Source: Mycobacterium sp. NBC_00419 | Lineage (GTDB): Bacteria; Actinomycetota; Actinomycetes; Mycobacteriales; Mycobacteriaceae | Reading direction: 5' to 3' | Length of the DNA stretch: 64,000 bases | NCBI RefSeq assembly: GCF_036023875.1 | Contig: NZ_CP107931.1 | Coordinates: 2,108,001 to 2,172,000, forward strand | Shown here: one piece after another, positions 1 through 64,000 of the stretch | Numbering within the stretch: the stretch's first letter is position 1 | How the letters are laid out: each line of letters opens with the position of its first letter | Translations under genes and position numbers: made by a program | The notes under the pieces: model-generated | What the model was told of the DNA's origin: nothing | What the model saw: the letters and a program-made list of their open reading frames with translations, nothing else | The model's database searches: none

Positions 1-819
1 TTCACCGCACAAAGGGTTTTCGATATCGCCCAACGCTGGCGGCTCGGCGTGCTGGGCCTTACCCCTGCGATGGTGTGGGAGCTGGCCCAAACTGAGCAGG
101 ACGGCTCCCTGCCCGGCGTCGACAGCGTCATCGTGGGAACCGCGGCGATTCCCGAGGCCACCCGCCTGGCCTTCGAAGCCAAATATGATGTGCCGGTTCT
201 GCGGAACTACGGCCAGACCGAGTTCGCGGGGGCGATCGCCTTCGAACGCCCCGGCGACGTGGCCGCAGGTAAGCGCCCCGAAGGTACGGTCGGCCGGGTG
301 GCACCCGGGGTCGAGGTCGTCATCGTCGACCCGGAGGGCAGCGCCGTGGCCACCGGTGGGGTGGGCGAGATACTGGCACGTGCCGCCTCGGCGATGACCG
401 GCTACCTCGGCGACGACGGCCGGCCCGCCGGCTCGGATGAATGGCTGCACACCGGCGATCTCGGCAGGCTCGACGACGACGGATTCCTCTTCGTGGTCGG
501 ACGGGTTCGCGACATGGTCGTGTGCGGTGGATTCAATGTCTATCCCGCCCAGGTCGAAACGGCACTGAACGATCTGCCCGAAGTCGCCGACTCCGCGGTT
601 GCCGGGCTGCCCGACGAGCGACTCGGTGAAGTGCCGGTCGCCGCTGTCGTCCTCAACAAGGGCGCACGGGCCGACGCCGAGAGTCTCCGCCAGGCTCTGC
701 GATCCCGGCTGGCCCCCTACGAACTTCCCCGGCGACTGGTGTTCGTCGACGCGATTCCCCGCCATGACACCGGAAAGGTCAATCGTGACGAGATCGCTCG
801 GATTGTGAAGACCCCATGA
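1..819 (+). CDS. fadD: acyl-CoA synthetase (FadD-type), C-terminal part, 5'-truncated by window edge
   Basis: The frame is open from base 1, so the start lies upstream and only the last 272 residues are visible. They carry adenylate-forming enzyme landmarks: RNYGQTEF (about fragment residues 68-75), the hinge region TGDLGRLDDDGFLF, VGRVRDMVVCGGFNVYP, and the C-terminal TGKVNR lysine motif that closes the adenylation site. The family activates a carboxylic acid to acyl-AMP and then acyl-CoA in the cytoplasm. Its stop overlaps the next start (ATGA, 816-819), so it is translationally coupled to four acyl-CoA dehydrogenases and probably feeds them. The substrate cannot be read from the sequence. 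Confidence 0.9.
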   Translation, partial: FTAQRVFDIAQRWRLGVLGLTPAMVWELAQTEQDGSLPGVDSVIVGTAAIPEATRLAFEAKYDVPVLRNYGQTEFAGAIAFERPGDVAAGKRPEGTVGRVAPGVEVVIVDPEGSAVATGGVGEILARAASAMTGYLGDDGRPAGSDEWLHTGDLGRLDDDGFLFVVGRVRDMVVCGGFNVYPAQVETALNDLPEVADSAVAGLPDERLGEVPVAAVVLNKGARADAESLRQALRSRLAPYELPRRLVFVDAIPRHDTGKVNRDEIARIVKTP

Positions 820-1958
820 CCATGACCACCCGGACCTTCGACTCCACGAAGCTCACCGACGCCGAGTTCCGCGGACAACTGCAGAAGTGGTTCGCCGACA
901 ACCCAGCACCGCAACTGCCTCCGCTTGCCGCAGTCGGTGATGACGATTCCACGGAATACCTTGCTGCCCAGCGCCAATGGCAACACCGCTTGGCCGACGC
1001 CGGCCTGGCCGGGATCGCGTGGCCCCGGGAGTACGGCGGGCAGGGCGCCTCACCGATGCGACAGCTGATCTTCCACGAGGAGCATCAACGTGCGGGCGGC
1101 CAAGGAGGGGAACCATTCTTCGTCGGTGTGTCACACGCTGGTCCCACGATCATCTCCCACGGGACAGACGAGCAGCGTCGCCAATGGTTGCCGGGAATTC
1201 TCAACGGTGATCTGCTCTTCGCGCAGTGCTTCTCCGAGCCTGGTGCCGGATCCGACCTCGCATCGATCGCCACGCGTGGGGTCATCAACGGCGAACACCT
1301 GGTGGTCACCGGCCAGAAGTGTTGGAACACCAGGGCTCACCAGGCCGACCTGTGTGAACTTCTGGTTCGCACCGACGCCTCGGATCGCTACGGCGGGCTG
1401 ACCTACCTCATCGCCGACATGCGCATTCCGGGCATCACGATTCGCCCTATCACCACGATCACCGGCCGCACCGAGTTCTGCGAGGTGTTCTTCGACGATG
1501 CCCGGATTCCGCTGACAAGTGTGCTGGGCAACGTCGGGGACGGCTGGGCCGTCGCCACGGCCACCCTGCTGTTCGAGCGCAGCACGGCCTTCGCCGGGAT
1601 GATCGTCGGACTGCAGCGGGTCGTGGTGGAGATCTCGCGGAACTGCGGCCGCGACCCGGTGCAACTCCATCGGTTGCAGGAACTGTCCGACGACGTGTTC
1701 GCGGTTCGAGCGCTGCTGTACAAGAGCGTCTCCGAGCAGGAGAACGGCGGCGAGCCCGGACCCGCCAGCAGCGCACTGAAGCTGGTTGCCACCGAATTGA
1801 ACTATGCCTTGCGGAAATTCGCGGCCCTGCTTGACTCGGCTGAGTTCGAGCGGTACTTCGAATCGTTCGGGCTGCGGATCGGCGGCGGTACCTCGGAAGT
1901 CCAGCGCAACATCCTCGCCGAGCGCGTCCTCGGTCTGCCCCGGGAGCCACGCCGATGA
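816..1958 (+). CDS. fadE: acyl-CoA dehydrogenase (FadE), first of four
   Basis: 380-residue FAD-dependent acyl-CoA dehydrogenase, which would introduce a 2,3-double bond into an acyl-CoA. It shows the family's substrate/FAD motif CFSEPGAGSDLAS, the middle-domain GQKCWNTRA segment, a helix-G FER motif (LLFERSTAF), where isovaleryl-CoA-dehydrogenase-type enzymes hold the catalytic Glu, and the C-terminal signature GGGTSEVQRNILAERVLGLP. The MCAD-type Glu just before GT is absent (GGGT), consistent with the helix-G alternative. ATG at 816 overlaps the fadD stop, and its own stop overlaps the next ATG (1955-1958). The physiological substrate is unknown. Confidence 0.92.
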   Translation: MTMTTRTFDSTKLTDAEFRGQLQKWFADNPAPQLPPLAAVGDDDSTEYLAAQRQWQHRLADAGLAGIAWPREYGGQGASPMRQLIFHEEHQRAGGQGGEPFFVGVSHAGPTIISHGTDEQRRQWLPGILNGDLLFAQCFSEPGAGSDLASIATRGVINGEHLVVTGQKCWNTRAHQADLCELLVRTDASDRYGGLTYLIADMRIPGITIRPITTITGRTEFCEVFFDDARIPLTSVLGNVGDGWAVATATLLFERSTAFAGMIVGLQRVVVEISRNCGRDPVQLHRLQELSDDVFAVRALLYKSVSEQENGGEPGPASSALKLVATELNYALRKFAALLDSAEFERYFESFGLRIGGGTSEVQRNILAERVLGLPREPRR

Positions 1959-3073
1959 GCGGACCCGATCAGACGGTCCTCGCAGAGCTGACCGAGTTCT
2001 TCGACGTCGAGTTGCCGCGGTTCCAGGCGGACTTTGCCGACAGCACGGGGTTTGAGGCGCGCCGGGAATGGCAGCGACGACTCGACACCGGCGGCTGGGT
2101 CGGGCTGAACTGGCCCACCCAGCACGGCGGCCGTGCGCTTGATCTTGCCACGCAGGTGGCGTGCGAGACGGCCATGAACAGTTCCGGAGCGCCTCAGATC
2201 GCCGGCTTCATCGGCGTCAATACGGTGGCGTCCGCGATCATGCACTTCGGGTCCGACCAGCACAAGCAGTACCTGCCCGGTATCCGCAGCGGTGCGCTCA
2301 TCTTCTGCCAGAGCTTCAGCGAGCCCGAGGCCGGCAGCGATCTGGCCAGCCTGCGAACCCGGGCAGAGGCCACCGCCGATGGGTTTGTGCTCAACGGCCA
2401 GAAGGTGTGGACGTCGAACGCTACGGAGGGTGACCAGACCCTGGTCTTGGTCCGCACCACGGCCATCGAGTCGGGCGGTCGGTCACACCGGGGCCTGTCG
2501 TTGCTCCTGGTGCCCCTGGATCTGCCCGGCGTCACGGTGACTGGGATCCGACAACTCAACGGGGACAACGAGTTCGCCGAGATCTTCTTCGACGATGCCG
2601 CACTACCGGAGTCGGCACTGGTGGGACCTGTTGACGAAGGCTGGCGGGTGGCGATGAGCACGCTGGCACATGAACGGGCTGCGGCCATGATGCTGGCCAT
2701 GCGTACCCGTGCCCTGGTCCGCAACGCTGCCCGGCGTGAGGCGGCCACCGTGCCACCGTCCCGCCGCGACGATCTGCTGCGCCTCTACCTGCGCTCGGAG
2801 GTGCTGGGGCTGTTGGCCGAACGCTCTGTCGCCGAGCTGGGCTCCGGAAATCCCGGCCCGGCCCAGTCAGTGGTGAAGCTCGCCTGGAGTCAGGTGGATC
2901 AGAGCTTCGCCGACCTGATGTTCAGCCTCCGGGGCGCGGCTGCCACCGCCGGACTGGCGCCGCAGGAGACCGAGGCGCTGCTCTTCAGCCGCTCGAGCAC
3001 CATCGCCGCCGGCACCACGGAAGTAATGCGGAACATTCTCGCCGAGCAGGTGCTCGGTCTTCCCCGCGCCTGA
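1955..3073 (+). CDS. fadE: acyl-CoA dehydrogenase (FadE), second of four
   Basis: 372-residue acyl-CoA dehydrogenase, coupled by ATGA overlap to the preceding FadE. Landmarks are CQSFSEPEAGSDLAS, LNGQKVWTSNA, the helix-G HER motif in STLAHERAAAMM, and AAGTTEVMRNILAEQVLGLP at the C terminus. As in the first FadE, the likely base is the helix-G Glu rather than the MCAD-position Glu. Mycobacterial FadE proteins encoded side by side often form mixed heterotetramers, so pairing with a neighbour is plausible but not shown by the sequence. A 41-bp gap separates it from the third FadE. Confidence 0.92.
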   Translation: MSGPDQTVLAELTEFFDVELPRFQADFADSTGFEARREWQRRLDTGGWVGLNWPTQHGGRALDLATQVACETAMNSSGAPQIAGFIGVNTVASAIMHFGSDQHKQYLPGIRSGALIFCQSFSEPEAGSDLASLRTRAEATADGFVLNGQKVWTSNATEGDQTLVLVRTTAIESGGRSHRGLSLLLVPLDLPGVTVTGIRQLNGDNEFAEIFFDDAALPESALVGPVDEGWRVAMSTLAHERAAAMMLAMRTRALVRNAARREAATVPPSRRDDLLRLYLRSEVLGLLAERSVAELGSGNPGPAQSVVKLAWSQVDQSFADLMFSLRGAAATAGLAPQETEALLFSRSSTIAAGTTEVMRNILAEQVLGLPRA

Positions 3074-3114
3074 CCCTGCATCGTGACCGTGCCCGAAGGA
3101 AGTTGGAGGATGAC

Positions 3115-4233
3115 GTGTCGTTGACATTGAGCGTCGAGCAGGAGGAACTGCGGACCGCGGTGCGCCGACTGCTGGAGACGAAAGCCACCAGTGCGGCGGT
3201 GCGCAACCATATGGAGACCGAGGCGGGCCACGATCCGGCGCTGTGGCAGCAGATGGCCGACCAGATGGGACTGCACGGTCTGGCGATTCCCGAGGAGTAC
3301 GGCGGGTCCGGCTTCACGCTGTCCGAACTGGCGATCGTGGCCGAGGAACTCGGCAGGGCGTTGGTACCGTCGCCCTTCTTCGCGACCGTCGGTCTGGCCG
3401 CGCAGTTCTTGCTCGCCAGCGGAGACGACGATGCGTGCCAGCGTTGGCTGCCCAGCATCGCCGACGGCTCGCTGACCGCCACGGTCGCAGTGTGCGACGA
3501 AGCCGGGTTGTGGGACCTGGGCGCGATCCGCACGACGGCGACGGCACACGCTCAGGGGTGGTCGGTCTCGGGGACCAAGATGTTCGTGGTCGACGGTGAT
3601 TCCGCCGGTCTGGTACTCGTGATCGCACGGGATAGCGACGGACTCGGCTTGTTTGCGGTGGAATCGTCCGACGACGCTGTCCGGCAGAGCCGGCTCGACG
3701 CACTCGATCCGACCCGTCGACTCGGGCGCATCGAGTTGGACAACGCGCAGGCCCGCCGCATCGCTCGGCCCGGGGATTCCAGCGGATTCCTGCAGCAGGC
3801 GCTCGACCTCGCGGTGGTGGTACTGGCGGCCGAGCAGATCGGTGGTGCGCAAGCGTGTCTGGACGACGCGGTGGCTTACTCCAAGGTGCGGGTGCAGTTC
3901 GACCGGCCGATCGGTTCCTTCCAGGCGATCAAGCACAAGTGCGCCGACATCCTGCTGCATATCGAATCAGCCAGGGCGGCAGTGCTGTACGCGGTGTCGC
4001 GGGCTGCCGATCCCGCCGAGGCCGAGTTCGGTGTCTGCGCCGCGGCCGCGGCCTCTTACTGCAGCCTCGCGTACTCGCATGCGGCCAAGGAGAACATCCA
4101 GATTCACGGCGGGATCGGCTTCACCTGGGAGCACGACTCCCACCTTCATCTGAAACGGGCCAAGACTTCCGAACTGCTCTTCGGGACACCGGCTGCACAC
4201 CGTGCGCGGGTGGCCGAACTGACCGGAATCTGA
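3115..4233 (+). CDS. fadE: acyl-CoA dehydrogenase-like subunit (FadE), third of four
   Basis: 372 residues from GTG 3115, chosen because GGAGG (3105-3109) sits five bases upstream; the in-frame TTG at 3103 lies before and partly within that RBS. The fold is acyl-CoA dehydrogenase, but the residues differ from its neighbours. The usual SEPEAGSD-type motif is not obvious, the helix-G segment reads LDLAVVVLAAEQIGG with no Glu-Arg, and the C terminus has IHGGIGFTWEHDSHLHLKRA. These features resemble partner subunits of mycobacterial heteromeric FadE complexes, which may lack the catalytic Glu. That role, beside FadE neighbours carrying ER motifs, is an inference. Confidence 0.85.
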   Translation: MSLTLSVEQEELRTAVRRLLETKATSAAVRNHMETEAGHDPALWQQMADQMGLHGLAIPEEYGGSGFTLSELAIVAEELGRALVPSPFFATVGLAAQFLLASGDDDACQRWLPSIADGSLTATVAVCDEAGLWDLGAIRTTATAHAQGWSVSGTKMFVVDGDSAGLVLVIARDSDGLGLFAVESSDDAVRQSRLDALDPTRRLGRIELDNAQARRIARPGDSSGFLQQALDLAVVVLAAEQIGGAQACLDDAVAYSKVRVQFDRPIGSFQAIKHKCADILLHIESARAAVLYAVSRAADPAEAEFGVCAAAAASYCSLAYSHAAKENIQIHGGIGFTWEHDSHLHLKRAKTSELLFGTPAAHRARVAELTGI

Positions 4234-4246
4234 GGAAGGAGTCACG

Positions 4247-5449
4247 ATGAGCGACGCGACGACCACTCTGCCTGGTATCCGAGCAGCCGAAGCCGACACC
4301 GACGAGGAGTTCCGCACCGCGCTACGGACATGGTTGGCCGACAACCACCCCGGCCGGCGTCCGAAGGATCCTGCCGAGCGGCTGGCATGGCAGAAGCACT
4401 GGCTGGCAATGCTGTACGACGCCGGTTTCGCCGGTCCGAGCTGGCCGAGGGAGTTCGGGGGAATGGACCTGCCCTTCACCCGCCAGGTCATCTACCAGGA
4501 GGAGTACGGTCGTGCGCACCTGCCCGGGGCACTTGCCACCGGGTTGGGTATCGCCGGCCCGACCCTGATCGCCTACGGCACCGAGGAACAGAAGCGACGG
4601 TTCCTGCCCGCGATGTTGCGTGGGGATCAGGTCTGGGCACAAGGGTATTCGGAGCCCGAGGCCGGATCCGACCTCCCTGCGCTTCGCACCACGGCACGGC
4701 GAGACGGAGACGAGTACGTCGTGAACGGCCAGAAGGTGTGGAACACCGGGGCCGACCTCGCGGACATCATCTTCACGCTGGTCCGGACGGGAACACAGGA
4801 GTCCCGGCAGAAGGGCATCACGTACCTGCTGATCGACGCCCACGCCCCCGGAGTGACGATCCGCCCGCTACGTGACATCACCGGCGGCGCAGACTTTTCG
4901 GAGATATTCCTCGAGGACGTCCGCGTCCCGGTCGAGAACAGGGTCGGCGAGGAGAACGACGGCTGGCGGCTGGCGCGTACCAGCCTGGGCCACGAACGTG
5001 CCGCGTCGACCATGAATCAGGCGGCGATGTACCGCAGGGTGGTCGACGAGCTCATCGAACTGGCCCGTGAGCGGGGCGCAACGGCTGACCCTCTCGTTCG
5101 AGACCGGTTGGCCGATTTTGAAATTCGGGTGCGGATCATGCGCTACCAGGGCATGCGAACCATCGAATCGATCATCGCCAGAGGTGAACCGGGGCCGGGC
5201 GCCTCGACATCGCGGCTGTACATCAGCGGCTTCGAACAGGACCTCCACGAGTTCGCTCTCGAGCTACTCGGCAGCTACGCCACCTTGGGCAGGTCCGACC
5301 GGCACGCCGTTCAGCGGGGACGTTGGGTGTGGGGGTTCCTCAAGACCCGGGCTTCGACCATCGGCGCCGGAACCTCGGAGATCCAAAGGAATACGATCGC
5401 CGAGCAGGTCCTCGACATGCCGCGCGACCCGTCGATGCCGGCTCGGTGA
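4247..5449 (+). CDS. fadE: acyl-CoA dehydrogenase (FadE), fourth of four
   Basis: 400-residue acyl-CoA dehydrogenase starting at ATG 4247 behind the strong RBS GGAAGGAG, 13 bp after the third FadE. Motifs: YSEPEAGSDLPALR, VNGQKVWNTGA, helix-G HER (SLGHERAAST) and GAGTSEIQRNTIAEQVLDMP. It is the last gene of the visible fadD-fadE operon; its stop is 3 bp from the stop of the convergent lipoprotein gene, leaving no room for an intergenic terminator. Cytoplasmic beta-oxidation-type role; substrate unknown, though the chromosome context (mce transporter, P450s, SDRs) suggests a lipid or steroid side chain. Confidence 0.92.
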   Translation: MSDATTTLPGIRAAEADTDEEFRTALRTWLADNHPGRRPKDPAERLAWQKHWLAMLYDAGFAGPSWPREFGGMDLPFTRQVIYQEEYGRAHLPGALATGLGIAGPTLIAYGTEEQKRRFLPAMLRGDQVWAQGYSEPEAGSDLPALRTTARRDGDEYVVNGQKVWNTGADLADIIFTLVRTGTQESRQKGITYLLIDAHAPGVTIRPLRDITGGADFSEIFLEDVRVPVENRVGEENDGWRLARTSLGHERAASTMNQAAMYRRVVDELIELARERGATADPLVRDRLADFEIRVRIMRYQGMRTIESIIARGEPGPGASTSRLYISGFEQDLHEFALELLGSYATLGRSDRHAVQRGRWVWGFLKTRASTIGAGTSEIQRNTIAEQVLDMPRDPSMPAR

Positions 5450-5452
5450 CCC

Positions 5453-5896
5453 TCAGCACGCGACGTTGATGCGGAAGGTTCCGGAGGTACGCGCGCTGGG
5501 GCTTGCGGCGTTGAAGCCGAACGCTTCGCCCTTGACATCCAAAGTGGACCCGATGGGGCGGATCTCGGCGCTTCCGTCGAGGCCTTGCCAGTAGCTGCCG
5601 GTGAAGCCGCCAATGTTGCGGATGCTCACGGATTTGGCGGCCAGACCACGTCCGTTGTCGACGACCATCGTCGTGCCAGCCTTTGAGTCACCGGTGGTGA
5701 TCGTGGTCAGGTTGCCGTCCCGGACACAGGCGACTGCCGTGGTCGTGCCGGCATCCTGCCCGTTCACCGTGACAGAGGCCGTCCCGACGGCCAATTCCCC
5801 CGGCTTCAGGGGCGGTTCGACGGGGCCTTTGGAGCAGGCCGACAGTGCAGCGATGGCTACGGTTGCGCAAACGATGACGGCGAGGCGTTCTTTCAC
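5453..5896 (-). CDS. LpqH-like lipoprotein (19-kDa antigen family)
   Basis: 147 residues from GTG 5896. The N terminus VKERLAVIVCATVAIAALSAC is a lipoprotein signal peptide with lipobox LSAC, so the mature protein should be lipidated at that Cys and anchored outside the membrane. The mature part (TVNGQDAGTTTAVAC, TTGDSKAGTTMVVDN, SVSIRNIGGFTGSYW, GTFRINVAC) has the spacing and paired cysteines of mycobacterial LpqH/19-kDa antigen-like proteins, which are envelope lipoproteins and TLR2 ligands. Open frame continues upstream of 5896 but would bury the signal peptide, so the GTG start is preferred. Convergent with fadE. Confidence 0.8.
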   Translation of the reverse strand: MKERLAVIVCATVAIAALSACSKGPVEPPLKPGELAVGTASVTVNGQDAGTTTAVACVRDGNLTTITTGDSKAGTTMVVDNGRGLAAKSVSIRNIGGFTGSYWQGLDGSAEIRPIGSTLDVKGEAFGFNAASPSARTSGTFRINVAC

Positions 5897-5949
5897 CGGC
5901 TCCACGTTACGAGCGGACCGGCCCCCGAGAACACCTTTCGGCCTGCTGC

Positions 5950-5989
5950 AAATGCGGTTCCCGATTCTGAGGCCCCAATGCGGTTCCCG
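5950..5989. promoter_or_regulatory. two 13-bp direct repeats upstream of the Phd-like gene
   Basis: AATGCGGTTCCCG occurs at 5951-5963 and again at 5977-5989, exactly 26 bp apart, ending 29 bp before the ATG at 6019. Phd/YefM-type proteins commonly bind repeats in their own promoter, so this may be an autoregulatory operator (inference). It could also be the -35/-10 region of either divergent gene. Confidence 0.45.
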
Positions 5990-6018
5990 TTCATCGCGCG
6001 GGAGAACACACTGAAGGT

Positions 6019-6327
6019 ATGGCAGAGACAATCGGCATCGGTCAGCTCCGAGCGGATACCCGGGCGTATCTGCACCGCGTTGCCGGCGGGGACACGCTGG
6101 AGTTGGTCCGCCGTGGCCGACTGACCGCTCGGATTGAACCAGTCCCCCAGTATCCGGCGTCAGGACCGCCACCAGGTGGCCGCTCGACAGCAGGGGTGAT
6201 CACGGTCGCCCTGTCGGGCTTCCGCTCGCAGGCGTCGCGCTACCTCGATCAGGTCGGGTCCGGCTGCACCGTGCATGTCTACCATCAGGGGCAACCATTG
6301 GCGCAGATTCGCGCGGCTGCCCAGTAG
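6019..6327 (+). CDS. tandem Phd/YefM-like antitoxin-fold protein, no toxin partner
   Basis: 102 residues made of two similar halves. The first (residues about 5-42: IGIGQLRADTRAYLHRV, GGDTLELVRRGRLTARI) and second (about 59-98: ITVALSGFRSQASRYLDQV, GSGCTVHVYHQGQPLAQI) both follow the Phd/YefM N-terminal pattern of a strand, a YLxxV helix, G-x-T-x-x-V and G-x-P/L-x-A-x-I. Such antitoxins normally act as dimers that bind DNA and a toxin; here two units are fused. No PIN, RelE or Doc-like toxin gene follows, and the next gene, a TetR, overlaps it by one base. It is likely a stand-alone DNA-binding protein co-transcribed with the TetR; its function is unknown. Confidence 0.65.
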   Translation: MAETIGIGQLRADTRAYLHRVAGGDTLELVRRGRLTARIEPVPQYPASGPPPGGRSTAGVITVALSGFRSQASRYLDQVGSGCTVHVYHQGQPLAQIRAAAQ

Positions 6328-6974
6328 TGCTGCGCGGCAGGCTGATCGTGACGGACTCCCCAGCGCCCCGCGCGGCCGCAAGCAGCCGGCTGCAAGCCGA
6401 CGCCGAACGCGAGCGGCTGCTGGCGGCCGCCATGCAGGTGCTCGAACGCAGCGGATGGTGGGGGTTCAAGGTCGAGAGCGTCCTCAAGGAGGCCGATCTC
6501 TCGACCCGGAGCTTCTATCGGCACTTCGGCAAGAAGGCCGATTTGTTGGTAGCACTGCTGGAAGAGCAGATGGCCGACAATGCCGGGTGGCTGCGTCAGC
6601 ACACCGATTCGGTGACCACGCCGTACGCGAAAGTGTTCGCCTACGTCGCGGCACTGCTCGACATGGGCTACCTCGAGGACAAACGCAGGCCAACCTCGTT
6701 GTTCGGGTCGCATTGGCGCGAATTGATACCCGACTACCCCGAGGAACTCGAGCGTTGCATCGAGTTCGTGATCGCGCCACTGGCAGAGGCGATCACCGAG
6801 GGCACAGCATCAGGGGATTTCGACTGCGACGATCCCGTTGCGGACGCCCGCGCGATCTACTTCCTGGTCGCCAGTGTGACAGCCGATCAGGCGACGTTGT
6901 GCCCGGCTACGCCCCGCGACGAGATCGAACACATGTTGTTGCCGTTCATCGACAGGATGATTGGTCCGCACTAG
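6327..6974 (+). CDS. TetR-family transcriptional regulator beside the mce operon
   Basis: 215 residues from GTG 6327 (TAGTG overlap with the previous gene); an alternative GTG is at 6348. The N-terminal helix-turn-helix is visible (ERLLAAAMQVLERSG, VLKEADLSTRSFYRHFGKK), followed by an all-helical ligand domain with WRELIPDYPEELERCIEFVI and DPVADARAIYFLVASV. That C-terminal part resembles the TetR at 19320-19979 on the other side of the mce operon (WRALLPHFRHLTDRCVEDFL, DPAADAKAVFSLIVALL), so the two are probably paralogues. A role in controlling the neighbouring mce or fadE genes is plausible but inferred. Confidence 0.88.
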   Translation: MLRGRLIVTDSPAPRAAASSRLQADAERERLLAAAMQVLERSGWWGFKVESVLKEADLSTRSFYRHFGKKADLLVALLEEQMADNAGWLRQHTDSVTTPYAKVFAYVAALLDMGYLEDKRRPTSLFGSHWRELIPDYPEELERCIEFVIAPLAEAITEGTASGDFDCDDPVADARAIYFLVASVTADQATLCPATPRDEIEHMLLPFIDRMIGPH

Positions 6975-6977
6975 CGT

Positions 6978-7481
6978 TCAGCGGCTAGGATCTTCACCCT
7001 TTCCATAGACTGCAACCACCACGCTGCGGTCGAAGCTGTTCTCCGACCACACTCCGATATCGACATTGCTGCAGTCGGTCATGATCTTGTAGTAGTCGGC
7101 CCGGTAGTACCACTGGTTAAGGATCTCAAGATTGTTGATCGCTAGGGCGGGATTGATAGCGACCGTCTCCGACACAGTTCCGCTGTAGCCGGCATTCCTG
7201 GCCCGGTCCTGCGCAGTCGACCCGTCGGAGCCGATATCGCCGTCGAGGGCGTGGTTGTTCAACACGTCCTCGGTCTGCCACTGCGCAGCAAGCCGCAGTT
7301 TGGGATTGATCCTGACCGTCGACTGGCAGCCGGCCTGCTGATGCAGCGTAACCACATTGGCGAAAACACTCTTGTTCAACCGGGCGTTGTCGGCCTGTGC
7401 GACCGGCATTGTCGGTAGCACTGCCACCGACAACACCGCACACGCGGCGACAGCGATACGCCTCGGATATCGTGTACTCAC
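6978..7481 (-). CDS. secreted CAP-superfamily-like protein
   Basis: 167 residues from GTG 7481 with GAAGGG upstream. The first ~30 residues form a Sec signal peptide ending AQA|D. The mature region has a CAP/SCP-like layout: LRLAAQWQTEDVLNNHALDG (helix with a His), STAQDRARNAGYSG, SETVAINP and NQWYYRADYYKIMTDCSNVDIGVW, then a final strand SVVVAVYGKG. Two cysteines (in HQQAGCQS and MTDCSN) could form a disulphide. CAP proteins are extracytoplasmic and bind lipids or modify the envelope. It sits directly downstream of the last mce-associated gene (18 bp), so it may be read from the same transcript. Confidence 0.7.
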   Translation of the reverse strand: MSTRYPRRIAVAACAVLSVAVLPTMPVAQADNARLNKSVFANVVTLHQQAGCQSTVRINPKLRLAAQWQTEDVLNNHALDGDIGSDGSTAQDRARNAGYSGTVSETVAINPALAINNLEILNQWYYRADYYKIMTDCSNVDIGVWSENSFDRSVVVAVYGKGEDPSR

Positions 7482-7499
7482 GCAGCTGTGCCCTTCATA

Positions 7500-8090
7500 T
7501 CAGATCGGCTCAAAGCCCGAGATCAACCACCGATCGGCAACCTTGTCCAAGGTGACCCGCACGCTTGATGAGCTTTCGGCTGGAGCTTCGTTACCGATGG
7601 TGGTCGTTTGATCAACGAAAACTATTACTACAGAGTGGCTTTCGCTCGAAGAAACCGATCCTGCGACGGGTACCGTCGCGACGACCGAGACATTCTTCTG
7701 CTTCGATCCCGGGATGACGACGTCGTTGATCAGCTTGCTGTACTGGTCCCGGAACGATCCGGTCAGGCGGCCCCGCGCGGCGTCCAGATCTTTGTCCACC
7801 GTGGTCGGCTGATAGGTCAAGAGGGCGACGGTGCCGTCTCGGGCTGCCGCGACCGAATCTGTTGCCGCCTTGGCCGCATCGCGAGCCGAAGAGTCCTGCC
7901 ATCGAAGAAATCCCGCCCCCAGCGCCAACAGCAGCGCGATGACCGGCAACACCAGGTAGCCGATCACGCGAACCCAGGCGCCCCGGTTGCTACGGCGTAC
8001 ATCCGGAGTTGTGTCGGCCAGCTCGTCGTTCGGCAACGGACTGCACGCGGCGCTGCCCTTCGAGAGTTCCTCGACAGGAGCCGCGGTCAC
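7500..8090 (-). CDS. Mce-associated membrane protein (Mam), second
   Basis: 196 residues. A short cytoplasmic N terminus is followed by one membrane segment (VIGYLVLPVIALLLALGAGFL) and a periplasmic NTF2-like domain with SFRDQYSKLINDVVIPGSKQ and a C-terminal strand RWLISGFEPI. This is the usual plan of Mam proteins encoded at the end of mce operons, thought to stabilise or complete the Mce transporter. GTG 8090 overlaps the stop of the preceding mam gene (GTGA, 8087-8090), so the two are translationally coupled. Two tandem mam genes after mceF match the arrangement known for M. tuberculosis mce4. Confidence 0.88.
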   Translation of the reverse strand: MTAAPVEELSKGSAACSPLPNDELADTTPDVRRSNRGAWVRVIGYLVLPVIALLLALGAGFLRWQDSSARDAAKAATDSVAAARDGTVALLTYQPTTVDKDLDAARGRLTGSFRDQYSKLINDVVIPGSKQKNVSVVATVPVAGSVSSSESHSVVIVFVDQTTTIGNEAPAESSSSVRVTLDKVADRWLISGFEPI

Positions 8091-8683
8091 CGGATGAACT
8101 CCACGTTGGCGACCTTGATCGTCTGCCCCACTCGCTGGACGTCGATTCGCATCCGCCAGCCCTTAACCTCGCCGGTATTGGGGTCGTTCGGACTTGTGGT
8201 CTTGACCTTCACCGCGACAACGACTTTCGCCGAGTCATCGGCGACGGACTCTAGCCCGGCCTCGGCAATCGATCCGACCGAGATGGATTGGGTTCTTTTG
8301 ATCACTTCCACCAATGGTTGGGAACGCTGCTGGAAGTCGTCGTGGAATTTGCCCGTGGCCGAACCGAGCACACGGGCGACGTCGACATCCACCTTGGTGT
8401 AGTCCATGCTGGTCAGATCCACCGCAGCTTGCCGGCCTGCCTGCAGGAAGGCCTCCCGCTGTTGCTCGTCGTCGCGAGACCCGTTCGCGCGGTAGCCAAG
8501 CCAGCAGACCAACCCGAGAAGTACCGCGACTGTGACCGCTCCAGCCAACAGCGCCTGGCGCGCCGGCCGTAGCCCCGGCACTTCCTGCATACCGGGGGAT
8601 GGACTGTCCGAGTCAACTACCTCAACCTCGGCATGGGCCAGGTCAGTCACTTCGGCGCTGGTGGTGTCAGCATCGACTCCCAC
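8087..8683 (-). CDS. Mce-associated membrane protein (Mam), first
   Basis: 198 residues from GTG 8683; the first 37 bases lie inside the end of mceF, a longer overlap than elsewhere in this operon. Layout: acidic N terminus, one membrane segment (ALLAGAVTVAVLLGLVCWLGY), then an extracytoplasmic domain with DLTSMDYTKVDVDVARVLG, GKFHDDFQQRSQPLVEVIKR and a final strand IKVANVEFIR. The motif pattern is that of mce-operon Mam proteins. It probably forms a pair with the following gene and associates with the YrbE/Mce complex in the cell envelope. Confidence 0.88.
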   Translation of the reverse strand: MGVDADTTSAEVTDLAHAEVEVVDSDSPSPGMQEVPGLRPARQALLAGAVTVAVLLGLVCWLGYRANGSRDDEQQREAFLQAGRQAAVDLTSMDYTKVDVDVARVLGSATGKFHDDFQQRSQPLVEVIKRTQSISVGSIAEAGLESVADDSAKVVVAVKVKTTSPNDPNTGEVKGWRMRIDVQRVGQTIKVANVEFIR

Positions 8684-10116
8684 GTCTTCTCCTGCGGTGC
8701 GTTCTGCGCCAAATCGGCCTGTGTGTACACCTTCCCGTCGGGAGCGATGTAGGACCCGGTCGCCTGGTCGTATTGCGCGACGGCAAGCGCCGGATTCGGC
8801 GGGGGTCCCGCCTCCGGAGCGGTCGCTTTGACTGGGTTGGGAATCAGGAACTCCCGCTGCGGAACGTCCTGGCCGGAGTTCGTCGCATTGGGATCGCCCT
8901 TCCAGTTCGCGCCGTCGTTGAGCGGTACGTAATCCTTATCGCTCTCGCACATCTTCGCCGTCGGCGCGCGCTTGCCGGGCCGGGTCTCACACGGCAGGTT
9001 CCGTACTCCGCGCACATCCTGCTGGGCATCCTGAGGGATCCGGCAGTACATGTCGCCTTCGATTCGTTCCGGTGCGTCGGTGAGAGCCGGGCTACGCCGC
9101 TGGGAAGCGGGTAGGTAGCCGGTGGTGCATGGCGGCGGCAGGTTCACGTCGAGGTTGAAGTCCAGAAAGCCTTCGGGATGGCCCGGATTGGACTTGTTGG
9201 CAACAAAGCTGGCAGCCCCCAGTGCGGTCGTTTGCGGCACCAGCACAAGGAGTTGTTCCAGACCGTCCTGGTAGGTAATCGCGACACGTCCGACGCTGAC
9301 CAGATTGGCGAGGATGACCGGCAACGTGGGCTGTACCCGCTCGAACAACTGGCGTGCCTCGTCAACCGCGGGACCGGCATTGTTGAGCACACCACTGACC
9401 GAGCGGTCATTGTCCCGCAACTGTGCCGTGACGTCGGCGAGATGCGCTGCCCACGCCTGCACCTCACTGCCGGTGTCGGCTTGCGAGTTGAGGAGCGGCG
9501 CCGACTGATCAATGAGCGTGGTCAACGAGTCGAGATTGGCCCGGCCGTCGATCGCGAGGCTCGTCGACCCCTTGACCAGTCGCGAGAACTCCGGGCCCAA
9601 TCCGCCCAGTGCGGTGTAGGACTCGTCGATCGCCGTCTTCAGGCTGTCATGCGGTATCGCCTTGAGCCCGCGGTTGGTGGCATCGAGCACCGTGTCGATA
9701 GCCGGCGGAACAGCAGTGTCCTTGAGTGGGATCACCGCGCCGTTCTTCAGCGGCGGCGAGGTGTCATCTTTGGGCAGAAGGGCCACGTACTGCTCGCCCA
9801 AGGCCGACTGACTGTGCACCTCGGCTTCGAGATTGGAAGGAATCTGCACACCGTCGTAGATCGACAGCACCGCTTTGACATGACCGTTCTCGGTCAGGCC
9901 GACGGATTCAACCTTACCCACCTGGGTGCCGCGATAGGTGACGTTGCCGGACGGGTACAGCCCGGCCGAGCGGGGCAGTTCCATGGTGACGCTGTAGCGC
10001 CCCACCCCGAACATCGCCGGGAGCTTGATGTAGCCGAAGACGAGAACGAGTCCGAAGACCAAGGCGACGACGGTAAAGATCGCCAGCTGAATCTTGATGC
10101 TCCTGCTCAAATGCAT
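8647..10116 (-). CDS. mceF: MCE-family protein MceF
   Basis: 489 residues. An N-terminal membrane anchor (IQLAIFTVVALVFGLVLVFGYI) is followed by the MCE domain (about residues 40-120: TYRGTQVGKVESVGL, SQSALGEQYVALLP), a long helical region and a Pro-rich, partly disordered C terminus. Six Mce subunits (A-F) are thought to form a hexameric needle that shuttles lipids from the outer envelope to the YrbE permease. MceF is the last subunit, starting one base after the mceE stop. The tail contains four Cys in TGYLPASQRR-DMYCRIP-NLPCETR-MCESDKD regions, suggesting extracytoplasmic disulphides. Confidence 0.93.
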   Translation of the reverse strand: MHLSRSIKIQLAIFTVVALVFGLVLVFGYIKLPAMFGVGRYSVTMELPRSAGLYPSGNVTYRGTQVGKVESVGLTENGHVKAVLSIYDGVQIPSNLEAEVHSQSALGEQYVALLPKDDTSPPLKNGAVIPLKDTAVPPAIDTVLDATNRGLKAIPHDSLKTAIDESYTALGGLGPEFSRLVKGSTSLAIDGRANLDSLTTLIDQSAPLLNSQADTGSEVQAWAAHLADVTAQLRDNDRSVSGVLNNAGPAVDEARQLFERVQPTLPVILANLVSVGRVAITYQDGLEQLLVLVPQTTALGAASFVANKSNPGHPEGFLDFNLDVNLPPPCTTGYLPASQRRSPALTDAPERIEGDMYCRIPQDAQQDVRGVRNLPCETRPGKRAPTAKMCESDKDYVPLNDGANWKGDPNATNSGQDVPQREFLIPNPVKATAPEAGPPPNPALAVAQYDQATGSYIAPDGKVYTQADLAQNAPQEKTWESMLTPPAPK

Positions 10117-10117
10117 G

Positions 10118-11257
10118 TCACGGTCCCTGGTCGAGATGATAGGGCGCCACCAACGGATTGGCGGAGGTGTAGGGGCTGGGCAACTGGCCGATGGTGCGAC
10201 CCCACTGCATCTCCAACTGGGTCAGGTCACCTTCGAACCGGGTCCCGACGAAGTACGAGGAATCGATGCGGCTCAACGTGAGATCGATTATTGCACTGAG
10301 GTTTCCGTAGTCGCCACGGAACCAGTTATCCAGCGTCTCGTTGGGGAACGGGTAGGTGAGCAGGCTGCTGAACGATCGGGTCAGCGCAGGGCCGGCATCA
10401 GCCATTGACTTGATCACCGGGCTGAGCTCACGCAGTTCCTTGACCAGATTCTCTTTGGTCTGCTTCACCGAATCCGCCGCGATGGCACTGAACTGGCCGA
10501 TCTTGACCAGCGCGTCGGCGAGGTTTAAGCGCTCCTGCTTGAGCACCGCCAGCGCATTCGGAATGGTGGTAAGTGCTTTGTCCAGCACCGGCTTCTGCGC
10601 AGCGAACTTACCCACCAACCGGTTGAGGCTGTCCGTCGCGCTAATGATGTCCGTGGTCTGGCCATCGATATTCGCCACGAACCTGTCGAGTTGCTCGATG
10701 AGACTGCGAAGGTCTTGTTCGCGGCCCCGTAGCGCGGTGCTGAAGGTCTGAACCACGTCCTGGATCTGGCCGACGCCACCGGAGTTCAGCAGCAGCGACA
10801 CCGCGGACAACGTCTGTTCGGTGGTCGGATACGCCCCCGCGCTGGCGAGCGGAATCAGGGACCCTTCGTGCAGGCGCCCCTCCAGAGGGACGTTCGTCGG
10901 CGGTGCCAGTTCGATGTGGGCGGACCCCAGCAGGCTGGTCTGGCCTATCTTGGCCGTCGCGTTGGCGGGCAGTTGGACGTCGCCATCGAGCCGCAGGGTC
11001 AGCAGCGCGTGCCAGCTCTGCCGTTCGATCTCCGTCACGGTGCCTACGTTGACGTCGGCCACCCGGACTCGGGCGTTCGGCTGGATGTTGACCACATCGG
11101 GCATCTGCACCTGGATCAGGTACGAACCCGGTCCGCCGCCTTTGGTGCCCGGTAGCGGTATCGAGTTCAAGCCTCGCCACCCACAGCCCGAAACCGCAGC
11201 CATGATCACTGTTGCCGCCAATAGTGCCGTGGCGCTTCGTGATACGACACGATTCAT
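10118..11257 (-). CDS. mceE: MCE-family lipoprotein MceE (LprN-like)
   Basis: 379 residues from ATG 11257, which overlaps the mceD stop (ATGA, 11254-11257). An open frame continues upstream, but this start gives a proper lipoprotein signal (TALLAATVIMAAVSGC, lipobox VSGC), the hallmark of MceE among the six Mce proteins. The MCE domain follows (VNIQPNARVRVADVNVG, ATAKIGQTSLLGSAHIEL), then a helical region with SLIEQLDRFVANIDGQT. It is expected to be lipid-anchored in the envelope as part of the MceA-F lipid channel. Confidence 0.93.
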   Translation of the reverse strand: MNRVVSRSATALLAATVIMAAVSGCGWRGLNSIPLPGTKGGGPGSYLIQVQMPDVVNIQPNARVRVADVNVGTVTEIERQSWHALLTLRLDGDVQLPANATAKIGQTSLLGSAHIELAPPTNVPLEGRLHEGSLIPLASAGAYPTTEQTLSAVSLLLNSGGVGQIQDVVQTFSTALRGREQDLRSLIEQLDRFVANIDGQTTDIISATDSLNRLVGKFAAQKPVLDKALTTIPNALAVLKQERLNLADALVKIGQFSAIAADSVKQTKENLVKELRELSPVIKSMADAGPALTRSFSSLLTYPFPNETLDNWFRGDYGNLSAIIDLTLSRIDSSYFVGTRFEGDLTQLEMQWGRTIGQLPSPYTSANPLVAPYHLDQGP

Positions 11258-12594
11258 GATCCCGCTCCTCCCGGCAGCATCATGCCGGTCAGCCCAGCGC
11301 TCGGGTTCGTCGCGACCGGATCGGAAGGGCCGGGAGCTTCGGCAGGCAGCGCCGGTTGCGTTCCTGCCGGCGTGGGTGCTTGCGCCGCAGTATCCGCCGG
11401 CGCAGGGGCAGCCGGAGGCACGTAGTCCGGTCGCATCCAATCCTCGCTGTAGGTGACTTCGTTGGGCCGCGCTGCCGCCCCGACCAAGGGATTCATCCCG
11501 ACGGGTCCGAGGAAGTTGTACTGGCGGTTCTTGACGATCGGCGCCAGGTATTGCACGCACAACTTTGCCGACTGGTCGGCGTTGAGCCGCGATGCGGCCT
11601 GAACGGCCGAGCAGATGAACTGGATCGGATTTGCGAAGTTGGATCCCGCGATGGCCCCGGTGGGCGCGTCGCCTTGAGCCGGCTGATAGATGTTGGCGTA
11701 GTTCTGGATCGAGTTGGGGAACATGTGCAGTGCCTGCTTGATGTCATCCAGACTTCCACCCAACGCCGCCGCGATCTGGGCGAGCTTGTCGGAGCTGGTG
11801 CCCAGCGGTTCTTTGTTGTCGGCCACGAAGCCACGTACGTCGGTCAGTGCGGTGTTGAGGTCGGAGACTGCTCTGCCGACCGCACCGGGATCATCGGCGA
11901 GCAATGCGGTGACGGCGGCGAAGTTCGTATTCAGCTGCCGCATGAGATCGGTACTGTCGTGCAAGGCCGAGACCAGGATCGCCAGGTTCTTGACTGTGCC
12001 GAAGATGTCGCCGGAGTGATCGCCGAGGATGGACAGCGACTGTGACAGCTTGATCACGGTCTGCCGGATGTCGGCTCCCTGGCCCCGCAGGTTGTCGGCG
12101 ATCGTGTTGACGAAGCTTCCCATCGTGGAAACTCCGCCGGGCTCCGTCGGCTGCAATGTCTGGCTCAACTTGTCCAGCTGTGTGCGCAGATCGTCCCACT
12201 CGACCGGAACCGCAGTGCGCTCGCGGGGAATGACGGCATGGTCGGACAGCGCAGGGCCGCCGGAGTAGGCAGGGGTCAACTGAATCGCACGTGCAGACAC
12301 CACGGACGGCGACAGGATCACCGCCTTGGCGTCAGCCGGGACCTTGTACTGGTCGTCCACCCAGAACGTGACCTTGGCCTGGCGTGGCTGCGGTTCGATG
12401 GTGGCGACCTCGCCCACCGGCACCCCGAGAATCCGAACCTCGTCACCCGGGTAGATGCCGTTGCTGTTCTCGAAGTACGCAGTCAGTTCCGTTCTCCCGG
12501 CGCCGGTCGTCGATCGGACCGCGACCACCACACCGGCAACCAACGCGACCGCGAGCAATGCCGCCAACGCGATCCGCTTCAGCCGCGGACTCAT
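11254..12594 (-). CDS. mceD: MCE-family protein MceD
   Basis: 446 residues. Membrane anchor IALAALLAVALVAGVVVAV at the N terminus, MCE domain (TAYFENSNGIYPGDEVRILG, VPVGEVATIEP, SPSVVSARAIQLTP), a helical coiled region, then an Ala/Pro-rich tail. MceD subunits carry the longest disordered tails in this operon type, and this one ends TGMMLPGGAGS. ATG 12594 overlaps the mceC stop by four bases. Extracytoplasmic subunit of the Mce lipid importer. Confidence 0.93.
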   Translation of the reverse strand: MSPRLKRIALAALLAVALVAGVVVAVRSTTGAGRTELTAYFENSNGIYPGDEVRILGVPVGEVATIEPQPRQAKVTFWVDDQYKVPADAKAVILSPSVVSARAIQLTPAYSGGPALSDHAVIPRERTAVPVEWDDLRTQLDKLSQTLQPTEPGGVSTMGSFVNTIADNLRGQGADIRQTVIKLSQSLSILGDHSGDIFGTVKNLAILVSALHDSTDLMRQLNTNFAAVTALLADDPGAVGRAVSDLNTALTDVRGFVADNKEPLGTSSDKLAQIAAALGGSLDDIKQALHMFPNSIQNYANIYQPAQGDAPTGAIAGSNFANPIQFICSAVQAASRLNADQSAKLCVQYLAPIVKNRQYNFLGPVGMNPLVGAAARPNEVTYSEDWMRPDYVPPAAPAPADTAAQAPTPAGTQPALPAEAPGPSDPVATNPSAGLTGMMLPGGAGS

Positions 12595-13898
12595 GAGCCG
12601 GACTCCGCGGTCGGGGCAACCTCACCAGGCGCCGGAAGCTGCACCGCGGTCGGCGTAGGCGCCGGGACGGGCGGCCCGCCCGGCAGCACGGCCGGCGGAC
12701 CAGGAGGTGGCCCGCCTGGTGGCGGCGCCGGCAACGGCTCACGATACGGGTACCGGGGATCGCCAGGATTTCCGGTGATGGCATCGGGCAGATTCAGATT
12801 CGGCTCGCCACCCTGCCCGGTCCGCGGGAACGGTATGGGCAACGCGGGTGTGGCGGGCTGGCCGGTGTGGGGATCGGAAAGCTGACTGGGCAGCAACACA
12901 CTCGGATCGAGCCCCAGATCGGAGAACGCCGCGTCGATGAACGGTTGCACGAACTGACCAGGCATCAGGTTGGCGATGTAGGCACTGAACCAGGGCCCGG
13001 ACGACACCGACTCACCGAGTGCTAGCGCGTAGGAGTTCAAGCGGTGCAATGAGAGCTGAATCCGCTCCTTGCGGTTCGCAAGAATGCCCAGAACACCGTT
13101 GAGCCGATCGATCGTCGGGCGGAACGTCTCACGGTTCTCGCCTACAAACCCGGACAGTTGCTTGGAGACCGCCGACAGGTTGCCGGCGATCTGGTCCAAT
13201 GCGGCGCTCTCGTTGCGCAACTGGCCGAGCAGGGCGTTGCTGTCCGAGATCAGGCTCACTACCTGATCGCTGCGTGCCGCAAGGACTTTGGTTGCCTTGT
13301 TCGCATTGGCCAGCAATGTGCGCAGCTGCTCGTCGCGATTATTCAGCGACGTCGAGAATCGAGCCAAACCCTGCACCGCCACCTGCAACTCCGGCGGTGT
13401 CTTGGAGAAAGTGTCCGCCAGCGTCGACAACGAGGTGGACAGTTGGTCGGTGTTGATTGCCTCGACCGTCGAACTCAGATCACCGAGGGCATCGGCCAAC
13501 TGATACGGCGGCGTGGTGCGATCCAGCGGGATCGGTCCGGACAGGTTACCGTCGCCGCGCGGAACGACTTCCAGGATCTTGCTCCCCAGCAGGCTCTTGG
13601 TCTTGATGATCGCCTCGGTTCGGTCGCCCAGCCGAATCGACTTGTCCACCTTGAAGTTCACCACAACCCGATTGCCATCGAGTTTCACACTGGAGACCTC
13701 ACCGACCTTGTAACCGGAGACCTGCACGGCGGAATTGGTGCTCAGCCCGCCCGCCTCCGAGAAGTACGCCGTGTACTGCTTGTCGGAATGCACGAACGGC
13801 AGGTTGCGGTACTGCAGTGCAACCAACACCGCGAGCAGCGTCAGGCCCAAGCCGATGGCGCCCACCACTATGGGATTGCGTTCGGAGAACGATTTCAC
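12591..13898 (-). CDS. mceC: MCE-family protein MceC
   Basis: 435 residues from GTG 13898, giving the GTGA overlap with the mceB stop (13895-13898) that is typical of this operon and an N terminus VKSFSERNPIVVGAIG matching other MceC proteins; a GTG at 13910 would add four residues. One membrane anchor, MCE domain (TAYFSEAGGLSTNSAVQVSG, YKVGEVSSVKL, KSLLGSKILEVVP), a helical region with repeated heptad-like Leu, and a C terminus extremely rich in Pro-Gly. Extracytoplasmic subunit of the Mce lipid importer. Confidence 0.93.
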   Translation of the reverse strand: MKSFSERNPIVVGAIGLGLTLLAVLVALQYRNLPFVHSDKQYTAYFSEAGGLSTNSAVQVSGYKVGEVSSVKLDGNRVVVNFKVDKSIRLGDRTEAIIKTKSLLGSKILEVVPRGDGNLSGPIPLDRTTPPYQLADALGDLSSTVEAINTDQLSTSLSTLADTFSKTPPELQVAVQGLARFSTSLNNRDEQLRTLLANANKATKVLAARSDQVVSLISDSNALLGQLRNESAALDQIAGNLSAVSKQLSGFVGENRETFRPTIDRLNGVLGILANRKERIQLSLHRLNSYALALGESVSSGPWFSAYIANLMPGQFVQPFIDAAFSDLGLDPSVLLPSQLSDPHTGQPATPALPIPFPRTGQGGEPNLNLPDAITGNPGDPRYPYREPLPAPPPGGPPPGPPAVLPGGPPVPAPTPTAVQLPAPGEVAPTAESGS

Positions 13899-14923
13899 TT
13901 TGGCGCACACCGTCCTGTGGTCTGACCGGCAACCTTGATATACACCGGCTGACCACCCTTGCCATTGACTTTCAGAGTGATGTCACACAGATAGAAACTG
14001 AAATAGTCCCCGTAGAGTCCCTGCCGGCCGAGCAACCGGTACTTCTCCGGCAGATTGTTGATCAGGTTGTCCACGTAATCGTGGTCCGCAACGACCAGTG
14101 TCGAGGCCCGATCCGTCTGCTTCAGAACATCTTTCAACGGCGACCGCGACTGTTCGAGTAGGTCAGCAAAGGTACCGGTGGCGTCATTGGTGTAGGCCAA
14201 GCCGGCAGCGATCTCCGAGCGGCGATCCGCGAGCCCCTTGACCAAATCTGACAATGACGTGATCGCCTTGTCGAACTGATCGGTCTGGTCGCCCAGTGAT
14301 CCGAGCACCGTATTCAGATTGGAGATAACCTGGCCGATCAACTCATCGCGGTCGGCCAGCGTGTTGGTCACCGATGCGGTCTGGGTCAAGAACGAACCAA
14401 TGGTGTCGCCCTGACCCTGGAACGCGGATATCAGTTGACCGGTGAGCTCATTGACCTGGTCGGGGTTCAGCGCGCGGAACAACGGCCGGAAGCCACCGAT
14501 CAGCGAGTCGAGATCCAGCGCAGGCGCGGTATTCGACAACGCAATGGTGCCGCCCGGTGGCAGGACCTTGGTTCCCCCGGCGCCTTCCTCCAACGCCAGA
14601 TAGCGGCCGCCGGCAAGATTGTCGTACCGGATCACTGCTCGACTTCCCTCGGTCAGCACTACCGACGGATCGGCCGAGAACTCAACGTCGACAACTGCGT
14701 CCGGCTGAACCGTAATGCTCTTCACCTTGCCGACCTCGACACCACCGATACGGACGAAGTTGCCACCGGCGAGTCCTGTGACATTGGTGAAGAGCGCCCG
14801 GTAGGTCTTGCCCTCGTCGAAGCGGAGCTGTCCGAAGATGGCAAACAACGCGAACATCCCGAACAGGCAGGCGGAGGCGAAGATACCGAGACGCCATAGG
14901 GTCCCCGTCAGACTGGCTCTCAC
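13895..14923 (-). CDS. mceB: MCE-family protein MceB
   Basis: 342 residues from GTG 14923 (VRASLTGTLWRLGIF), preceded by a GAAGGA ribosome site; the longer open frame upstream overlaps mceA and is not expected. Membrane anchor IFASACLFGMFALFAIFG, MCE domain (YRALFTNVTGLAGGNFVRIG, VEVGKVKSITV, YDNLAGGRYLALEEG), helical region, and a short C terminus with two Cys (YLCDITLK, GRCAPK). The length is normal for MceB, the subunit with the shortest tail. It lies 28 bp after mceA, the largest internal gap of the operon. Confidence 0.93.
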   Translation of the reverse strand: MRASLTGTLWRLGIFASACLFGMFALFAIFGQLRFDEGKTYRALFTNVTGLAGGNFVRIGGVEVGKVKSITVQPDAVVDVEFSADPSVVLTEGSRAVIRYDNLAGGRYLALEEGAGGTKVLPPGGTIALSNTAPALDLDSLIGGFRPLFRALNPDQVNELTGQLISAFQGQGDTIGSFLTQTASVTNTLADRDELIGQVISNLNTVLGSLGDQTDQFDKAITSLSDLVKGLADRRSEIAAGLAYTNDATGTFADLLEQSRSPLKDVLKQTDRASTLVVADHDYVDNLINNLPEKYRLLGRQGLYGDYFSFYLCDITLKVNGKGGQPVYIKVAGQTTGRCAPK

Positions 14924-14951
14924 AACGTCATTCCTTCGTTGGCCGGGCGCA

Positions 14952-16412
14952 TCACGGCGTAGGGGTTGAACTGTCAGGCGCTGCAGGCTGGCCTGGCGGC
15001 GGCGGCGCGGAGAACACAGCTGGTGCCTCACCCGGTGGGATCTTCCCCGGCGCGACCGGTGTTCCCGGAACCGGGACCGGAGGCGGGGTACCAGCCGGTG
15101 GGATGCCGGGCCACAGCGGGACACCGCCGGGTCCGTACAGTGCAGCACCGTATGGCGGCATGCCAGGTGCGGTCACCGGTCCCGGCGCAGGGCCTGGCAG
15201 GCACTTGCGAATGCTGGGCGGCTGCGGAACCGCCCGTGTCGCAGGCAGATAGTCCACCCAGCACGGATGCCCAAGGCCGGGGTTGGGGCGCCAGTCAAGG
15301 CCGGTTCCGAAGCCGGTGTTGGTGATCAATTGGCGTACCGGGAACATCTTGGTGACGTCCGGCAGCGAACCGCAGCCAGGCTTCCCACCGGGTCCGCCCT
15401 TGGCCTTCACGATCGGCAGGTTGTCCGGATATTGGTAGGGATCGTCACCCAGGAGGATGGCAGAGTCCGTGATCTGCGAGTATCCGTTTCCACCGGTGGA
15501 GGCCATGAAGTCCGGTAAGCCGTTGTAGGCGCCAACCAGCGTGCAGGTGATCTCCGGGTCGTACTTGAGTAGCAATGCGGTCGTCGGCTCAAGTGTGTTG
15601 ATCGCATCGATGAAGTTCTGCTTGTTCGATCCCAGAACGTTGATCCCAACGTCTGCGAACCCAATGGTACTGAGCAACAGAGAATCCAGCGCGGTGGCGT
15701 GGCCCGCGATAGTCGCACTCGTGGTGCTGGCAGCGTCTAGGACGCGGACGATGTTGTCGGCTGCTCCGCCATAGGCGTCACTGAAGCCTTTGAGAGCCTG
15801 CCAATCCTGCCTGACGGTCTCGCTACGCGGATTGAGTTGTAGCAGAAGCTGGTTGCCGTCAGTAATGGCCTGGCCAATTCGTTCACCCTGGCCGCGGAAG
15901 CCATCCGAAAGGGTGGTCAACACCGCATTGAGCTTCGAGGAATCCACCTGATCCAACAGCCCGACTAGATTCTGGAAGACGGTGTTGACCTCGGTGGTGA
16001 CGTTGCTCGAACGCAGCACCGCGCCAGCCGCCAGTCGCTTCGCACTGGGGTCATCCGGATAGACGAGGTCGACGAACTTCGATCCGAAGGCGGTGGTGGC
16101 CCGGATCTGTGCGCCCACATTGGCCGGAATGAACTTGATCTGGTCGGCTGCAATATTGAGCTTGAGATCGACGCTCTTGGAGCCACCTTGGACGTCGGCC
16201 ACCTGACCGACCTGTATACCGTTGAGCATCACCTTGCCGCCCGGCTCCATGACCAAGCCAGCGCGGTCAGAGGTCAACGTCACTGGCACAACGGAATTGA
16301 ATGATCCACGATAGAGCGCTACGGTCAGCGCCACTGCGGCCACCAGGGCCACCACGAGGATGAGCGTCCACCACCCTGACTTGAGGGTGCGTTCTCCGGG
16401 TCTGGGTTCCAT
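14952..16412 (-). CDS. mceA: MCE-family protein MceA
   Basis: 486 residues. Membrane anchor WWTLILVVALVAAVALTVALY, MCE domain (TSDRAGLVMEPGGKVMLNG, IQVGQVADVQ, IRATTAFGSKFVDLVYPD), a helical region (TEVNTVFQNLVGLLDQVD, LSTIGFADVG), Cys-containing segment (GGKPGCGSLPD, HPCWVDYLP, RKCLPGP) and a long Pro-rich tail of about 85 residues, longer than I recall for M. tuberculosis Mce4A. The first of six Mce subunits, it starts 4 bp after yrbEB. The sequence does not let me assign this operon to one numbered mce class. Confidence 0.93.
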   Translation of the reverse strand: MEPRPGERTLKSGWWTLILVVALVAAVALTVALYRGSFNSVVPVTLTSDRAGLVMEPGGKVMLNGIQVGQVADVQGGSKSVDLKLNIAADQIKFIPANVGAQIRATTAFGSKFVDLVYPDDPSAKRLAAGAVLRSSNVTTEVNTVFQNLVGLLDQVDSSKLNAVLTTLSDGFRGQGERIGQAITDGNQLLLQLNPRSETVRQDWQALKGFSDAYGGAADNIVRVLDAASTTSATIAGHATALDSLLLSTIGFADVGINVLGSNKQNFIDAINTLEPTTALLLKYDPEITCTLVGAYNGLPDFMASTGGNGYSQITDSAILLGDDPYQYPDNLPIVKAKGGPGGKPGCGSLPDVTKMFPVRQLITNTGFGTGLDWRPNPGLGHPCWVDYLPATRAVPQPPSIRKCLPGPAPGPVTAPGMPPYGAALYGPGGVPLWPGIPPAGTPPPVPVPGTPVAPGKIPPGEAPAVFSAPPPPGQPAAPDSSTPTP

Positions 16413-16416
16413 GGCG

Positions 16417-17277
16417 CTACGAAGCCAGGTGGAAGTTGCCGGACTGGCCGTAGATGGCCAGCGAGGTCAACAGATTGACGAAGACCAGCGACACCAACGA
16501 GGCGCGGACCGCCCGGCCTACGGCCTCGCCGACGCCGGCCGGTCCGCCGGAAGCCGTGTAGCCGTAGTAGGTATGAATCAGCATGATCACGATCGCCATG
16601 ATGATGACCTGAGCGAAGGACCACATCAGGTCGGCGGGGATGAGGAAGGTGTTGAAGTAGTGGTCGTAGACACCGGTCGACTGGCCGTAGACCATGGTGG
16701 TCCCCAACCGGGCCGCCAAGAATGACATCACCACCGCCACGCAGTACAGCGGGATCACCACGATCACCCCAGTGAAGACCCGGGTGGAAGCCAGGTAGGC
16801 AATCGATCGCACCCCCATCACTTCGAGGGCGTCGATCTCCTCGGAGATGCGCATCGCTCCCAGCTGAGCAGTGGCACCGGCCCCGATGGTGGCGGCGAGC
16901 GCGATGCCTGCCGTCACCGGAGCGATCAGGCGGACGTTGGCGTAGGCAGAGATGAATCCCGTCAACGCCTCGACACCGATTCCGGACAACTGGTTGTAGC
17001 CCTGAACCGCGATCAGCGCACCGGCGGACAGAGTGAGGAAGCCGATGACCACTACCGTGCCACCGACAAGAGCTAGGGCTCCGGTGCCCATACTCATCTG
17101 CGCGATCAACCGGACGATCTCAGACTTGTAGTGGATCAGCGCATCACCGATCGACCGCAAGGTCTTGCCGTAGAACGCTGTTTGGGTGCCGATCCGATTC
17201 CAGGTGCCGACAACCGGGGCGACCATGCGGCGGACCCGGACGAATGTCGCGGAGGGAACGCTTGCCTGGCTACTCAC
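16417..17277 (-). CDS. yrbEB: YrbE-family ABC permease subunit B
   Basis: 286 residues from GTG 17277 (GTGA overlap with yrbEA). It is an MlaE-like integral membrane permease with several transmembrane helices (LALVGGTVVVIGFLTLSAGALI, APVTAGIALAATIGAGATAQLG) and the conserved MlaE/YrbE segment AQLGAMRISEEIDALEVMGV that contacts the ATPase, plus TYYGYTASGGPAGVGEAVGRAVRAS near the end. With YrbEA it forms the inner-membrane part of the Mce lipid importer, energised by an MceG ATPase that is not encoded in this window. Confidence 0.94.
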   Translation of the reverse strand: MSSQASVPSATFVRVRRMVAPVVGTWNRIGTQTAFYGKTLRSIGDALIHYKSEIVRLIAQMSMGTGALALVGGTVVVIGFLTLSAGALIAVQGYNQLSGIGVEALTGFISAYANVRLIAPVTAGIALAATIGAGATAQLGAMRISEEIDALEVMGVRSIAYLASTRVFTGVIVVIPLYCVAVVMSFLAARLGTTMVYGQSTGVYDHYFNTFLIPADLMWSFAQVIIMAIVIMLIHTYYGYTASGGPAGVGEAVGRAVRASLVSLVFVNLLTSLAIYGQSGNFHLAS

Positions 17278-18038
17278 TGCGGTCCTCCGAACTGCACTGC
17301 TGTGATCAGTACGTTGATGACGTACAGCGAGATGAACGAATACACGACGGTCTCGTTGACGGCATTGCCCACGCCAGCCGGTCCGCCGCCCACCGAGATG
17401 CCCTTGTAGCAGCCGATGAGGCTGGCCGCCAGGCCGAACAGTGCCGCTTTGATGAACGCGACGGCGATGTCCGTTGCGCCGGTGATGACGGTCAGTCCAG
17501 CGGCATAGGCGCCGGGCGTGACGTTCTGAACGAACACGGCGAACCAGAAGGACCCGGCCAACGTGGCCACCGAAACGATGGCCGCCAGCAGCGTCGCCAC
17601 CACAGTGGCCGCCAAAACCCTTGGAACGACCAATGATTGAATCGGATTGATTCCGAGAACACGCAGCGCATCGAGCTCCTCGCGGATGGTCCGTGACCCG
17701 AGATCGGCGCAGATGGCGGTCGAGGCCGCTCCTGCCACGACCAGGACGGTCACGATCGGACCGAGCTGAGCCAGCGTGATACCCGTTGCGGCGCCTGCGA
17801 AGTCGGACGCACCGAAGTCGACGAGTAGGACGTTGAGGGTGAACGAGGACAGGACCGTGAACGGAAGCGCGAGCAGCAGCGATGGGGCCAGCGAGACTCG
17901 GGCGATGAACCAGCACTGGGTGATGAATTCGTGCAGCGCGAACGGACGTCGCGGAATCATCATCAGGGTGTCCAATGTCATCGCATAGAACTCGCCGATG
18001 CCGCGCATCGGCTTGACCAGCCCACTCGGCACAGTCAC
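17274..18038 (-). CDS. yrbEA: YrbE-family ABC permease subunit A
   Basis: 254 residues from GTG 18038, chosen for the strong RBS GGAGGGG just upstream and because 254 is the normal YrbEA length; an upstream ATG at 18176 would run through the putative promoter. MlaE-like permease with IREELDALRVLGINPIQSLVVPRV (ATPase-coupling loop) and YKGISVGGGPAGVGNAVNETVV. First gene of the mce operon yrbEA-yrbEB-mceA-F-mam-mam. The inverted repeat at 18116-18153 lies about 80-115 bp upstream and is the best candidate operator. Confidence 0.94.
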   Translation of the reverse strand: MTVPSGLVKPMRGIGEFYAMTLDTLMMIPRRPFALHEFITQCWFIARVSLAPSLLLALPFTVLSSFTLNVLLVDFGASDFAGAATGITLAQLGPIVTVLVVAGAASTAICADLGSRTIREELDALRVLGINPIQSLVVPRVLAATVVATLLAAIVSVATLAGSFWFAVFVQNVTPGAYAAGLTVITGATDIAVAFIKAALFGLAASLIGCYKGISVGGGPAGVGNAVNETVVYSFISLYVINVLITAVQFGGPQ

Positions 18039-18115
18039 AGATTCCCCTCCAACTGTTTGCTCGCTGGCGGTGACACGGACAACACGATCCTCCTGAAAGC
18101 CTAGGTTCCCGATTA

Positions 18116-18153
18116 CCCTAGGGGTGCTGCTGTGCTTTGTGTCACCCCTAGGG
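18116..18153. promoter_or_regulatory. perfect 11-bp inverted repeat, candidate mce operator
   Basis: CCCTAGGGGTG (18116-18126) and its exact reverse complement CACCCCTAGGG (18143-18153) are separated by 16 bp. Each arm contains the self-palindromic core CCCTAGGG, and a further CCTAGG lies at 18100-18105. Core centres are 30 bp (about three helical turns) apart. This looks like a pair of binding sites for a dimeric repressor upstream of yrbEA; either neighbouring TetR is a candidate. A transcriptional hairpin is the alternative reading. Confidence 0.6.
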
Positions 18154-18531
18154 CTCAGAACCGCGTTTTCGTTCACCGGATACCGGTCGGCTCGCCGTGG
18201 AGTCGCCAGGAACGGGGCAGCATGGCCTGCCCGTCAGGTTGCGGTCCGTCGACAGAGTGGTCTGACCTGCATCATCGGAGGCGGAACGACCGCGGCCAGC
18301 CGACAAGCGGCCGAACGGGCGGGCAATCGCTTCATGCGCGATACAGATCGCGCTCTCGTGTCTCATCCAGCCGATCAGCGTCGTCCGCCAGCACACGATC
18401 GCAGCGCCTTCGCGGTCACGCCCCGGCTCAGCGCGCTCCGGCCGGACGATTTGCTCATCAGTGCGCCTCAAGCGCAAATGGGGTTCTGGCGAGGAGTTGG
18501 GCGAATCGCCATTGGGGCATCACCGAACCGC

Positions 18532-18537
18532 TATGTT
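18532..18537 (+). promoter_or_regulatory. candidate -10 element for a leaderless DUF732 transcript
   Basis: TATGTT fits the mycobacterial TANNNT -10 pattern and ends 6 bp before the first ATG (18544), with no Shine-Dalgarno sequence between. That spacing would place transcription start on the A of the ATG, i.e. a leaderless mRNA, which is common in mycobacteria. Confidence 0.4.
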
Positions 18538-18543
18538 GACCCC

Positions 18544-18897
18544 ATGATGCGGCGAACCATACCGGCGGTGACCGCCATCGCCCTGTGCTGGCCACTGGTC
18601 GCAACGGCTGGCTCCGCGCAGGCCGACGCGGTCGGCTACCTGGTCAACGTCACCGTTCGGCCGGGATACGACTTTCCGAACGCCGACCAAGCTCTCGCCT
18701 ACGGCAACGGAATCTGCGACAAGGTCTCTGCCGGTGAGCCTTTCAATCAGCTCGTCGGCGATATCAAGGCCGACTTCAACACCCAGGACGAGTTCCAGGC
18801 CACCTACCTGATCAGCCAGGCGGCGCAGGAGTTGTGTCCGGGCGCGATCTGGCAGCTCCGTCAGTCTGCTGCCCACTATCGTCCGGTCGGCTCATGA
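18544..18897 (+). CDS. secreted DUF732-family protein
   Basis: 117 residues from ATG 18544 (second ATG immediately after). Signal peptide RRTIPAVTAIALCWPLVATAGSAQA, then a DUF732 pattern: YDFPNADQALAYGNGICDKV, LVGDIKADFNT and AAQELCP, with two Cys positioned as in other family members. Function of DUF732 is unknown; members are small exported mycobacterial proteins. No RBS is seen, so leaderless expression is possible. Its stop overlaps the next gene by ATGA (18894-18897), so the two secreted proteins are co-translated. Divergent from the mce operon. Confidence 0.82.
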   Translation: MMRRTIPAVTAIALCWPLVATAGSAQADAVGYLVNVTVRPGYDFPNADQALAYGNGICDKVSAGEPFNQLVGDIKADFNTQDEFQATYLISQAAQELCPGAIWQLRQSAAHYRPVGS

Positions 18898-19310
18898 TCC
18901 GGCCCAGCCGCAAGGCTTCGTTCATCTCGACCCTGCCGGTACTGGCGGTGCTCAGTGCCGCAACAGCATTGGCCGCTCCCGACGGCACCGGTACGCCAGA
19001 CAGCTGCCAGTTCGGCGTGACCAAGCCAGCGCTGACACTGCTGACCGGGGGCGCTCAGGCAGTGGTGGCGACCGCGGTGCCGACGTCATGCACAGGCCTC
19101 GCGCGGCCGACGTCGACAACCGTGTGCGTGTCGACGCCAGACGCCAACGGCTACTGCGACTCTCGGAACGGCTTCACTACAGCACAAGCTGCCTTCCCGG
19201 CGGCTACGGCGCCCAGGGGCGAATACATCGCCAAGGCGCGGGGGTGCTACTCCACTCCCGGCCAGTCGCAGCCGCTGTGCACTTCACAAGTGCTCAGCAC
19301 CGTCTTTTGA
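18894..19310 (+). CDS. small secreted six-cysteine protein, function unknown
   Basis: 138 residues from ATG 18894, coupled to the DUF732 gene. A signal peptide (FISTLPVLAVLSAATALA|AP) is followed by about 110 residues containing six Cys (in DSCQFG, TSCTG, TVCVS, YCDSR, GCYST, LCTSQ), enough for three disulphides, with otherwise Ser/Thr/Ala-rich sequence. I do not recognise a named family. Coupling to an exported DUF732 protein suggests that both act in the envelope or outside the cell. Confidence 0.75.
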   Translation: MIRPSRKASFISTLPVLAVLSAATALAAPDGTGTPDSCQFGVTKPALTLLTGGAQAVVATAVPTSCTGLARPTSTTVCVSTPDANGYCDSRNGFTTAQAAFPAATAPRGEYIAKARGCYSTPGQSQPLCTSQVLSTVF

Positions 19311-19319
19311 CACCCCGGA

Positions 19320-19979
19320 TCAGGCCAGGCTAAGTGATCGATCCACGAACCGCCGCACCGTGCGCTCCACCTCGACCCGCCGGGCAGACGATGCCGGCTG
19401 ATCGAACAGCAGAGCAACGATGAGACTGAAGACGGCCTTGGCGTCGGCCGCCGGGTCGGGACTGTGGACGGTGCCATCGGCGGCGCCTTCGGCCAGTGCC
19501 GTCACGAGCGAACTCAGGAAATCCTCGACGCAGCGGTCGGTCAGATGACGGAAATGCGGCAGCAGGGCTCGCCAGTACATCGCGAACAGCGCCATCGGCT
19601 TGTCCAGGCGGCGGTCATATCCGAACGCGAGCATCGCGTCGACGTGAGCGCGGACGCGCATCACCGGGGGTAACCCGGGGTCGATCATCCGGGACAAGTA
19701 ACCGGCGGCCACTCGGAACTGCTTCTCGAGCATCGCCGCGAGAAGGTCGTCCTTGTTCTCGAACACCTCGTAGAAACAATGCGTTGACAGGCCCGCCCGC
19801 CGACACACCTCTCGGATCTTGAACTTGGCGAACCCGTCGGTCACCAATACCCAGTCGGCCGCGGCAACGAATCTGCCCCGTAAATCCACCTCGGATCGCA
19901 CGACATGAGGTGGCGCGTTCGAGCAGTCTGTCGATTCAACACGTGAGGACCGATCCTCGATCACCGAGTACGCCGGCAT
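19320..19979 (-). CDS. TetR-family regulator distal to the mce operon
   Basis: 219 residues from ATG 19979 with a strong AGGAGGTGAC ribosome site. HTH region: FAKFKIREVCRRAGLSTHCFYEVFENKDDLL; ligand domain with MALFAMYWRALLPHFRHLTD and DPAADAKAVFSLIVALLFDQ. The ligand domain resembles the TetR at 6327-6974, so two related regulators flank the mce cluster. The gene is convergent with the Cys-rich gene and preceded by the AT-rich repeat at 20009-20024. Targets are unknown; the mce operon and itself are obvious candidates. Confidence 0.88.
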   Translation of the reverse strand: MPAYSVIEDRSSRVESTDCSNAPPHVVRSEVDLRGRFVAAADWVLVTDGFAKFKIREVCRRAGLSTHCFYEVFENKDDLLAAMLEKQFRVAAGYLSRMIDPGLPPVMRVRAHVDAMLAFGYDRRLDKPMALFAMYWRALLPHFRHLTDRCVEDFLSSLVTALAEGAADGTVHSPDPAADAKAVFSLIVALLFDQPASSARRVEVERTVRRFVDRSLSLA

Positions 19980-20008
19980 GTCACCTCCTAAGCTTGCCTG
20001 TCATCTAA

Positions 20009-20024
20009 ACTATATAACTATATA
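20009..20024. promoter_or_regulatory. AT-rich ACTATATA tandem repeat before the tetR gene
   Basis: ACTATATA is repeated head-to-tail at 20009-20016 and 20017-20024; the TATATA-AC-TATATA core is also an inverted repeat. It is strikingly AT-rich for this genome and lies 30-45 bp upstream of the ATG at 19979 (- strand). It probably contains the -10 element and may be an autoregulatory operator. Confidence 0.5.
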
Positions 20025-20130
20025 AAATGTGAGGGAAATCGCAATTCCGCGCCCGGATCATTACCGGGGATGTCCTCACAGCACTTGATCAGCGACGGAG
20101 TTTGGGCCGAGTTCCTGCCCGAATGGCAAG

Positions 20131-21042
20131 ATGACCGCTATGTCGAACCTGAGCCGGCGGACGATTCTGCGACTCGGCGCCGGAGCAGCCGCCGGAGCCG
20201 CAGGGGCATTTGCGGTCGGCACGGTGCTCGAGTCGGCAACCCGCCTCGTGGGCCCCGACGTCTCGATGACCGGCGTGGGTGCGCCGCTGTTGCCGCCCGC
20301 CCCGCTGGAGCCGCCGCCCGTCGGGGCGGCCGCCCCGACGATGGTGACGGGCTCGTTCGTGTCCGCGGCCCGCGGTGGCATCCAGACCAACTGGGCGATC
20401 GCCCGCCCACCCGGCCAGACGGCACCGCTGCGGCCCGTCATCGCGTTACACGGCCGGTGGAGTGATGCCGCGACGGTGATGGCCGGCGGCGTCGAGCAGG
20501 GATTGGCCCAGGCGGTCAACGCCGGGCTCCCGCCGTTCGCGGTGGTCTCGGTCGACGGCGGAGAGGCGTACTGGCACGACCGTGCCTCCGGTGACCATGC
20601 CGGTTCGATGGTGCTCGACGAACTCATCCCCATGCTCGCCGACAAGGGCCTGGACACCTCGCGGGTGGCGTTCCTCGGCTGGTCGATGGGTGGGTACGGG
20701 GCGCTGCTGCTCGGCGCCCGGCTGGGCCCGGCGCGCACCGCGGCGATCACCGCCGTCAGTCCGGCGCTGTGGCTGTCCTCGGGGGAGGCCGCGTCCGGGG
20801 CCTTCGACGGGCCCGGCGATTTTGCCGCCAACAGTGTGTTCGGGCTGCCGGCATTGGCGTCGATCCCGATCCGCATCGACTGCGGCACCAGCGATCCGTT
20901 CTACGCGGCCACCAAGCAGTTCATCGCGCAGTTGCCGAATCCGCCCGCCGGTGGCTTCTCCCCCGGCGGCCACGACGCCGGCTTCTGGAGTGCACAGCTG
21001 CCCGCCGAACTCGCCTGGATGGCACCGCTTCTGACGGCGTGA
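20131..21042 (+). CDS. Tat-exported alpha/beta-hydrolase (esterase) fold protein
   Basis: 303 residues from ATG 20131 (or ATG 20140). The N terminus SRRTILRLGAGAAAGAAGAFAVG is a twin-arginine signal. The mature enzyme shows an alpha/beta-hydrolase triad: nucleophile Ser in GWSMGGYG, acid in CGTSDPFY, and His in GGHDAGFW, with HGRWSD near the oxyanion region. It resembles exported esterase/antigen-85-superfamily-like proteins, acting on an ester outside the membrane. The substrate is unknown. It converges with the MDMPI-like gene (3 bp apart). Confidence 0.8.
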   Translation: MTAMSNLSRRTILRLGAGAAAGAAGAFAVGTVLESATRLVGPDVSMTGVGAPLLPPAPLEPPPVGAAAPTMVTGSFVSAARGGIQTNWAIARPPGQTAPLRPVIALHGRWSDAATVMAGGVEQGLAQAVNAGLPPFAVVSVDGGEAYWHDRASGDHAGSMVLDELIPMLADKGLDTSRVAFLGWSMGGYGALLLGARLGPARTAAITAVSPALWLSSGEAASGAFDGPGDFAANSVFGLPALASIPIRIDCGTSDPFYAATKQFIAQLPNPPAGGFSPGGHDAGFWSAQLPAELAWMAPLLTA

Positions 21043-21045
21043 GCC

Positions 21046-21825
21046 TCAGACGATGTTGACGGCGTCGAGGAAAGACTCGGCGTAGTCGCAGTCCCCGGTG
21101 ATGTTCACGTCACGGTCTCGCCAGCTGGCCCGCCGAGTTCCCCACTGCGGGAACTCGAGGGCAACCCCGGTGATCTGCGCCGCGGTGGAGCCTGCGGCAT
21201 CGCTGCTCACCGAGCCGTCGGGCGTCACCTGCCAGACGCCACCGCCGGGTCCGGTCAGGGTGATCGACAGCGGCCGATCCAGGAACGGAAGCGGTTGCGC
21301 TCGAAGCTGATTGGACAGCACCGCCATCATCCACTCCAGGACGACGGCCATCCGGTTGGCGTCGGTACCCGGCGCGGGACGCCCCAAAGCCGGCGCCATG
21401 TCATAACGCAGATGGGTGTGCTGGTCGAAGACCAGCGCGCTGAGGAACAGCCGTGCGGGGAACTTCCCCAGCTCGGCCAGTGGCGCCCGCACCCCGCCCA
21501 GCGGTGTGCGGTCCAGCCGGCTGAACACCGCACCGAACGCCCGGCTCCAGCGCCGGTACTCAGCCAGCACATCGGTCGACGACCAATCCCGGCGGGAGTC
21601 GACCATCACGTCGTTGGCCCGCTCGATGTCGTTGCCCCGCATCAGTTTCAATGCGGCCGGGCTGAGCACAGCGTGAAACCCGGCGCCCATGTGAGCGACG
21701 ACGTCCTGGACACGCCAGCCCTCGGCACGGCTGTTCATCCGCCATTCAGCCGGGGCGAGAGTGGCGCAGAAGGCCAGCACCTCGGCACGCTCGGCGGTGA
21801 ACGCGGCGCCGCGGTCGACTGTCAT
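21046..21825 (-). CDS. maleylpyruvate isomerase-like mycothiol-dependent enzyme
   Basis: 259 residues from ATG 21825, overlapping the purD stop by ATGA (21822-21825). The N-terminal helical-bundle region ([38 protein letters not shown]) has the MDMPI/DinB metal-binding layout, and the C-terminal part ([19 protein letters not shown]) resembles the SCP2-like/MDMPI-C domain. Family members use mycothiol, the actinobacterial low-molecular-weight thiol. Translational coupling to purD probably reflects gene packing rather than a shared pathway. Confidence 0.75.
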
Positions 21826-23102
21826 CGAGGCAACGCGATCCGGCCCTCGGCCGCGGCGAGGCCGATGTCGGAGCGAAAGTGGCTGCCCGGCAACTTGATC
21901 GACGACATCACGGCGTAGGCAGCCTGACGCGCGGCCGGCAGATCGACGCCGGTTCCGACCACCGAGAGCACCCGGCCTCCGGAGGAGACGACGGCCCCGT
22001 CGTCGCGGCGCGCGGTACCGGCGTGCAGCACGCCGGGCGCCTCCGACCCGGCGATCGCATCCCCGACCCGCGGCCGGCCCGGATAGTTCTCGGCGGCCAG
22101 CACGACCGCGACGGCATAGCCGTCGCGCCATTGCAGGGGGCCGAACTCGGCCAGCGTTCCGGTTGCCGTGGCGTGCAGCACCTGGCCCAGCGGGGAGTCC
22201 AGCAGCGCCAGCACCGCCTGGGTCTCCGGATCGCCGAAACGGCAGTTGAATTCCACGACGGCGGGACCGTTGGACGTGATCGCCAGACCGGCGTAGAGCA
22301 GACCGGAGAACGGGCAGCCGCGGCGAACCAGTTCGGCGGCGACGGGTTCGACGACCTCGCTGACGATGCCGGCCCGCACCTCGTCAGGAAGCCACGGCAG
22401 CGGCGAATAGGCGCCCATCCCACCGGTATTGGGCCCGGCGTCGTTGTCGCCGACCCGTTTGAAGTCCTGGGCGGGCAACAGCGGAACCACCGTCGCACCG
22501 TCGACGAGGCAGAACAGCGAGACCTCCGGGCCGTCCAGGAAGGACTCCAGCAGTACCGGATGCCCGGACTCGAGCAGCTCAGCGGCATGGGCGCGCGCCG
22601 CGTCGCGGTCGGCGCTGACCACCACACCCTTGCCCGCCGCCAGACCGTCGTCCTTGACCACCCAGGCCGGCTGCCCGACTGCGGGACCGAACCGGTCGAG
22701 CGCACCGTCGAGATGCGCGGGGTTGTCGACGGTCTCGCTGGTGGCGGTGCGGACCCCCGCCGCGGCCATCACGTCTTTGGCGAATGCTTTGGAGCCTTCG
22801 ATGCGGGCGGCATCCTTGGACGGCCCGAAGCAGGCGACGCCCGCGGCGCGCACGGCGTCGGCCACGCCGAGCACCAGCGGCACCTCGGGACCGACGACCA
22901 CCAGATCGACGGCGAGTTTCTGCGCCAGCGCGGTGACCGCTTCGGCTGAGGTGATGTCGACGTCATGTTGCTCGGCGACCGCGGCAGTGCCCGCGTTACC
23001 CGGCGCAACGGCCAGAAACTCCACCTGCGGGTCTCTTCGGAGGCCCAACAGGAGAGCATGTTCGCGGGCACCGGATCCGATCACGAGGACGCGCACACGC
23101 AC
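21822..23102 (-). CDS. purD: phosphoribosylamine-glycine ligase (GAR synthetase)
   Basis: 426 residues, normal length. It catalyses the ATP-dependent joining of phosphoribosylamine and glycine in de novo purine synthesis. Landmarks: N-domain [24 protein letters not shown]-grasp loop [10 protein letters not shown], the [12 protein letters not shown] signature, and metal/ATP-binding [15 protein letters not shown] 23102 and GTG 23096 are both possible starts; the second gives the commonest N terminus. It lies 8 bp downstream of the frameshifted carboxylase gene on the same strand, so it may rely on that gene's promoter. Confidence 0.96.
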
Positions 23103-23110
23103 ACCCTAGA

Positions 23111-24654
23111 TCACCAGGTGTCGACGAACCGGCGCAGCGGCGGCAGTTCGCCCCGCGCGCTGGCGGCGGCCAGGGTCGCGGCGATCAGACCGCGGGTGTC
23201 GGCGGGGTCGATGACGTCGTCGATCTCGAAGATCGCCGCGGCGTTGAGCGCCTTGGCGTTGTCCTGGGCAGCGGCGGTGGCCTGGCGCACCCGCTCCTCA
23301 CGCTCGGCATCGTCGGCGATGGCCTCCAGCTCCTTGCGCATCCCCAGCCGCACCGCGCCCTCGAGCCCCATCGGGCCGAGGTGCGCGCCGGCCCAGGCCA
23401 CCGACAGCAGCGGTTCACGCAGGCTGCCGCCGGTCATGGCCTGCGCGCCGAGCCCGTAGCCGCGGCGCAGCACCACCGCCACCATCGGCACCCGCAACGC
23501 GGCACCGGCGACCAGCAGCCGGGAGGCCCGCCGCACCAGCGCCTCGGATTCGGCCGCCGGCCCCACCATGTAGCCGGGGCAGTCGATGAGCGAGACGATC
23601 GGGATGCCGAACGTGTCGCACAACTGCAGGAACCGGGCCGCCTTGTCGGCCGCCGCGGCGGTGATCGCACCCGCCATCACCATGGTGTTGTTGGCGATGA
23701 CCCCGACCGGCCGGCCGTCGATGCGCGCCAGCGCCGTCACCATCTCGGGCGCGAACTTCTCCCGAAGGAACGTCACCGAATCCTGGTCGGCGATCGTCTG
23801 GATCACCGGAGCGACCGGGTAAGCCCGGCGGGCCCGCTCGGGAACGATTGTGCGCAAAGCGGTCTGGTCCGCCGCGGCGCCCGGACGGGGCTCGGTCGCT
23901 CCCTGGAAGTAACCCAGCAACCGTTTGGTGACCGCGACGGCTTCGGCCTCGTCGGCGACGACGACGTCGAGGACACCGTTGGGCGCCTGCACCGAGATCG
24001 GTCCCACCGCGTCGGGGGCGACGTCACCCAGGCCGCCGCCCGCGATCATTGCCGGGCCACCCATGCCGATCGAGGTGTCGGCGGTGGCCACAATCAGATC
24101 CGAGCACCCGGCGATGACCGCGTTGCCGGCGAAGCAGCGGCCCTTGACGATCGCGATGCGCGGCACCACCCCCGACAACGCCGCCCACAGCTTGAACGCC
24201 CGAACCTCCAGTGAGGACACCGTCGGATGGTCGGTGTCGCCGGGCCGTCCACCGCCGCCTTCGGCGAAGAACACCGTGGGCAGCCGCAGGCGCTCGATGA
24301 TCTCGAAGAGGCGGTCCTTCTTGAGGTGCCCGTACACCCCTGGGTGCCGGCCAGCACGGTGTAGTCGTAGGACAGCACGGCGCACGGCTGACCGTCGATC
24401 TGCGCCGTGCCGGCCACCAGCCCGTCGGCGGGCGTCCGTGCGATCAGGTCCTCGACGTCGCGGCGCTGGCGCTGCGCCGCGATGGCGAAGCGCCCGTACT
24501 CGACGAAAGTCCCCTCGTCGACCAGGTCAGCGATGTTCTCCCGGGCCGTGCGCCCGCCGGCGGCATGCCTGCGAGCTACCGCGTCAGGTCGCGCCGCATC
24601 CTCGGTCAACGCGCGTCGCGCCAGCAGTTCGTCGAGTTCTGGACGGTCGGCCAT
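23111..24654 (-). pseudogene. acyl-CoA carboxylase carboxyltransferase (beta) subunit, broken by a 1-base frameshift
   Basis: From ATG 24654 the frame encodes MADRPELDELLARR, then ENIADLVDEGTFVEYGRFA and VLSYDYTVLAGTQG, an accurate carboxyltransferase N terminus. After AGTQG the homology continues in another frame (VYGHLKKDRLFEIIERL, FFAEGGGGRPGDTD, GRCFAGNAVIAGCSD, IDCPGYMVGPAAESEALVRRASRL) to the stop at 23111. The break is at a C4 run (24337-24340; GGGG on the coding strand): adding one G restores a single 514-residue protein. It is therefore either a true recent frameshift or a homopolymer sequencing error. Intact, it would transfer carboxyl from biotin to acetyl-, propionyl- or a longer acyl-CoA. 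First gene of the accD-purD-MDMPI run. Confidence 0.85.
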
Positions 24655-24700
24655 CAGCCGAACCTACCCGCGGGCGCGTCGACTCCACGGCCACCTTGGG

Positions 24701-24725
24701 CATACACACTCCGCAGCAGTGTATG
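24701..24725. promoter_or_regulatory. 7-bp dyad between the carboxylase and P450 genes
   Basis: CATACAC (24701-24707) and GTGTATG (24719-24725) form a perfect inverted repeat with an 11-bp spacer in the 114-bp divergent region. It lies about 45 bp before the P450 ATG and about 50 bp before the carboxylase ATG. The TetR at 26439 is a possible binder. Confidence 0.45.
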
Positions 24726-24768
24726 GTCTAATGAAGTGCCCTACATCACACGAACGGCGAGGTAAGCC

Positions 24769-26010
24769 ATGACCGCAGGTGTCTGCCCATTCGGCCCGGG
24801 CTTTGATTTCACCGACCCCGACGTCCTCCTCGAGGGGATGCCGGTCACCCAGCTCGCGCAGCTGCGCAAGACCGCGCCGGTGTGGTGGAACGAGCAGCCC
24901 GCGGGTACGAACGTCTTCGACGACGGCGGCTACTGGGTGATCAGCAAGCACCGCGATATCAAGGCCATCTCCCGCGACAGCCACCTGTGGTCCACCAACG
25001 CCCAGGGCGTCATCATGCGGTTCCCTGAAGGCACCCCCAAAGAAGGCCTCGAGCTCACCAAGGCATTGCTGATCAATCACGACGCCCCCGAACACACCCG
25101 GCTGCGCAAGCTGGTGTCGCGACTGTTCACCCCGCGCTCGGTGGCCGCCCTGGAGGAAAAGCTAGCGGTCGCGGCCCGCGACATCGTGGCTGCCGCCGCC
25201 GAGAAGGGCTCCGGGAACTTCGTCGACGACATCGCGATGCCGTTGCCGCTCATGGCGATTGCCGACCTGATCGGGGTTCCCGAAGAGGACCGGCAGAAGC
25301 TGTTCCACTGGACCAACAGCATCATGAACAGCGAAGACCCCGACTTCGACAACGACCCGACGGTGTCGAACGCCGAATTGATGGGCTACGCCTACACGAT
25401 GGCCGAGCAACGGCGGCAATGCCCGGCCGACGATATCGTCACCCGCCTCGTCCAGGCCGACTTGGAAGACGGGGGCGGCGAGGCCTTAACCGAGGTCGAG
25501 TTCGCGTTCTTCGTCATCCTGCTCGCGGTGGCCGGCAATGAGACGACCCGAAATGCCATGACGCACGGCATCAATGCGTTCTTCGACAACCCCGATCAAT
25601 GGGAGCTGTTCACCCGTGAGCGCCCGGCGACCGCGGTCGACGAGATCATCCGCTGGGCCACGCCGATCCATTGCTTCCAGCGCACCGCGCTCACCGACGT
25701 GGAACTCGGTGGCGTGACGATCAGCAAGGGCCAGCGCGCCGGCCTGTTCTACAGTTCGGCCAACTACGACGAGGACGTGTTCGAGGACCCCTTCCGGTTC
25801 AACATCCTGCGCGACCCCAATCCGCATATGAGCTTCGGCGGCAATGGCGCCCACTTCTGCGTCGGGGCGAACCTGGCGCGCATGGAGATCAAGCTGATCT
25901 TCGACGAGATCGCCAACCAGATCCCCGACATCAGCAAGCTCGGGGAGCCCGAACGGCTGCGGTCGGGATTCGTCAACGGCGTCAAGGATCTGCCTGTCTC
26001 GTATCACTGA
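24769..26010 (+). CDS. cytochrome P450, CYP125-like
   Basis: 413 residues. P450 landmarks: I-helix AVAGNETTRNAMT, K-helix EIIR, and haem-binding FGGNGAHFCVGANLAR with the axial Cys. The N-terminal run GFDFTDPDVLLEGMPVTQLA, PVWWNEQP and FHWTNSIMNSEDPDFD closely resembles CYP125, the steroid C26/27 hydroxylase that starts cholesterol side-chain oxidation, by comparison with M. tuberculosis CYP125 from memory. Exact subfamily is uncertain; CYP126, which lies near purD in M. tuberculosis, is a less close match. A GCGAGGT ribosome site precedes ATG 24769. Divergent from the carboxylase gene. Confidence 0.85.
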   Translation: MTAGVCPFGPGFDFTDPDVLLEGMPVTQLAQLRKTAPVWWNEQPAGTNVFDDGGYWVISKHRDIKAISRDSHLWSTNAQGVIMRFPEGTPKEGLELTKALLINHDAPEHTRLRKLVSRLFTPRSVAALEEKLAVAARDIVAAAAEKGSGNFVDDIAMPLPLMAIADLIGVPEEDRQKLFHWTNSIMNSEDPDFDNDPTVSNAELMGYAYTMAEQRRQCPADDIVTRLVQADLEDGGGEALTEVEFAFFVILLAVAGNETTRNAMTHGINAFFDNPDQWELFTRERPATAVDEIIRWATPIHCFQRTALTDVELGGVTISKGQRAGLFYSSANYDEDVFEDPFRFNILRDPNPHMSFGGNGAHFCVGANLARMEIKLIFDEIANQIPDISKLGEPERLRSGFVNGVKDLPVSYH

Positions 26011-26038
26011 GGTCCGCTCGCCGATACGATGCCCGGTC

Positions 26039-26437
26039 ATGGGCTATCCCGGCTATCCGCCTCCTCCCGGTTACCCGCCGTACCCGGGGTATCCCCCGCC
26101 TGCCGCGCCGCAACGGTCCACCACAGACGTGACGATCTCGATCATCGTCATGGTGGTCACGATCCTGATGGGCGCGGCGGCGGTGTTTCTCGGGATCTTC
26201 TCGCTGGCCTTCCTCGACTACTGCCCGCCGGCGACGTGCAGCGCAGAAGGCGCCGTCACGGCCGTGGTGACGGCGCTCGGCGTGGCCGCCGTGGTCGGCC
26301 TGGCCGGCATGATCGTGACCATCATCGCGCTCACCCGGCGCAAGCGCGCCTGGCCGTTCGCCGTGGGAACCCTTGGCTTGTGCATCCTCGTGCTGTTCTT
26401 CGGCGTGGTGGGCTACTCGGCGGCAGTGGGCGGCTGA
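26039..26437 (+). CDS. small Pro/Tyr-rich membrane protein
   Basis: 132 residues from ATG 26039. A cytoplasmic N terminus of Gly-Tyr-Pro repeats (GYPGYPPPPGYPPYPGYP) is followed by three predicted membrane segments (ISIIVMVVTILMGAAAVFLGIF, AVVTALGVAAVVGLAGMIVTII, FAVGTLGLCILVLFFGVVGY). Two Cys in DYCPPATCS lie in the first outside loop. Such P-Y-rich tails followed by membrane helices recur in actinobacteria without a known function. It sits between the P450 and a TetR, which starts 1 bp after its stop. Confidence 0.75.
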   Translation: MGYPGYPPPPGYPPYPGYPPPAAPQRSTTDVTISIIVMVVTILMGAAAVFLGIFSLAFLDYCPPATCSAEGAVTAVVTALGVAAVVGLAGMIVTIIALTRRKRAWPFAVGTLGLCILVLFFGVVGYSAAVGG

Positions 26438-26438
26438 G

Positions 26439-27080
26439 GTGCGCACCCACGGCTGGTCCGGATCGGCACCGGCCACCGATGACGAGGCCGTCGCGCGGAT
26501 CCTGGCGGCCGCGAACAAGGCCATCGACACCCACGGCGCCGATCTGAGCATCGCCGACGTCGCACGCACCCTGGGCGTCACCCGCCAAACCGTGTACCGC
26601 TACTTCCCCAGCACCGACGCGCTGCTGCAGGCCGCGGCCATGCAGGCCACCACCGGATTCCTGGACCGGATCGCAGCATGCGTGGCCGGCATGACCGATC
26701 CGGCCGAGGCGGTGACCGAAGCGATTGCGACGGCGGTGGAGGCACTGCCCCAGGACAAGCACATGGGCCTGCTGCTGGGGCCCGAACGCGCGGGTGCGTT
26801 CAGCGCGGAGATCACCTCCGACATCGCACTGGCATTCGGTGTGTCGATGCTGGGCCGTTTCGACGTCGATTGGGCCGCAGCGGGATTCGGCGATGAGGAT
26901 CTGACTGAACTGGCCGAGCATCTGCTCAGGACCATCCAGTCGTTCACCCTCGATCCCGGGCGCCCGCCTCGCCACGGCGCGCAGTTGCGGCGATACCTGC
27001 GCCGCTGGATCGGCGGGGCATTGACCCGCGGCGCGTCTACGGCTGCGGTAGTGGGGCGGAACTCGGCGTCGTCGCGTTGA
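26439..27080 (+). CDS. TetR-family regulator downstream of the CYP125-like gene
   Basis: 213 residues from GTG 26439, one base after the upstream stop; open frame further upstream overlaps the membrane protein and is ignored. HTH: DLSIADVARTLGVTRQTVYRYFPSTDALL; the ligand domain includes AGMTDPAEAVTEAIATAVEALPQDKHMG. Probably co-transcribed with the P450 and membrane protein. The dyad at 24701-24725 is a reasonable target. Its last 44 bp overlap a convergent small gene. Confidence 0.87.
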   Translation: MRTHGWSGSAPATDDEAVARILAAANKAIDTHGADLSIADVARTLGVTRQTVYRYFPSTDALLQAAAMQATTGFLDRIAACVAGMTDPAEAVTEAIATAVEALPQDKHMGLLLGPERAGAFSAEITSDIALAFGVSMLGRFDVDWAAAGFGDEDLTELAEHLLRTIQSFTLDPGRPPRHGAQLRRYLRRWIGGALTRGASTAAVVGRNSASSR

Positions 27081-27300
27081 CGGTGGCCGGGTGCGACGGC
27101 GCCGACTCTGCGGGCCACATCAACACGGCGAAGATGACCGCCGCGGTGGCCACCAGCGGATAGGACATCCGGACCGTGGTGTCGACGAAGCCGACCCAGT
27201 TCGACACGCGCTGAACGACATTGGAACGCTTGGTGGGTGGCTCTTCCCAGAGGCTGAGCATGGTCGGGCAAGTCCACGAGTCATACGCCAGTGAAGTCAT
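27037..27300 (-). CDS. hypothetical 87-residue single-span membrane protein
   Basis: ATG 27300 is preceded by AGGAG at a fair spacing. The product has a polar N terminus (WEEPPTKRSNVVQRVSNWVG), one probable membrane helix (YPLVATAAVIFAVLMW) and a Pro/Ala/Ser tail ending PLPQP. I recognise no family. The 3' end overlaps the end of the convergent tetR by 44 bp. It may be a real small envelope protein or a chance open frame; the RBS and the helix favour the former. Confidence 0.5.
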   Translation of the reverse strand: MTSLAYDSWTCPTMLSLWEEPPTKRSNVVQRVSNWVGFVDTTVRMSYPLVATAAVIFAVLMWPAESAPSHPATVNATTPSSAPLPQP

Positions 27301-27430
27301 CCGCCACTCCTACCGTCACGAGACCGGATAGGTCTCCATTTCACTTTGGTAACAGTGGTCTACAGATGTCACATTTAGGACACGGCCCGATAAAGGTTTG
27401 CGATCTGGGCGTTTCCTTACCGTTGCCTTA

Positions 27431-27457
27431 ACCGACGTGGTGTTATCTAACGTCGGT
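27431..27457 (-). terminator. hairpin terminator candidate after the CMD gene
   Basis: ACCGACGT (27431-27438) and ACGTCGGT (27450-27457) form a perfect 8-bp stem with an 11-nt loop, beginning 1 bp past the stop codon of the - strand gene ending at 27459. There is no T-tract, as is usual for mycobacterial terminators. It would end the aldA-SDR-HIBADH-CMD transcript. Confidence 0.6.
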
Positions 27458-27458
27458 C

Positions 27459-27905
27459 TCAGTCCTCGAGATTCTTGCCGCTGTGCATCTTGACCGCGGC
27501 GTTGACGTTGGCCTTCTTGTTCTCGCCCTCGCCCTTTTCGGCGGCCTTGGCGCGCTTGGCAACGACGCGGCCCACCGCCCCGTCGAACTTCGAGCCCAGC
27601 GGGAAGCCGAGGTAGTGGGTCAAGAAGATCGCCATCTCCTTGAGTTCGTCGGCGGTGAGTTCGTCGTTGTGCAACGCGGCGTTGGACTGGATCTCGGCGA
27701 GATCGTCGATGCCCAGGGCGGCCACCGCGGTCAGCGTCATGATCCGCTTGTCGCGCATCGACAGACCCGGTCGCGTCCAGATACTTCCGAAGAGATGCTC
27801 AACGGTCAGGTCGAAGTACGGGTTGCCCTCGATATCGGGCATCTCCCAGCCGTAGACCTCGTTCATCTTCTCCAGGCCCTTGCGGCGCAATTCGTCCATC
27901 GTCAC
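27459..27905 (-). CDS. carboxymuconolactone decarboxylase-family protein (Rv0771-like)
   Basis: 148 residues; GTG 27905 overlaps the upstream stop (GTGA) and an in-frame ATG lies two codons later. The CMD/AhpD-like helical core is visible: YFDLTVEHLFGSIWTRPGLSMRDKRIMTLTAVAALG, then LHNDELTADELKEMAIFLTHYLGFP. The AhpD CxxC pair is absent, so a peroxidase role is unlikely and a lyase/decarboxylase-like or unknown role is more likely. Lys-rich tail (KRAKAAEKGEGENKKANV). Last gene of the aldA block; position matches Rv0771 in M. tuberculosis. Confidence 0.85.
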   Translation of the reverse strand: MTMDELRRKGLEKMNEVYGWEMPDIEGNPYFDLTVEHLFGSIWTRPGLSMRDKRIMTLTAVAALGIDDLAEIQSNAALHNDELTADELKEMAIFLTHYLGFPLGSKFDGAVGRVVAKRAKAAEKGEGENKKANVNAAVKMHSGKNLED

Positions 27906-28750
27906 TCCTTCGGGTGGGGGACGCCGAGCCCGGCGGCCAGGTCTCGTAGCGCGGTCTCGGCCAGCGGCAGTTCCACGCCGGTGGCTTCGCCCAGGCCGAG
28001 GGCCAACTTCAGATCCTTCTCGGCCAGCCCGCGGGTGTGGATGAACATGTTGTAGATGAAGTGATCGGACTCCAGCGGTGCGGTGTCGTCGCGGACCATG
28101 ATGGCGCCGGGCCCGCCGCTCTGGGCGTCGCTGTGCCGGACCACCCGGCCGAGCTTCTGCAGGTCGATCCCGGAAGCCTCGGCGAGCCTGGACGCCTCGC
28201 AGGCAGCGGCGAATCCGATGAAGGTCAGCATGTTGCGGGCCAGCTTCATCCGAGTGCCGGCTCCCGGCTCACCGGCGCGGACCACCAGTGAGGCCCACTG
28301 TTTGAAGACCGGCTTGACGAGTTCGTACGCGTCGTCGTCCGCGCCGACCATGACGGCCAGCTCACCCTTGTCGGCGGCCCCTGCCCCGCCGCTGACCGGA
28401 GCGTCGACGATGTGAATGCCCCTGGGCCGCAGCTGCTCAGCGAGCTCGGCAGCCGTATTCGGCTCGATCGTGGAGTGGATGGCGATGACGGTTCCAGGCT
28501 TGGCGTGCTCGGCAAGCTGGGCCACCACATCGCGCACCTGGTCGTCATTGAGCACGGTCACCTCGATGACGTCGGCCTTCCCGACGTCAGCGATGCTGTC
28601 GGCAAGCGTGGCCCCGAGTTCGGCCAGCGGCGTCATGGCCTCGGTCCGCACGTCGAAGACGATGAGCCCGCCCGGCCACCCGGCGAGCCGTTTGGCCATC
28701 GGTGCGCCCTGGTTTCCCAACCCGATGTAGCCGACCTTGAGGTCACTCAC
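27902..28750 (-). CDS. 3-hydroxyisobutyrate dehydrogenase-family oxidoreductase (Rv0770-like)
   Basis: 282 residues from GTG 28750 (GTG 28759 also possible). NAD(P)-binding VGYIGLGNQGAPMAKRLAG at the N terminus, the beta-hydroxyacid signature DAPVSGGAGAADKGELAVMVG, and the catalytic Lys region MKLARNMLTFIG. It would oxidise a beta-hydroxy acid to a semialdehyde or keto acid using NAD(P)+. It lies between the SDR and the CMD protein in a four-gene operon; the aldehyde dehydrogenase upstream could use its product. Confidence 0.88.
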   Translation of the reverse strand: MSDLKVGYIGLGNQGAPMAKRLAGWPGGLIVFDVRTEAMTPLAELGATLADSIADVGKADVIEVTVLNDDQVRDVVAQLAEHAKPGTVIAIHSTIEPNTAAELAEQLRPRGIHIVDAPVSGGAGAADKGELAVMVGADDDAYELVKPVFKQWASLVVRAGEPGAGTRMKLARNMLTFIGFAAACEASRLAEASGIDLQKLGRVVRHSDAQSGGPGAIMVRDDTAPLESDHFIYNMFIHTRGLAEKDLKLALGLGEATGVELPLAETALRDLAAGLGVPHPKE

Positions 28751-28790
28751 ACTGCTCACGAGCGCCGCCCGATACTCTTCGCGCAAGCGC

Positions 28791-29540
28791 TCATCGGAAG
28801 ATCTGTCCGCCGTCGACATTGAAGATCTGGCCGGTGATCCACTTGGCCTGATCGGACAGCAGGAACAGACACATGCCCACCAGGTCGTCGACTTCACCCA
28901 TGCGCGACAACGGAATTCCCTTGACGATGTCGGCGACCATCTCCTGCGGCGTGGTGGTGCGGTTGGCCTCGGTGTTGATCGGGCCAGGCGCGATCGCGTT
29001 GATCCGGATGTTCTGGCCGCCGAGTTCGGTGGCCAGCTGCTGGGTGAGGCTGTTGACCCCGGCCTTGGCCAGCCCGTAGAAGTTCGAGTACAGCCATGCC
29101 GCCGTCGAGGACTGGTTGATGATCGCGCCGCCGCCGCGCTTGGCCATCTTGCGGTAGACCGCACGGGTGCACACCAGCGCGCCGTCGAGGTTCACGCTCA
29201 TGAACTTCTTGTAGTAGTCCCAGTCGACGGTGATGAGGAAGTCCAGCTTCATCCCACCGAAGATCGCGGCATTGTTGACCAGGTAGTCGATGCCGCCGAA
29301 CTCGGCCAGCGTCGCATCGGCCATCGCCTTGGCCGAGACCGGGTCACTGACATCGACAGGCAGGGCCAGCGCCGTACCGCCCTCGCCCTTGATGCCGTCG
29401 GCCACCTTCTGCGCGCCTTCGGTGTTGATGTCGGCGACCACAACGGCCGCACCCTCGCGGGCGAGCGCCTCGGCGTAGGCCTGGCCGATACCGCCGCCTG
29501 CTCCGGTGACGATGGCCACCTTCTGGTCGAACTGTCCCAT
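28791..29540 (-). CDS. short-chain dehydrogenase/reductase (Rv0769-like)
   Basis: 249 residues from ATG 29540 behind GAGAGGAAC; a farther-upstream ATG (29585) lacks support. Classical SDR: cofactor motif VTGAGGGIG, NNAA, catalytic Ser in INQSSTAAW, YGLAK (Tyr-x3-Lys), and PGPINTEANR. Asp in VVADINTEG after the second strand suggests NAD+ preference. Probably oxidises a hydroxyl group on an intermediate shared with AldA. Position in the operon equals that of Rv0769. Confidence 0.9.
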   Translation of the reverse strand: MGQFDQKVAIVTGAGGGIGQAYAEALAREGAAVVVADINTEGAQKVADGIKGEGGTALALPVDVSDPVSAKAMADATLAEFGGIDYLVNNAAIFGGMKLDFLITVDWDYYKKFMSVNLDGALVCTRAVYRKMAKRGGGAIINQSSTAAWLYSNFYGLAKAGVNSLTQQLATELGGQNIRINAIAPGPINTEANRTTTPQEMVADIVKGIPLSRMGEVDDLVGMCLFLLSDQAKWITGQIFNVDGGQIFR

Positions 29541-29621
29541 GGTGTTCCTCTCTCGGTTCGAGTGGCCAATTGGCGCACGCATCAAGCGGATTCGCGTGCC
29601 ACAAGTGGCCGGTCGGCGTAA

Positions 29622-31088
29622 CTAGACCGCTGTGGCGATGACCTTCAGTTCGAGGTACTCCTCGAAACCGGCCAATCCCATCTCCCGGCCGACGCCGGAC
29701 TGCTTGTAACCGCCGAATGGCGCGTCGGCGGAGTACCACACCCCGCCGTTGACGTTGACGGTGCCGACCCGCAGCCGGGCAGCAGCCGCCTGGGCACGCT
29801 CGGGGTCGGCGCTGAACACCGTTCCCGACAGGCCGAACGGCGAGTCGTTGGCGATCCGGATGGCGTCGTCGTCGCCGTCGTGAGCGATCACCGTCAGCAC
29901 CGGCCCGAAGATCTCCTCGCGCGCCACCCGGGCATTGTTGTCCAGTCCGGCGATGACCGTGGGCTCGATGAAGAAGCCCCTGTCCCGGCCGGCAGGGCGG
30001 CCGCCACCACAGGCGAATCGGCCACCCTCTTGGATCGCCAGATCGAGGTAGGACTGCACCCGGTCGCGCTGTCGCTCGGAAATGACCGGGCCGCAGATGG
30101 TTCCGGGATCATTGGGATCGCCGGGAGCCAGGCCGGCCATGGTCGCGGCGGCGGCCTCGACGGCCTCGTCGTAGCGGGCCCGCGGGACGACCAGGCGGGT
30201 GGTGATCGCGCAGCCCTGCCCGGCGTGCATCGAGGCCGTGAATGCCGACATCGAGCACGCCCCGGCCAGATCGGCGTCGTCGAGTACCAGGAACGCCGAC
30301 TTGCCGCCGAGTTCCAGGAACACCTTCTTGATGGTGGCCGCGCCGGCGGCCATCACGGCGCGGCCGGTGTTGGTGGATCCGGTGAACGACACCATGTCCA
30401 CCCGCGGGTCGCTGGACAGCAGCGCGCCCACTGAGTGGTCGTTGGAGGTGACGATGTTGACCACGCCGGGCGGTATGTCGGTGTGCTCGGCGATCAGCTC
30501 ACCGAGAACCGCTGCGCACCAGGGGGTATCGGGTGCGGGCTTGAGAACGATGGTGTTGCCCGCCGCCAGTGCGGGGCCCAGCTTGGCCAGGTTGATCTGG
30601 TGCGGGAAGTTCCACGGCGTGATCGCACCGACGACGCCAACGGCCTCACGGGCAATGGTGCGCTGGGTCTTGATGCCCATCGGGGCGGCGACCCCGAGAT
30701 CCTGGCGCCATTCGTAGGCCTCGGCGGTATCGGCGCTGAACGACAGGTCCTCGACCGGGCCCTCCAACTGGGCCATCGAGGTCAGCATCCGCGGGGCGCC
30801 CACCTCGGCGATCGTCAGCTCACGTACCTGCTCGATGTTGGCCTTGAGCGCATCGCGCAACTGCCGGATGCCACGCACCCTCAGCTCGGTGTTGATCGAC
30901 CAGTCGGTGGTGTCGAAGGCGCGGCGCGCGGCGTCGATGGCCCGGCTCATGTCCTCGGCGTCGGCGTCAGCGGCCGTGCCCAGCACCTCTTCGGTGGCCG
31001 GGTTGATGGTCGGATACCTGCCGTTGCCGCCCGCGACAAACTTCCCGTCGATGAAGAGATCGCTGCTGTTGTCGGCCGCTATCGCCAT
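29622..31088 (-). CDS. aldA: NAD-dependent aldehyde dehydrogenase (Rv0768-like)
   Basis: 488 residues from ATG 31088 behind CGGGAG; a second ATG at 31118 lies inside the operator-like palindrome and is less likely. ALDH landmarks: GSTNTGRAVMAAG (cofactor), LELGGKSAFLV (general base Glu), MHAGQGCAITTRL (catalytic Cys), and PFGGYKQSGVGREMG. It converts an aldehyde to the acid with NAD+. First gene of the - strand block and divergent from a TetR gene, with mirrored operators at 31111-31122 and 31257-31268. Matches aldA of M. tuberculosis in place and size. Confidence 0.93.
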   Translation of the reverse strand: MAIAADNSSDLFIDGKFVAGGNGRYPTINPATEEVLGTAADADAEDMSRAIDAARRAFDTTDWSINTELRVRGIRQLRDALKANIEQVRELTIAEVGAPRMLTSMAQLEGPVEDLSFSADTAEAYEWRQDLGVAAPMGIKTQRTIAREAVGVVGAITPWNFPHQINLAKLGPALAAGNTIVLKPAPDTPWCAAVLGELIAEHTDIPPGVVNIVTSNDHSVGALLSSDPRVDMVSFTGSTNTGRAVMAAGAATIKKVFLELGGKSAFLVLDDADLAGACSMSAFTASMHAGQGCAITTRLVVPRARYDEAVEAAAATMAGLAPGDPNDPGTICGPVISERQRDRVQSYLDLAIQEGGRFACGGGRPAGRDRGFFIEPTVIAGLDNNARVAREEIFGPVLTVIAHDGDDDAIRIANDSPFGLSGTVFSADPERAQAAAARLRVGTVNVNGGVWYSADAPFGGYKQSGVGREMGLAGFEEYLELKVIATAV

Positions 31089-31110
31089 CCGCGACTCCCG
31101 CCTTTTCGTT

Positions 31111-31122
31111 GGACACATGTCC
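31111..31122. promoter_or_regulatory. palindromic operator candidate, aldA side
   Basis: GGACACATGTCC has 5-bp inverted arms (GGACA/TGTCC) and lies 23 bp upstream of the aldA ATG. It is the exact reverse complement of the site at 31257-31268 beside the divergent TetR start, which strongly suggests that both are bound by that regulator. Confidence 0.7.
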
Positions 31123-31256
31123 GAGATTTTGTCAGTCGAACCTTAGTCGCACACCCCGTCGCGGTGCAAGGTCCTTAGCGCCAAAGCCGATATGTGCACC
31201 GTGAACAGGTAGTTCATCCCCCGCGCTTGCGTATCCCCCGGCTGGACGGATATCTT

Positions 31257-31268
31257 GGACATGTGTCC
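31257..31268. promoter_or_regulatory. palindromic operator candidate, tetR side
   Basis: GGACATGTGTCC is the mirror image of the aldA-side operator, 146 bp away. It overlaps the GTG at 31263 that may start the TetR, so the repressor would sit on the transcription/translation start, or the true start is GTG 31278. Confidence 0.7.
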
Positions 31269-31856
31269 AGCGATGCCGTGGTAGCCGTCACACCGGACGG
31301 TGCTGACGTTCCGCGCAATCGCCGCCAGGAAGAGACATTTCGCAAGGTGCTGCGCGCCGGCGTCGAGATGCTGCGGGAAACGTCCTACTCCGACCTGACC
31401 GTGCGTGCGGTCGCGGCGCGGGCCAAGGTCGCACCGGCAACCGCCTACACCTACTTCTCGTCGAAGAACCACCTGATCGCCGAGGTGTACCTCGACCTGG
31501 TCAAGCAGGCGCCGTACTTCACCGATGTCAATGACACCAGACTCAGCCGGGTCGAACAGGCGCTGCGCAGCCTGGCTCTGGTGATCGCCGACGAACCCGA
31601 GGTGGCGGTCGCGTGCACCACCGCCGTGCTGTCCAACGAAGCCGGGGTGCGCCCGGCGCGTGACCGTATCGGCGCCGAGATCCACAAACGGATCAAGTCC
31701 GCGCTCGGCCCGGACTCCGATCCGCGGATCGTCTCGGCGCTGGAGATGACGTACTACGGCGCGCTGGTGCACGCCGGCAGCGGCACCCTGACCTATCACC
31801 AAGTTGCCGACCGGATGTCGTATGTGGTCGGCTTGATTCTGGGAGACCACAACTGA
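31263..31856 (+). CDS. TetR-family regulator of the aldA/cyp123-cyp51 region (Rv0767c-like)
   Basis: 197 residues from GTG 31263; GTG 31278 and ATG 31194 are alternatives. HTH: LTVRAVAARAKVAPATAYTYFSSKNHLIAEVY. Ligand domain with ACTTAVLSNEAGVRPARDRIG and MTYYGALVHAGSG. Its stop overlaps the cyp123 ATG by one base (TGATG), so it leads the P450 operon and probably autoregulates through the GGACA-N2-TGTCC palindromes that flank the divergent promoter. The ligand is likely a pathway intermediate (inference). Confidence 0.9.
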   Translation: MSSDAVVAVTPDGADVPRNRRQEETFRKVLRAGVEMLRETSYSDLTVRAVAARAKVAPATAYTYFSSKNHLIAEVYLDLVKQAPYFTDVNDTRLSRVEQALRSLALVIADEPEVAVACTTAVLSNEAGVRPARDRIGAEIHKRIKSALGPDSDPRIVSALEMTYYGALVHAGSGTLTYHQVADRMSYVVGLILGDHN

Positions 31857-33070
31857 TGCCCGCTGCGACCGGAGAACGACCCGTCGAGCTGGTCCTCGAC
31901 CCGTACGACTACGACTTCCACGAGGACCCGTATCCGTACTACAAGCGGCTGCGTGATGAGGCGCCGCTGTACCGCAACGACGAACGCAACTTCTGGGCAC
32001 TGACTCGGCATGCCGACGTGCACAAAGCTTTTCGTGAGACAGCCGCGCTGTCGAACAAGCTCGGAGTGTCGCTGGACCCGATCTCGCGCACGCCCGAGGC
32101 GCACCGCACCATGTCGTTTCTGGCCATGGACGATCCCGCCCATCTGCGCCTGCGCACACTGGTGTCGAAAGGGTTCACACCGCGGCGCATCCGCGAGCTC
32201 GAGCCCCGGGTGCTGCAGCTGACCACCGAGCACCTCGACGCCGCCCTGGAGAACGAAAGCTTCGACTTCATCACCGAATTCGCCGGCAAGCTGCCGATGG
32301 ACGTGATCTCGGAGCTGGTCGGCGTGCCCAAGGAGGACCGTCAGCACCTGCGCGCGCTGGCCGACGGCGTGATGCACCGCGACGACGGGGTGGCCGACGT
32401 CCCCCCCGCCGCGATCGAGGCCTCGATCAACCTGTTCGTCTACTACGCCGACATGGTGGCCCAGCGCCGCAAGAAGCCGCACGACGATCTGACGACCGCC
32501 CTGATCGAAGCCGAGATCGACGGCGACCGACTCACCGACGACGAGATCATGGCGTTCCTGTTCCTGATGGTCGTCGCCGGCAACGAGACGACCACCAAAC
32601 TGCTTGGCAACGCCGCCTTCTGGGGCGCGAAGAATCCCGACCAGCTGGCAGGCGTCCACGCCGACCACTCGCGGGTTCCGCTGTGGGTCGAGGAGACACT
32701 GCGCTACGACACCTCTAGCCAGATCCTGGCCCGCACGGTTGTCAAGGACATCGAGTACTACGGCACCACACTGCATGACGGTGACGTGCTGCTGCTGGTG
32801 CCGGGTGCCGCCCATCGTGACGAGCGGGTGTTCGACGAGCCCGACGCCTTCCAGATCGGCCGCGACATCGGTTCCAAGCTGCTCAGTTTCGGGTCCGGCG
32901 CGCACTTCTGCCTCGGGGCGCATCTGGCCCGGATGGAGGCCCGGATGGCGCTGGAGGAGTTCTTCAAACGCATCCGCTCCTATGAGATCGACGAAGCCAA
33001 CGCCGTCCGTGTCCACTCCAGCAACGTCCGCGGATTCGCGAACCTGCCCATCACCGTGAAGAAGGCCTGA
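31856..33070 (+). CDS. cyp123: cytochrome P450 CYP123
   Basis: 404 residues. P450 motifs: I-helix VVAGNETTTKLLG, K-helix EETLR, haem loop FGSGAHFCLGAHLARMEA. N terminus LVLDPYDYDFHEDPYPYYKRLRDEAPLY. Identified as CYP123 mainly by position: it follows the TetR and precedes SDR-cyp51-ferredoxin, as Rv0766c does in M. tuberculosis. Physiological substrate is not established. The 3Fe-4S ferredoxin three genes downstream is a likely electron donor. One-base overlaps join it to both neighbours. Confidence 0.9.
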   Translation: MPAATGERPVELVLDPYDYDFHEDPYPYYKRLRDEAPLYRNDERNFWALTRHADVHKAFRETAALSNKLGVSLDPISRTPEAHRTMSFLAMDDPAHLRLRTLVSKGFTPRRIRELEPRVLQLTTEHLDAALENESFDFITEFAGKLPMDVISELVGVPKEDRQHLRALADGVMHRDDGVADVPPAAIEASINLFVYYADMVAQRRKKPHDDLTTALIEAEIDGDRLTDDEIMAFLFLMVVAGNETTTKLLGNAAFWGAKNPDQLAGVHADHSRVPLWVEETLRYDTSSQILARTVVKDIEYYGTTLHDGDVLLLVPGAAHRDERVFDEPDAFQIGRDIGSKLLSFGSGAHFCLGAHLARMEARMALEEFFKRIRSYEIDEANAVRVHSSNVRGFANLPITVKKA

Positions 33071-33884
33071 TGCCCCGTTTCGAACCGAACCCAGCCCGCC
33101 GGCCCGCGCTCGTCGCCGGTGCGTCGTCCGGCATCGGCGCGGCGACCGCGCTCGAGTTGGCCTCGCGTGGCTTCCCCGTCGCCCTCGGCGCCCGCCGCGT
33201 CGAGAAGTGCCAGGAGCTCGTCGAGCAGATCCGCTCGAATGGCGGTGAGGCCGTGGCGCTTCCGCTCGACGTCACCGATGCCGACTCTGTCAAGGGATTC
33301 GTCCACGGGGCCACCGAGGCACTCGGTGACATCGAACTGCTCGTGGCCGGCGCCGGTGACACCTACTTCGGCCGGCTCTACGAGATCAGCCCCGACGACT
33401 TCGACTCCCAGCTGCAGATCCACCTCGTCGGCGCCTTCCGGCTGGCGAACGCGGTGCTGCCCGGCATGATCGAGCGGCAGCGCGGTGACGTCATCTTCGT
33501 GGGTTCCGACGTGTCGCTGCGGCAGCGCCCGCACATGGGCGCCTACGGCGCGGCCAAGGCCGGCCTGGTGGCGATGGTCACCAACCTGCAGATGGAACTG
33601 GAGGGCACCGGCGTTCGCGCGTCGATCGTGCACCCCGGCCCGACCAAGACCTCGATGGGCTGGAGCCTTCCCGGCGAGCTGATCGGCCCGGCCTTGGAGG
33701 ACTGGGCCAAGTGGGGCCAGGCCCGCCACGACTATTTCCTGCGCGCAGCCGATCTGGCCCGCGCGATCTCGTTCGTCGCCGAGACCCCGCGCGGCGGGTT
33801 CATCGTGTCCATCGAAGTGCAACCGGAGGCGCCGTTGTCCGACGCGCCCAAGGAACGTCAACAGCTGAAGTACTCGGAGGAATC

Positions 33885-33888
<4 letters not shown>
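33070..33888 (+). CDS. short-chain dehydrogenase/reductase (Rv0765c-like)
   Basis: 272 residues from ATG 33070 (TGATG overlap with cyp123). SDR features: ALVAGASSGIGAATALELA, LVAGAGDTYFG in place of the usual NNAG, catalytic YGAAKAGL and HPGPTKTSMGW. LGARRVEKC after the second strand suggests NADP(H) use. Lying between two P450 genes, it may oxidise or reduce a hydroxylated product of CYP123 or CYP51. Its stop overlaps the cyp51 GTG (33885-33888). Confidence 0.9.
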
Positions 33889-35463
<1,575 letters not shown>

Positions 35464-35465
35464 CA

Positions 35466-36011
35466 ATGCCGTCATTGCCCCGTGAGGTGCTGGAAGATTT
35501 CATCGAGCGCTGGCTCGAGGCCAACCGCGTTGCCGAGGAAAAGGGCGACTGGACCGGCCTGGCTGACTTCTACACCGCCGACGCCACCTACGGCTGGAAC
35601 ATCGGCCCGAAGGAAGACGTGATGTGCGTCGGTCTCGACGAGATCCGCGACATCGCATTGGGTCTGGAGATGTTCGGCCTGGACGGCTGGAGTTATCCGT
35701 ATCAGAAGGTGATCATCGACGACAAGATCGGCGAGGTCGTCGGCTTCTGGAAGCAGGTCGCCACAGACGCCGATGGCAACTCCTCGGAGATCTACGGCAT
35801 CGGCGGAAGCTGGTTCCGGCTCGACGCCCAGGGCAAGATCGAATGGCAGCGCGACTTCTTCGACTTCGGCCACGTGCAGAAGCTGTATTTGAAGCTGATG
35901 CAGGACGGCAAGCTGTCCAAGGGAATGTCCGAGCGCATCGAGCGCAGCCTGGCCGGCGAGAAGCTCCCGGGCTATTACCCGATCGGCGAGGCTCCCGTCC
36001 CGATCTGGTAA
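35466..36011 (+). CDS. NTF2-like (SnoaL-fold) protein, Rv0762c-like
   Basis: 181 residues from ATG 35466. Motifs: FIERWLEANRVAEEKGDW, ADFYTADATYGWNIGP, YGIGGSWFRL and IEWQRDFFDFG. The NTF2-like fold hosts small isomerases, cyclases and hydratases; no catalytic assignment can be made. A clear paralogue lies at 46381-46998 in the second oxidoreductase operon, sharing WLEANR, DATYGW, GIGGSWF and IEWQRD. Co-transcribed with cyp51 and ferredoxin, it may act on the same steroid-like intermediate. Confidence 0.85.
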   Translation: MPSLPREVLEDFIERWLEANRVAEEKGDWTGLADFYTADATYGWNIGPKEDVMCVGLDEIRDIALGLEMFGLDGWSYPYQKVIIDDKIGEVVGFWKQVATDADGNSSEIYGIGGSWFRLDAQGKIEWQRDFFDFGHVQKLYLKLMQDGKLSKGMSERIERSLAGEKLPGYYPIGEAPVPIW

Positions 36012-36087
36012 TTTTCTCGACACCTGTCAAGTATCCCGACCCGCGGTACACCGCGGGCGTGACACAGGTCATAATGGACCGCAGAAC

Positions 36088-36101
36088 AGGAACACGTTCT
36101 A
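36088..36101. promoter_or_regulatory. KstR-like palindrome upstream of the alcohol dehydrogenase
   Basis: AGGAACACGTTCTA contains GAAC-AC-GTTC and fits the KstR box TNNAACNNGTTNNA except for A at position 1. It lies 79 bp before the GTG at 36180 in a 168-bp intergenic gap, so the adh-KSI-SDR part may have its own promoter. KstR represses cholesterol catabolism genes in mycobacteria. Confidence 0.5.
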
Positions 36102-36179
36102 ACTTGTCCTTGATTGACCATCCGGCCACGCCGGCATCCTCGGAATTCACCGGGATGGGTTTGCGAGTGGAGGTTCGCA

Positions 36180-37310
36180 GTGAAGACAAAAGGTGCACTC
36201 ATCCGTGAGTTCAACCAGCCATGGGCGATCGAGGAAATCGAGATCGGTGACCCGGCTAAAGGCGAGGTCAAGATCCAGATGGAAGCCTCGGGCATGTGCC
36301 ACTCCGATCACCATCTGGTGACCGGCGGCATCCCGATGTTCGGCTTCCCGGTGCTCGGCGGCCATGAGGGCGCCGGCGTCGTCGTCGAGGTCGGCGAGGG
36401 TGTCGAGGACGTCGCCGTGGGCGACCACGTCGTGCTGTCCTTCATCCCGTCCTGCGGCAAATGCCCGTCGTGTCAGGCCGGGCTGCGCAACCTGTGCGAC
36501 CTGGGTGCGGGCCTGCTGGCCGGCACGGCCATCTCAGACGGCACCCACCGCATCCACACCGCCGACGGTCTGCCGGTCTTCCCGATGACGCTGCTGGGCA
36601 CGTTCTCGCCCTACATGGTGGTGCACGAGTCCTCGGTGGTGAAGATCGATCCCTCGATCCCGTTCGAGGTGGCCTGCCTGGTGGGCTGCGGCGTCACCAC
36701 GGGCTACGGTTCGGCCACCCACACCGCACAGATCAAGCCCGGCGAAGACGTCGCGGTCATCGGTGTCGGCGGCGTCGGCATGTCGGCGCTGCAGGGCGCG
36801 GTCGTCAGCGGTGCCCGCCACATCTTCGTCATCGACCCGGTGGAATGGAAGCGCGATCAGGCGCTGAAGTTCGGCGCCACCCACGTCTACCCCGACATCG
36901 AGTCGGCCATGGGCGGGATCGCCGACGTCACCCAGGGCTTCATGGCCAAGAAGGTGATCGTCACGGTCGGTGAGGTGCACGGCGCCGACGTCGACAACTA
37001 CATGAACATCACCGCCAAGTCCGGCACCTGCGTGATGACGGCGATCGGCAGCATGCTCGACACCAACGTCACCCTGAACCTGGCGATGCTGACCCTGATG
37101 CAGAAGAACCTGCAGGGCACCATCTTCGGTGGCGGCAACCCGCACTACGACATCCCGCAGATCCTGTCGATGTACAAGGCGGGCAGGATCAACCTCGACG
37201 ACATGGTGACCCGGCAGTACCGCCTGGAGCAGATCAACGAGGGCTACCAGGACATGCTGGAGGGCCGCAACATCCGCGGCGTCATCCGCTACACCGACGA
37301 AGATCGCTGA
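36180..37310 (+). CDS. adhB: zinc-dependent alcohol dehydrogenase, NDMA-dependent type (Rv0761c-like)
   Basis: 376 residues from GTG 36180 with GTGGAGG upstream. Medium-chain ADH: catalytic zinc GMCHSDHH and GGHEGAG; structural zinc cluster PSCGKCPSCQAGLRNLC; cofactor motif VIGVGGVGMSALQG; and FGGGNPHYDIPQI, typical of the actinobacterial class-III-like/NDMA-dependent group whose cofactor stays bound. It would oxidise a primary alcohol to an aldehyde, a natural substrate for AldA. Size and position match adhB (Rv0761c). Confidence 0.92.
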   Translation: MKTKGALIREFNQPWAIEEIEIGDPAKGEVKIQMEASGMCHSDHHLVTGGIPMFGFPVLGGHEGAGVVVEVGEGVEDVAVGDHVVLSFIPSCGKCPSCQAGLRNLCDLGAGLLAGTAISDGTHRIHTADGLPVFPMTLLGTFSPYMVVHESSVVKIDPSIPFEVACLVGCGVTTGYGSATHTAQIKPGEDVAVIGVGGVGMSALQGAVVSGARHIFVIDPVEWKRDQALKFGATHVYPDIESAMGGIADVTQGFMAKKVIVTVGEVHGADVDNYMNITAKSGTCVMTAIGSMLDTNVTLNLAMLTLMQKNLQGTIFGGGNPHYDIPQILSMYKAGRINLDDMVTRQYRLEQINEGYQDMLEGRNIRGVIRYTDEDR

Positions 37311-37321
37311 TCCGAGTAGCC

Positions 37322-37759
37322 ATGTCGCAGAAGACATCTGACGTTTCTCCGGCTCTGGCGGCATCCCAGGCCTCGTGGCGCTGCGTTCAGTCGCACGACC
37401 GCGAGGGCTGGCTGGCGCTGATGGCCCAGGACGTGGTGATCGAGGATCCGATCGGCCAGGCCATCACCAACCCCGATGGCCTGGGCGTTCGCGGCAAGGA
37501 GGCCGTCGCGGCGTTCTACGACGCCAACATCGCAGTGAACAACCTGCGGGTCACCTGCGAGGAGACGTTCCCGTCGAGTTCGCCGCAGGAGGTCGCGCAC
37601 ATCCTGGTGCTGCGCAGCCTGTTCGAGGGTGGTCTGACCAGCACGGTGCGCGGGGTGTTCACCTACCGCGTCAACGACGAGGGTCTGATCGCCAATATGC
37701 GCGGCTACTGGAACATGGACGGAATGCAGTTCGGTCAGGCCCCCGCTGACGGTGAGTGA
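37322..37759 (+). CDS. ketosteroid-isomerase-like SnoaL protein (Rv0760c-like)
   Basis: 145 residues with a KSI-type layout: WRCVQSHDREGWLALMAQDVVIEDPIGQ, GKEAVAAFYDANIAVNNLRV, and C-terminal VFTYRVNDEGLIANMRGYWNM. The M. tuberculosis counterpart, Rv0760c, has a solved structure of the ketosteroid isomerase fold and binds steroids; its biological reaction is not settled. VVIEDPIG aligns with the region that carries a catalytic Asp in KSI. It overlaps the following SDR gene by 8 bp. Confidence 0.88.
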   Translation: MSQKTSDVSPALAASQASWRCVQSHDREGWLALMAQDVVIEDPIGQAITNPDGLGVRGKEAVAAFYDANIAVNNLRVTCEETFPSSSPQEVAHILVLRSLFEGGLTSTVRGVFTYRVNDEGLIANMRGYWNMDGMQFGQAPADGE

Positions 37760-38621
37760 CGGGCCGCTAGCCGGCTTCGGTGTCGTCGTCGCCGGTGGGT
37801 CACGCGGGATCGGCGCCGCCATCTCGGCCAAGCTCGCCGAGTGCGGTGCCGGTGTCGTGGTCAACGGCCGCGACACCGACGCCGTGGCCACCACCGTGGC
37901 GGCCATCACCGAAGCCGGCGGCCGGGCCGTCGCCCACGCCGGATCCGCCTCGGACGGTTCGGTGGCCGAACATCTCATCGCCCTGTGCGAGAACGAGTTC
38001 GGCGCGATCGATGCTCTGGTGAACTGCGCGGGGACCGCGGAGCCACCGGGTTCGTCGATCCTCGACGTGACACCCGAGCAGTTCCGCGACCTCATCGATG
38101 TACACCTGGGCACTGTGTTCGCCACCTGCCGGGCCGCCGCGCCGAAGATGGTCGCACGCGGCCGCGGATCGATCGTGAACACCAGTTCGTTCGCGTTCCT
38201 CGGCGACTACGGCGGTACCGGCTACCCGGCGGGTAAGGGTGCGGTGAACGCCCTGACCGTGGCGATCGCCGCCGAGCTGGCCGAGCACGGCGTGCGCGCC
38301 AATGTGGTGTGCCCGGGAGCCAAGACCCGGCTGTCCACCGGAGCCGAGTACGAGGAGCAGATCGCCACCCTCCGCCGGCGCGGCATGCTCGACGAGGTCA
38401 GCGCACAAGGGGCACTCGACGCCGCACCGCCGGAGTATGTGGCACCGATGTACGCCTATCTGTGCAGCGATCTAGCGGCCGCGGTGACGGGTCAGATCTT
38501 CATCGCCGCAGGCGGTTTCGTCGGCCGGTTCGACCGGCCGTCACCGAGCCTGCTGGGCTACCGCGACCACCACGACTCGCCGCCATGGTCGCTCGACGAG
38601 ATCGCCGCGATGCTCACCTGA
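37752..38621 (+). CDS. short-chain dehydrogenase/reductase closing the cyp51-adh block
   Basis: 289 residues from GTG 37752. SDR motifs GGSRGIGAAI, NCAGTAEPPG, SFAFLGDYGGTGYPAGKGAV (Tyr-x3-Lys) and CPGAKTRLSTG; it has a longer C terminus (PPWSLDEIAAMLT) than classical SDRs and the pattern of acyl-CoA/steroid beta-hydroxyacyl dehydrogenases. I do not recall it beside Rv0760c in M. tuberculosis, so it seems a local addition. The coupled KSI-like gene suggests a shared intermediate. It converges with the glycosyltransferase gene, stops 1 bp apart. Confidence 0.88.
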   Translation: MSDGPLAGFGVVVAGGSRGIGAAISAKLAECGAGVVVNGRDTDAVATTVAAITEAGGRAVAHAGSASDGSVAEHLIALCENEFGAIDALVNCAGTAEPPGSSILDVTPEQFRDLIDVHLGTVFATCRAAAPKMVARGRGSIVNTSSFAFLGDYGGTGYPAGKGAVNALTVAIAAELAEHGVRANVVCPGAKTRLSTGAEYEEQIATLRRRGMLDEVSAQGALDAAPPEYVAPMYAYLCSDLAAAVTGQIFIAAGGFVGRFDRPSPSLLGYRDHHDSPPWSLDEIAAMLT

Positions 38622-38622
38622 C

Positions 38623-40611
38623 CTAGCGGGTCAGGTCATAGATCTCCACGCGCCCCACCCGCATCGGGGTGAAATTGCGCTGAACCCATTGCTGGATCAG
38701 GGCATTGGTGTCGAGGTGACCCCATTTGTCCTCGTGGATCGGGTTGGTGATGATGAAGTAGTGGATCCGCTTGGACAGCGCCAACCGGAGGAACTGATCC
38801 GGTGCCGGGGCCGGGTCGGTGCCGTTGAATCCGCCGATCGGCATGACCGGGTGCCCGGTGGACAGCTGATAGCCTGCGGCACAGGTTGATCCGACGGTGG
38901 CCGCGACCCAGGTGTAGGCCTCGGCGTGCGCGTTGAGGAGTCCGACGATCTGCGGATCGGGCACACCGGAATCCAGCAGCGAGCAGCCCACCAGATGAGT
39001 GGTGGTGTGCCCCGGAACCCCGGCGGGCAGCAGAAAGCCGGGTCCCTTGGCGGCGGTGATCTCGGCACGCGCAGCAGGGCCGACACCCTTGGTCATCGCG
39101 GTCACGAAATGCGGCACCGGCCCGGCGATCGGCAGGGCACCGGAGTTGCCGTGCGCGACCGTCGTGACGCTGAAGGCGACGGGGCCGCCAAGGGCGACCA
39201 CGGCGGCCAGTGCCGGCATCACGTATCGCAGCACCGGCCGGCCGGTGCCCCGGGCGCCGCCCGCCAACCAGCACACCACGGCGACACCACCGGCGAGGAT
39301 CAGCCACCGCAGCCACGGAAGATAATCGGGGTACCCGGCGAGTGTCACGTACGCCGTGAGTGCGTTCAGTCCGGCGACGACTGCCAATGTGACTGCAGCC
39401 CAGCGCCTCTGACGGTTCTGCCAGCACACCGACGTGCCGATGCCGACGATCGCTGCGATCGACGGGGCCAGCGCCACGGTGTAGTACGGATGGAAGATTC
39501 CGGCCATGAAACTGAACACCGTCGCGGTGGTCACCATCCACAGCGTCCACACCAGGACCTCGGCGCGGGCAAGGTCGCGGCGGGGTGCACGGGCCCGCCA
39601 GATCAGCATCGCTGCCGCGAGAACAAGGGCGGCGGGCAGCAGCCATCCGATACCGCCGATCTGGGCCTGCTCGAAGAGCCGGCCGATGCCCGGCTGGCCC
39701 CACGGATGGGCCGCGGTTCGCCCGCCGAGGTGGATCGGCGAGCTCACGCCGAGCGCCCGGACGCTGCCGGGCTCGTCGCCGTTGAGGCGACCGATACCGT
39801 TGTAGCCCAACGTCAGTTCGAGGATGGAGTTGTGCTGCGTGCCACCGATCCACGGCCGGTCACCGGCTGGCCACAGCTCCACCAACAGCACCCACCACCC
39901 CGCCGCAACGACGGCCGCTCCCAGCGCGGCAACCAGGTGTCCGACCCGGATCAGCAGCGACCGCGGCCCGGCGCCCAGGTAGCCGATTGCCAACGCCGGC
40001 AACACCAGCGCGACTTCGAGTTGCTTGGTGAGATACCCCAGACCCACGCACCCGCCGCACAGCAGCAGCCAGCGCAACCGGCCGTCGTCGAGCGCACGCA
40101 GCATCGCCCATACGGCGGTGAGCATCAGCAGGACGAGCAGCGCGTCAGGGTTGTTGAAGCGGAAGATCGAGACGGCCACGGGCGTGAGCGCCAGCACCAG
40201 ACCGGCCGTCAGCCCGGCTGTCTCACCGAAGCGGCGGCGGACCGCATCCCACAGCAGCGCCACCGACGCGACACCCATCAACGCCTGCGGAACCAGGATG
40301 CTCCACGAGTTGAGCCCGAACGCGCGTACGGCCAGCGAAGGCAGCCACAGCGACAACGGTGGCTTGTCGACGGTGATCGAGTTCGCGGCATCCGACGACC
40401 CGAACAGAAAGGCCTTCCACGACACCGAACCGGCCTGCACTGCAGCCGAATAGAACGCATTGGCCCAACCGGAGCGGTCCAGGTCCCACACATAGAGCAC
40501 CGCGGTACCCGCCAGCAACAGCACCAGCGCCCACCGCTGCCAGGGCACCCGGGCACGCTCGACGGGCTCCTCGGCGTCCGTCAGGTGTGCCGGCTCGGCG
40601 GTGACGGTCAC
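38623..40611 (-). CDS. GT39/ArnT-like membrane glycosyltransferase
   Basis: 662 residues from GTG 40611, overlapping the GT2 stop (GTGA). About a dozen hydrophobic helices and the acceptor/donor motif ITVDKPPLSLWLPSLAVRAF near residue 80 place it in the dolichyl-phosphate-mannose/ArnT (GT39, GT-C fold) group. These enzymes take a sugar from a polyprenyl-phosphate carrier and transfer it outside the membrane. The extracytoplasmic C-terminal domain (HFVTAMTKG, RIHYFIITNPIHEDKWG) is Cys-containing. It pairs with the GT2-GtrA gene upstream; the acceptor is unknown. Confidence 0.85.
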   Translation of the reverse strand: MTVTAEPAHLTDAEEPVERARVPWQRWALVLLLAGTAVLYVWDLDRSGWANAFYSAAVQAGSVSWKAFLFGSSDAANSITVDKPPLSLWLPSLAVRAFGLNSWSILVPQALMGVASVALLWDAVRRRFGETAGLTAGLVLALTPVAVSIFRFNNPDALLVLLMLTAVWAMLRALDDGRLRWLLLCGGCVGLGYLTKQLEVALVLPALAIGYLGAGPRSLLIRVGHLVAALGAAVVAAGWWVLLVELWPAGDRPWIGGTQHNSILELTLGYNGIGRLNGDEPGSVRALGVSSPIHLGGRTAAHPWGQPGIGRLFEQAQIGGIGWLLPAALVLAAAMLIWRARAPRRDLARAEVLVWTLWMVTTATVFSFMAGIFHPYYTVALAPSIAAIVGIGTSVCWQNRQRRWAAVTLAVVAGLNALTAYVTLAGYPDYLPWLRWLILAGGVAVVCWLAGGARGTGRPVLRYVMPALAAVVALGGPVAFSVTTVAHGNSGALPIAGPVPHFVTAMTKGVGPAARAEITAAKGPGFLLPAGVPGHTTTHLVGCSLLDSGVPDPQIVGLLNAHAEAYTWVAATVGSTCAAGYQLSTGHPVMPIGGFNGTDPAPAPDQFLRLALSKRIHYFIITNPIHEDKWGHLDTNALIQQWVQRNFTPMRVGRVEIYDLTR

Positions 40612-41837
40612 CGGGACCGCCCGAACACCTGACGCAAAGCCAGGAACCGGGCGACGGTCGCGATGAGGTTGGCGACCACGAGCACCGACAGTTCGACGAC
40701 CTTGTCCACGGTGGGGTCGAACCGATGCAGTAGGTATAGCGAGCCACTGGTGATCGCCAGCCCGAATCCGAACACCAGCAGCCCGTGCAGATGATGGCGG
40801 GCGGCACCGGCCCGGCCCCGGATGCCGAAGGTGAAGGCCCGGTTGGCGGCGGTGTTGACCAGGGCCGTCAGCAGCAGCGCCGTGAGGTTGGCGGCTTGGG
40901 CCTTGAGCTCTTCGTGCAGCGAAAGATACAGCAGCGCATAGGCGATGGTGCTGGCGATGCCGATCAGTCCGAACCGCAGCAGCTGGCCGACCATGCCTCG
41001 GGGCACCCCGGGCACCAGGGGTTCGCGGCCCAGCGCATGCTGCAGCTCGCGCAGCGGCAGCGCACCGCAGGCCAACGCACGCCCGACCCGCCAACAGCCG
41101 CGGAGGTCTTCGACCGCCGTGCCCACGATGTCCACCCGGGAGTCCGCATCGTCCACCCAGTCGACGGGCACCTCGTGGATGCGCAGCCCGGCGCGCTCGG
41201 CGATCACCAGCAGTTCGGTGTCGAAGAACCAGCCGGTGTCGACCACCAGCGGCAGCAGCCGGCGCGCGACCTCGGAGCGCATGGCTTTGAACCCGCACTG
41301 GGCGTCGGAGAACCGGGCGCCCAAAGCCCCGCGGAGCAGCAAGTTGTATCCGCGGGAGATGAATTCGCGTTTGATGCCGCGCACCACCCGTGACGAAGCC
41401 GCCAGCCGCGAGCCGATCGCGATGTCGGAGTGGCCGGAGACCAGCGGTGCCACCAACGGCATCAGTGCCGACAGATCCGTTGACAGGTCGACGTCCATGT
41501 ACGCCACCACATCGGCTGGCGAGGACTGCCACGCCGCCGCCAGCGCACCACCGCGTCCTTTGGCGTCCAGGTGCAGCACGGCGACATCGGCAAGCTCGGC
41601 GGCCAGTCGATGCGCCACCGCCAGGGTGGAGTCGGTACTTGCGTTGTCCGCGATGAGAATTCGCGCCCGGTAGGGCACCTGGGCGGCCAGGTAGTCGTGC
41701 AACCGGTGCACGCATGCCGGCAGATCGTGTTCCTCGTTGTAGACGGGGATGACGATATCGAGGACGTAGTGGACGGATTCGCCCCCTGCGGGGCGGTTTT
41801 GAGCAGTCGTCAACTCACCCGGCAGGGTGTCGGTCAT
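40608..41837 (-). CDS. family-2 glycosyltransferase fused to a GtrA-like domain
   Basis: 409 residues from ATG 41837. N-terminal GT2 domain (about 25-265): [27 protein letters not shown], the DXD metal site in [10 protein letters not shown], and [14 protein letters not shown], then a C-terminal four-helix GtrA-like domain ([21 protein letters not shown] onward, [13 protein letters not shown]). Likely makes polyprenyl-phosphate-sugar on the inner face and, through GtrA, helps flip it; the coupled GT39 enzyme would use the product. Together they form a self-contained lipid-linked glycosylation module. Confidence 0.87.
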
Positions 41838-41954
41838 GTCGACGATGCTGTCGCCCCCAGCTGCCACCACACTGGGCCCCATCTGAGGACTTGCTGTGAG
41901 CCAGCCGTGCGCTCCCCGGCAGACACCTCGGTGCTCTCTCCTATGCTGGGCGCC

Positions 41955-42359
41955 ATGGCGTCGGTCTTCAGCATGATCATCAACCGCGAACTGCCCGGAC
42001 GTTTCGTCTACGAGGACGACGACGTCGTCGCCTTCCTGACGATCGAACCGATGACCCACGGGCACACCCTGGTGGTGCCGCGCGCCGAGGTCGACCAGTG
42101 GCAGGACCTCGAACCGGCCGTATTCAACTCGGTGATGGCGGTGTCGCAGAAGATCGGCAAGGCCGTGTGCTCAGCCTTCGGAGCGCAGCGCGCCGGGCTG
42201 ATCATCGCCGGCCTGGAAGTGCCGCACCTGCACGTGCACGTGTTCCCCGCCCGTGACCTCGCCGACTTCGGGTTCGCCCACGTCGACCGCAATCCGTCGC
42301 CGGAGTCGCTGGACGAGGCGCAGGCCAGGATCAAGGCGGCACTCGCCGAACTGGGTTAG
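41955..42359 (+). CDS. HIT-family nucleotide-binding protein (Rv0759c-like)
   Basis: 134 residues from ATG 41955 (an in-frame ATG at 41943 adds four). The histidine triad is HLHVHVFP near residue 98, preceded by [15 protein letters not shown], both typical of HIT hydrolases acting on nucleoside phosphates such as AMP-lysine or dinucleotides. It stands opposite phoR, stops 4 bp apart, the same arrangement as in M. tuberculosis. No link to PhoPR signalling is implied by the sequence. Confidence 0.92.
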
Positions 42360-42363
42360 CTCC

Positions 42364-43797
42364 TCACCCGATCGGTGCGGGTACGTCGGCGATACGCGGC
42401 AGACTCACCCGGAAGCAACAACCCTGGCCGGGGGCGGTGGTCACGGTGACCCGGCCGCCGTGGGCGTACACCAGCGAGTCGACGATCGACAGGCCCAGCC
42501 CGGTGCCACCGCTGGCCCGGGCGCGCGATGAGTCGGTGCGGTAGAACCGCTCGAAGACCCGCTGAGCGTCCTCCTGCGTCATACCGGGGCCCTCGTCGGC
42601 GACCTCGAGCACCGCATCGTCGTCGGCGGTACCGACCCGCACGGTGATCCGCGCCGACTCGGGAGTGTGCTGCAGGGCGTTGGCCATCAGGTTGCCCAGA
42701 ACCTGGCGCAGCCGGGCCTCGTCGCCGAGCACCTCCGGTATGCCGGGGCCGTCGAAGACCTCCATCGTGATGGTGCGCTTTGGGGCGATGGACTGCGCGT
42801 CGTGCACGGCGTCGCTGGCCAGTGCCAGCAGATCGACGCGGCGGCGTTCCAGCGGCCGCTGGGCATCCAGGCGTGCCAGCAGCAACAGATCGTCGACGAG
42901 CAGACCCATCCGGCGGGATTCACTTTCGATCCGCGACATCAGCATCTCGACGTCCTTGGCCGCGCCCTGGCGGTACAGCTCGGCAAAGCCACGGATCGTG
43001 GTCAGCGGTGTGCGCAACTCGTGACTGGCGTCGGTGATGAACCGCCGCATCCGTTCCTCGGACATGCGTGCGTGGTCGGCCGAGGCCGCCGAGGACGCCA
43101 TCGCGCTCTGGATCTGAGCCAGCATGCCGTTGAGCGCCAACGACAGCCGGCCAACTTCGGTTCGCGGATCCCGTTCTGGCACACGGCGATCCAGCTCTCC
43201 GGCGGCGATCGCCGCGGCAGTACGCTCGACCTCCACCAGCGGACGCAGGCTGCGGTGCACCACCCAGTAGCCCACCACGCCGAGAATCACCAGCACAGCC
43301 GTGCCGATGGCGACCTGTGACCAGGCCAGCGAACGGACGGTGGACTGCACGTCGGACAGGTCGATCGCGACGGTGGTCAGCTCGCCGCTGGGCCCGCGAA
43401 CGGACACCGCGCGCCACTGCACTGCCGAGCCGTCCAGCGAGCCGATGGTCACCGGAACGGGCCCGACGTTGTTGTCGTCGGGCAGTGCGGGTTCGGCGTC
43501 ACGGTCGTTGACGGCCATCCACACGTTGCCGTCGGCGTCGACGCCGCGGACGTAGAAGTTCGACGGCGGGCGAGCCGGGTTGGGGCCTTCGTCGGGGGGC
43601 GGCATGTTGCGCCGCGGGGCCTGTGCCCAGCCGCGGGAGGCGTCGATCAGCGTCTGGTCGGCGCGGTCGATGAGGTCGTGACGCAACGTGGAGGTGACCG
43701 CGACGCCGGAGGCCAACAATCCGAGGCCGACCAACAGCAGCATCGCCGCGACCAGGCTGACCCTCAGTGGCAGCGCTCGGCGATAGGCGGACGGCAT
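42364..43797 (-). CDS. phoR: sensor histidine kinase PhoR
   Basis: 477 residues from ATG 43797. Layout: membrane helix (LRVSLVAAMLLLVGLGLLASGVAV), extracytoplasmic sensor (about 35-165, with NPARPPSNFYVRGVDADG), second helix (VAIGTAVLVILGVVGYWVV), HAMP (SLRPLVEVERTAAAIAAGELDRRVP), HisKA with FITDASHELRTPLTTIRGF, and HATPase (NLMANALQHTPES, VADEGPGM, GGTGLGLSIV). Closely follows M. tuberculosis PhoR, which senses acidic pH and phosphorylates PhoP. Lies 38 bp after phoP in one operon. Confidence 0.96.
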   Translation of the reverse strand: MPSAYRRALPLRVSLVAAMLLLVGLGLLASGVAVTSTLRHDLIDRADQTLIDASRGWAQAPRRNMPPPDEGPNPARPPSNFYVRGVDADGNVWMAVNDRDAEPALPDDNNVGPVPVTIGSLDGSAVQWRAVSVRGPSGELTTVAIDLSDVQSTVRSLAWSQVAIGTAVLVILGVVGYWVVHRSLRPLVEVERTAAAIAAGELDRRVPERDPRTEVGRLSLALNGMLAQIQSAMASSAASADHARMSEERMRRFITDASHELRTPLTTIRGFAELYRQGAAKDVEMLMSRIESESRRMGLLVDDLLLLARLDAQRPLERRRVDLLALASDAVHDAQSIAPKRTITMEVFDGPGIPEVLGDEARLRQVLGNLMANALQHTPESARITVRVGTADDDAVLEVADEGPGMTQEDAQRVFERFYRTDSSRARASGGTGLGLSIVDSLVYAHGGRVTVTTAPGQGCCFRVSLPRIADVPAPIG

Positions 43798-43835
43798 CGT
43801 CGTATTGTCGGCGCGCGGTAGCGCGCTGCGCCGGA

Positions 43836-44555
43836 TTATCGCGGCTCCCGCAGGACGTATCCCACGCCACGCAGCGTGTGCAGCAGCCGCTTGTCGCCGG
43901 TGTCGATCTTGCGGCGCAGGTAGGACACGTAAGACTCGACGACGTTGACGTCGCCACCGAAGTCGTAGCGCCAGACGTGGTCGAGAATCTTCGGCTTGCT
44001 CAACACGGTGCCGGCGTTGATGACGAAGTAGCGCAGCAAGGTGAACTCGGTCGGCGACAGCGAGACGGGTTCGCCGGCCTTCCACACCTCGTGGGTGTCC
44101 TCGTCGAGTTCGATGTCGGCGAACACCAGCCGGGAGTTTCGCGGCTCCTCCACACCCTTGCCTGCCCGGCGCAGGATGACCCGCAACCGGGCGACGACCT
44201 CTTCGAGGCTGAAGGGCTTGGTGACGTAATCGTCGCCGCCGAGGGTGAGCCCGGCGATCTTGTCCTGCAGGCTGTCGCGTGCAGTGAGAAACAGCGCCGG
44301 TGCGTCGATGCCGTCGGCCCGCAGTCGCCGCAGCACACCGAAGCCGTCCATGCCGGGCATCATCACGTCGAGGATCACCGCGTCGGGGCGGACCTCTCGC
44401 GCGCGGTCCAGCGCGGCGGGCCCGCTGGAGGCGGTGTGGACCTCGAAGCCCTGGAACTTCAGGCTCACCGAGAGCAGTTCGACGATGTTCGTCTCGTCGT
44501 CGACTACGAGGACTCGTGCCTCGGGCTTGCTGTCAGGTAATGCGGGAGCGGCCAT
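43836..44555 (-). CDS. phoP: response regulator PhoP
   Basis: 239 residues from ATG 44555 behind GTAGGAGGAAATTGACAGC. Receiver domain with D19-D20, phospho-acceptor D63 in VILDVMMPGMDG and K113 in VTKPFS; OmpR-type winged helix with SLSPTEFTLLRYFVINAG and VESYVSYLRRKID. PhoP controls complex-lipid synthesis, pH adaptation and ESX-linked secretion in M. tuberculosis. A direct repeat that fits the PhoP box lies at 44601-44618, 46 bp upstream, suggesting autoregulation. Confidence 0.96.
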   Translation of the reverse strand: MAAPALPDSKPEARVLVVDDETNIVELLSVSLKFQGFEVHTASSGPAALDRAREVRPDAVILDVMMPGMDGFGVLRRLRADGIDAPALFLTARDSLQDKIAGLTLGGDDYVTKPFSLEEVVARLRVILRRAGKGVEEPRNSRLVFADIELDEDTHEVWKAGEPVSLSPTEFTLLRYFVINAGTVLSKPKILDHVWRYDFGGDVNVVESYVSYLRRKIDTGDKRLLHTLRGVGYVLREPR

Positions 44556-44600
44556 GCTGTCAATTTCCTCCTACGATGATGAATTCAAGCTGCCAGGGCA

Positions 44601-44618
44601 CTGTGAGCTTCCTGTGAG
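44601..44618 (-). promoter_or_regulatory. PhoP-box-like direct repeat in the phoP promoter
   Basis: CTGTGAG at 44601-44607 and 44612-44618 are spaced 11 bp start to start, matching the direct-repeat arrangement known for PhoP sites (CTGTGA, five bases, CTGTGA, or its complement). The position 46 bp upstream of the phoP ATG suits autoregulation. Confidence 0.7.
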
Positions 44619-44682
44619 TCGTGTCGCGGGCACTTCCGCGATACCGCCGGTAACGCCATCCGGACGCCCATACACTTGCCTG

Positions 44683-45426
44683 ATGGACCTGGCGAAGGCG
44701 CTGGTTGGGATGGCTACCACTCCGGTTCGGGTCGGCCTGGCCGCCGCGGAGGCCGGGCTGGACGTCGCCAGGGCCGGCCTTGACCTCACCAGACGCACTC
44801 TGGGCGAGGCGGGCATGCCGGCCTCCCCGAACTCGGTGGCCCAGATGTTCGGGCTCGAGGACGCGGTGTCCCGCGCCAACAAGATCGCGCAGCTGCTCGA
44901 TGACGACGCTCCCCTGGGTCGCGCCCTGGCACCCGACGGTCCGTTAGACCGGCTGATGCGCCCGGGCGGGCTGATCGACCGGATCACGGCCCCGGACGGT
45001 GTCCTGGACCGGTTGACCGCCGAGGGCGGTGGCCTCGAGCGGGCGCTGGCGCCCGGCGGCCTGGTGGACCAGCTTCTCGACGAGGACGGCCTGTTCGAGC
45101 GGGTGCTGGGCGAGGAGGGGTTGGCCGACCGGCTGCTGGCCGAGGACGGGCTCATCGACAAGCTGACCGCCCGCAACGGGCCGCTGGAGCAGCTGGCCGA
45201 CGTCGCCGACACCCTCAACCGGCTGACCCCCGGACTGGAGGCGCTGGCGCCGACCATCGAGACGCTGCGCGAGGCGGTGACCACGCTGAGCCTGGTGGTC
45301 AACCCGTTGAGCAACATCGCCGATCGGATCCCGATCCCGGGTCGCCGGCGCTATAGCCCGCCGCGCCCGGTGTCCTCAGAACGCGTCCGCAGCGACCGCT
45401 TGGTCCACGACGACGACGAGTCGTGA
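44683..45426 (+). CDS. decapeptide-repeat protein next to phoP (Rv0756c-like position)
   Basis: 247 residues from ATG 44683. After a helical N terminus (TTPVRVGLAAAEAGLDVARAG) comes an array from about residue 80 to 170 of roughly ten degenerate 10-residue units: DGPLDRLMRP, GGLIDRITAP, DGVLDRLTAE, GGLVDQLLDE, DGLFERVLGE, EGLADRLLAE, DGLIDKLTAR. The consensus is (D/G)GLxDRLxxx. The region is acidic and amphipathic; the C terminus is basic (IPIPGRRRYSPPRP). No family recognised. Divergent from phoP, so it may share PhoP regulation. The repeats may form a solenoid or a membrane-lining helix (inference). Confidence 0.8.
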   Translation: MDLAKALVGMATTPVRVGLAAAEAGLDVARAGLDLTRRTLGEAGMPASPNSVAQMFGLEDAVSRANKIAQLLDDDAPLGRALAPDGPLDRLMRPGGLIDRITAPDGVLDRLTAEGGGLERALAPGGLVDQLLDEDGLFERVLGEEGLADRLLAEDGLIDKLTARNGPLEQLADVADTLNRLTPGLEALAPTIETLREAVTTLSLVVNPLSNIADRIPIPGRRRYSPPRPVSSERVRSDRLVHDDDES

Positions 45427-45470
45427 CCCGATAGTCTGTTAGGCGGCGCGGGGCCAACTGGGCCCGCCAC

Positions 45471-45542
45471 GCCTCCTTAGCTCAGTGGTAGAGCAACGCT
45501 CTTGTAAAGCGTAGGTCGTCAGTTCAATCCTGACAGGGGGCT
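45471..45542 (+). tRNA. tRNA-Thr (anticodon TGT)
   Basis: Full cloverleaf by eye: acceptor GCCTCCT/AGGGGGC (one T-G pair), D-stem GCTC/GAGC, anticodon stem ACGCT/AGCGT with loop CTTGTAA (anticodon TGT, reading ACA), T-stem GTCAG/CTGAC with loop TTCAATC. Discriminator T at 45542; the 3' CCA is not encoded. The 3' part (45524-45542) is overlapped on the other strand by the end of an SDR gene. Confidence 0.95.
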
Positions 45543-46381
45543 CCGACCTCCAGCAGTTTCCGGCCGTCAAGTGTGCGGACCGCACGGCCGAGCTTCTCCA
45601 GAAGCGGCAGCGATTTGTACACACCACCGTTGAGGCCGTCGCGGTGACTGGTGCACAGCGCCAGTGCGGCCTCGGCCATCGCCTCAACCGGTTCGAGCAC
45701 GCCTTCCGCGGCTACGGCGTCGCGCGCGATCGTCGCCTTGACCCCTTCGGTGAGCACAGCCTTGCGCGGCGCCAGCGCATTGACCACGATCGAGTCCGCG
45801 TAATACTCCGACGCAAGCCCCTCGCTGAGGCGATTCAGTGCCGCCTTCGAGGGTCCGTAGGCAGTGCCCTGCAGGTGATAGATCGGATCGGGCGGGGGTG
45901 TCGTCGGGATATCCCCGGACAGCGAGGTGAGGTTCAGGATGGTGCCCCCGCCCCGCTCCTGCATCGCCGGAATCACCCTCTGACAGAGGTCGAATGGGGC
46001 GACGAAGTTGATCGTCATGATCAGCCCCAGCCGTTTCTCGGAGATGGTGGTGAACGGGGCGAACAGCGACGTGGCCGCGTTGTTGACCAGGACGTCGACG
46101 GGCCCCAGCTCGGCAACGACACGTTCGTGCATCTCGGCCCGCGACTCCGGGGAGGTGAGGTCCACCCGATAGGCCGCCGCGCGTCCGCCGGCCGCCTCGA
46201 TCTGAGCGACCGTCTGCGCAAGTGTGCCCCCCACATCGCCCTGCGCGGGCTCGTCCAGACTGCGCGCGGCGACGGCGACGGTGGCGCCCTCGGCGGCGAA
46301 CCTCCTGGCGATGGCGGCCCCGATCCCCCGGCTCGCACCGGTCACCAGGGCCACCTTGCCCGAAAGCGGTTGTGCCGGCAC
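45524..46381 (-). CDS. short-chain dehydrogenase/reductase ending inside the tRNA gene
   Basis: 285 residues from GTG 46381 (TAGTG overlap with the upstream NTF2-like gene). SDR motifs VTGASRGIGAAIARRF, VNNAATSLFAPF, YGPSKAALNRLSEG; VAARSLDEP suggests NADP(H). A loop insertion TPPPDPIYHLQG lies before the active-site Tyr. The stop codon (45524-45526) is the complement of TCA in the tRNA T-loop, so the last six residues are antisense to tRNA-Thr. Last gene of a five-gene operon beginning with an LLM oxidoreductase. Confidence 0.87.
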   Translation of the reverse strand: MPAQPLSGKVALVTGASRGIGAAIARRFAAEGATVAVAARSLDEPAQGDVGGTLAQTVAQIEAAGGRAAAYRVDLTSPESRAEMHERVVAELGPVDVLVNNAATSLFAPFTTISEKRLGLIMTINFVAPFDLCQRVIPAMQERGGGTILNLTSLSGDIPTTPPPDPIYHLQGTAYGPSKAALNRLSEGLASEYYADSIVVNALAPRKAVLTEGVKATIARDAVAAEGVLEPVEAMAEAALALCTSHRDGLNGGVYKSLPLLEKLGRAVRTLDGRKLLEVGAPCQD

Positions 46382-46998
46382 TACCTCTCCAGTGGCTTCT
46401 GGGTGATGTAGCGGCCCGCGGCGACCGGTGGCGGCCACAGCGTCGACGGCAGATCCGCGTAGTTGTAGCGGCCCGGCATGTCCATCATGGGGATACCGAT
46501 CCGGTCCAGGAACGGCTTGGGTGCCTTGCCGGACTTGGCGACCGCGATGAAGGTATGGGCGGTCGACCCGAGATCGAACCAGTCGCGCTGCCACTCGATG
46601 CGGATCTTGCCGTCCGTCTTGTCGCGGGCCACGCCGAACCAACTGCCGCCGATGCCGCGGATCTCGTACTCCTTGCCGTCCTCGTCGGGGACACCGGACA
46701 TCTGCCGCCAGAAGCCGACGATCATGGCGTTCTCCTCGTCCATCACGGTCGCCATGTAGTCGTAATGCCAGCCGTCCAGGCCCGACATCTCGGTCCCGAG
46801 CGCCCATTTTCGGATCTCGTCACGACCGATGGCCATGAAGTGTTCGTCGGGGGTGAACATCCAGCCGTAGGTGGCGTCTTCGAGGTAGAGGTCAGCCATG
46901 CCGCCCCAGTCACCGGCCCGCTCGGCTTCCCGGTTGGCCTCCAGCCACTCCGCCCAGAAACCCTTGATCTCGGCCCGGGTGAACGTCTCGCTCATCAT
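46381..46998 (-). CDS. NTF2-like (SnoaL-fold) protein, paralogue of the Rv0762c-like gene
   Basis: 205 residues; two adjacent ATGs (46998, 46995) with AAAGGAAG upstream. Shares WLEANREAERAGDW, DATYGWMF, GIGGSWFGV and IEWQRDWFDLG with the protein at 35466-36011, so the two arose by duplication. It has an extra C-terminal tail (LWPPPVAAGRYITQKPLER). The NTF2-like fold suggests an isomerase- or hydratase-like or binding role. It sits between the DUF1214-like gene and an SDR, with a 40-bp gap upstream. Confidence 0.85.
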   Translation of the reverse strand: MMSETFTRAEIKGFWAEWLEANREAERAGDWGGMADLYLEDATYGWMFTPDEHFMAIGRDEIRKWALGTEMSGLDGWHYDYMATVMDEENAMIVGFWRQMSGVPDEDGKEYEIRGIGGSWFGVARDKTDGKIRIEWQRDWFDLGSTAHTFIAVAKSGKAPKPFLDRIGIPMMDMPGRYNYADLPSTLWPPPVAAGRYITQKPLER

Positions 46999-47038
46999 CT
47001 TCCTTTCATCTGCGGAAACTGTTGATATTCAGTTGTTT

Positions 47039-48397
47039 TTAGTACTGCCGGTATCGGCGCTGGACATGTTCGGCACGAATGCGAATCTGTTCGCGGCGCT
47101 CATCGGGTGACACCCGCGGGGTCGACGCGGGTAGGTGCTCGCCGAGTTCGCCGAACGGCAGCTTGTGCACCGCTACCGCCGGAAGTCGTTGCGTGGGAGC
47201 GGGATAAGTCCAGCGCATGGTCATGAAGCCGATCGGCAGCCCGGTGGTGTCCAGCCAGTTGGGCACACCGGGGTCGCGGTGGGCGACGACGTAGCGATAG
47301 TGACCGTCCTGGTCGCGGCGGGCCTGAACGCCGTTGAGACTGCTGACGTGGTTGGCGTAGTCGTGCGATTCGCCCCAGAGGTTGGCAAGGTGAAAACCCA
47401 TGTAGGCCGGTGGCTCGAACACCTCGGTGTCCACGAGCAGTACCTCGTCGGGCCCCAGGTCGTACATGCCGCCGGAGTAGACGTTGGTGCTCTGCCCGCC
47501 TCCGGTGGCCAGCGACGCCCCGGCTGGCGCGTTGAAATCGTTGCGCGGCATGAACGTCTGGCCGTCACCGTTGCTGTCGCCGTGCGCCTCCAACACCACG
47601 TCGTAGAACGTGTTCCAGAACCTGGTCTGGTTGTCGACGATCTCACCGACGCGGCGCAGAGCGTTCGCCGCTGTCGTGGCATCCAGTGCCGGCGGGTGCG
47701 CGCCGATCTTGTCGAGGCGCGCGATCAAAAGTTCGGGGGCCTGCTCGCGCTCCCAATCGTGATACAGCGCTCGCGCAGTGACGAATTCCGCGTGGAAGGT
47801 CTTGCCGCTGCGCTGGGACACACGTCGGGTGGAGATGAAATTGCCAGTGAAGTCCACCGGCCGCTCGGGAGCCAGGATGATCTCGAACCGGCCGTCCTCC
47901 CCGACCGCCAACTCAGCGGAGTCCAGCTTGCCGGTGTTGCCCCGAACGCCCGGCTGCAACTCGGCCAGGTCGCCGCTGTCACCGGCGTAACCGGTATGGG
48001 CTTCGACGATGAGGTATTGCGGCGCAATGGGACCCGACGGCGCCGACGGCCCGCCACCCCAGTGGCGGCTGTCGGCCACCCGGCCGGTGATCCGGTAGGT
48101 GAAGCGGCCGTCGATGGGGGCCGAGAGGTACATCGCGTCGGCGTTGTCGATGGTGGCCTTGTCCAGCACCTGGATACTGCGGCGGAAGTAGGGGAACTCG
48201 GGGTCACCGAAGAACGCCCGCTCGACCGCCGAGTGCACGAAGCCGAGCAGGTAGCGGTACCCCTCGGCCAGATCGCGCGGCCCGGACTGCGGCGGGGCAT
48301 GCAACTCCGGCGCCTCGAGGGCATCCCGGGCCCGGCCCAGCCGTTCGATCATGTCATCCCATGCCGCACGCAACTCCCCCGACGGATCAGCCGACAC
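47039..48397 (-). CDS. DUF1214-like protein of unknown function
   Basis: 452 residues from GTG 48397, chosen for the RBS GGGAGG 8 bp upstream; it overlaps the sulfotransferase end by 11 bp. No signal peptide is seen. Features: FRRSIQVLDKATIDNADAMY, ITGRVADSRHWGG, a beta-rich middle (TGKLDSAELAV, RFEIILAPERP) and C-terminal VVAHRDPGVPNWLDTTGLP-type sequence, which recalls DUF1214 domains (a fold without an agreed reaction). Placement in an operon with a sulfotransferase and oxidoreductases suggests a small-molecule role. Family call is from memory and moderate. Confidence 0.6.
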   Translation of the reverse strand: MSADPSGELRAAWDDMIERLGRARDALEAPELHAPPQSGPRDLAEGYRYLLGFVHSAVERAFFGDPEFPYFRRSIQVLDKATIDNADAMYLSAPIDGRFTYRITGRVADSRHWGGGPSAPSGPIAPQYLIVEAHTGYAGDSGDLAELQPGVRGNTGKLDSAELAVGEDGRFEIILAPERPVDFTGNFISTRRVSQRSGKTFHAEFVTARALYHDWEREQAPELLIARLDKIGAHPPALDATTAANALRRVGEIVDNQTRFWNTFYDVVLEAHGDSNGDGQTFMPRNDFNAPAGASLATGGGQSTNVYSGGMYDLGPDEVLLVDTEVFEPPAYMGFHLANLWGESHDYANHVSSLNGVQARRDQDGHYRYVVAHRDPGVPNWLDTTGLPIGFMTMRWTYPAPTQRLPAVAVHKLPFGELGEHLPASTPRVSPDERREQIRIRAEHVQRRYRQY

Positions 48398-49529
48398 GGT
48401 CTGCCTCCCAACCGAACCGATCAAACAGCGGTGCCAGGCGGGTCCGGATCCCGTCGGCTTGGAGTCCGAATTCCTCGAGGCTGTAGGTGTGCCCCGACCG
48501 GTACTCGCGGCCCTTCTCGTTGGCCAGCGCCCTGGCCTGCTCGGGCACCATGTCGAGTCCGATCTCGTCGTACAGCCGCCGCATCGTTGCGGCGGGATCG
48601 GTCACTAGATCGGCGTAGTTCAGGATCACACTGGGCACCTCCGGATGAGCGTCCAGGACGTCCAGCGGATGTTGGTAGTAGTGATAGGACGACTCGACGA
48701 ACGACGCGAACGACTCCCGCATGTCGGCCTCCGAACGCTTGCGCGCCGACCAGGCGAACTGCATGAGCTTGAGGAAGCTGGGAATCGTCTCGTACGGATT
48801 ACGCACCGGAACCACGAATCTGGCGTCCGGGAAGGTGTCGATGAGGCTCTGCACCCTGCCGCAGTGAATCGGCGCCTTCGACAGGTGAATGACGTCAGGG
48901 CCGTTGAGGACCAGTTGACGGCGCACACACTCCCGGTAGAACTGCAGGGCCCGCCGGCGCTTGCGGTCGGGCCAGCGGTCGTCGACGTAGTAGAAGTCCA
49001 GATGCTGGGCTTGCGGATACTGCAACACCCAGAATCCCGAGGCGCACGACGTCGTCAGCAGGAATTCGTCCTCCTCCGGGGCGAACAACCCGGACTCGTG
49101 GACGGTGTTGCTCTTGGCGAACATCCGCGCATCGACGATGTCGAGGCGCTTGCGCAGGTGACCGCCGAGACGCCGATCCCACTGCAGGACGGCCCGCAGC
49201 ACCTTCTTCTCGATGAGCGAGGGAAAGAACATCTCCCACAACAGCACGTAGGAGAAGCGGGGGTCGTTGGCCATCATCCGGTGCAGATAAGTGGTGCCGC
49301 TTCGGGCGTGACCCACCACGAAGACGGGTGTGCGAATCTCGCTGCGGCGCAGAGCCGGAAAGACGATCGGGTCGAGCGCGAACGTCACCGTGTGCAGCAC
49401 CGCCAGCGCCGGTACGACGAGGCACAGCGTGCGGTACTGCTTACGACGACGCCCGGCGTCGGGTTCCTCGCGGATCAGCCGGACCAGCGTCCACCAGCTG
49501 CGCCAGTCGAAATAGAAGACGTTCTTCAT
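48387..49529 (-). CDS. sulfotransferase-family protein
   Basis: 380 residues from ATG 49529 with GAGGGACGTC upstream. PAPS 5'-phosphosulfate loop VVGHARSGTTYLHRMM (about 75-90); 3'-phosphate-binding region RFVVPVRNPYETIPSFLKLM; further EYRSGHTYSLEEFGL typical of the long mycobacterial Stf group. A hydrophobic stretch near residue 40 (LCLVVPALAVLHTVTFA) may associate with the membrane. Would sulfate a hydroxyl on a lipid or sterol. 8 bp downstream of the LLM gene. Confidence 0.88.
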   Translation of the reverse strand: MKNVFYFDWRSWWTLVRLIREEPDAGRRRKQYRTLCLVVPALAVLHTVTFALDPIVFPALRRSEIRTPVFVVGHARSGTTYLHRMMANDPRFSYVLLWEMFFPSLIEKKVLRAVLQWDRRLGGHLRKRLDIVDARMFAKSNTVHESGLFAPEEDEFLLTTSCASGFWVLQYPQAQHLDFYYVDDRWPDRKRRRALQFYRECVRRQLVLNGPDVIHLSKAPIHCGRVQSLIDTFPDARFVVPVRNPYETIPSFLKLMQFAWSARKRSEADMRESFASFVESSYHYYQHPLDVLDAHPEVPSVILNYADLVTDPAATMRRLYDEIGLDMVPEQARALANEKGREYRSGHTYSLEEFGLQADGIRTRLAPLFDRFGWEADRVG

Positions 49530-49537
49530 GACGTCCC

Positions 49538-50422
49538 TCAAGAGCGGACCTTGCTGATGACCTCGTCAGCGAATCGTCGCAACCGGGCCAGCTTGTCCTC
49601 CAGCGGTTGCCGATCCTCACCCGTGATGTAGGGGTTGCGGAAGCCGACGATGACGTCGGTGACACCCATGTCCGCCAGCCGCTTGCACCCGTCGACGGTG
49701 CGGCCGTCGGGGCTGGCTGCGTGAATCTCGAAGGGCTCGTGAGATTTTCCCGCCTCGGCCCGATAGGCCTGCAGTTTGCCCAGGATCGCCGCCAGGACGT
49801 CGTTGGGGCCGCCTGCGTGCATCCATCCGTTGGCCTTGGTGGCGGCCCGGCGCAGCGCGGCGTCGGAATGACCACCGATCAGCAATGGGATCGGGGTGGT
49901 CGGCACCGGGCAGACCTTCATCGATGGGACGTCATAGAACCGGCCGTGGTGGGAGAAGAACGCCCCGGACTCCAGCCCGCGGAAGACCTCGATCGCCTCG
50001 TCGAGCCGGGCGCCCTTATGGGCCGGGTCGACACCGGCCATCAGATAGTCGTCGGGGTAGGGGCTGCTGCCGATGCCGATGCCCAAGCCCAGTCGGTTGC
50101 CGGTCAGTGCGGCGACCGAGAACGCCTCCTTTGCGGCGAGTACCGGGGAGCGCACCGGGAACTTCACCACGAAGGTGTTGAACCTGATGCGTTCGGTGAG
50201 CGCGCCCAGATAGCCCGCGAGCACGAAGGGTTCGATGAACTCCTTGCCTTCGAGGAAGCTGCGGTCGCCGTCAGCCGTGTAGGGGTAGACCGCGTCGGAC
50301 CGCTCGGGGTAGCCGATCGAGTCCGGGATCGCGAATCCGTCATAGCCGGCCGCCTCGGCCGCTACCGCGAGTCGCGGCAGGTATTCCGTCCGCGTCATCG
50401 AATCCGAGAAGGTGAAGCGCAT
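49538..50422 (-). CDS. LLM-class (F420-type) oxidoreductase
   Basis: 294 residues from ATG 50422 (MRFTFSDSMTR); GTG 50431 would add three. Luciferase-like TIM barrel: LPRLAVAAEAAGYDGFAIPD, GRLGLGIGIGSSPYP-like segment (GNRLGLGIGIGSSPYPDDY), PVPTTPIPLLIGGHSDAALRRAA, and MGVTDVIVGF near the end. Mycobacterial members usually use coenzyme F420 rather than FMN. First gene of the LLM-sulfotransferase-DUF1214-NTF2-SDR operon, which seems a small-molecule tailoring cluster. Confidence 0.88.
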   Translation of the reverse strand: MRFTFSDSMTRTEYLPRLAVAAEAAGYDGFAIPDSIGYPERSDAVYPYTADGDRSFLEGKEFIEPFVLAGYLGALTERIRFNTFVVKFPVRSPVLAAKEAFSVAALTGNRLGLGIGIGSSPYPDDYLMAGVDPAHKGARLDEAIEVFRGLESGAFFSHHGRFYDVPSMKVCPVPTTPIPLLIGGHSDAALRRAATKANGWMHAGGPNDVLAAILGKLQAYRAEAGKSHEPFEIHAASPDGRTVDGCKRLADMGVTDVIVGFRNPYITGEDRQPLEDKLARLRRFADEVISKVRS

Positions 50423-50667
50423 CAAACCCACTTGTCTACGTCGACGTGTGCCACGATGCGTTTTCCGGACACTTGTTCAGATTAGCGGTGTCCCACGAGC
50501 TGGGCAAGGGTCCTATCCCGACGCAATGACGAACCGGCAGGAGCATGAATCCGCACAGATGTCCGGCTCGGCACGCACCGCTTTGCCGACCACCTCGGTG
50601 GCCTGCAGTTGGCCGTTGGATGAACACCTCGTCGCTGCCCTGACGCACCGGCGGCCACGCCCAGACA

Positions 50668-50745
50668 ATGGCTCTTGTGAGCACCGGTCTGGTCATGGGC
50701 ATTACCGCCGTAGTAATGGCGGCCGCCCTCATCGGGCTGCGTTAG
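50668..50745 (+). CDS. possible 25-residue transmembrane micropeptide
   Basis: ATG 50668 to TAG 50743-50745 encodes a 25-residue, almost wholly hydrophobic peptide (MALVSTGLVMGITAVVMAAA then LIGLR), long enough for a single membrane span with a terminal Arg. A GTG at 50677 is an alternative start. No clear RBS is present, so this may be a chance frame in GC-rich DNA. Confidence 0.25.
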   Translation: MALVSTGLVMGITAVVMAAALIGLR

Positions 50746-50789
50746 CCACCGTTATCGCAGTCTTGGTCAGGTTTGCTGGCTCGGCACCC

Positions 50790-50795
50790 TAAAAT
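50790..50795 (+). promoter_or_regulatory. candidate -10 element of the metalloprotease gene
   Basis: TAAAAT fits the mycobacterial TANNNT -10 pattern and stands out as AT-rich; it lies 54 bp upstream of ATG 50850, whose mRNA would carry a GGGGGAAGG leader near the start. No convincing -35 was found. Confidence 0.4.
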
Positions 50796-50849
50796 CAACG
50801 CCACCGCAGATATCGGTCTGCGCGGATTCGGGGGAAGGCGGGTACTGCG

Positions 50850-52628
50850 ATGTCGACACCCCGGGTCAGCGCGCGATTCGGCGCAGCTGCGTTCGTCGTT
50901 GGTTTGTCACTGGCCGGGCCCCAGTCCCTGGGCATCGCCTGGGCCGACGGACCCGACCAAGGTTCCAGCTCCGCCTCGGACGCACCGGCGAAGTCCGGTA
51001 CCGCGTCGACCGGCCGGTCGGCACGATCGGCCCACACCGGTATAGCGACGTCGCCGAGCGGGGCGGCGAGCACCGCGGCGGCCGGCTCCGGCAGCGCCCA
51101 GTCGGCACGCACCACCTCGACGACCGTCAGCGCCCGCACCGTGGTCGGCAGCCTGCCGGCCACCGGCCACACCCGCCGCACGCCGGTCACCGTCACGGCC
51201 GTCACCGACCCCACGGCGGACCTGCAATCCGTGGTGACCCGTTTGAGCACCGCACCGGACAGTTCCACGAGCGTCGTCACGATCTCCTCGACTCCGACAG
51301 CCGCCGTCGTCGCCGCAACTCCGGACGACATCAATGCCCTGCGGGTGCCGGCCGCCGACGCATCGGCGTCGGCGATCACCGACGTCTTCACGAATCTGCT
51401 GAACTCGGTGGGCTCCTTCTTCGAGGGCATCGGACTCCTGGTGCGTCGCACATTCTTCAACCAGGCACCGACCGTCGCACCGGTGCAGACCACCGGCCAG
51501 AGCAGTGGAGTGATCAGCGGCAGCCTCAACGCGGTCGATCCCGAGGGCGACCCGATCGTCTACAGCGTGACCCAGAATCCCCACTACGGCAGCGTGACAG
51601 TCGATTCCGCAGGCAACTACACCTACACGCCGGGCAGCGGATTCGACGGGGTCGACGCTTTCACCATTGCAGCCGCCGACACTGGTCTTCACATCAACCT
51701 GCTGGACCCGCTGCGGTCGGCGAGCACGGGCGCTCTGGTCTCGGTGACGCAGAATGACACCGCAATCCGGGTGGCCTTCAACTTCATCTTCGGCTCAGGT
51801 GCGCAGTACTGGTCCAGTGCCGCCCGCGCAGCACTGCAGTCGACGGCGATCTACCTGTCGTCCTACATCAACGCCCCGGCGGCGGTGACCATCACCTACG
51901 ACGTCACCGGTGAGTATTCGTTCTTCACCTCGACGCTGGCGTCGGCGGGAAGCGACCTCGTCTCTACCGATCCCGGCTTCTACAACACCGTGGTGCAGAA
52001 GAAGATCCAGACCGGCGTAGACAGCAACGGCGCGGCCGCCGACGGCCAGATCACCTGGAACTTCAAGTACTCCTGGGCCTTTGGCGATTCGGTGGCCGCC
52101 GGCCAGTACGACTTCCAGTCCACCGCGTTGCACGAACTGGTGCACACCCTGGGGTTCCTGTCTGTCATCGACAGCGCCGGCAACAACACCGGCAACAACT
52201 GGACCACCTTCGACGGCTTCGTGGTGACATCGACCGGCACGCACCCGATCAACGGCAGCTACAACTGGCTCTCGAGCTACGACTCCAACTTGACCGGCGG
52301 CGGCCTGGGCCTGTACTTCGGCGGCACGAACGCGATGGCCGCCAACAACGGCCATCCGGTGCCCCTGTTCACCCCCAACCCGTGGCAATCAGGTAGCTCG
52401 ATGTCGCATCTGGACGACACGAAGTTCACCGGCTCGAACGCCAAACTGATGAACGCCTCGACCGACACGGGCCTCGGCGTCCGGACGTTGAGCGCCATCG
52501 AGATCGGCATTCTCAAGGACCTCGGCTACGACGCGTCCGTTCCGCCCCAGAACGTGGCGCTGTTCGTCATCGGTTTCGTGTTCATCCGGCGCCGCAAGCG
52601 CGTCGACAGCCTCGTCTCGCAGTCCTGA
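50850..52628 (+). CDS. exported zinc metalloprotease with Ig-like domain and C-terminal anchor
   Basis: 592 residues. Signal peptide (FGAAAFVVGLSLAGPQSLGIAWA|D), a long Ala/Ser/Thr-rich low-complexity stretch (about 35-195), a cadherin/VCBS-like beta domain (about 225-275: DPEGDPIVYSVTQNPHYGSV, YTYTPGSGFDGVDAFT), then a zincin domain with H428-E-L-V-H432-TLGF and a later MSHLDD that may give a third ligand. It ends with a hydrophobic segment and a basic stop (VALFVIGFVFIRRRKR), a sorting-like anchor. Probably a cell-surface protease; its substrates are unknown. One-base overlap with the enoyl-CoA hydratase gene. Confidence 0.8.
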   Translation: MSTPRVSARFGAAAFVVGLSLAGPQSLGIAWADGPDQGSSSASDAPAKSGTASTGRSARSAHTGIATSPSGAASTAAAGSGSAQSARTTSTTVSARTVVGSLPATGHTRRTPVTVTAVTDPTADLQSVVTRLSTAPDSSTSVVTISSTPTAAVVAATPDDINALRVPAADASASAITDVFTNLLNSVGSFFEGIGLLVRRTFFNQAPTVAPVQTTGQSSGVISGSLNAVDPEGDPIVYSVTQNPHYGSVTVDSAGNYTYTPGSGFDGVDAFTIAAADTGLHINLLDPLRSASTGALVSVTQNDTAIRVAFNFIFGSGAQYWSSAARAALQSTAIYLSSYINAPAAVTITYDVTGEYSFFTSTLASAGSDLVSTDPGFYNTVVQKKIQTGVDSNGAAADGQITWNFKYSWAFGDSVAAGQYDFQSTALHELVHTLGFLSVIDSAGNNTGNNWTTFDGFVVTSTGTHPINGSYNWLSSYDSNLTGGGLGLYFGGTNAMAANNGHPVPLFTPNPWQSGSSMSHLDDTKFTGSNAKLMNASTDTGLGVRTLSAIEIGILKDLGYDASVPPQNVALFVIGFVFIRRRKRVDSLVSQS

Positions 52629-53416
52629 TGAGCGGCAGCACCCTGGCCTACGAACGCCGGGACGCGGTCGCCGTCGTGTCCATCGACGCGGCTCCGCACA
52701 ACGCGATGAACCTCGCGTTCATGGACGCATTCGAGCCGCTCGTGACCGACATCGCGGCCGACCCGGGCGTACGTGCTGTCGTCTTGACCGCCGCCGGTGA
52801 GCAGAACTTTTCGGTGGGCATGAACCTCAAGGAACTCGTCGCCAATCTGGGTGATCCCGCCAGGGTCGACGCGATCCTCGACCAGCGCCTGCGTGTGCTG
52901 GCCGCTGTGGAGAACATGGACAAGCCCTGGATCGCAACACTTTTCGGAAACTGTCTCGGCGGCGGTCTGGAACTCCCCCTGGCCTGTCACTTCCGGCTCG
53001 CCGCCGAGGAGGGTGCCCGCATCGGGCTGCCCGAGTTGCACCTCGGTTCGGTGCCGGCGTGGGGTGGGAGCGCACGGCTGGCCCGGCGCATCGGCCGCGA
53101 CCGGGCCGTCGACCTCATTCTGCGCGCCAAGACGCTGACCGGTCCCCAGGCGCTGGCCCTCGGCCTCGTCAACGAGGTCTGGCCCCTCGCGGAACTCAAA
53201 GGCCGCGCCGTCGACCTCGCGCAGGAACTGGCCGCCATGCCGCGCACCGCGGTGGCATCGATTCTTCGCTGCCTGGTGACCGGCGAGGAGAAGACGCTCG
53301 AGGAGTCCTTGCGCGACGAGCGCGCCGCCTTCCACGCCACGCTGGGCACTCCCGATATGGCCGAGGGGTTGCAGGCCTTCCTCGAGAAACGTCCGCCGGT
53401 GTTCAACCGCGGCTGA
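52628..53416 (+). CDS. enoyl-CoA hydratase/isomerase-family protein
   Basis: 262 residues from ATG 52628 (TGATG overlap). Crotonase fold: FSVGMNLKELV (oxyanion), GNCLGGGLELPLACHFR (first catalytic Glu region), and GLPELHLGSVPAWGGSARL (second Glu), then a C-terminal helical cap. It hydrates or isomerises an enoyl-CoA, fitting the beta-oxidation theme of the window; exact substrate unknown. Its end faces the amt gene across 114 bp that contain a hairpin (53479-53496). Confidence 0.9.
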   Translation: MSGSTLAYERRDAVAVVSIDAAPHNAMNLAFMDAFEPLVTDIAADPGVRAVVLTAAGEQNFSVGMNLKELVANLGDPARVDAILDQRLRVLAAVENMDKPWIATLFGNCLGGGLELPLACHFRLAAEEGARIGLPELHLGSVPAWGGSARLARRIGRDRAVDLILRAKTLTGPQALALGLVNEVWPLAELKGRAVDLAQELAAMPRTAVASILRCLVTGEEKTLEESLRDERAAFHATLGTPDMAEGLQAFLEKRPPVFNRG

Positions 53417-53478
53417 CTACTCCGTGGGGCTGTTGTTGCTGGGCGGGCAGGACATATCGACATAGACCGTCTGGAACT

Positions 53479-53496
53479 GCCCGCTGGGCAGCGGGC
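53479..53496. terminator. bidirectional hairpin between ECH and amt genes
   Basis: GCCCGCT (53479-53485), loop GGGC, AGCGGGC (53490-53496): a perfect 7-bp GC stem between two convergent genes. No T-tract. Placed to stop transcription from both sides. Confidence 0.5.
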
Positions 53497-53530
53497 CCGG
53501 CGGGTGAGTGCCAGACGAGAGGGCGGCGAC

Positions 53531-54892
53531 TCAGTCCTCGTCAGCGGTGCCGGATCGCGGACGATTGTCGCCGAACAGCGGTCGGCGCAGCGGCTGATGG
53601 CCGTGCACGCCTTCGGCGTAGGCGGTCTCGGCGTGCTGGGTGAAGTCCACGCCGGCCATCTCATCCTCGGGACTGAGCCGAAAGCCCATGATCCGGTCGA
53701 TCAGCTTGGCCAGACCGAAGGACATCGCGAAGGCGTACGCGGCGACGACCACCATCGCCAGCGCCTGTTTGCCCAGTTGCGCCAAGCCGCCGCCGAAGAA
53801 CAGCCCTTCGGGACCGCCCGTCATTACCGCGGTGGCCAGGAAACCGATCAGCAGCACACCGACCACGCCACCGACGAAGTGCACGCCGACCACGTCGAGA
53901 GAGTCGTCATAGCCGAACCGGAACTTCAGCCCGATCGCGAACGAGCAGACGATGCCGGCTGCGACTCCGACCACGGCGGCGCCGAGGGTGTTCACCGTTC
54001 CACAGGACGGGGTGATGGCCACCAGGCCCGCCACGACTCCCGAGGCCGCGCCGAACGTCGTCGGCCTGCCGTCGCGGATCTGCTCAACCGACAACCAGCC
54101 CAGCATCCCGAGACATCCCGCCACCAGCGTGTTGAGGAAGATGGCGGCCGCCGCGCCGTTGGCCGCCAGGGCGGACCCGGCGTTGAAACCGAACCATCCG
54201 AACCACAGCAACCCGACGCCGAGCAAGACGAACGGGAGATTGTGCGGGCGCATTGCGTCGACTTTGAACCCGATGCGCGGGCCGAGTACCAGCGCCAGGG
54301 CCAGCGCCGAGGCCCCGGAGACGATTTCGACCACGAGGCCACCGGCATAGTCGAGGACCCCAAGCTTGAACAACCAGCCGCCGGGGGCCCAGACCCAATG
54401 GGCCACAACCGAATACACCAATACCGCCCAGAGCGGGACGAACACCATCCAGGCGGCGAACCTGGCCCGGTCGGCTATCGCACCGCTGACCAGGGCTGCG
54501 GTGATGATCGCGAAGCTGAGCTGGAATGTGGCGTAGAGCAGCTCAGGGACCGAGCCGTGGACGGTGTCTGGGCCGATCCCGGCCATCCCGATGTGGGAGA
54601 GGTCGCCGATCACGCCGCCGAGGCTGTTGCCGGAGAACGCCAGCGAATAGCCCACGAGCAACCAGGTGACCGTCACCAGTGGGATGGCGATGAAGCTCAT
54701 CATGATCATGTTGAGCACGCCGGTGGTCCGGACCATGCCGCCGTAGAAGATGGCGAGCCCGGGTGTCATCAAGAGAACCAGTGCGGTGCTGGTCAGCAGC
54801 CACGCGGTGGCGGCGGGATCGATCGAATCCAAGTCCGGCTCCTTCGACGGTCCCGACGAGGATGTCGGCGCGGTGTTTCCAACACGCGGCAT
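53531..54892 (-). CDS. amt: ammonium transporter (Amt) with Glu at the first twin-His position
   Basis: 453 residues, 11 predicted membrane helices. Amt signatures: TALVLLMTPGLAIFYGGMVR, AHWVWAPGGWLF, DYAGGLVVEIVSG (D181 conserved) and VVGVHFVGGVVG. In most bacterial Amt the twin histidines of the pore follow the pattern VVHI and VHxxGG; here the first is E189 and the second H338. Saccharomyces Mep1 and Mep3 also carry Glu at the first position. A cytoplasmic tail (HAETAYAEGVHGHQPLRRP) follows. No glnK neighbour is present. Faces the ECH gene. Confidence 0.93.
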   Translation of the reverse strand: MPRVGNTAPTSSSGPSKEPDLDSIDPAATAWLLTSTALVLLMTPGLAIFYGGMVRTTGVLNMIMMSFIAIPLVTVTWLLVGYSLAFSGNSLGGVIGDLSHIGMAGIGPDTVHGSVPELLYATFQLSFAIITAALVSGAIADRARFAAWMVFVPLWAVLVYSVVAHWVWAPGGWLFKLGVLDYAGGLVVEIVSGASALALALVLGPRIGFKVDAMRPHNLPFVLLGVGLLWFGWFGFNAGSALAANGAAAAIFLNTLVAGCLGMLGWLSVEQIRDGRPTTFGAASGVVAGLVAITPSCGTVNTLGAAVVGVAAGIVCSFAIGLKFRFGYDDSLDVVGVHFVGGVVGVLLIGFLATAVMTGGPEGLFFGGGLAQLGKQALAMVVVAAYAFAMSFGLAKLIDRIMGFRLSPEDEMAGVDFTQHAETAYAEGVHGHQPLRRPLFGDNRPRSGTADED

Positions 54893-54927
54893 TCATGTTT
54901 CTGCCATGTTTCAGACCGCGCGGGCGA

Positions 54928-55428
54928 TCACCAGCCCATTGAGCCGGGGATGCCCTTGAAGGGGCCGACGACCCGGCTGGTGATCCAGCCTCCGTAGAAG
55001 CCGCCGGGCTGCGGAAGCACCGTCTCCCCGTTGACGGTGCAGCGGTCGACCTGGGCGGCCATAACGGCGATCGCGCCCGCGATCGGTTCGAATCCCCGGG
55101 TGGGGCTCGGATAGGTCCAGGCGGCCTTCGGTGCGATCGTGGTCTGGCTCACCAGGTCGTAGTAGCGGGCCTGCCCCTTCCATTCACACCACGACGAGCC
55201 GGGCGCATCCCGCAACGACCCGTCGGCGAACGCCTCGGGCGGCAGGTAGTAGGTCGGCGGGTGACTGGTCTCCAGCACCCGCCAGCCGCTGTCGGTCGAG
55301 GCGATCACCTGGCCGCCGAGTTCGACGGTGATCCTGCCGTCGAACGCCTCCAGCCGGGGCGGCCGGGGGTAATCCCACACCGACTCCTGACCTGTGCCGG
55401 GTTTCTCTGGTGTCGGCCGTACGCTCAT
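54928..55428 (-). CDS. DUF427-family protein
   Basis: 166 residues from ATG 55428 (a GTG sits directly before it). DUF427 pattern: RITVELGGQVIASTDSGWRVLETS, PTYYLPPEAF, SSWCEWKGQARYYDLV and PTRGFEPIAGAIAVMAAQVDRC. Members are small beta-barrel-like cytoplasmic proteins of unknown function, common in actinobacteria. It lies upstream of amt on the same strand (35 bp) and divergent from the DUF1232 gene, the gap being 26 bp. Confidence 0.88.
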   Translation of the reverse strand: MSVRPTPEKPGTGQESVWDYPRPPRLEAFDGRITVELGGQVIASTDSGWRVLETSHPPTYYLPPEAFADGSLRDAPGSSWCEWKGQARYYDLVSQTTIAPKAAWTYPSPTRGFEPIAGAIAVMAAQVDRCTVNGETVLPQPGGFYGGWITSRVVGPFKGIPGSMGW

Positions 55429-55454
55429 CACTCGACGATACGAGGACGGGCGGC

Positions 55455-55871
55455 GTGGCCGAGCAGTGGTGGATGATCCCGGTCGGGATCGCCGCGGCGC
55501 TGGTGTTCATCTGGCTGGCGCTCGGGGTGACGCTGTGGATCGCCAAACCCGACGACGTCGGCATCCAGGACATGCTGCGGCTGCTGCCCGACGTGCTGCG
55601 CCTGCTCAAACGGCTGGCCACCGATCCGCACCTGCCCCGGCGTATCCGCATCGTGCTGATCGTGTTGCTCGCCTTCATCGCGTCGCCGATCGACCTGATC
55701 CCCGACTTCATCCCCGTCCTCGGCTACGCCGACGACGTCATCATCACCGCCCTGGTGTTGCGGTGGGTCTCACGCACCGCGGGGGGCGACGCACTCGCCG
55801 AACACTGGCCGGGAACCCCCGACGGCCTGGCGGCGCTGCGCCGGCTGTGCGGGCTGACCGACGCCGCCTGA
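55455..55871 (+). CDS. DUF1232 (YkvA-like) membrane protein
   Basis: 138 residues from GTG 55455, preferred over an upstream ATG because it avoids overlap with the divergent DUF427 start. One N-terminal helix (MIPVGIAAALVFIWLALGVTLWI), then the DUF1232 core: RLLPDVLRLLKRLATDPHLPRRIRIVL, FIASPIDLIPDFIPVLGYADDVIITAL, whose PIDLIPDFIPVLGYADD is the family hallmark. Function unknown. A 95-bp gap with the shared operator (55910-55931) separates it from the molybdenum hydroxylase gene. Confidence 0.88.
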   Translation: MAEQWWMIPVGIAAALVFIWLALGVTLWIAKPDDVGIQDMLRLLPDVLRLLKRLATDPHLPRRIRIVLIVLLAFIASPIDLIPDFIPVLGYADDVIITALVLRWVSRTAGGDALAEHWPGTPDGLAALRRLCGLTDAA

Positions 55872-55909
55872 CCAGTCCGGTGCGATCGCGCCGCACCGTT
55901 CGGTACGCT

Positions 55910-55931
55910 CTGCTGTGCGACTGCTTAGCAT
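55910..55931. promoter_or_regulatory. 22-bp dyad operator candidate, large-subunit copy
   Basis: A 22-bp element whose right half is GCTTAGCAT and left half CTGCTGTGCG lies 35 bp before the large-subunit ATG. It matches 18 of 22 bases of the reverse complement of the dyad at 59654-59675 upstream of the medium/small-subunit genes. Probably the binding site of one shared regulator. Confidence 0.65.
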
Positions 55932-55966
55932 GGGCCGCCCGCCCCCGAGGTATTGGAGTCATCGCC

Positions 55967-58285
55967 ATGGCCGCACCTGTCGCCCGGTACGCGGGTACCC
56001 GGGTCCCGCGGGTCGAGGACAGCCGCCTGCTCACCGGGCACGGCACGTTCGTCGACGACGTCACACGCCCCGGCATGTTGCACGCCTGCTTCGTTCGCAG
56101 CCCGTTCGCTCACGCCCGGATCAACAGCATCGACACCTCGGCCGCCCTGGCCCTGCCCGGCGTCCACGCCGTCTTCACCGCCGGCGACCTCAACCCCGAG
56201 GTGAAAGAGGCCTGGCACGCGGTGGCCGGCAAGGACATTGCCGACACCCCGCGCCCGCCCATGGCCGAGGGGACGGTGAAGTTCGTCGGCGACCCGGTGG
56301 CCCTGGTCGTGGCCGAGAACCGCTACATCGCAGAAGATGCCATCGAGCTCGTCGACGTCGACTACGACCCGCTGCCGGCCATCGCAGATGTCACCCGGGC
56401 GATCGGCTGCGAGGCCGTGGTGCACGACGCCTACCCCGATAACGTCGCCGGCGGCCTGGCCGGGGCACCACCGGACGAGGCCGTCTTCGCCGCGTCGGCC
56501 TTGGTGGTCGCCGAGCACGTCTATCAGCAGACCCACGTACCCGTGCCGATCGAGACCCGCGGCCTGGTGGTCGAATGGGTCGCTGCCGCACAGGAATTGA
56601 CGTTGTGGGCGTCCACCCAGACCCCGCACGAACTGCGCGCGTTCGCAGCCCGGCTGCTCGGCATCCCAGCGCAGCGAGTGCGCGTCATCGCCCGCGACAC
56701 CGGCGGTGGCTTCGGCCAGAAGGTGGTGCCGATGCGTGAGGACATGGCCATCCTGCTGGCTGCCCGCAAGGTGCCCGCCGCACTGAAGTGGATCGAGGAC
56801 CGCCGGGAGAACCTGATGTCGGCGGGGCAGGCCCGCCACGTCGACGGCACCGCCAGGATGGCCTTCGACACCGCCGGGTCCATCACCGCCGTCGACATCG
56901 ACTTCATCCAGGATGTCGGCGCCTACCCCACGCCGTACCCGGTGTTGACCACCGCTGCTATCGGCATGTTCTTCCCTGGCCCCTACCGGGTGCCCAAGGC
57001 CAGCTTCAGCTACAAGACGGTGTTCACCAACACCAGCGGCCTGGCCGCCTATCGCGGACCGTGGCAGTACGAAACCCTCACCCGCGAAATACTTCTCGAC
57101 ATCGCCGCGCGCGCAATGGGTGTTGATCCGGTCGATCTGCGCCGCAAGAATCTGTTGCGCCGTGACGAGATGCCGTACTTCAACCCCAACGGCATGCCGT
57201 ACGACCACGTCGCGCCGATGGAGACCTTCGAGCAGGCCGTAAAAATCCTTGACCACGAAGGATTCCGGAAGGAGCAGGCCGAGGCCCTGGCACAGGGCCG
57301 CTACATCGGGCTGGGCTTCTCGGCCTACATCGAACCGACGGGGGCGGCCACCGGACACCTGGCCACCGAGGGCGCGACGATCCGGATCGAGCCGACCGGC
57401 AAGATCAACGTCTACGTCAACGGGGGCTCGAGCGGCAACAGCATCGAGACCACGGTGGTGCAACTCACCGCCGACGCACTCGGCGCGGACATCGACGACG
57501 TCGCCACGATCCAGGGCGACACCGCCGTCACCCCGTACGGCGCGGGCACCCAGGGCAGCCGCAGCGGACCGATGACCGCCGGTGCCGTCGACGAGGCCGC
57601 AACGATCCTGCGGCAACGACTCGTCGCGATGGCCGCACACATTCTGGGCGTCGACGCCGAGCGCATCGCGCTATCCGGTTCTCGCGCAAGCTCAGTCGAC
57701 GACCCCACCAAGAGCATCACGTTCGCCGATCTGGCGTACCGCGCCCACTACGAACCCCAGCAGTTGCCGCCGGGCATGTCGGCCACCCTGGAGGCGACGA
57801 CCCGCTTCACCTCGCAGACCCCGATCCACTGGGCCAACGCCACCCACGCCTGCACCTGCGAGGTGGACATCACCACCGGACGGGTGACATTGACCCGCTA
57901 CATCGTCAGCGAGGACGTCGGCCCGATGATCAACCCGAACGTCGTCGAGGGTCAGATCGCCGGCGGCACCGTGCAGGGCATCGGCGGGGCACTGCTCGAA
58001 CACCTCGTCTACGACGACGATGGAAATCCCTTGTCCACCACGTTCGTCGACTACCTGCTGCCAACCGCGACCGACGTGCCGCCCATCGAGTACGGCCACG
58101 TGGAGGTACCGGGTCCCGGCGTCGGCGGCTACAAGGGCTGTGGCGAGGGTGGTGCCATCGGCTCGACGCCGGCAGTGATCAACGCGATCAACGACGCCCT
58201 GGCACCGCTGGGGGTGACGATCACCACGCTACCTGCCACACCGGCCCGGATCGTCGCGCTGATCGAGGAAGCTGCCCGGTCCTAG
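55967..58285 (+). CDS. molybdenum hydroxylase large subunit (xanthine dehydrogenase/CoxL-like form II)
   Basis: 772 residues from ATG 55967. Layout: aldehyde-oxidase a/b-hammerhead domain (YAGTRVPRVEDSRLLTGHG) then the Mo-pterin domains: RDTGGGFGQKV, AYRGPWQYET (active-site loop), GSRSGPMTAGAV, and catalytic Glu in KGCGEGGAIGS. True CO dehydrogenases have the AYRCSFR active-site loop with a selenated/sulfurated Cys; this protein has AYRGPWQ, so it hydroxylates some other (aldehyde or N-heterocycle) substrate. It overlaps the end of the convergent small-subunit gene by 4 bp. Confidence 0.92.
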   Translation: MAAPVARYAGTRVPRVEDSRLLTGHGTFVDDVTRPGMLHACFVRSPFAHARINSIDTSAALALPGVHAVFTAGDLNPEVKEAWHAVAGKDIADTPRPPMAEGTVKFVGDPVALVVAENRYIAEDAIELVDVDYDPLPAIADVTRAIGCEAVVHDAYPDNVAGGLAGAPPDEAVFAASALVVAEHVYQQTHVPVPIETRGLVVEWVAAAQELTLWASTQTPHELRAFAARLLGIPAQRVRVIARDTGGGFGQKVVPMREDMAILLAARKVPAALKWIEDRRENLMSAGQARHVDGTARMAFDTAGSITAVDIDFIQDVGAYPTPYPVLTTAAIGMFFPGPYRVPKASFSYKTVFTNTSGLAAYRGPWQYETLTREILLDIAARAMGVDPVDLRRKNLLRRDEMPYFNPNGMPYDHVAPMETFEQAVKILDHEGFRKEQAEALAQGRYIGLGFSAYIEPTGAATGHLATEGATIRIEPTGKINVYVNGGSSGNSIETTVVQLTADALGADIDDVATIQGDTAVTPYGAGTQGSRSGPMTAGAVDEAATILRQRLVAMAAHILGVDAERIALSGSRASSVDDPTKSITFADLAYRAHYEPQQLPPGMSATLEATTRFTSQTPIHWANATHACTCEVDITTGRVTLTRYIVSEDVGPMINPNVVEGQIAGGTVQGIGGALLEHLVYDDDGNPLSTTFVDYLLPTATDVPPIEYGHVEVPGPGVGGYKGCGEGGAIGSTPAVINAINDALAPLGVTITTLPATPARIVALIEEAARS

Positions 58286-58764
58286 GACGTCGATTCTGAC
58301 GAATTCGACGCCAGCCGAACGGCATTGACGATGCCCTGATAGCCCGTGCAACGGCAGAAGTTACCGGAGAGTCCCTCCCGGATCTCCTCGTCGCTGGGGT
58401 GCGAGTTGTCACGCAACAGCGCCGTGATCGACATGACGAACCCCGGCGTGCAGAAGCCGCACTGCAGTCCGTGGCAGTCGCGCAGCGCCGCCTGCACGGC
58501 CGACAGCTCACCGTCGGCCCCGGCGACACCTTCGACGGTCGCGACGTCGGCGCCGTCAGCCTGGACGGCGAACACCAGGCAGGACCGCACCGCGGCGCCG
58601 TCCAGCAGCACCGTGCACGCACCGCACACCCCGTGTTCACAACCGAGGTGGGTACCGGTGAGTCCGCACCGTTCGCGCAGAAAGTCCGCAAGTGTCATCC
58701 GCGGCTCGACGATCGCCTCGGTGGGAGTTCCGTTGACAGACAACCGAACCGGATGTTCATGCAT
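58282..58764 (-). CDS. molybdenum hydroxylase small [2Fe-2S] subunit
   Basis: 160 residues. Plant-type 2Fe-2S domain with GCEHGVCGACTVLLDG and a fourth Cys in RSCLVF, then the alpha-helical domain with LQCGFCTPGFVMS and FCRCTGYQGIV, the second cluster. Electrons pass from the Mo centre through these clusters to FAD on the medium subunit. ATG 58764 overlaps the medium-subunit stop by 8 bp, so the two are coupled. Convergent with the large subunit. Confidence 0.95.
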   Translation of the reverse strand: MHEHPVRLSVNGTPTEAIVEPRMTLADFLRERCGLTGTHLGCEHGVCGACTVLLDGAAVRSCLVFAVQADGADVATVEGVAGADGELSAVQAALRDCHGLQCGFCTPGFVMSITALLRDNSHPSDEEIREGLSGNFCRCTGYQGIVNAVRLASNSSESTS

Positions 58765-59650
58765 CGAGTGCCTCCTTTACTGCAGCCTTCCACGCTTGTG
58801 CCACCATCGCCGCGCCGACCCGTCGCCGGTAGTCCGCCGAGCCCTGGAGGTCGGCGGGCACATCGTCGAGACCGGCCATCGCGAGCTCACCGAGTTCCTC
58901 GGGGCTGACGTCAGCGACCGACCGCCCCGCGACTGCGGCTTCGGCTGCGGCGGCCCGCCGCGGCGTCGCGCTGAGCGCCAGCAGTCCGATCGCGCAGCGC
59001 CGGATCACGTCGTCACCGCCGAGTTCGACTCCCACGACCGCACCGGCGATCGCGAAGTCTCCATGACGGCGTGCGAACTCCTGCACGGCGAAGCCGCACC
59101 GGCCCGACCACACCGGGAACCGCACCCCGACCAGGACTTCGTCGGGCATCATGGTCGTCTCCCACACACCGTTGAAGAATTCGGCGGCCGCGATAGTCCG
59201 GACACCGGACGGCGAGAGGGCCTCCATCTCGGCATCCAGCGCCAGCGCGACGGCGGGATACTCGGCCGCCGGGTCGGCGTGGGCGATCGACCCGCCCAAC
59301 GTTCCCCGGCTGCGGATCTGGAAGTGCCCGATCAACGGTGTGGCGCGGGTGAGCAGCGGGACCGCCGACCGGACCTGCTGGTCGGAGCCGACCACGGCGT
59401 GGGTGGTGCCGCCGCCGATCCAGAGCTGGTCGCCGTCGCGCCGGATGCCCTTCATCTCCTCGAGCCGGGAGATGTCGATCAGGTGGTCGAAGAACGCCAG
59501 CCGCATGGCGAGCATCGGCACCAGACTCTGGCCGCCACCGAGCAGCTTCGCGTCGTCACCGAAGTCGGCGAGCATCTGGGCGGCCTCGGCCGCACTGTCG
59601 GGCCGGTGGTAGTCGAAGGGTGCCGGCTTCACCGGTGCACGCCTTGGCAC
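58757..59650 (-). CDS. molybdenum hydroxylase medium (FAD) subunit
   Basis: 297 residues from GTG 59650; GTG 59632 (VKPAPFDYHRP), the usual N terminus, is likely too and would move the start away from the operator. FAD-binding motifs LLGGGQSLVP and TLGGSIAHADPAAEYP, plus a C-terminal CO-dehydrogenase-flavoprotein-like domain. It hands electrons to an acceptor. First gene of the medium-small pair, transcribed towards the large subunit; the dyad at 59654-59675 is directly upstream. Confidence 0.93.
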   Translation of the reverse strand: MPRRAPVKPAPFDYHRPDSAAEAAQMLADFGDDAKLLGGGQSLVPMLAMRLAFFDHLIDISRLEEMKGIRRDGDQLWIGGGTTHAVVGSDQQVRSAVPLLTRATPLIGHFQIRSRGTLGGSIAHADPAAEYPAVALALDAEMEALSPSGVRTIAAAEFFNGVWETTMMPDEVLVGVRFPVWSGRCGFAVQEFARRHGDFAIAGAVVGVELGGDDVIRRCAIGLLALSATPRRAAAAEAAVAGRSVADVSPEELGELAMAGLDDVPADLQGSADYRRRVGAAMVAQAWKAAVKEALDA

Positions 59651-59653
59651 GTC

Positions 59654-59675
59654 ATGCTAAGCACACGCTCAGCAT
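59654..59675. promoter_or_regulatory. 22-bp dyad operator candidate, medium/small-subunit copy
   Basis: ATGCTAAGC-ACAC-GCTCAGCAT: 9-bp arms with one mismatch. Its reverse complement matches the element at 55910-55931 at 18 of 22 positions. It lies immediately upstream of the medium-subunit gene and downstream of the small secreted gene at 59690-59845. Confidence 0.7.
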
Positions 59676-59689
59676 AGCGGGATGTCCGA

Positions 59690-59845
59690 TCAGTTCGACC
59701 GCGGTGTGGGCCGGTTCGGCCCGTTGTTCCAGCCACCGCCGGAATTGACGCATTCGGCCTGGGCCGGTGTCGCTGCGACCAGGCCCGCGGTGGCCAGTGC
59801 ACCGGTGAGCAATCCCACTGTCCAGCGCACCACGCCGGGTCTCAT
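59690..59845 (-). CDS. 51-residue secreted peptide, short gene
   Basis: ATG 59845 is preceded by GGGAAGG. The 51-residue product has a clear Sec signal peptide (RWTVGLLTGALATAGLVAATPAQA) followed by only about 21 residues, ECVNSGGGWNNGPNRP then TPRSN, rich in Asn/Gly/Pro with one Cys. Alternative + strand frames in the same stretch lack such features. I recognise no family. It would be exported as a small peptide. Located between the LCP gene (divergent) and the medium-subunit gene of the molybdenum enzyme (same strand). Confidence 0.7.
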   Translation of the reverse strand: MRPGVVRWTVGLLTGALATAGLVAATPAQAECVNSGGGWNNGPNRPTPRSN

Positions 59846-59985
59846 AGCTGCGCCTTCCCGTCGTCCGCAACGCGATGATCTGGGCTGGAGCGTGCATCAG
59901 AGGCACACCCGCGGCGGGCGTTCCCGCCCGCGGGCACCCAGGACCGGCTGGGCCACGTACAGCAAATGACCGCATACTGACGATC

Positions 59986-61560
59986 ATGAATCCGACGCCC
60001 CCCGCGCCGGCGACCGCTGCGGAAATCCGCCACGGCCGCCACCGGGGGCGACCGCAACGAGCCCGGCGCGCGGCCCGCATCCTGCGCCGGACGCTGGTTG
60101 GGCTGGTGTCGGTCCTCGTCGTCATGGCCACCGGTGTCGCCTACTCGCAGGCGCACGGACTGCTTGGCGGGATCACCATCTCGCGGGCGCTGGGCTCCGA
60201 CGAGCCGAGGTCCAGCGGCGGTGCGATGAACATCCTGCTGATCGGTCTGGACTCCCGCAAAGATCAGGACGGCAATGAGCTGCCCGACGAGGTGCTCGAC
60301 AAGTTGCACGCCGGCGACTCCGAGGCGGGCGGCTACAACACCAACACGCTGATTCTCGTGCACATCGGTGCCGACGATCGGGTGGTCGCGTTCTCCATTC
60401 CCCGTGACGACTACGTCGCCGTCAGCGGAATCAAGGGCTACGACCACATCAAGATCAAAGAGGCCTACGGGCTGACCAAGTTCGAGACCGAGCAGAAACT
60501 CGTCGACGCAGGTGTCAGTGACCGGGCCGAGTTGGAGAAGGCGGGCCGGGAGGCCGGCCGCAAGGCCACGCTGCGGGCGGTGCGCAACCTCACCGGCCAA
60601 CCCATCGACTATTTCGCCGAGGTGAACCTCGCAGGCTTCTACGACCTTGCCGAAAGCCTTGGTGGCGTGGAGGTTTGCCTGAACCATGCCGTGCACGACG
60701 ACTATTCGGGTGCGGATTTCCCGGCCGGGCGCCAGCGCCTCGATGCCGCACAGGCGCTGGCCTTCGTCCGGCAACGGCACGGCCTGGAGAACGGTGACCT
60801 CGACCGCACACACCGCCAGCAGGCTTTCCTGTTGTCGGTGATGCACGAACTGCAGCAGTCGGGCTCGTTCACCGATATCGCCAAGTTCCGCCGATTGATG
60901 GACGTGGCCCGCAAGGACATCGTGCTGTCCGAGGGCTGGGGCGAGGACCAGTTCCGCCGGATGGCCGCACTGGCGGGCGGAGACGTCGAGTTCCGCACTC
61001 TGCCTGTGGTCCGCTACGACAACATCAACGGCCAAGACGTCAACATCATCGATCCGGCGAAGATTCGCGCCGAGATCGCGAGCGCGATCGGTACCGGTAC
61101 GACAACCACCACGGTCGCGACGAGCACTGCGGCACAGCCACTTCCGCCGATGAACCCGCTGACCGCTATTACGGTGGTCAACGCCAGCGAGACCGGCGGC
61201 CTGGCATCGCAGGCGGCAGCCGTGCTGGGCAGGAAGGACTTCACCGTCGAGGAGGTCCGCGACCGGGAGTCCGGCGAGCCGGTCGACACCGTCATCACCT
61301 ACGGATCGGGAGCCCAGACCGACGCGCAGTCAGTGGCCACACTGCTGGGCATCGACAACGCGCCGCAGGCCAACATCGCACTGCCCGCCGGCCACATCCG
61401 GGTCATCCTCGGCGACGGATATGACGTGCCGACCGAGCAGCCCGCAACCGAGGAGGTCGTCGAAACCACGCCGGCGCAAGGCTGGTACGGCATGACGACG
61501 ACTCCGACACCTGATCAGGGCAAGCCGATCGACGGCGGCGGGATTCCCTGCGTCAACTAG
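59986..61560 (+). CDS. LytR-CpsA-Psr (LCP) family cell-wall ligase
   Basis: 524 residues from ATG 59986. Basic N terminus (HGRHRGRPQRARRAARILRR) and one membrane anchor (TLVGLVSVLVVMATGVAYS), then the LCP domain (NILLIGLDSRKDQDG, NTLILVHIGADDRVVAFSIPRD, GGVEVCLNHAV, RHGLENGDLDRTHRQQ) and a C-terminal LytR_C domain (ITVVNASETGGLASQAAAVL). LCP enzymes attach arabinogalactan to peptidoglycan in mycobacteria. Its end overlaps the convergent SDR stop by 8 bp. Confidence 0.93.
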   Translation: MNPTPPAPATAAEIRHGRHRGRPQRARRAARILRRTLVGLVSVLVVMATGVAYSQAHGLLGGITISRALGSDEPRSSGGAMNILLIGLDSRKDQDGNELPDEVLDKLHAGDSEAGGYNTNTLILVHIGADDRVVAFSIPRDDYVAVSGIKGYDHIKIKEAYGLTKFETEQKLVDAGVSDRAELEKAGREAGRKATLRAVRNLTGQPIDYFAEVNLAGFYDLAESLGGVEVCLNHAVHDDYSGADFPAGRQRLDAAQALAFVRQRHGLENGDLDRTHRQQAFLLSVMHELQQSGSFTDIAKFRRLMDVARKDIVLSEGWGEDQFRRMAALAGGDVEFRTLPVVRYDNINGQDVNIIDPAKIRAEIASAIGTGTTTTTVATSTAAQPLPPMNPLTAITVVNASETGGLASQAAAVLGRKDFTVEEVRDRESGEPVDTVITYGSGAQTDAQSVATLLGIDNAPQANIALPAGHIRVILGDGYDVPTEQPATEEVVETTPAQGWYGMTTTPTPDQGKPIDGGGIPCVN

Positions 61561-62389
61561 TGACGACGCCGCGCAATCCGTCCGCGCCGAAGGCGGGTTC
61601 CAGCATGGCTGAGTAATCGGGGCCGCGCCGCAGGCTTTGCCCACCGTCGACCCCGATGATCTGCCCGGTGACCCACTGGGCGGCATCACTGAGCAGGAAC
61701 AGCGCGGTGTTGGCGACATCGTCGACCTCACCGGGCCGCGGCAGCGGCGTGCACTCGGCGTAGTCCCCGCTGATTTCGGGTGAGTCGAGCACCATCTGAA
61801 CCAGCTCGGTTCGGATCAGTCCGGGTCGAATGCCGTTGACCCGCACCCAGGATGGGCCGAGCTCGTCGGCGGCCAGCTGCACGAGGTGATCCAGGCCGGC
61901 TTTGGTGACGCCGTACGGCCCGAACCAGCGGTGGGTGTTACTGGAGGCGATCGAGGAGATGGCGACGAACGAGCCCCCGCCGCCACGGACCATTTCGCGG
62001 GCCGAGTGCTTCAGCACGTACATCGAGCCGTTGATGTTGAGGTCGACGGTGGCGCGCCACCCGTCGGAATCCATCTGGGTGATCGGTCCGATGGTCTGCG
62101 ATCCGCCCGCACAGTGCACGACACCGTGCAGGCGGCCGTTCCACGCCGTGGCAGCGTCCACGACGGCGGCGACCTGGTCCTCGTTGGTCACGTCGGCGGG
62201 TTCGTACCGGACGTCACCGGCCGGGGCGGCGGCCTTGATCTCGTCGACGGTCGCGGCCAACCGGTCGGCACCGCGGCCGACGATGACGACGCGGGCGCCC
62301 GCCTTGGCCAAACCCTCCGCGACCCCCTTGCCGATTCCGCTACCACCACCGGTGACCAGGTAAGTCCGGTCCTCGAACGAGAGCTGCAC
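61553..62389 (-). CDS. short-chain dehydrogenase/reductase under a KstR-like box
   Basis: 278 residues from GTG 62389 (RBS GAGGAGTGCGGC). SDR motifs YLVTGGGSGIGKGVAEGL, VHCAGGSQTIG, ISSIASSNTHRWFGPYGVTK (Tyr-x3-Lys) and RPGLIRTELVQ. IVGRGADRL suggests NADP(H), and the pattern resembles 2,4-dienoyl-CoA-reductase/acyl-CoA-linked SDRs. The perfect KstR-type box and overlapping palindrome at 62411-62435 lie 22-46 bp upstream, so steroid/lipid-responsive control is likely. Convergent with the LCP gene. Confidence 0.9.
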   Translation of the reverse strand: MQLSFEDRTYLVTGGGSGIGKGVAEGLAKAGARVVIVGRGADRLAATVDEIKAAAPAGDVRYEPADVTNEDQVAAVVDAATAWNGRLHGVVHCAGGSQTIGPITQMDSDGWRATVDLNINGSMYVLKHSAREMVRGGGGSFVAISSIASSNTHRWFGPYGVTKAGLDHLVQLAADELGPSWVRVNGIRPGLIRTELVQMVLDSPEISGDYAECTPLPRPGEVDDVANTALFLLSDAAQWVTGQIIGVDGGQSLRRGPDYSAMLEPAFGADGLRGVVTS

Positions 62390-62410
62390 GCCGCACTCCT
62401 CACACAAAAC

Positions 62411-62435
62411 TGAAACAGGTTCTACGTATAGAACC
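62411..62435. promoter_or_regulatory. KstR-like box overlapping a perfect palindrome
   Basis: TGAAACAGGTTCTA (62411-62424) fits TNNAACNNGTTNNA at every fixed position. Overlapping it, GGTTCTA (62418-62424) and TAGAACC (62429-62435) form a perfect inverted repeat with a 4-bp spacer. It lies 22-46 bp upstream of the SDR GTG, where a repressor would act. Confidence 0.6.
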
Positions 62436-62921
62436 ACGGCGGGCCGTCGACGCAAAGGGCCGGTTCCGGTCACGAGACCCGGCACCTGCACCAGGGGCAC
62501 ACGCGGGAATCCAGTGCCGGCCACGGGCCGCCGCACCGGCGGTCTTAATCGCCCACAGCGAACATCCCTGAGCGCCCAACAGCCCGGCCCCAACAGTCCC
62601 TCCGGCCACCTTCACATCGAGAGTCACACCCCGGAAATGGCGCCGCAAATGGCGCCGCCTAAACATTTCTCCATAGCAGCAGACACAATTGGACCGTCAC
62701 ACAAGAACAGCGATTGATGGACAGTCGGAGCCTTTGATCCAGGTCAGCCTGGCTTGGGACGGGCGTAAAGCCCGCTCGACAATGGCTGCATAATTGATTG
62801 ACTCCGGTGTAACGCACGGCAGGTTACGGGCGATAAAACTCCCGAACAACTGCGGTCGGGGGAAGGCAGCCATACACTGCGTTCACACAGCCGCTCAGCA
62901 AACCGAGTAGAAAGCACCATC
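62436..62921. other. 486-bp intergenic region
   Basis: Between the SDR promoter and the first small secreted gene. It holds two direct copies of ATGGCGCCGC (62637-62646 and 62649-62658) and a region nearer 62870 that could contain the secreted gene's promoter (CATACACT). Open frames on both strands lack start signals or family motifs; I see no gene. Confidence 0.5.
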
Positions 62922-63278
62922 ATGGCTAGTTTGAAGAATTCGGCGCGACGTCTGGCCTTGGCCGGCGGTTTCGCGCTCGCAGTTGCGGCCGCGCCTGCGG
63001 TGGCCGCTTTCACCGTTCCGTCCACCGGGGCTGCCCCGGCTGTCGCCGAATGCGCCCCCGGGGAGGTCGTGAACACCGAGGGCGTCGGCTGCCTGCCCGC
63101 GCCGGTCGAGACCAACCCGGGCGAGACCTCCTTCTCCACTCCGGGCGACCCGGGCAGTGTTCCCGAGGTTCAGGGCATACCTTGCACAGGCGCAAACACC
63201 GGTCAGTGCATAGGATTGCAGGAAGAGCAGCAGGCTCCGCTTGTGGAGCCCCACTCGACCATCTCGTCCAGTCCGTAG
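62922..63278 (+). CDS. small secreted tandem-family protein, first copy
   Basis: 118 residues from ATG 62922; only AGAAAG upstream, a weak RBS. Signal peptide RRLALAGGFALAVAAAPAVAAF, then a short mature part with ECAPGEVVNTEGVGCLP, the family motif PGDPGSVPEVQGIPCTGAN-T-GQCIGLQEEQ and a Ser-rich end (STISSSP). Four Cys could form two disulphides. It resembles mycobacterial proteins carried in annotations as intersectin-EH-binding protein Ibp1 (from memory). First of three tandem paralogues. Confidence 0.78.
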   Translation: MASLKNSARRLALAGGFALAVAAAPAVAAFTVPSTGAAPAVAECAPGEVVNTEGVGCLPAPVETNPGETSFSTPGDPGSVPEVQGIPCTGANTGQCIGLQEEQQAPLVEPHSTISSSP

Positions 63279-63330
63279 TGCGGAGTGCCGGCAGCGGTGC
63301 TCCGTCGTCCTTCTCTAGGAAGTGTGAAGT

Positions 63331-63717
63331 ATGGCGAACTCCCCCTCTGTCGGCCGACGCATCCTCCTCGCGGGAGGGTTGAGCATCGCGATCGCAGCCG
63401 CCCCGGCGGCTGCGTTCGTGGCTCTGCCTTCGCACCCGGCAGGTCCGGCGCTGGCGTGCCCCGCCGGCGAGGTCGAGGACATCTACATCGGTGAGTGCAC
63501 GCCCGAGTTGGTGCCGAACGCACCTGGCGGCAACTACCCCACACCCACTAGCAGTGGCGGCGGCGTCTCCTTCTCGACCCCGGGCGATCCCGGCAGTGTG
63601 CCTGAGGTCCAAGGCATTCCGTGCACCGGCGCCAACAGCGGCCAGTGCATCGGCCTGGAAGAGGATCAGCCTGCCCCGGTCGTCCAGCCTCGCACGAGCA
63701 TTTCGTCCAGCCCGTAA
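63331..63717 (+). CDS. small secreted tandem-family protein, second copy
   Basis: 128 residues from ATG 63331 behind AGGAAGTG. Signal peptide ILLAGGLSIAIAAAPAAAFVAL, mature part ACPAGEVEDIYIGECTPELVPN, then the same motif PGDPGSVPEVQGIPCTGAN-S-GQCIGLEED and SISSSP end. The middle carries a Gly/Ser/Thr linker (PTPTSSGGG). Clearly a duplicate of the preceding gene, 52 bp downstream, with a conserved C-terminal half and a diverged centre. Confidence 0.78.
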   Translation: MANSPSVGRRILLAGGLSIAIAAAPAAAFVALPSHPAGPALACPAGEVEDIYIGECTPELVPNAPGGNYPTPTSSGGGVSFSTPGDPGSVPEVQGIPCTGANSGQCIGLEEDQPAPVVQPRTSISSSP

Positions 63718-63742
63718 GACCGGTCGGACCAGGAGGGCAACG

Positions 63743-64000
63743 ATGCCGATCCATTCCAGTCACACAGTCAAGCTGCTGACCGCGGGCGCGTTCGCGCTCG
63801 CGGTCGCACTGGCGCCTGCCGCCGGGCTTCTCTACGCCGCGCCGCAGGCACTGGCTGAAGGCGAGGGCGGCGTGCCCGACCCGCAGCCGGTGCCGGTTCC
63901 GGCACCCGTGGCCGATCAGCCGGGCAACTCGGCGGGCTGCCAGTCCGGCGAATCCCTGGACGCCTCGACCGGTAACTGCGTGCCGACCATGACGCCGCTG
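63743..64000 (+). CDS. small secreted tandem-family protein, third copy (3'-truncated by window edge)
   Basis: Starts at ATG 63743 behind AGGAGGGCAACG and runs off the window. The first 86 residues show a signal peptide (LLTAGAFALAVALAPAAGLLYAAPQALA), a Pro-rich segment (PDPQPVPVPAPVADQPG) and CQSGESLDASTGNCVP, which is analogous to the Cys-X-Gly-Glu start of the mature parts of the two preceding copies. The shared C-terminal motif, if present, lies beyond base 64000. Confidence 0.7.
   Translation, partial: MPIHSSHTVKLLTAGAFALAVALAPAAGLLYAAPQALAEGEGGVPDPQPVPVPAPVADQPGNSAGCQSGESLDASTGNCVPTMTPL

Follow-up and report, generated by a model that had tools for sequence, protein, structure and literature searches.

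In the closest described systems, a survey of mycobacterial TetR regulators (PMC4482099) and the Bm3R1/FatR-CYP102 pair of Bacillus (PMC3814354), the TetR gene adjoins its target, the operator is palindromic, and a P450 is among the targets, all of which recur here. The FatR operator sits between the start site and the Shine-Dalgarno sequence (PMC3814354). In the survey, roughly 60% of the mycobacterial TetR genes stand divergent to a neighbor, and the motif table, read for its list of genes, names 30 regulators by their M. tuberculosis gene numbers; CYP150 was not found in the portion of its text that was examined (PMC4482099). The system described below differs from these in that a molybdenum hydroxylase encoded far away also has the putative operator ahead of each of its two transcripts. 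For that enzyme class, the relevant comparison is CutR and the CO dehydrogenase of Mycobacterium sp. JC1, in which an inverted repeat likewise lies near the promoter of a mycobacterial three-subunit molybdenum hydroxylase operon (PMC12609908). There, CutR is a LysR-type activator, its site IR1 is at -60, and cutR is divergent to cutB1 (PMC12609908). Here, in contrast, the candidate regulator is of the TetR type, a different motif lies at -10 to the start, and the transcripts are convergent. A search of the open-access literature with the motif letters, judged by titles among the matches listed, found no published record of the operator, and no paper on a TetR regulator of CYP150 was retrieved from that literature. 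The proposed regulon would be a new one, of a kind already known.

The window analyzed is a stretch of 64,000 nucleotides (64 kb) from Mycobacterium sp. NBC_00419. A first-pass annotation, made from the letters alone, had placed the large subunit of a split molybdenum hydroxylase on the plus strand and the medium and small subunits on the minus strand, and this assignment was correct. The CoxL-like molybdopterin large subunit (772 amino acids; PF20256, PF02738, and PF01315) is encoded at 55967..58285 on the plus strand, and the minus strand carries the CoxS-like 2Fe-2S small subunit at 58282..58764 (PF01799 and PF00111) and the CoxM-like FAD medium subunit at 58757..59632 (PF00941 and PF03450). 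The small- and large-subunit genes are convergent and share 4 bases at their 3' ends; the arrangement in most relatives is a cluster of subunit genes all read in one direction. By comparison, the start of the medium subunit is best set at the GTG at 59632, where the ten close convergent relatives have ATG.

Is this enzyme a CO dehydrogenase? True CO dehydrogenase (form I CoxL) carries the active-site motif AYxCSFR. The large subunit does not match this motif of the aerobic enzyme, having instead AYRGPWQ from residue 361, and it misses the CO dehydrogenase large-subunit models (TIGR02416, 491.1 bits versus a cut-off of 991.15; NF040766, 524.5 versus 950). A CO dehydrogenase identity was ruled out on the strength of the motif and the curated models. 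The nearest solved relatives are quinoline 2-oxidoreductase (1t3q), whose large subunit is the closest in sequence, and CO dehydrogenase CoxL (8uem and 1n5w). The large subunit differs from these in its AYRGPWQ motif, and it reaches the cut-off of none of the NCBIfam models; its top score, 553.9 bits versus a cut-off of 790, is with glyceraldehyde dehydrogenase alpha.

Each half of the enzyme is preceded by a dyad. Dyad A, the proposed operator of the CoxL-like large subunit, lies at 55910..55931 (plus strand), with 35 bases between it and the large-subunit ATG. Dyad B, the proposed operator of the medium/small-subunit transcript, lies at 59654..59675 (minus strand), 21 bases upstream of the medium-subunit GTG. 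The first-pass annotation had reported the pair at these coordinates with 18 of 22 bases identical, dyad A being read as its reverse complement, and both points hold. The sequence GCTTAGCAT occurs twice in the window versus 0.07 expected, and 1 of 100 shuffles likewise had two. The next best match to dyad B within the window is 15/22, and 30 first-order Markov windows gave best chance matches of 14 to 17 of 22. Dyad A is the weaker scoring and less symmetric of the two, with 12 of 22 bases self-complementary (16 of 22, a good dyad, in B). The operator would take the form TGCTNAGCA-NN-TGCTNAGCA, in which two short palindromes at a distance of 11 bp jointly make a larger one.

What might bind these sites? 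The 5.6-Mb genome contains three exact matches to the pattern TGCTNAGCNNNNGCNNAGCA, namely dyad A, dyad B, and a site in the intergenic region between a TetR-family gene (G000:C1:1128391-1129080, minus strand) and the divergent gene of a CYP150-type P450. The first-pass annotation knew of no regulator for the motif; there is now a candidate in this TetR gene, which is preceded by the same dyad and is separated from the Cox locus by about 1.03 Mb. Its product contains a TetR_N helix-turn-helix domain (PF00440, 50.8 bits versus a cut-off of 24). A structural model (mean pLDDT of 75.7, pTM of 0.68, residues 1-15 and 207-237 below a pLDDT of 50) is all helical and has as its best fold match the TetR-type regulator 2gfn (E of 1.1e-5, TM of 0.57/0.68), so that the candidate is predicted, with moderate confidence, to have the all-helical TetR fold. 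The helix-turn-helix stretch LKPQLVHYYFR is invariant in 22 aligned homologues, which we count as matching the constancy of the operator and as favoring the TetR. The neighboring P450 is a close relative of CYP150A6 (PDB 6dcd; E of 1.1e-222). CYP150A5 of M. marinum converts beta-ionone to 4-hydroxy-beta-ionone (PMC6237146).

A matrix trained on the TetR-P450 dyads of 22 other genomes scores dyads A and B at 23.7 and 30.4 bits and everything else in the window at 3.4 or less, scores that are partly dependent in that each training dyad was its locus's best match to a pattern originally derived from the Cox dyads. The 118 genomes of the genus with the TetR provided 60 loci for examination, and the dyad is upstream of the TetR gene in all 60, with CYP150 divergent alongside in 59. 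All 38 nontraining loci score above 12 bits (8 of the same clade, 23.0 to 38.6; 30 others, 12.2 to 42.7). The exact motif is present in 116 of the 118 genomes with the TetR and in 3 of 30 without it (G063, G089, and G126), a difference with a Fisher p of 5e-24, uncorrected for descent; the exceptions among the former, G010 and G056, have variants with 1 and 3 mismatches at their TetR genes. TetR and CYP150 travel together within the genus, and co-occurrence hardly separates them. By eye, the TetR is found in all 81 genomes with CoxL (E up to 1e-200) versus 37 of 67 without.

These observations of sites, gene order, conservation, and co-occurrence lead us to infer that dyads A and B are very probably operators of one remote, CYP150-linked TetR-family repressor. 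How might such a repressor act? The putative large-subunit promoter has, by comparison, a predicted -10 box, TACGCT, at 55904..55909 (plus strand) that directly abuts dyad A; by eye, dyad A is preceded by GGTACGCTC in 9 of 10 close convergent relatives and by GGTAGGCTC in the tenth (L141). For the medium/small promoter, the box predicted in the same manner is TATGCT at 59671..59676 (minus strand), which overlaps dyad B and reads, again by eye, TATGCT in 10/10 close relatives, TAAGCT in L149, and TAAACT in L190. From the positions of these conserved -10-like boxes, transcription is predicted to begin within the dyads or at their borders. Both Cox promoters have a TANNNT box that the dyad adjoins or overlaps, so repression is likely, judging from the sequence. 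In the absence of ligand, the TetR would cover the -10 box and start region at the large-subunit promoter, at the medium/small-subunit and P450 promoters, and probably at its own, thereby keeping all of them silent. It would be released by a small molecule of the pathway, either a substrate or a product, and both enzyme halves and the P450 could then be turned on together. The medium/small block is convergent with the large-subunit gene in this lineage, and the second transcript has its own copy of the proposed operator, which would keep both halves under one control.

Could the same TetR instead activate the Cox promoters, or act on them in a dual role? TetR-family activators do exist, FasR being called one by NCBIfam. 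In addition, the Cox promoters appear by eye to lack a TTGACC box at -35, unlike most P450 promoters (it is present in 30/30 contexts of one set and absent from at least L303, L305, and L306 in a second set of 30) and all 30 aldehyde dehydrogenase promoters. Activators usually bind upstream of -35, however, and the dyad in the aligned convergent Cox promoters abuts or overlaps the -10 box and the predicted start, a place for blocking polymerase. Either role is improbable.

Still less probable is that another regulator, such as a paralogous TetR or the LysR-type activator CutR, occupies the dyads. The TetR gene is, as mentioned, remote from the Cox locus, and the similar dyad at one paralogue locus, L267 (20.4 bits), means that the site could also serve a related TetR. 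However, the dyad is missing from 15 of 16 paralogue loci (45 to 51% identity), 5 of which have another exact palindrome in common instead. One genome (G060) also holds a second copy of the TetR, at 59% identity. As for CutR, the large subunit has AYRGPWQ rather than the AYxCSFR of true CO dehydrogenase, the enzyme that CutR regulates in strain JC1. The published CutR sites share TTAAG-n6-CTTAA, with IR1 at -60 (PMC12609908). This pattern does not resemble the dyad, and no such repeat is present in dyads A and B, read directly. CutR was rejected by motif and site. That the dyads act in RNA, as leader hairpins serving as an attenuator or mRNA stabilizer, is scarcely credible: each is partly self-pairing and lies just before a coding region, but no Rfam match was found between 55300 and 60100 at E up to 0.1, the same dyad is upstream of a DNA-binding protein gene at all 60 TetR loci examined in the genus, and, with starts predicted within or adjacent to the dyads, a leader would miss part of the stem.

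With the TetR repressor as the preferred reading, how general is its control of the molybdenum enzyme? Among 81 CoxL loci, 68 are codirectional and 13 have the large subunit convergent with the medium/small subunits. The first-pass annotation had suggested that one regulator coordinates the two convergent transcripts and had proposed conservation in related species as a check; both dyads occur in 13/13 convergent loci (this one and 12 others named, 11 being of one clade), which at the sequence level speaks for a single regulator. A dyad above 5 bits within 600 bases before CoxL was found in 5/68 codirectional loci (Fisher p of 2e-11 versus the convergent loci, uncorrected for descent), against a background in which the best score was -1.3 in 140 windows of 1,100 bases inside CoxL. 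The other 63 lack a dyad near CoxL despite the presence of the TetR in the CoxL-bearing genomes of the genus; the molybdenum enzyme is thus not generally under such control. A test for independent origins of convergent order against dyads had two pairs on well-supported branches (p of 0.5). In the CoxL tree, the well-supported branches cannot be reconciled with fewer than two changes of gene order, so inversion may have occurred more than once.

More tentatively, the regulon could represent an unrecognized oxidative pathway of environmental mycobacteria under one TetR sensor. The CYP150 P450 would make an alcohol, and a later oxidation would fall either to the molybdenum hydroxylase or to an aldehyde dehydrogenase; in other species, an aldehyde dehydrogenase gene carries the dyad in all 30 loci examined. 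In convergent lineages, an operator of its own, gained by the inverted medium/small block, would have made the inversion tolerable. The molybdenum hydroxylase and the P450 can now be assigned a candidate regulator, a proposed operator, and a short list of targets, and the shared control points to enzymes worth testing on the same compounds. The locus is also a clear example of an enzyme gene cluster that has been split, with common control seemingly maintained by a second operator.

Beyond the genus, 8 of 10 TetR loci in two other genera score above 5 bits and 2 score at or below it, one at -18.1. Four of the ten have no CYP150 hit in the flank; L259 and L265 keep the dyad (23.0 and 6.6 bits), and L263 and L264 do not (1.8 and -18.1), which separates the TetR from CYP150 only in part. 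By these scores, the operator drifts outside the genus. Within the genome itself, a larger regulon with one or two mismatches was considered and rejected, the search giving 71 and 75 places, a yield similar to the 83 and 84 of the reversed control. One of these places is at the start of P0003, a gene which resembles 2,4-diaminopentanoate dehydrogenase and is a possible fourth target, although conservation of the site may have other causes because it runs into the beginning of the coding sequence and a TATGCT box; the site is kept in 8/8 genomes of the clade, this one included, at 11.5 to 20.0 bits.

Do the two halves of the split molybdenum hydroxylase really share a control element? The dyads reported in the first-pass annotation are real: the reverse complement of 55910-55931, which precedes the CoxL-like large subunit (plus strand), agrees at 18 of 22 bases with 59654-59675, which precedes the medium and small subunits (minus strand). 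The best placement of the medium-subunit start is a GTG at 59632, where ten close convergent relatives have ATG. The stretch common to both dyads, GCTTAGCAT, has no further copy in the window (0.07 expected), and two copies also arose in 1 of 100 shuffles of the window. Apart from its partner, the window offers no better match to the medium-subunit dyad than 15 of 22, and chance matches in 30 Markov windows are at best 14 to 17 of 22. Under a matrix trained on the TetR-P450 dyads of other genomes (described below), the two sites score 23.7 bits (before the large subunit) and 30.4 bits (before the medium subunit); no other place in the window scores above 3.4.

What protein might recognize these sites? 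The 5.6-Mb genome (G000, contig C1) has three exact matches to TGCTNAGCNNNNGCNNAGCA. Two are the dyads; the third, G000:C1:1129161-1129180, lies between a minus-strand TetR-family gene (PF00440; G000:C1:1128391-1129080) and, on the plus strand, a P450 gene that is close to CYP150A6 in the PDB. According to PMC4482099, a TetR gene typically has a palindrome between itself and a divergent neighbor. The third TGCTNAGCNNNNGCNNAGCA site is thus proposed to name the candidate regulator, the TetR beside the CYP150-type P450; its distance of about 1 megabase from the Cox locus counts against it. That one regulator would serve both convergent transcripts, as originally suggested, is supported by this third site, by conservation, and by co-occurrence, and a single protein is now enough to test the interpretation. 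The sites seem to mark a new regulon, with the unusual detail that a pair of operators would link the two halves of a split enzyme.

In a survey of 148 genomes of the genus (E values up to 1e-30 for TetR and 1e-160 for the CYP150 relative), the motif was present in 119, TetR in 118, and the CYP150 relative in 119. Of the 118 genomes with TetR, 116 have the motif, versus 3 of the 30 lacking TetR (by-eye comparison of the tables; Fisher p 5e-24, kinship ignored); the control, the motif pattern read backwards, was counted by eye in 34 of 148. The dyad stands upstream of TetR at every one of the 60 TetR loci examined in the genus (the 30 best scoring and 30 from less similar genomes), and CYP150 adjoins in 59. 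The matrix was trained on 22 of the 30 best-scoring loci, those with a TetR >75% identical to that of G000 being excluded, and each training dyad is its locus's best match to a pattern originally taken from the Cox dyads, so the matrix is not fully independent of them; the 38 loci outside the training set all exceed 12 bits. As a negative control, TetR paralogue loci were scanned, namely the 16 that score best (45-51% identity). Of these, 15 lack the dyad; the remaining one, L267, has a similar site of 20.4 bits, which counts against the proposed regulator. In two other genera, 8 of 10 fetched TetR loci exceed 5 bits and 2 fail, one completely; at the four of these loci with no CYP150 hit in the flank, the dyad is kept in two and absent in two. 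Judged from sequence, then, the dyad goes with the TetR gene. Five paralogue loci without the dyad (L271 and L273-L276) share a different palindrome, TGTTGGGCGATCGCCCAACA, which is exact, lies close upstream and might serve as operator in a second TetR regulon.

For the Cox locus itself, 200 CoxL loci were confirmed, and the best 80, together with that of G000, were classified by gene order: 47 are co-directional L-G-M-S, G being a gap gene between L and M (CoxG where tested, in L149; PF06240), 21 are co-directional L-M-S, and 13 are convergent. The convergent loci are that of G000, ten from the group with M. rhodesiae, M. sphagni, and M. vinylchloridicum, and those of M. palauense (L149) and Mycobacterium sp. 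ACS4331 (L190), the last two still having a CoxG-like gene after CoxL. The sole CoxG homologue found in G000 (G000:C1:3394212-3394652, 52% identity) is away from the Cox locus, so the CoxG-like gene of other lineages' Cox loci is missing here. All 13 convergent loci carry both dyads, the 12 relatives scoring 8.9-22.0 bits before L and 11.9-39.9 before M; seven close relatives outside the 13 (L071-L077) have the same two sites but may duplicate species already counted. A site >5 bits within 600 bases before CoxL is found in 5 of the 68 co-directional loci, all L-G-M-S; the other 63 have no dyad near CoxL, and the dyad-Cox link is therefore lineage-specific. Upstream sequence of 2.1 kb or more is available for 44 of the 47 L-G-M-S loci, and eight of these 44 (L144, L157, L161, L168, L180, L185, L187, and L206) have weaker sites 1.25-1.34 kb upstream of CoxL, at 0.7 to 12.1 bits, three of them >5; the one in L168 precedes a CoxI/XdhC-type gene. 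As background, the best score among 140 windows of 1100 bases inside CoxL is -1.3. On the CoxL tree, convergent order requires three changes, two of them forced by well-supported branches, and an independent test of convergent order against dyads, with two pairs available, gives p 0.5. TetR is present in 81 of 81 genomes with CoxL (E up to 1e-200) versus 37 of the 67 others among the 148 (compared by eye), a co-occurrence that genome size may confound.

Other candidate targets lie in other species, and these further dyad-linked genes are all oxidoreductases. Of the 148 genomes, 51 have an aldehyde dehydrogenase (PF00171) at E up to 1e-180, and G000 has none at that threshold; the 30 best-scoring loci fetched (L222-L251), none from G000, all carry the dyad at 17.5-40.3 bits, the query itself having been chosen for its dyad. 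Single loci have it beside luciferase-like monooxygenases, a short-chain dehydrogenase, and another P450. In G000, a gene that resembles 2,4-diaminopentanoate dehydrogenase has a weaker dyad at its start (positions 4979-4998 of locus L008, G000:C1:2442978-2442997), covering a conserved GTG and a TATGCT box; this dyad is kept in 8 of 8 genomes of a clade including G000 (11.5-20.0 bits), and the spacing suggests a leaderless start. As for relatives of the enzymes, CYP150A5 of M. marinum hydroxylates beta-ionone, according to PMC6237146, and the large subunit here is nearest, among solved structures, to quinoline 2-oxidoreductase.

How might such a site act? The comparisons establish the proposed operator's site, place, and conservation. 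In convergent Cox promoters, a TANNNT box is seen by eye at or beside the dyad edge, predicting a transcription start inside or next to the dyad. Before the large subunit the box is TACGCT (TAGGCT in L141 and L190, TAGCCT in L149), just before or touching the dyad; before the medium subunit it is TATGCT (TAAGCT in L149, TAAACT in L190), overlapping it. In the P450 and aldehyde dehydrogenase promoters, TTGACC stands 17-18 bases (counted in two) before a TAAGC inside the dyad. By eye, TTGACC is present in 30 of 30 contexts of the best-scoring TetR loci and at 30 of 30 aldehyde dehydrogenase loci, and is absent in at least L303, L305, and L306 among the 30 less similar TetR loci. In both layouts the proposed operator sits over the core promoter, consistent with repression by polymerase block: TetR would bind the dyads, repress transcription, and be released by a ligand.

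Elsewhere in the window, 62922-64000 holds genes in tandem whose small protein products look secreted. Two of the products share a PGDPGSVPEVQGIPCTGAN stretch and have no Pfam match, and a third gene with a similar start is cut by the window end.
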